DNA of 13,968 nucleotides from Bacteroidota bacterium (GTDB lineage Bacteria; Bacteroidota; Bacteroidia; Bacteroidales; Prolixibacteraceae): positions 1-13,968 of the forward strand of contig JAUYEQ010000416.1 in the NCBI GenBank assembly GCA_030691295.1, written 5' to 3'. Positions 1 to 13,968 of the stretch are shown here, piece after piece. Every line of letters begins with the position of its first letter. Within the stretch, counting starts at the first letter, position 1. A model generated the notes under the pieces. That model saw nothing but the letters and a program-made list of their open reading frames with translations, was not told the origin of the DNA and made no database searches. A program made the translations under genes and the position numbers.

Positions 1-677
1 AGTCGATGTACCACAATACGGTGCCTGACCAGCCTGGCGGCGGAACGGTTGACTGGACCAATCCGTGGGGGCAATACAAATATGTTGACAACATTGAAAT
101 AAGGGAAGACGGCGGAACTCCCGGTTTTTTGCAAACGATTCGCACGGCACTTTGCATCCGGCTTAAAGAGAAAATGGGTGTCGAAAATATCCACCAACGC
201 GAAAATGAATTACTGGAACTGGCTTTTAAGGGACTTGACCAAATTCCGGAGGTGATAATTATGGATGACAAGCATCGCGACCGCCTGAGTATCATTTCAT
301 TTTTTGTAGCAAAAATTCATTACAACCTGTTGGTAAAACTGCTGAACGATTTGTATGGAATTCAGGTTCGGGGCGGTTGCGCATGCGCCGGAACTTACGG
401 CCACATTTTGCTTGAAGTGACCCATGAACTATCCGATGAAATAACAAGCAGGATAAATCAGGGCGATTTGTCGTTAAAACCTGGCTGGGTAAGATGGTCG
501 CTGCACCCAACTACAACCAAACATGAAGTTGAGTTGTTCATTGAAGCACTAAAGGACATTGTAGCTAATTACGAAGTATATGCAGCCGATTATACTTATT
601 ATCCTAAGGAAAACATTTTCAGGCATATAAACGAAAACAACTATGAAACAATTGTAAAAAGCTGGTTTAATCTTTAA
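1..677 (+). CDS. Class V PLP-dependent aminotransferase / cysteine desulfurase-like enzyme, C-terminal part (5' truncated)
   Basis: The reading frame is open from the left edge (codons in phase with position 3), so the N-terminal part, including the PLP-binding lysine, is missing. From the first visible ATG at 6, about 223 residues remain. The segment IREDGGTPGFLQTIR (residues 32-46) matches the 'EDGGTP...IR' region of class V aminotransferases related to SufS/CsdA and selenocysteine lyase. RGGCACAG (residues 122-129) lies where cysteine desulfurases carry the R-x-G-x-x-C loop with the persulfide-forming cysteine; C125 and C127 are candidates. Family membership is clear, but the exact reaction (desulfurase, lyase or aminotransferase) cannot be decided from this fragment. 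It ends 35 bases before the sigma factor gene on the same strand. No terminator is visible in that gap, so some read-through is possible, but nothing links its function to polysaccharide use. Confidence 0.85.
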   Translation, partial: SMYHNTVPDQPGGGTVDWTNPWGQYKYVDNIEIREDGGTPGFLQTIRTALCIRLKEKMGVENIHQRENELLELAFKGLDQIPEVIIMDDKHRDRLSIISFFVAKIHYNLLVKLLNDLYGIQVRGGCACAGTYGHILLEVTHELSDEITSRINQGDLSLKPGWVRWSLHPTTTKHEVELFIEALKDIVANYEVYAADYTYYPKENIFRHINENNYETIVKSWFNL

Positions 678-712
678 AATTTGTACAGCTTTGCAAAGTA
701 CTAAAAACAGCG

Positions 713-1267
713 ATGAAGGTTGAAGACAAGATATTGGTGGGCGAAATCAGAAACCGGAACCGAAAGGTTTTTGAAGTGCTGTTCTATGAGTATTACCCGC
801 ACCTGACACGTTATGCCGAAGGTTTCCTCTTCGACAAACATGCCTGCGAAGACATTGTACAAAACCTTTTTATTCACTTTTGGGAAAAAACGAATCAAAT
901 AGACATTCAGCTTTCGCTTAAATCGTATTTCTATCAATCGGTAAAAAACCGCTGCCTCAACCACCTTCGCGATATCAATGTTCAGGACAAGCATAAAATT
1001 CTTTACCTGGAAGCCTTGTTAAACGAGGACGATTCATCTGGCTGGGTCGATCTGGAAATTATAAAAAAAGTGCAGGATGCCATTGCCCAGCTTCCTCCGC
1101 AAATGGGCGAGTTGTTCAAACAGAAATACATGTTCGGAAGAAAGATACATGATATTGCCGAGATCAACCAGATTTCGGAAAATACCGTAAAAACACAACT
1201 TCGACGGGCAAAGGAAAAAATGCGCAAAATATTGCTGGATAGCAGCTCCTTGCGGTTCTTCTTTTAA
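713..1267 (+). CDS. ECF-family RNA polymerase sigma factor of a PUL
   Basis: This 184-residue protein has the size and layout of Bacteroidota ECF (sigma-70 family) factors that sit beside fecR and susC. Region 2 spans roughly residues 15-85: the FEVLFYEYYPHLTRYAEGF segment, then CEDIVQNLFIHFWE, which matches the conserved 'A-E-D-I-V-Q-x-x-F-x-x-x-W' core-binding motif. Next comes the YFYQSVKNRCLNHLRD stretch that typically contacts the -10 element. Region 4 spans roughly residues 115-170: AIAQLPPQMGELF, then a helix-turn-helix (IAEINQISENTVKTQLRRAKEKMRK) for -35 recognition. The protein should be held inactive by the FecR protein encoded next and released when the STN-containing SusC senses ligand. 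ATG 713 is a good start because it precedes region 2 by the usual short leader. The C-terminal SSSLRFFF tail is hydrophobic but short. Confidence 0.93.
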   Translation: MKVEDKILVGEIRNRNRKVFEVLFYEYYPHLTRYAEGFLFDKHACEDIVQNLFIHFWEKTNQIDIQLSLKSYFYQSVKNRCLNHLRDINVQDKHKILYLEALLNEDDSSGWVDLEIIKKVQDAIAQLPPQMGELFKQKYMFGRKIHDIAEINQISENTVKTQLRRAKEKMRKILLDSSSLRFFF

Positions 1268-1273
1268 TTTTCC

Positions 1274-1287
1274 TGAAAATATTTTCA
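1274..1287. repeat. 14-bp perfect AT-rich palindrome between sigma and fecR genes
   Basis: TGAAAATATTTTCA is a perfect palindrome starting 7 bases after the sigma factor stop codon. It is not followed by a T-run and is too AT-rich for a convincing terminator. It could be a weak RNA hairpin or a protein-binding site. A palindrome of this composition can arise by chance in AT-rich spacer, so only its presence is certain. Confidence 0.35.
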
Positions 1288-1292
1288 ATTTC

Positions 1293-1330
1293 TGTCACCC
1301 TTTTTCTGAGGCTGCGTGTCATGGGTATAA
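1293..1330 (+). promoter_or_regulatory. Candidate promoter/regulatory element upstream of fecR (paired TGTCA motifs)
   Basis: The spacer between the sigma and anti-sigma genes contains TGTCACCC (1293-1300) and TGTCATGGGTATAA (1317-1330). The TGTCA pentamers are exactly 24 bases apart. The stretch ends 16 bases before the fecR ATG. The spacing of two short motifs with a GTATAA-like second half is compatible with a two-part promoter, possibly recognised by the ECF factor encoded just upstream. That recognition is inferred; no equivalent TGTCACCC pair is visible ahead of susC, which weakens the idea of a shared ECF regulon motif. Confidence 0.25.
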
Positions 1331-1346
1331 CTTGACTAAAACTAAC

Positions 1347-2516
1347 ATGACGGAACTGAATCAAAACATCGATTTTGAGATCATCTGGAAAAAAATCCAC
1401 AATCAGACCTCTGAGGAAGAAGAAACTCTTTTGAAACAATGGTTGTCTGAAAACACCGCTCATCGTAAATACTTCGATAGCGCCCTTAATTATTACACCA
1501 ATGGCTCTCAATTTGCCAATTCACCTGCCGAATTAAAAAAAGCGCTCCGTAACATTCATCGTAAAGCCGGCATTTTTTCTCCTGCCCGGAATACCCGAAT
1601 AATTGCAATCACCAGTATCGCAGCCAGCATTCTGTTCCTTATTTATTTTCAGTTTTTAAAACTTGAAATTAATCCCGAAATCATTGGAGTTGAGCAACAG
1701 GTGCAATCGATTGTGCCAGGCAGTAACAAGGCTGTGCTGATTCTTGCTGACGGAACTGAACATGATCTAACTTCAGATGAAAATACTTTTACTGATGCCG
1801 ATGGAACGGAGATTAAAAATACCGGCAACTCGCTGGAATACTCAAGCAAAAACGCACTTTCAACAGAAATAAAATACAATACCCTGAAAATTCCGCGTGG
1901 CGGCGAATATTTCCTTATTTTATCAGACAGCACAAAAGTGTGGCTGAATTCAGAAACCACCCTTCGCTTTCCGGTTCAGTTTGCAGCCGATGTTCGCAGC
2001 GTTGAACTCACAGGGGAGGCTTATTTTGAGGTAACGAAAAACATAAAAATCCCGTTTATTGTAAACTCCGGAAATCAGAGTATCAAAGTACTTGGCACAC
2101 AATTCAACGTTTCATCTTATCCTGAAAATCAAAACATATATACAACTCTTGTAGAGGGTAATGTAGAAGTTTCGATGAGTAATAACCCGCAAATAAAACT
2201 GACACTGAAACCAAATGAGCAGAGCATCTTAAATTCCGACAACAATCAGATTCAAAAAAGGACTGTAGATATCAATCAGTATGTTGCGTGGAAAGATGGA
2301 CGTTTTGTTTTTAGGGAGCAGCCTCTGGAAGAAATAATGGGTACACTTTCCAAATGGTACGATGTGCAAGTCGTTTTCTCAAATGAAAGAGACAAGAAAT
2401 TAATGTTTACCGGAAATCTGGAGCGTTATGCCGATTTTGGTGATATACTGGCAAAAATTGAAAAGACCAATGAAGTGAGTTTTAATATTGAAAACAATAC
2501 GATAACCATCCAATAG
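1347..2516 (+). CDS. FecR-family anti-sigma factor (inner-membrane sigma regulator)
   Basis: This 389-residue protein should bind and restrain the adjacent ECF sigma factor in the cytoplasm and receive the signal from the SusC STN domain in the periplasm. Residues 1-80 form the cytoplasmic sigma-binding part (FEIIWKKIHNQTSEEEETLL, then a 'W-L-S-E-N-x-x-H-R-K-Y-F' motif typical of the family). One transmembrane helix spans about residues 82-103 (IIAITSIAASILFLIYFQFL). The FecR domain follows at about 175-285, with IPRGGEYFLILSDSTKVWLN, LTGEAYFEV and IKVLGTQFNV as signature segments. A C-terminal DUF4974-type module covers about 310-389 (FREQPLEEIMGTLSKWYDVQV). An in-frame TTG lies at 1332, but ATG 1347 gives the usual N-terminus and is preferred. 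The gene is 79 bases downstream of the sigma gene and 86 bases upstream of the preferred susC start. Confidence 0.93.
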   Translation: MTELNQNIDFEIIWKKIHNQTSEEEETLLKQWLSENTAHRKYFDSALNYYTNGSQFANSPAELKKALRNIHRKAGIFSPARNTRIIAITSIAASILFLIYFQFLKLEINPEIIGVEQQVQSIVPGSNKAVLILADGTEHDLTSDENTFTDADGTEIKNTGNSLEYSSKNALSTEIKYNTLKIPRGGEYFLILSDSTKVWLNSETTLRFPVQFAADVRSVELTGEAYFEVTKNIKIPFIVNSGNQSIKVLGTQFNVSSYPENQNIYTTLVEGNVEVSMSNNPQIKLTLKPNEQSILNSDNNQIQKRTVDINQYVAWKDGRFVFREQPLEEIMGTLSKWYDVQVVFSNERDKKLMFTGNLERYADFGDILAKIEKTNEVSFNIENNTITIQ

Positions 2517-2555
2517 AAAAGAAAAAGGCGGGAAATGTTCGCACCATTCCCCACC
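2517..2555 (-). terminator. Intrinsic terminator on the minus strand, between fecR and susC
   Basis: Read on the minus strand, GGTGGGGAATG (2555-2545) pairs with CATTTCCCGCC (2537-2527) across a 7-base loop. This gives an 11-bp stem with no mismatches when G-U pairs are allowed. It is followed at once by TTTTTCTTTT (2526-2517). On the plus strand the two wobble positions become C-A mismatches and no T-run follows. The structure therefore fits termination of leftward transcription, although no minus-strand protein gene lies nearby. It is the 3' end of the candidate antisense RNA described separately. Confidence 0.7.
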
Positions 2556-2591
2556 CTGATTGTAGTAAAATAATAATGTGTATTAACTTAC
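2517..2591 (-). ncRNA. Candidate DonS-like cis-antisense small RNA opposite the susC leader
   Basis: Seen: on the minus strand TAGATTTG (2603-2596) matches the Bacteroidota -7 consensus TAnnTTTG exactly, and a strong intrinsic terminator ends at about 2517. A start a few bases after the -7 element, near 2591-2589, gives an RNA of about 70-75 nt. Known: Bacteroides PULs with ECF/FecR/SusC regulation have been reported to encode short cis-antisense RNAs, DonS being the named example, opposite the susC leader and repressing the locus. Inferred: this RNA would pair with the susC mRNA leader just ahead of its AUG and reduce its expression. Weak point: no clear -33 TTG is present at the expected distance, and a lone -7 match occurs by chance several times in a window this size. 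The case rests on the promoter and terminator occurring together at the right spacing and place. Confidence 0.5.
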
Positions 2592-2595
2592 AGTA

Positions 2596-2603
2596 CAAAT
2601 CTA
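2596..2603 (-). promoter_or_regulatory. Candidate minus-strand -7 promoter element (TAGATTTG)
   Basis: TAGATTTG on the minus strand fits TAnnTTTG, the primary-sigma -7 box of Bacteroidota. It overlaps the A of the preferred susC ATG at 2603. A -33 TTG is not obvious; the nearest candidate on the minus strand is GAGTTAC, upstream of a T-run, at a somewhat short spacing. It would drive the candidate antisense RNA ending at the terminator near 2517. Confidence 0.4.
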
Positions 2604-5600
2604 TGAAAAAAAAGCGATGTAACTCTATCCGTTGGCACGGGTGGAAAAAACTATTCCTTATGATGAGGATAACTGTATTCTTTTTGTTGCTGAGCCTGTT
2701 GCAGGTATCGGCAAGTGTTTACTCTCAACAGACCAATCTGGTATTAAGGCTTGAAAACAGCAGTATCGAACAGGTTCTGAAGAAAATTGAAGAACAGAGT
2801 AAGTTCTACTTCCTTTACAGGTCTGACCTTCTCAAGGACGTACCTTCGGTGTCCATTCAGGTGAAAGATGCCAAACTGGAAGATATTCTGAACAAAATTC
2901 TGATTCCAAACGGCTTTTCGTATGAAATTGATGACCGGGTGGTAGTAATTAAAAAATCAACGGTCGCACCGATTCCTGTTGAACAGCAAAAAGGCGTTTC
3001 GGGAACCGTTAAGGATAAAAACGGCAGTTCCATTCCCGGAACTTCGGTTGTGGTGAAAGGAACCACCACCGGAACTATTACCGACAACGATGGTAATTTC
3101 CGGTTGAGTGTTCCTGAAAATGCACAAACTCTGGTCTTTTCCTTCGTTGGGATGCTCTCACAGGAAGTGGCAATTTCAGGAAAAACAACGTTCGAAATTG
3201 TGCTTCAGGATGAAACTGTGGGCGTTGACGAAGTGGTTGTGATTGGTTACGGTACCCAGAAAAAAGTAAATCTGACCGGTGCTGTTTCTGCAGTTAAAAT
3301 CGACGAAAAAATCACCAGCCGTACGCTGAGCAATGTTTCATCGGGTTTGAACGGATTGATTCCAGGTTTGGCAGTAAACCAGAACTCGGGCATGGCCGGA
3401 AAAAACGATGTTTCGCTGCTTATCCGCGGTTTGGGAACTGTTAACAATGCCAATCCTTTGGTGGTAGTTGACGGGATGCCTGATGTTGACATCAACCGGC
3501 TGAACATGAACGACATCGAAAGTATCTCGGTTTTGAAGGATGCGACTTCATCGGCTGTTTACGGTTCACGTGCTGCCAACGGTGTTATTCTGATAACAAC
3601 CAAATCAGGAAAAGGAATGGATAAAACAAGGATCAACTATTCAAGCACCTTTGCGCTGGAACATCCGACCAAAGCTTATGAGTTTATGGCCGATTATCCC
3701 CGCGCACTGACCATTCACCAGAGACAGGCAGCAACAAATACACTACGCTCAAATTATGTATTTAAAGATGGTACCATCGACCAGTGGATGGCTCTCGGAA
3801 TGATTGACCCTTTGCGTTACCCAAACACCGATTGGTGGGATGTGCTGATGCGCGATGGTCAGGTTCAGAACCACAATCTTTCGGCTTCAGGAGGAAATGA
3901 AAAATCGAACTTCTTTATTTCCGTTGGGATGATGGACGAAAAAGGCCTTCAGATAAACAACGATTATTCACGCTACAATGCACGTTTTAATTACGATTAC
4001 AAAGTACGCGACAACATGAATGTTGGCGCCAAATTCGCCGGCGACTGGTCGAAATATACTTACGCTCTTGCTGATGGATTTACGGATGATGATGCAACCA
4101 ATACTGCAGGATTCGACCTTCAGTATGCCATTTCAGGAATGACACCTTACGATCCGGTATCAGGAAATTACGGTGGTGTAATGGCATACAACGAAGACCC
4201 TCAGGCTTACAATCCTTACACAGTTTATGTAAATAACCTGAACTACCAGAATCGTCAGGAAGCCAATACCAGCATGTATTGGGACTGGACGCCGATTAAA
4301 GGATTAACAGCACGGATTGATTATGCGTTGAATTATTACAACCAGTTCCGTTATACAGCAGCTATTCCAAACCGTTCGTTCAACTTCCAAACCAATACAT
4401 TTGGCTCACGTGTTTATGTTGGAACGAATGCCGGAGTTGCCAATTATACCAATACCGGTTACAAAACACAATTAAACGGGAGGTTAAACTACCAAACAAC
4501 CATTGCCGGAAACCATGATATCGGTGCATTGTTTGTTTATGGCGAAGAATACTGGTATGGCAGGTCTCAAACAAGTTCACGTACCGACCGTTTGCATCCT
4601 TCCCTTCATGAAATTGATGCAGCCCTTTCAGGAACGACACAGGGAGCTGGCGGTAATTCAAGTACCGAAGGACTTCAGTCCTACATTGGTCGTTTGAATT
4701 ATGCGGCATTCGACAAATACCTGCTAGAAGTGAATTTCCGTTACGACGGATCATCCAAATTCCTCCCCGGAAGACAGTTTGGTTTCTTCCCGTCAGCAGC
4801 AGTAGGCTGGCGTTTTACTGAAGAAAATTTTCTACGCTCATCTCTGGAAGGATGGCTTTCGAGCGGAAAACTTCGTGCTTCATACGGAGGACTGGGTAAC
4901 AACAGCGGTGTTGGACGTTACGAACAACAGGAAACACTTGCTGCCAACCACTACATGATTGGCGGAAATATTGCTTTAGGACTGGTAAACCAAAAAATGG
5001 TAAACCCTGAACTTTCATGGGAAACAACCAGTGTATTAAATATTGGTTTGGATCTTGGATTCATGAAAAACCGGTTGACTGCTGAAATAGACTATTACGA
5101 CCGCTTAACGTCCGGGATGAACCGTCCATCGGAAATGTCAATTCTTTTAACCGGAGCATACACAGCACCGCGTAAAAATATCGGAGATATGCGTAACCGT
5201 GGTATTGAAGGAAATTTCACATGGAAAGACAAAATCCGCGATTTTAATTACAGTTTTAACCTGAATGGTTCATACAACACAACAGTACTCGAAGAATGGA
5301 ATGAATTTCTTGGAAGAGGCTGGGTATTCCTGAATATGCCTTACCATTTTCTTTACACCTACGAAGATATGGGCATTGCACAAACATGGGCAGATGTTTA
5401 CAATGCAACCCCTCAGGGAGCTTCACCGGGAGACATCCTGCGCAAAGACCTTAATGGTGACGGACGTATTGACGGTAATGACAGAAAAGCATATCCGCAT
5501 GTTCAACGTGACCGGCCAACCACCAACTTTGCATTCAACACCAGTGTTGCATGGAAAGGATTTGACATGAATGTACTTCTTCAGGGAGCTGCCGGGCGTA

Positions 5601-5986
5601 AAGACTACTGGCTCAACATTTTCAACAACGTGAACTTCAGTGCACAGCGTTACGCTTCAACATGGAGCCATTGGGAACAACCATGGAGTGTTGAAAACCG
5701 TCAGGGCGAGTGGCCTCGTTTGGGTGGAAACGCCAATCGTGAAGAAACCACTTTCTGGCTTGATGACCTGAGTTACCTGCGTTTAAAGAACGTTCAAATG
5801 GGATACACTCTTCCAAAGAATCTGCTGATCAGAATTGGTATCGAAACTGTTCGTATCTACGGATCGGCTGAGAACCTGACCACATTTACCAAATACCGCG
5901 GCTTAGATCCTGAAAAGAGAGCACATGCCAGTGATGCATATCCGCTGAATAAATCGTTCTCACTTGGTATTAACATTGGAATCTAA
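2603..5986 (+). CDS. SusC-like TonB-dependent outer-membrane transporter with N-terminal STN signalling domain
   Basis: This 1127-residue protein is the outer-membrane channel that imports oligosaccharides together with SusD. After the signal peptide (core about residues 20-41, ending SASVYS), an STN domain covers about 45-116 (LENSSIEQVLKKIEEQSKFYFLY), which in transducing transporters contacts the FecR protein. A carboxypeptidase-regulatory-like domain follows (about 131-202; GTVKDKNGSSIPGTSVVVKG). Then comes the DEVVVIGYGTQKK segment (about 210-221), the plug (LLIRGLGTVNNANPLVVVDGMP, ISVLKDATSSAVYGSRAANGVILITTKSG) and the 22-strand barrel to the C-terminus (SFSLGINIGI). DLNGDGRIDGND (949-960) fits an EF-hand-like Ca-binding loop, as often seen in SusC proteins. 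ATG 2603 is preferred: it gives MKKKRC followed by a basic stretch, typical of PUL SusC leaders. An in-frame ATG at 2576 would add nine residues. SusD begins 11 bases after the stop. Confidence 0.96.
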   Translation: MKKKRCNSIRWHGWKKLFLMMRITVFFLLLSLLQVSASVYSQQTNLVLRLENSSIEQVLKKIEEQSKFYFLYRSDLLKDVPSVSIQVKDAKLEDILNKILIPNGFSYEIDDRVVVIKKSTVAPIPVEQQKGVSGTVKDKNGSSIPGTSVVVKGTTTGTITDNDGNFRLSVPENAQTLVFSFVGMLSQEVAISGKTTFEIVLQDETVGVDEVVVIGYGTQKKVNLTGAVSAVKIDEKITSRTLSNVSSGLNGLIPGLAVNQNSGMAGKNDVSLLIRGLGTVNNANPLVVVDGMPDVDINRLNMNDIESISVLKDATSSAVYGSRAANGVILITTKSGKGMDKTRINYSSTFALEHPTKAYEFMADYPRALTIHQRQAATNTLRSNYVFKDGTIDQWMALGMIDPLRYPNTDWWDVLMRDGQVQNHNLSASGGNEKSNFFISVGMMDEKGLQINNDYSRYNARFNYDYKVRDNMNVGAKFAGDWSKYTYALADGFTDDDATNTAGFDLQYAISGMTPYDPVSGNYGGVMAYNEDPQAYNPYTVYVNNLNYQNRQEANTSMYWDWTPIKGLTARIDYALNYYNQFRYTAAIPNRSFNFQTNTFGSRVYVGTNAGVANYTNTGYKTQLNGRLNYQTTIAGNHDIGALFVYGEEYWYGRSQTSSRTDRLHPSLHEIDAALSGTTQGAGGNSSTEGLQSYIGRLNYAAFDKYLLEVNFRYDGSSKFLPGRQFGFFPSAAVGWRFTEENFLRSSLEGWLSSGKLRASYGGLGNNSGVGRYEQQETLAANHYMIGGNIALGLVNQKMVNPELSWETTSVLNIGLDLGFMKNRLTAEIDYYDRLTSGMNRPSEMSILLTGAYTAPRKNIGDMRNRGIEGNFTWKDKIRDFNYSFNLNGSYNTTVLEEWNEFLGRGWVFLNMPYHFLYTYEDMGIAQTWADVYNATPQGASPGDILRKDLNGDGRIDGNDRKAYPHVQRDRPTTNFAFNTSVAWKGFDMNVLLQGAAGRKDYWLNIFNNVNFSAQRYASTWSHWEQPWSVENRQGEWPRLGGNANREETTFWLDDLSYLRLKNVQMGYTLPKNLLIRIGIETVRIYGSAENLTTFTKYRGLDPEKRAHASDAYPLNKSFSLGINIGI

Positions 5987-5997
5987 AATAGAATGAC

Positions 5998-7839
5998 ATG
6001 GAAAAAATAACTTCAAAAATACTGGTCTTCTCGTTCATTATCGGGCTGACCCTTTTTAACAGCTCGTGTACCAAAGATTTGCTCGATCAGGTACCTACCA
6101 CTGATCTGGGTGCAGCTCAATTCTGGCAAACCGAAGCAGACGCGACCATAGCCCTGATGGGTGCCTATGCAGCCGTAAGACCGCTTTTCGACCGTGATTA
6201 TTACTTCGACGGACATGGTGATTATACCCGGGTACGTGGAATAAGCTCTACCAATGAAAACCTTCGGCTGGGCGATGCCTACCACGGTGGCAACTATAAT
6301 CCAACCGGTTATGGCGGAAGCTTTGATAAATATTACCGCTATTTATATGGTGGTGTTAACCGCACCAATTATGTGATCGAAAACGTCAGAAAAATGCTCC
6401 CAACTGCAAGTGCAGCTTCAAAACCCAGCCTCGAAGCAGTAATCGGTGAAGCACGTTTGCTCCGCGGCATGGTTTATTTTCGTTTGATCTCTATGTGGGG
6501 AGATGTTCCGTACATTGGCAATATTATCTATTCAAATACTGAAGTTGAAAATCTGACGCGTACACCAATTGCCCAGGTTAAAGACTCTATTATGGCAGAC
6601 TTTACTTATGCATTCGAAAAATTACCAACAAAAGGAGCAGCTTTGGGACGTGCAGGCAAACCTGCCGCATTGGCTTTCCGTGGTAAAATGCATCTGTATT
6701 GGGCATCATGGAACAAATTCGGATGGCCTGAACTTGAAACTTTTACTCCCAACACTGCTGATGCAACAGCATCCTATACTGCTGCAGCTGCTGATTTTAA
6801 ATCAGTCATTCAGGATTTCGGCTTAACACTGTTCCGTAACGGCGAACCTGGCGACTGGGGAACCATGGGCAATGCCGATGTGCTTCCGAATTATTTCTAC
6901 CTGTTCTTACCAATTGCCAACGGCGATCCTGAAATGATCATGTCCTTCACCCATGGTGGAACAGGAACTGGTCAGGGAGAAGAGTTGATGCGCGATGTGG
7001 CAGGTCGTACCCATGAAGGTTCACAATGCTGGGTATTCCCTTACTATGAAATTGCTGACCGTTATCAATTGACAACAACAGGAGATTTTGCCCCAAAATT
7101 GGTTCCGATGAATCCTACAACGGCTGGTGCAAGAACAGCGCTTAATTCGGCTGTTAATCCTGCAAGTTATGCTGGTCGCGATTATCGTATGAAATCGTCC
7201 ATCATGTGGGATTATGAAATGAGTATTGGATTGACTTCTCTGAAATCGACCGGTTATACTCCGTTTATTTATAAAACATGGAATGCAGCGGTTACCATTG
7301 GTGGAGTGAAATATACTTCCTACAATACTGATGCAGCAGTTTACGGGTACGTATTCCGCAAATTTCTGCGCAACTATGGTGGCTTAGGCCGCAGCGAAGG
7401 TGATTATGCTTATCCTGTAATGCGTTTGGCCGATGTTTTCCTAATGTATGCTGAAGCAACCAACGAAGTGAACGGACCTCAGGCAGATGCGATTGATCTG
7501 GTAAATAAAATTCGTCGCAGAGGTAATCTTCCTGCATTGGCACCTGCAAAAACAGCCTCGAAGGAAGCCTTTTTCTCAGCCATTGAGCAGGAACGAATTA
7601 TTGAACTATTGGGTGAAGGACAGCGTGGTTTCGACTTACGCAGATGGAGAGCCATCGAACGTGTTTGGAATCCACCTTATGGTTTGGGCGTTTGGAGAAT
7701 TGACACACACGGTGCAAACCGCGACCGTTATTACCAGAATCTGTCGGAGCTTAATTATCAGCAAAATTATATTTTCCGAATTCCTCCAGGCGAACGTGAC
7801 CGTAATCCAAACTTAACCCAGAACAAACCCTGGTTATAA
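5998..7839 (+). CDS. SusD/RagB-family glycan-binding outer-membrane lipoprotein
   Basis: This 613-residue partner of the SusC protein forms the lid that captures glycan at the cell surface and passes it into the channel. The signal peptide ends in a lipobox with lipidated cysteine C24 (FNSSC, then TKD). The N-terminal SusD domain begins DLLDQVPTTDL...FWQTEADATIALMGAYAAV. The conserved helical motif EARLLRGMVYFRLISMWGDVPY (residues 151-172) is the classic 'E-A-R-x-x-R-x-x-x-Y-F' signature. The C-terminal part carries ERIIELLGEGQRGFDLRRW (532-550) and the terminal IPPGERDRNPNLTQN motif, both diagnostic. The length is a little above the family average of about 500-600. It starts 11 bases after susC and is clearly co-transcribed. 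Glycan specificity cannot be read from the sequence. Confidence 0.96.
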   Translation: MEKITSKILVFSFIIGLTLFNSSCTKDLLDQVPTTDLGAAQFWQTEADATIALMGAYAAVRPLFDRDYYFDGHGDYTRVRGISSTNENLRLGDAYHGGNYNPTGYGGSFDKYYRYLYGGVNRTNYVIENVRKMLPTASAASKPSLEAVIGEARLLRGMVYFRLISMWGDVPYIGNIIYSNTEVENLTRTPIAQVKDSIMADFTYAFEKLPTKGAALGRAGKPAALAFRGKMHLYWASWNKFGWPELETFTPNTADATASYTAAAADFKSVIQDFGLTLFRNGEPGDWGTMGNADVLPNYFYLFLPIANGDPEMIMSFTHGGTGTGQGEELMRDVAGRTHEGSQCWVFPYYEIADRYQLTTTGDFAPKLVPMNPTTAGARTALNSAVNPASYAGRDYRMKSSIMWDYEMSIGLTSLKSTGYTPFIYKTWNAAVTIGGVKYTSYNTDAAVYGYVFRKFLRNYGGLGRSEGDYAYPVMRLADVFLMYAEATNEVNGPQADAIDLVNKIRRRGNLPALAPAKTASKEAFFSAIEQERIIELLGEGQRGFDLRRWRAIERVWNPPYGLGVWRIDTHGANRDRYYQNLSELNYQQNYIFRIPPGERDRNPNLTQNKPWL

Positions 7840-7878
7840 TCGTCTGAAAACAAATTGTGAAACTTAAATACATACACA

Positions 7879-8286
7879 ATGAAAAAATATTTTTTAACAT
7901 TCATAGCTATCACTTTAGCAACCTTTGCCTGGGTTAGCTGTACCGATTTTCCTGTTGACGAAGATGGGTTGCTGATTACTACCAGGGGCCAATGCTATGT
8001 CGGCAACTTTGAGTTGCTTGGCGTTGATTTTCAAACCGTAAGAACAAAAGCTGCGGTTATTGATACAACTGCTCAAACCATTAACGTAGAGGTATTTTTT
8101 GGTACCGATCTCAAGAACGTCTATCCTCAGTTTAGTCTGGTAACCGATGCCAAACTTGATCCGAAGATTGTTGGGAAAGTTGATTTCTCTGACCTTGCCA
8201 ATCCTAAAGTTTTCACGGTCATCTCGGGCAACCGGCTGGTTAAAAAACCATATACCGTTTACGTAACAGTACAAGCCAAACCTTAA
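7879..8286 (+). CDS. Small surface lipoprotein with a single DUF5018-like beta domain
   Basis: This 135-residue protein has a lipoprotein signal peptide with lipidated C21 (AWVSC, then TDFPVDEDG). The mature part of about 115 residues is one beta-rich domain: LLGVDFQTVRTKAAVIDTTAQTINVEVFFGTDLKNVYPQFSLV, a middle segment, and the closing KVFTVISGNRLVKKPYTVYVTV. This pattern ('...VYPxFxLxxxAK...F.VxSxNxxxKxYTVxV') resembles DUF5018-type modules that occur singly or in tandem in PUL lipoproteins. The family name is given from memory. It lies 39 bases after susD and 11 bases before the next lipoprotein, in the position of SusE/SusF. It probably sits on the cell surface and helps bind the glycan or assemble the SusCD complex, but no binding residues can be pointed to. 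Confidence 0.8.
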   Translation: MKKYFLTFIAITLATFAWVSCTDFPVDEDGLLITTRGQCYVGNFELLGVDFQTVRTKAAVIDTTAQTINVEVFFGTDLKNVYPQFSLVTDAKLDPKIVGKVDFSDLANPKVFTVISGNRLVKKPYTVYVTVQAKP

Positions 8287-8297
8287 AAGAATAGATT

Positions 8298-9284
8298 ATG
8301 CAACTTAAACATTATAGTTTAACACTCCTGACCATACTGGTTGTCTTTTTTACAGCCTGTCAGGATGAAGAATACGCTCTGCCAACATTAGAAGGTGGGC
8401 TTCACAACGACTGTATCAAACGCACACTGGGTCCCAATGTGGTAGGTCTGAATATTGAATTTGCCTATGCAATGGCGCTTCCTCAGGCTGAAGGAAAAAT
8501 CATATCTGCACAGGTAGAAGCTTCTATTGCCGGAGCGCCCGCCACTTATATGGAAAACCGCTCTTTCAGTACAAATGGAAGTGGTGTAGATGTGCCTGTT
8601 ACTGTCGGTTCGGCTTCGGTGAATACCGGAACCAAAACTGAAGTAGTTTTCAGCAAAGACACCTGTGCTGCTACATTGCGTTACTACTACATTATTCCTG
8701 AAGAAGCCCGTGGCAAAACTGTTAAGTTCACTTTTTCGGCAAAAGCAAGCAACGGACAGACTGTATCTTATGAAATGGGACCATACTCCATTGCAAAAAT
8801 GGATATGAAACTTGATCTGGTAGTGAGCGATAACAACAACAGCTACATTTCTATTGCCGATATGGCTGTTTACAATGCTGCATCTGCTACAACCAATGCT
8901 GCTAATATTGATCTGGTTTATCTTTACAGGGTAATCCCCGGAATCACTTTCACACATGCGTTGGTTTCACCAGCTTCCAGTCCTGATTATTTACCCGGCG
9001 TAATATTGCCATCAGGAGTAAATAAGAGCACCAAAATATGGAAAGTATGGGCTTTGCGCGATCAGCATCTTGCACGATTACAGTATGGTGTTTTTATTGA
9101 CGATATTGATTTCGAAAAGCTTGATTTCACCGGAGCTCCAAATTATGCCATCAATTTGAGGGCAGAAGCGGGAACCTGGGTAGAAACCGCTGACGGAAAA
9201 TACAGGGCTTATATTTACTGTAATTCGATTAATAACACAGCAAAAACTATGACTGTCAGTATCAAACGTTATCCGATGCAGTAG
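8298..9284 (+). CDS. Surface lipoprotein, possible DUF4466-like, SusE/F-position
   Basis: This 328-residue protein has a signal peptide ending in a lipobox, FFTAC, with lipidated C21, followed by acidic residues (QDEEY) that often accompany surface export in Bacteroidota. The mature protein looks all-beta and two-part. The first half (about 30-170) ends VKFTFSAKASNGQTVSYEMGPY; the second half (about 175-328) starts KLDLVVSDNNNSYISIADM and includes IDLVYLYRVIPGITFTHALVSPAS. The second half recalls DUF4466 proteins of PULs, a tentative match made from memory. It has no lyase or hydrolase motif. As the last gene before the terminator in the uptake operon, a role as surface glycan-binding protein is the best guess. 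The last codons and stop (9275-9287) contain a 13-bp sequence repeated exactly downstream at 9411-9423. Confidence 0.78.
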   Translation: MQLKHYSLTLLTILVVFFTACQDEEYALPTLEGGLHNDCIKRTLGPNVVGLNIEFAYAMALPQAEGKIISAQVEASIAGAPATYMENRSFSTNGSGVDVPVTVGSASVNTGTKTEVVFSKDTCAATLRYYYIIPEEARGKTVKFTFSAKASNGQTVSYEMGPYSIAKMDMKLDLVVSDNNNSYISIADMAVYNAASATTNAANIDLVYLYRVIPGITFTHALVSPASSPDYLPGVILPSGVNKSTKIWKVWALRDQHLARLQYGVFIDDIDFEKLDFTGAPNYAINLRAEAGTWVETADGKYRAYIYCNSINNTAKTMTVSIKRYPMQ

Positions 9285-9287
9285 TCA
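9275..9287 (+). repeat. 13-bp direct repeat, copy 1 (over the stop of the 8298-9284 gene)
   Basis: GATGCAGTAGTCA occurs here across the final codons and stop (Met-Gln-stop), and again at 9411-9423 in the spacer. The copies are 136 bases apart start to start and bracket the intrinsic terminator. Chance cannot be excluded, but a short duplication or an insertion with target duplication would leave such a trace. Confidence 0.5.
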
Positions 9288-9298
9288 AAACCAAATGT

Positions 9299-9343
9299 AA
9301 AAGAGTTATTGTACTGCTAAAAGCAGTACGATAGCTCTTTTTT
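9299..9343 (+). terminator. Rho-independent terminator of the sigma/fecR/susCD uptake operon
   Basis: The left arm 9299-9317 (AAAAGAGTTATTGTACTGC) pairs with 9323-9341 (GCAGTACGATAGCTCTTTT) around a 5-base TAAAA loop. The stem has 19 pairs with only two wobble (U-G) positions, followed by a T-run ending at 9343. The wobbles are pairs only in plus-strand RNA, so the structure acts rightward. It lies 15 bases after the last lipoprotein stop and separates the uptake genes from the lyase genes. Confidence 0.9.
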
Positions 9344-9410
9344 ATTGACCACAACCTAAACCAACTAAACCTATAAAACTATAGACAGAATATTCTCTTC
9401 AATAAATTTT

Positions 9411-9423
9411 GATGCAGTAGTCA
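9411..9423 (+). repeat. 13-bp direct repeat, copy 2, within a small hairpin
   Basis: This is an exact second copy of GATGCAGTAGTCA from 9275-9287. Here it is also embedded in a short inverted repeat: TTGATG (9409-9414) and CATCAA (9422-9427). Confidence 0.5.
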
Positions 9424-9451
9424 TCAAGACAAAAAAAACTAACTATTAACT

Positions 9452-9496
9452 AGCTTTCCAAAGTTTTTTCAAGTTTATATAAACTTTGGGAAAGCT
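9452..9496. repeat. Long imperfect inverted repeat with nested palindrome upstream of the lyase operon
   Basis: AGCTTTCCAAAGTTT (9452-9466) is mirrored by AAACTTTGGGAAAGCT (9481-9496), perfect apart from one extra G, with a 14-base centre. Nested inside, AAGTTTATATAAACTT (9471-9486) is a perfect 16-bp palindrome that shares the right arm. AAGTTT at 9461, AAGTTT at 9471 and the inverted AAACTT at 9481 are spaced exactly 10 bases apart, about one helical turn. Neither strand has a T-run after the hairpin, so it is not a terminator. It ends 31 bases before ATG 9528, a position suited to an operator or a leader RNA structure. Confidence 0.6.
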
Positions 9497-9527
9497 TTAC
9501 AAAACTGGATTTCTTAATCTTATATCT

Positions 9528-10499
9528 ATGAAAACCTTGTACCTTACAATCGTATTTCAGATGTTACTTTTCACCGCTTGCGCACAGGAGAAAACATCGG
9601 AATCAAACTCCGGCACCCTGATTTTCCAATCGGGTTTTGAGCCCGGTTCGAAAGTCATTGCCAAAGGTTCAGATTCCGACATTATCGGGATTGACCGTTC
9701 ATTTTCAGGAAATAACGATTGGGAGGCCCACCTCGACAACCACCCCGAAATCGGAAATTTCAACCTGCAATACCAGGGCGGCGACTCGACCTTGCGCTTT
9801 GCTAAAATTATTCCTGAACCCGGTAATCCGTCCAATCATCTGCTTCATTTCTGGCTCGACAAACCCAATGTGGAAGGTTCAAAAGGCCGTATTCAGGCCA
9901 ATCTTTACGGTAACAAAGGGATGAAGGAGTTTTACCAGTCGGTGCGCATTTTTCTGCCCGCCGATTTTAACACAGTCCGCACCTTTCCCGACAAAATAAG
10001 CTGGCTCACCATTGCCGAATTCTGGAACAACATTACCTGGAGCCAAACGGAGCCGCACGGATTTCGAATCACGCTCGGAATCGGGAAGCCGGTTGCAGAA
10101 GAAAGCGACCTGTATTTCATTCTCGACGGGCAGGATTGCGAGTTGTTCGCCGACGGCAGCCAAAAATACACCACGCTTTGGAAGGAAACCAATCAGAAAA
10201 TAAAAGTACCGATCGGACAATGGTTTACGCTGGAGTATTACTACAAGGAAGGCGATGCCAACAACGGAAAATTCTACATGACCATTCAGCCTGATGGCGA
10301 AAAAAAGGAAATTATTTACGACCTGACCAGAATTACCCATAACACAAAAGACCCTAACCCCGATGGAGTGACCGATTTCAACCCCATTAAACTCTACACT
10401 TCCAAGAAGTTAATCGACTTTATGGGCAGTCAAAACAAAACCCTGCAAATTTACTGGGACGATTTTAAACTTTGGAAGGACAAACAGCCAAAACCTTAA
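9528..10499 (+). CDS. Lipoprotein with concanavalin-A-like jelly-roll features; candidate polysaccharide lyase
   Basis: This 323-residue protein begins at ATG 9528, not the upstream in-frame ATG 9486, because 9528 gives a proper signal peptide with lipobox FTAC and lipidated C18. The upstream start would lie inside the inverted repeat. The mature protein looks all-beta. It opens with LIFQSGFEPGS (31-41), continues with SKGRIQANLYGNKGMKEFYQ (118-137), PIGQWFTLEYYYKEGDANNG (228-247) and ends with LQIYWDDFKLW (306-316). This combination of a '.F.SGFE' entry strand, 'G.W..LEYYYKEG' and a closing 'DDFKLW' strand is typical of jelly-roll lyases and lectins (PL20/PF14099-like proteins by general resemblance). 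No family assignment is certain and catalytic residues cannot be named. It heads the lyase operon, 27 bases before the PL8-like gene, so a surface-bound endo-lyase or glycan-binding role is likely. Confidence 0.75.
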   Translation: MKTLYLTIVFQMLLFTACAQEKTSESNSGTLIFQSGFEPGSKVIAKGSDSDIIGIDRSFSGNNDWEAHLDNHPEIGNFNLQYQGGDSTLRFAKIIPEPGNPSNHLLHFWLDKPNVEGSKGRIQANLYGNKGMKEFYQSVRIFLPADFNTVRTFPDKISWLTIAEFWNNITWSQTEPHGFRITLGIGKPVAEESDLYFILDGQDCELFADGSQKYTTLWKETNQKIKVPIGQWFTLEYYYKEGDANNGKFYMTIQPDGEKKEIIYDLTRITHNTKDPNPDGVTDFNPIKLYTSKKLIDFMGSQNKTLQIYWDDFKLWKDKQPKP

Positions 10500-10526
10500 A
10501 TTCAGAAAACTTAACTAACTACAATC

Positions 10527-12677
10527 ATGAACAACAAAATTAAAGCGATACTGATTGCACTCATTTTGTTCTTTACCTTTTTGAAGGTAGATGCAGCAAC
10601 GTCAGAAATTGAACTTCTCAGGCAAAAAGTGATTGCTGAATTAATGGCTCCACCCGTAAACGAAGCAAATATCCGGGAATTGATGGCAACGCTAAAACCC
10701 GATGGAACCTGGCCGGGTATCGATTACGTGGATGTGTCGAACACCGGTTTTCAACATGCCAATCACCTGAGTAACATGGTGGAGTTGAGTCGGGCTTTTA
10801 AGAAGAAAGGAACCAAACTGAAAGGCGACAAAAAGCTTAAACTGGCCATTTATTCGGCGCTCGATTATTGGCTGGCGAACGATTTTATCTGCGAAAACTG
10901 GTGGCACAACCAAATTGGAACACCCATCGCACTGAATTCGGTTTTGCTCATCATGGATACCGACCTGACCAAAGACCGCGTTGAAAAAGCACAGCCCATG
11001 ATTGGCCGCGCGCACTTAACTGCCAGCGGCGCACGTCCGAGTGGCGACCGCATAAAAATTGCGGGCATTTTGGCCAAAAGCCTGCTTTACAGGCGCGACG
11101 AAGTTCAGTTTGCCGAAGTAATCAAAGTAATTGAAGGAGAAATCAAATTCAACACCGGACAGCGCGGTATGCAGCACGACTACAGCTTTCATCACCGCGA
11201 AGACCGCGTGAACAACACACTTTCTTATGGTACAGGCTATGCCGATGCTTTTGCCGAATGGGCTGCGTTTGTGTCGGGAACCAAATACCAGTTCTCCGAG
11301 AAACCGCTTCAGCACCTGATCGATTATTACCTCGACGGAATTTGCAAACAAATGGTTTACGGAAAGTACAACGACCCCGGTACCAAAAACCGCGACATAA
11401 CCCGCGCTGAAAGGCATCGTGCGATGGGAACCACCACTCCTGAACGTTTACTAAAAACCACCAGCTACCGAAAAAGCGAACTGGAAGAACTCATCAAAAT
11501 CCGCAAAGGCGAAGCCACTCCTACCCTGTCGTTCGCGAAATTTTTCTGGCAAACCGAGCATTTCGCCTTTCAGCGCCCCACGTTTTATACTTCCGTCAGA
11601 ATGCACTCCACGCGCAACGACAACATGGAAGTTCCATACAACGGCGAAGGTTTGATGAACCACCACCGCGGCGATGGCACCAACTACATTTCTGTAACAG
11701 GCGACGAATACACCAATATTGCCCCCGTTTACGACTGGCAGAAAATACCGGGAACAACGGTGCTTCAAAAGCCTGAAATCCCTTCTGAAAAAGAAATTCA
11801 AAAAATCGGGCTGACCGACTTTGTTGGCGCGGTTACCGATGGAAAATACGGAGCTGTTGCCTACGATTTCAAAAGCGCGCACGATCCACTTGCCGCGAAA
11901 AAAGCATGGTTCTTTTTCGACGATGAATATGTTTGCCTCGGAACAGGCATAAATTCAAGGGCAAAACTTCCGGCAGTAACTACGCTGAACCAATGTTTGC
12001 TGCGTGGCGATGTGATGTTGATGAACGGTAACCAAAAGTCAATGGTTGCAAAAGGCGAACACCAGCTTGATAAGGTGAAATGGATTTTACACGATGGCAT
12101 TGGGTATGTTTTTCCTGAAGCGCAAAACGTATTTTTATCGAACCAGGTGCAAACCGGAAGCTGGTTCAAAATTAACCGACAGTCTGATTCTCCAAAAGAT
12201 GAAGTTAGTAAAGACGTGTTCAAACTTTGGCTCGATCATGGCCCGCAACCACGAAACGCCAGCTACCAGTACATCGTTGTCCCGGCAATCACCGAACAGG
12301 AAATGGACAAAGCCGGCCAGCAAGTTAAAATCCTTTCGAATACCAGGGAAGTTCAGGCAGTCAGTCATTCAGGACTAAACATTTGCCAGATTGTATTCTA
12401 TACTTCAGGCGAATTAAAGGTTTCGGAAAATCTGACGATCGGAATGGACAGTCCGGGAACAGTAATGGTGAAAACTGATGGTGCTGCGGTAAAACAAATT
12501 TCGGTGGCCGATCCATCGCGTAAACTGGGTAAAATCCATATCACTGTTAGCCAAAAAATGGAGAAAAGCGGTGATAATTTCCGCTCATTCTGGAACGAGA
12601 AGAAAAGAGTTTCAGAAATATCGATTGATTTGCCACAAACCGTTTATGCCGGGAAAAGCGTAACAATTGAATTATAA
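10527..12677 (+). CDS. PL8-family polysaccharide lyase (chondroitin AC/hyaluronate lyase-like)
   Basis: This 716-residue secreted enzyme should cut uronic-acid-containing chains by beta-elimination. The signal peptide (about 1-23, cleavage after VDA) has no lipobox, so the protein is periplasmic or secreted. The N-terminal alpha/alpha toroid carries ENWWHNQIGTP (123-133), the family's aromatic patch and catalytic Asn (N124). DYSFHH (218-223) and LSYG (232-235) hold the candidate catalytic His (H222 or H223) and Tyr (Y234). NRDITR (288-293) holds the arginine pair and YNGEGLMN (371-378) the conserved Glu (E374). The central and C-terminal beta domains match chondroitin AC lyase of Pedobacter heparinus closely in several blocks recalled from memory (VYDWQKIPGTT; KKAWFFFDDEYVCLG; DVFKLWLDHG). 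Relative to that enzyme the His-Tyr spacing appears one residue longer. PL8 also includes xanthan lyases, so the substrate is not fixed. The next gene follows after 19 bases. Confidence 0.92.
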   Translation: MNNKIKAILIALILFFTFLKVDAATSEIELLRQKVIAELMAPPVNEANIRELMATLKPDGTWPGIDYVDVSNTGFQHANHLSNMVELSRAFKKKGTKLKGDKKLKLAIYSALDYWLANDFICENWWHNQIGTPIALNSVLLIMDTDLTKDRVEKAQPMIGRAHLTASGARPSGDRIKIAGILAKSLLYRRDEVQFAEVIKVIEGEIKFNTGQRGMQHDYSFHHREDRVNNTLSYGTGYADAFAEWAAFVSGTKYQFSEKPLQHLIDYYLDGICKQMVYGKYNDPGTKNRDITRAERHRAMGTTTPERLLKTTSYRKSELEELIKIRKGEATPTLSFAKFFWQTEHFAFQRPTFYTSVRMHSTRNDNMEVPYNGEGLMNHHRGDGTNYISVTGDEYTNIAPVYDWQKIPGTTVLQKPEIPSEKEIQKIGLTDFVGAVTDGKYGAVAYDFKSAHDPLAAKKAWFFFDDEYVCLGTGINSRAKLPAVTTLNQCLLRGDVMLMNGNQKSMVAKGEHQLDKVKWILHDGIGYVFPEAQNVFLSNQVQTGSWFKINRQSDSPKDEVSKDVFKLWLDHGPQPRNASYQYIVVPAITEQEMDKAGQQVKILSNTREVQAVSHSGLNICQIVFYTSGELKVSENLTIGMDSPGTVMVKTDGAAVKQISVADPSRKLGKIHITVSQKMEKSGDNFRSFWNEKKRVSEISIDLPQTVYAGKSVTIEL

Positions 12678-12696
12678 AAACCTAACCCATAAACAC

Positions 12697-13968
12697 ATGA
12701 ACTACTTTAAAAATGCGCTGATCATTTTATTGCTTGTCTGTTTCACCGGAGTCAGCTTCGCACAGCAATCCATTTCGGTGGAGACTATCACTGACAAACA
12801 ACATCCCCGTATCTTACTTCTGAAAGGTGAAGAACGCCAGATTGAGAAATCAATTGCGAATAGCCCGGTCTGGAAGAAAATGCACGATGCGATCCTGACA
12901 GAAAGTAACAACATTATCGCCTTGACGCCGGTTGAACGCATTCAGATTGGCCGCCGTCTGCTTGATAAATCGCGTGAAGCCTTGCGACGCATTTTCCAGC
13001 TTTCGTATGCCTGGAGGATGACCGGTGATCAGAAATATTTCGATCGCTGCGAAAAAGAAATGCTTGCTATCTCCAAATTCTCTGACTGGAATCCATCCCA
13101 TTTTCTCGACGTGGGCGAAATGACGATGGCGATGGCAATTGGTTACGACTGGCTGTTCCCTAAACTGTCAGCCGAATCGAAAAAAGCAATTCGTGAGGCC
13201 ATTGTTTACAAAGGAATTTATCCGTCGCTCGATCCCAAATACAATTCATGGCAGCGAGTAGTGAACAACTGGAACCAGGTTTGCAATGCCGGAATGACTT
13301 TCGGAGCACTCGCTGTTGCTGAAGATCATCCGGGACTATCAAAAATCATCATCGACCGCGCCATAATTTCCATTCCGCTTTCGATGGACGAATACAAACC
13401 CGATGGTGCTTATCCTGAAGGATATGGCTACTGGGGATACGGAACTTCCTTCAATGTCATGTTTTTGAGCGCCGTTGAAACCGTTTTTGCATCTGATTTC
13501 GGGCTGAATAAAACCCAGGGGTTTCTGCAAACGGCAGGATTCCTGCAAAACATGACCGGTGTTACAGGTCCGAGTTTCAACTGGGGTGACAGTGGTTCAA
13601 CTGGAGATTTGAGCCCTGCAATGTTCTGGTTTGCTCAGAAAAACAATGATCCTTCGCAATTGTGGGTCGAAAAAACTTATCTGCAACGAGACGACTTTTC
13701 ACGTTTTACCCGCGACCGTCTGCTGCCTGCCATTATGATCTGGGGAAAAGACTTGCCCCTTGACAAAGTTTCTGAACCCAAAGTGAAAGCATGGAAAGGA
13801 CAGGGCGCCAATCCGCTGGCCATGATGCGTACTTCCTGGACCGATCCGAATGCTATTTACCTTGGCTTTAAGGCCGGTTCGCCTTCGGTGAATCACGGAC
13901 ACATGGATATTGGCTCGTTCATTATGGAAGCAGATGGAGTGCGCTGGGCTTCAGATTTTGGTATGCAG
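12697..13968 (+). CDS. Heparinase II/III-family polysaccharide lyase (3' truncated by window)
   Basis: The frame runs open from ATG 12697 to the right edge: 424 codons, without a stop. The signal peptide (1-22, cleavage after SFA) has no lipobox. The first part is an alpha/alpha barrel of the alginate-lyase/heparinase type: LSYAWRMTGDQKYFDR (102-117), DVGEMTMAMAIGYDWLF (138-154), NNWNQVCNAGM (190-200) and DGAYPEGYGYWGYGT (236-250), whose tyrosines are candidates for the catalytic Tyr. The start of the C-terminal beta-sandwich shows NHGHMDIGSFIMEADGVRWASDFG (399 onward), the hallmark metal/catalytic His region of heparinase II/III proteins. The remaining beta-sandwich of roughly 150-250 residues lies outside the window. 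The family assignment is strong, but the subfamily and substrate (heparan, chondroitin, alginate, ulvan or other) cannot be fixed. It lies 19 bases after the PL8-like gene, in the same operon. Confidence 0.92.
   Translation, partial: MNYFKNALIILLLVCFTGVSFAQQSISVETITDKQHPRILLLKGEERQIEKSIANSPVWKKMHDAILTESNNIIALTPVERIQIGRRLLDKSREALRRIFQLSYAWRMTGDQKYFDRCEKEMLAISKFSDWNPSHFLDVGEMTMAMAIGYDWLFPKLSAESKKAIREAIVYKGIYPSLDPKYNSWQRVVNNWNQVCNAGMTFGALAVAEDHPGLSKIIIDRAIISIPLSMDEYKPDGAYPEGYGYWGYGTSFNVMFLSAVETVFASDFGLNKTQGFLQTAGFLQNMTGVTGPSFNWGDSGSTGDLSPAMFWFAQKNNDPSQLWVEKTYLQRDDFSRFTRDRLLPAIMIWGKDLPLDKVSEPKVKAWKGQGANPLAMMRTSWTDPNAIYLGFKAGSPSVNHGHMDIGSFIMEADGVRWASDFGMQ

Follow-up and report, generated by a model that had tools for sequence, protein, structure and literature searches.

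The spacer between fecR and susC in the window, the whole stretch of 13,968 nucleotides that was analysed, probably encodes on its minus strand a DonS-type cis-antisense RNA of ~70-75 nt that would damp leaky expression of susC. We observed the sequence, structure, conservation, strand polarity and position of this element, and judged by its conservation it is a real genetic element. The initial annotation had proposed such an RNA from the letters of the window, and the reading gains support from the recurrence of the same anatomy in orthologues and in most of the FecR-SusC loci examined. It most likely represents a DonS-type RNA in a lineage for which our searches of open-licence papers listed no examples. 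The features of the region are as follows.

713..1267, plus strand: ECF sigma factor gene (TIGR02985)
1332..2516, plus strand: gene for a FecR-type anti-sigma factor (PF16344, PF04773)
2517..2526, minus strand: U-rich tract TTTTTCTTTT following the hairpin (from the sequence; present in orthologues)
2517..2591, minus strand: predicted cis-antisense RNA of ~75 nt (about 70-75), starting at G 2591 and ending near 2517-2520
2525..2557, minus strand: terminator hairpin of 13 bp with a 7-nt loop (from the fold and from covariation in 13 related loci)
2596..2603, minus strand: -7 promoter box TAGATTTG (TAnnTTTG, exact), overlapping the A of the susC ATG
2603..5986, plus strand: susC homologue (TIGR04056), preferred start ATG 2603
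2624..2645, plus strand: newly noticed hairpin of the sense strand within codons 8-15 of susC (9 bp, UGGC loop)
5998..7839, plus strand: susD homologue (PF07980)
10527..12677, plus strand: family 8 polysaccharide lyase, encoded in the same cluster

The protein family matches agree with the ECF sigma, FecR and SusC context given by the initial annotation. ECF sigma and anti-sigma factors encoded together are what we take to be a feature of DonS-type clusters, and the window has both. The fecR stop codon occupies 2514-2516; the hairpin follows directly, with the terminator end adjoining it. The preferred susC start, ATG 2603-2605, is the one that matches relatives; an alternative in-frame ATG at 2576, upstream, is without the conserved start context. 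All reading frames with a family match lie on the plus strand, in tests that covered plus-strand frames only. The top NCBIfam model for the lyase at 10527..12677 is chondroitinase-AC, with a score under the model cut-off. The proteins encoded at 9486-10496, adjoining the lyase gene, and at 7879-8283 matched no Pfam or NCBIfam family at E 0.001. Rfam release 15 gave nothing above gathering score in the window, and a plasmid search for near matches found none.

The plus strand at 2596-2603 reads CAAATCTA, so the minus strand carries TAGATTTG, which is exactly the TAnnTTTG box originally described. This box (2603-2596) is separated by 38 nt from the minus-strand hairpin. The hairpin had been annotated as an 11-bp, G-U-tolerant stem at 2555-2527; its location and G-U tolerance are right, and the stem is two pairs longer, 13 bp at 2557-2525. 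It contains three G-U pairs, two of them within the 11-bp core, and is followed at 2526-2517 by the T-rich tract as described. A minus-strand G-U pair reads A-C on the plus strand and interrupts the stem there, so the hairpin is continuous only in minus-strand RNA, as had been claimed. Folding of minus strand 2610-2510 gave -27.3 kcal/mol (z -5.05), a stability reached by 0/200 shuffles, and the predicted 75-nt RNA gave a z of -4.88. A single terminator-like site was found in 2200-3000, where a simple scan would give 0.6 by chance; taken alone, this site proves little.

Hairpin and box are kept in all eight same-genus orthologous loci that reach into susC; a ninth, L029, was left out as its sequence stops inside the spacer. 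The initial annotation had named, as the case against its reading, homologous loci in which neither stem nor box is kept; the usable orthologues include none. Seven of the eight also passed our terminator scan; in the exception, L066 (= L033), a few bases lie between hairpin and U-tract. The alignment of spacers and check for covariation suggested by the annotation were carried out on 13 sequences (alignment A1: the window, the eight orthologues and four more distant loci). In the 11-bp stem core 143/143 cells were paired; 4 of the 11 pairs had changed on both sides and 2 on one side, and 5 were invariant. The pairing or covariation score of A1 was matched by 0/500 shuffles and the number of doubly changed pairs by 4/500; further pair types were at chance level (56/500). 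Slid versions of the stem were 53-62% paired. Conservation was higher in the spacer than in fecR in 6/8 orthologues (0.88-1.00 versus 0.73-0.93) and near equal in one (0.74 versus 0.73); the remaining one gave 0.79, with 10 gap positions, in the spacer versus 0.70 in fecR.

The survey of FecR-SusC spacers was made on the best-scoring loci among the matches listed rather than on every FecR gene. The FecR end was placed in 230 loci, and a SusC frame lay downstream in 223; the seven dropped were L017, L029, L076, L161, L178, L196 and L217, of which L017 and L029 stop inside the spacer. There were 204 distinct loci, and removal of three without a usable ATG left 201 spacers. These were searched with our own scan for a hairpin of -9 kcal/mol or lower followed by a T-tract. 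Terminators were found on the minus strand in 127 spacers, on the plus strand in 20 and on both strands in 17. Dinucleotide shuffles contained them in 68/804 (minus) and 11/804 (plus), and susC coding controls, 199 of full length, in 22/201 (minus) and 15/201 (plus). Minus-strand terminators were present in 15/17 loci of the window's own genome, 57/68 of its relatives, 8/15 named loci and 47/101 loci of the phylum sample, in which they were frequent in families f26 (16/20) and f29 (15/22) and rare in f46 (2/23). The 74/201 spacers in which none was scored include cases missed by the scan, such as Bacteroides congonensis L126, in which the hairpin stands apart from the T-tract. The loop motif YUNR, on the sRNA or the mRNA side, occurred in 59 of 99 non-redundant loops drawn from the 127 hairpins, versus 35.6 in shuffles, an enrichment that is no more than suggestive, because paralogues share descent. 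In a ranking of all heptamers we also noted GCCTATG on the plus strand, between 60 nt before the fecR stop and the hairpin, in 20/127 terminator loci (for example L020, L129 and L214), with 0.15 expected from shuffles; it might mark a sense promoter or mRNA start.

For the promoter, we looked for CAAAnnTATG, the complement of TAnnTTTG, at in-frame ATGs within the first 60 codons. The exact box was present at the susC ATG in 85/127 loci with a terminator versus 4/74 without (Fisher p 2.6e-19, relatedness not corrected), and at ATGs further on in the same loci in 7/6,539. The link held in the phylum sample alone (20/47 with a terminator versus 1/54 without, p 4.1e-7) and in relatives (p 4e-5); the own genome showed it weakly (p 0.044), and the 15 named loci alone gave no significant link (p 0.28). 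In 42/127 loci a terminator was present and the exact box absent. In the 85 loci with both, the distance from box to hairpin end was 67-119 nt, with a median of 81.

As judged by its -7 box, the putative promoter is of the sigma-ABfr type of Bacteroidota (TTTG / TAnnTTTG; PMC6847099). The start was placed at 2591, 4 nt past the box, by the spacing that the available part of PMC6847099 reports for Flavobacterium promoters, and the window fits it with a G at 2591, plus-strand position -12 relative to the susC ATG. It differs from these promoters in that the box overlaps a start codon on the opposite strand and has a G in nn. The G is found in 17% of 114 box-aligned loci; in the Flavobacterium promoters TAHHTTTG, according to the same part of PMC6847099, G is virtually absent at that position. 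No -33 element was found in the window, as the initial annotation had conceded as its main doubt. A TTTG at a gap of 19-21 was present in only 4/114 box-aligned loci, and neither TTTG nor TTG was enriched at the -33 distance. By these sequence counts the missing -33 element is a trait of the whole family and not of the window alone, which weakens the objection; in Flavobacterium, too, the -33 motif is described as much less evident than the -7 (PMC6847099, in part).

From these features we infer transcription, pairing, repression and switching of the predicted RNA. Polymerase with sigma-ABfr would start at 2591, ~12 nt upstream of the susC AUG, and the RNA would end at the intrinsic terminator adjoining the fecR stop codon. 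Being fully complementary, it would base-pair with the susC leader as far as about -12, blocking access of the 30S subunit and damping leaky susC while the ECF sigma factor is off. This step is modelled on FopS-10, which is reported to block initiation at another susC start (PMC11697453), and on repression by DonS (PMC7366714, PMC11697453), all taken from the available parts of these papers. Because the -7 box sits on the start codon, interference between sense and antisense would be expected: with the sigma factor active, sense transcription over the start codon would disturb the antisense promoter, and mutual interference would make the pair switch-like. If the sense start lies downstream of the hairpin, the overlap with the antisense RNA would be shorter.

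Since the box shares the start codon, its conservation could partly serve translation. In the extreme case there would be no dedicated antisense promoter: the box would serve only translation initiation at susC, and the hairpin would be a relic or would end stray antisense transcripts. The shared ATG and the lack of a -33 element are in line with this, and the available part of PMC6847099 gives -3, -6, -12 and -13 as translation determinants in Flavobacterium, adenine being favourable, with A-3 named in its abstract. In positional counts with the ATG picked blind to the box, A was found at -6 in 81% of the 127 terminator loci versus 41% of the 74 without, and at -13 in 65% versus 47%, which would fit the reported motif. 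A-3 hardly does (38% versus 27%), and position -12, a G on the minus strand, is C in 53% of terminator loci (22% without). Against this reading stand C at -7 in 72% versus 22% and T at -1 in 88% versus 50%, with A at -6 to -4 in 81-92% of terminator loci and -3 and -2 variable. Furthermore, among SusC genes without FecR (55 examinable of 56 named loci) the box occurred in just 3, a minus-strand terminator in 3 and both in none. We regard a role in translation only as improbable. Still less credence can be given to the inverted repeat as a sense element of the susC leader, whether fecR terminator, attenuator or stabiliser. The repeat does lie directly past the fecR stop, a possible place for a 3' terminator, and 17 of the 127 spacers with a minus-strand terminator have a plus-strand one too. 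However, plus-strand terminators are outnumbered by 20 to 127, and a strand-blind search yielded 150 stems of which 104 had a T-tract on the minus side only and none on the plus side only (neither side, 40; both, 6). In those 104 stems G-U pairs numbered 121 on the minus strand versus 20 on the plus, compared with 59 versus 29 in the 40 stems without a T-tract, and in the window itself the plus-strand stem is broken.

A minus-strand RNA might also be made and exert its effect chiefly through transcription interference where promoter and start codon overlap, rather than through base pairing. With the -7 box over the start codon, polymerases would collide if both promoters were active; against this, a terminator kept by covariation yields a short RNA that interference alone would not need. 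We consider this unlikely, if less so than the two preceding explanations, and favour a short antisense RNA that pairs with the susC leader.

DonS of B. fragilis and the PUL-associated antisense RNAs of Bacteroides (PMC7366714, PMC10994844, PMC11697453, each available in part) are, like the RNA predicted here, short RNAs that run divergently from a susC homologue and antisense to it. The likeness is one of position and anatomy; the anatomy of the window, including FecR, recurs in B. congonensis and B. salyersiae. At 70-75 nt the predicted RNA is slightly shorter than the 78-128 nt given for DonS-type RNAs (PMC7366714). The window also differs in its host, whose genus has Prolixibacteraceae MAG members (L060, L062, L066), and in a cluster that encodes a family 8 lyase. 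An intrinsic 3' terminator, present in the window, is a criterion for the class that we set ourselves and that is not stated in the cited work. In the parts available, DonS is described as a repressor (PMC7366714, PMC11697453) whose mechanism is called unknown (PMC11697453), and B. thetaiotaomicron is said to have 32 annotated PUL-associated antisense RNAs, with positive correlation in some antisense-PUL pairs (PMC10994844). FopS and GibS of B. thetaiotaomicron (PMC11697453, in part) are likewise small RNAs, and the FopS RNAs, which combine a single-stranded 5' part with a terminator hairpin, act where translation of susC begins. FopS, however, comprises 14 paralogues with a common seed that act on several PULs, whereas RNAs of the window type have their own sequence at each locus and would act in cis. 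Our search of open-licence papers found no susC antisense RNA outside Bacteroides, and none on the coding hairpin described below. The accessible text of PMC9723704 treats general antisense transcripts of Flavobacterium psychrophilum and cites those of B. fragilis; that of PMC12632263 contains no mention of DonS, antisense or sRNA.

Thirty loci (alignment A2) were used to build a covariance model, R1; none of them is from a named Bacteroides and two (L191, L236) are from phylum-sample genomes. The genome search scored 150 first-look candidates per genome and can miss cases. At E up to 1 the own genome gave at least 17 matches, 14 in FecR loci, of which 9 were training loci, and 3 elsewhere (E 0.018, 0.73 and 0.98), one of which is opposite a SusC frame that has no FecR. 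Matches at E up to 0.01 were found in 11 of 12 other genomes of the genus; the remaining one, G006, had a single match to the FecR protein. Of at least 124 matches in the 12 genomes, 27 were listed as new loci, and 26 of these had FecR and SusC on the opposite strand. Two of the 27, L306 and L310, duplicate training loci with a different id, and some others are close kin of training loci. Among the seven genomes behind the named loci, three had matches at E up to 0.2, at least nine in total (Bacteroides congonensis 3, B. salyersiae 2, a Tannerellaceae MAG 4; E 2.1e-4 to 0.19), and four, including two Phocaeicola MAGs, had none. A SusC frame lay on the opposite strand in all nine. The five Bacteroides matches (E 0.004-0.10) were antisense to a FecR-linked susC, and for the four of the Tannerellaceae MAG no FecR was found in the fetched flank. 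Two matches stood apart. L327:1501-1593 (G018, contig 39; E 1.1e-5) is an orphan antisense-RNA region in which nothing but the first codons of a susC-like start remains; neither a FecR nor a SusC frame was found, and the frames on the two sides are aldehyde dehydrogenase-like and amidohydrolase-like (named by eye). It may be a remnant, or a derivative that acts in trans. At L296:1501-1595 (own genome, contig 484; E 0.018) an intergenic -7 box precedes a terminator hairpin, and the fetched flank showed neither a FecR nor a SusC frame; this may be a free-standing small RNA or a chance match.

These results would move PUL antisense RNAs from an observation in a few gut Bacteroides transcriptomes towards a feature that can be predicted from DNA. 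Box and terminator are readable in most sampled FecR-SusC loci of the lineage and in part of those across the phylum, and a predicted transcription start, a size and a model are now available. The recurrence suggests a widespread and little-studied brake on glycan uptake.

A second hairpin lies within the coding region of the same genes, at susC codons 8-15 in the window; it was examined by folding energies, shuffles, synonymous recoding and later-found loci. Over susC +12 to +57 the 85 loci with terminator and box had a mean of -9.7 kcal/mol (z -1.6), and the opposite strand -7.6 (z -1.1); the controls gave -6.2 in loci without a terminator (n=74) and -5.5 in deeper windows of the same genes (n=254). 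Relative to synonymous recodings the mean z was -1.38 in box loci, -0.36 without a terminator and -0.39 in deeper windows. The loop is centred near +32 (quartiles 30-35), and the hairpin overlaps the place expected for a -33 element. It was strong in the own genome (mean -11.1, n=13) and in relatives (-11.2, n=48; -5.0 in relatives without a terminator, n=11), and weaker in the 42 terminator loci without an exact box (-7.8). The phylum sample did not show the effect (-6.0, n=20, versus -6.4 without a terminator, n=54). The 28 loci detected later with R1 averaged -11.6 versus -5.6 deeper, and 25/28 were at -8 or below; these are mostly relatives of the discovery set and include the orphan L327, so they give replication, not independence. 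G-U pairs numbered 103 in the sense versus 37 in the antisense strand, and further in 70 versus 44, 56 versus 47 and 41 versus 45. This polarity is suggestive and not decisive, because loci without a terminator gave 62 versus 36 at the corresponding position. Residues 5-15 of the encoded protein vary strongly (3.5-3.9 bits). In orthologues, conservation of the first 20 codons extends to synonymous positions: the same codon was used at 0.86-1.00 (14-16 codons each) and at 0.41-0.89 beyond codon 130; third-codon identities past 300 nt were gap-shifted and were excluded.

It is possible, as a tentative proposal, that in this lineage and in some Bacteroides the susC genes linked to FecR have in common a two-strand RNA module that works as a regulatory pair. 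In such a module the start codon would double as the -7 box of the antisense RNA, and the hairpin of codons 8-15 would be kept by structure while protein and DNA sequence vary widely. The hairpin would be a dedicated element, for example one that retains the 30S subunit on a leader lacking a Shine-Dalgarno sequence, or alternatively might pause the sense polymerase over the antisense promoter. Each glycan locus would have its private copy of the pair.

Some approaches to the coding region were abandoned. A MAFFT alignment (A3) intended for pair counts mis-registered the stems. A count of hairpins with 6 bp or more lacked stringency, with 78/85 in box loci versus 47/85, 54/85 and 43/84 in controls, and 42/74 in loci without a terminator. 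An extra N-terminal leader in sRNA-bearing SusC was only partly borne out, the hydrophobic core lying at a median of residue 18 (n=79) versus 10 (n=65), with a wide spread.
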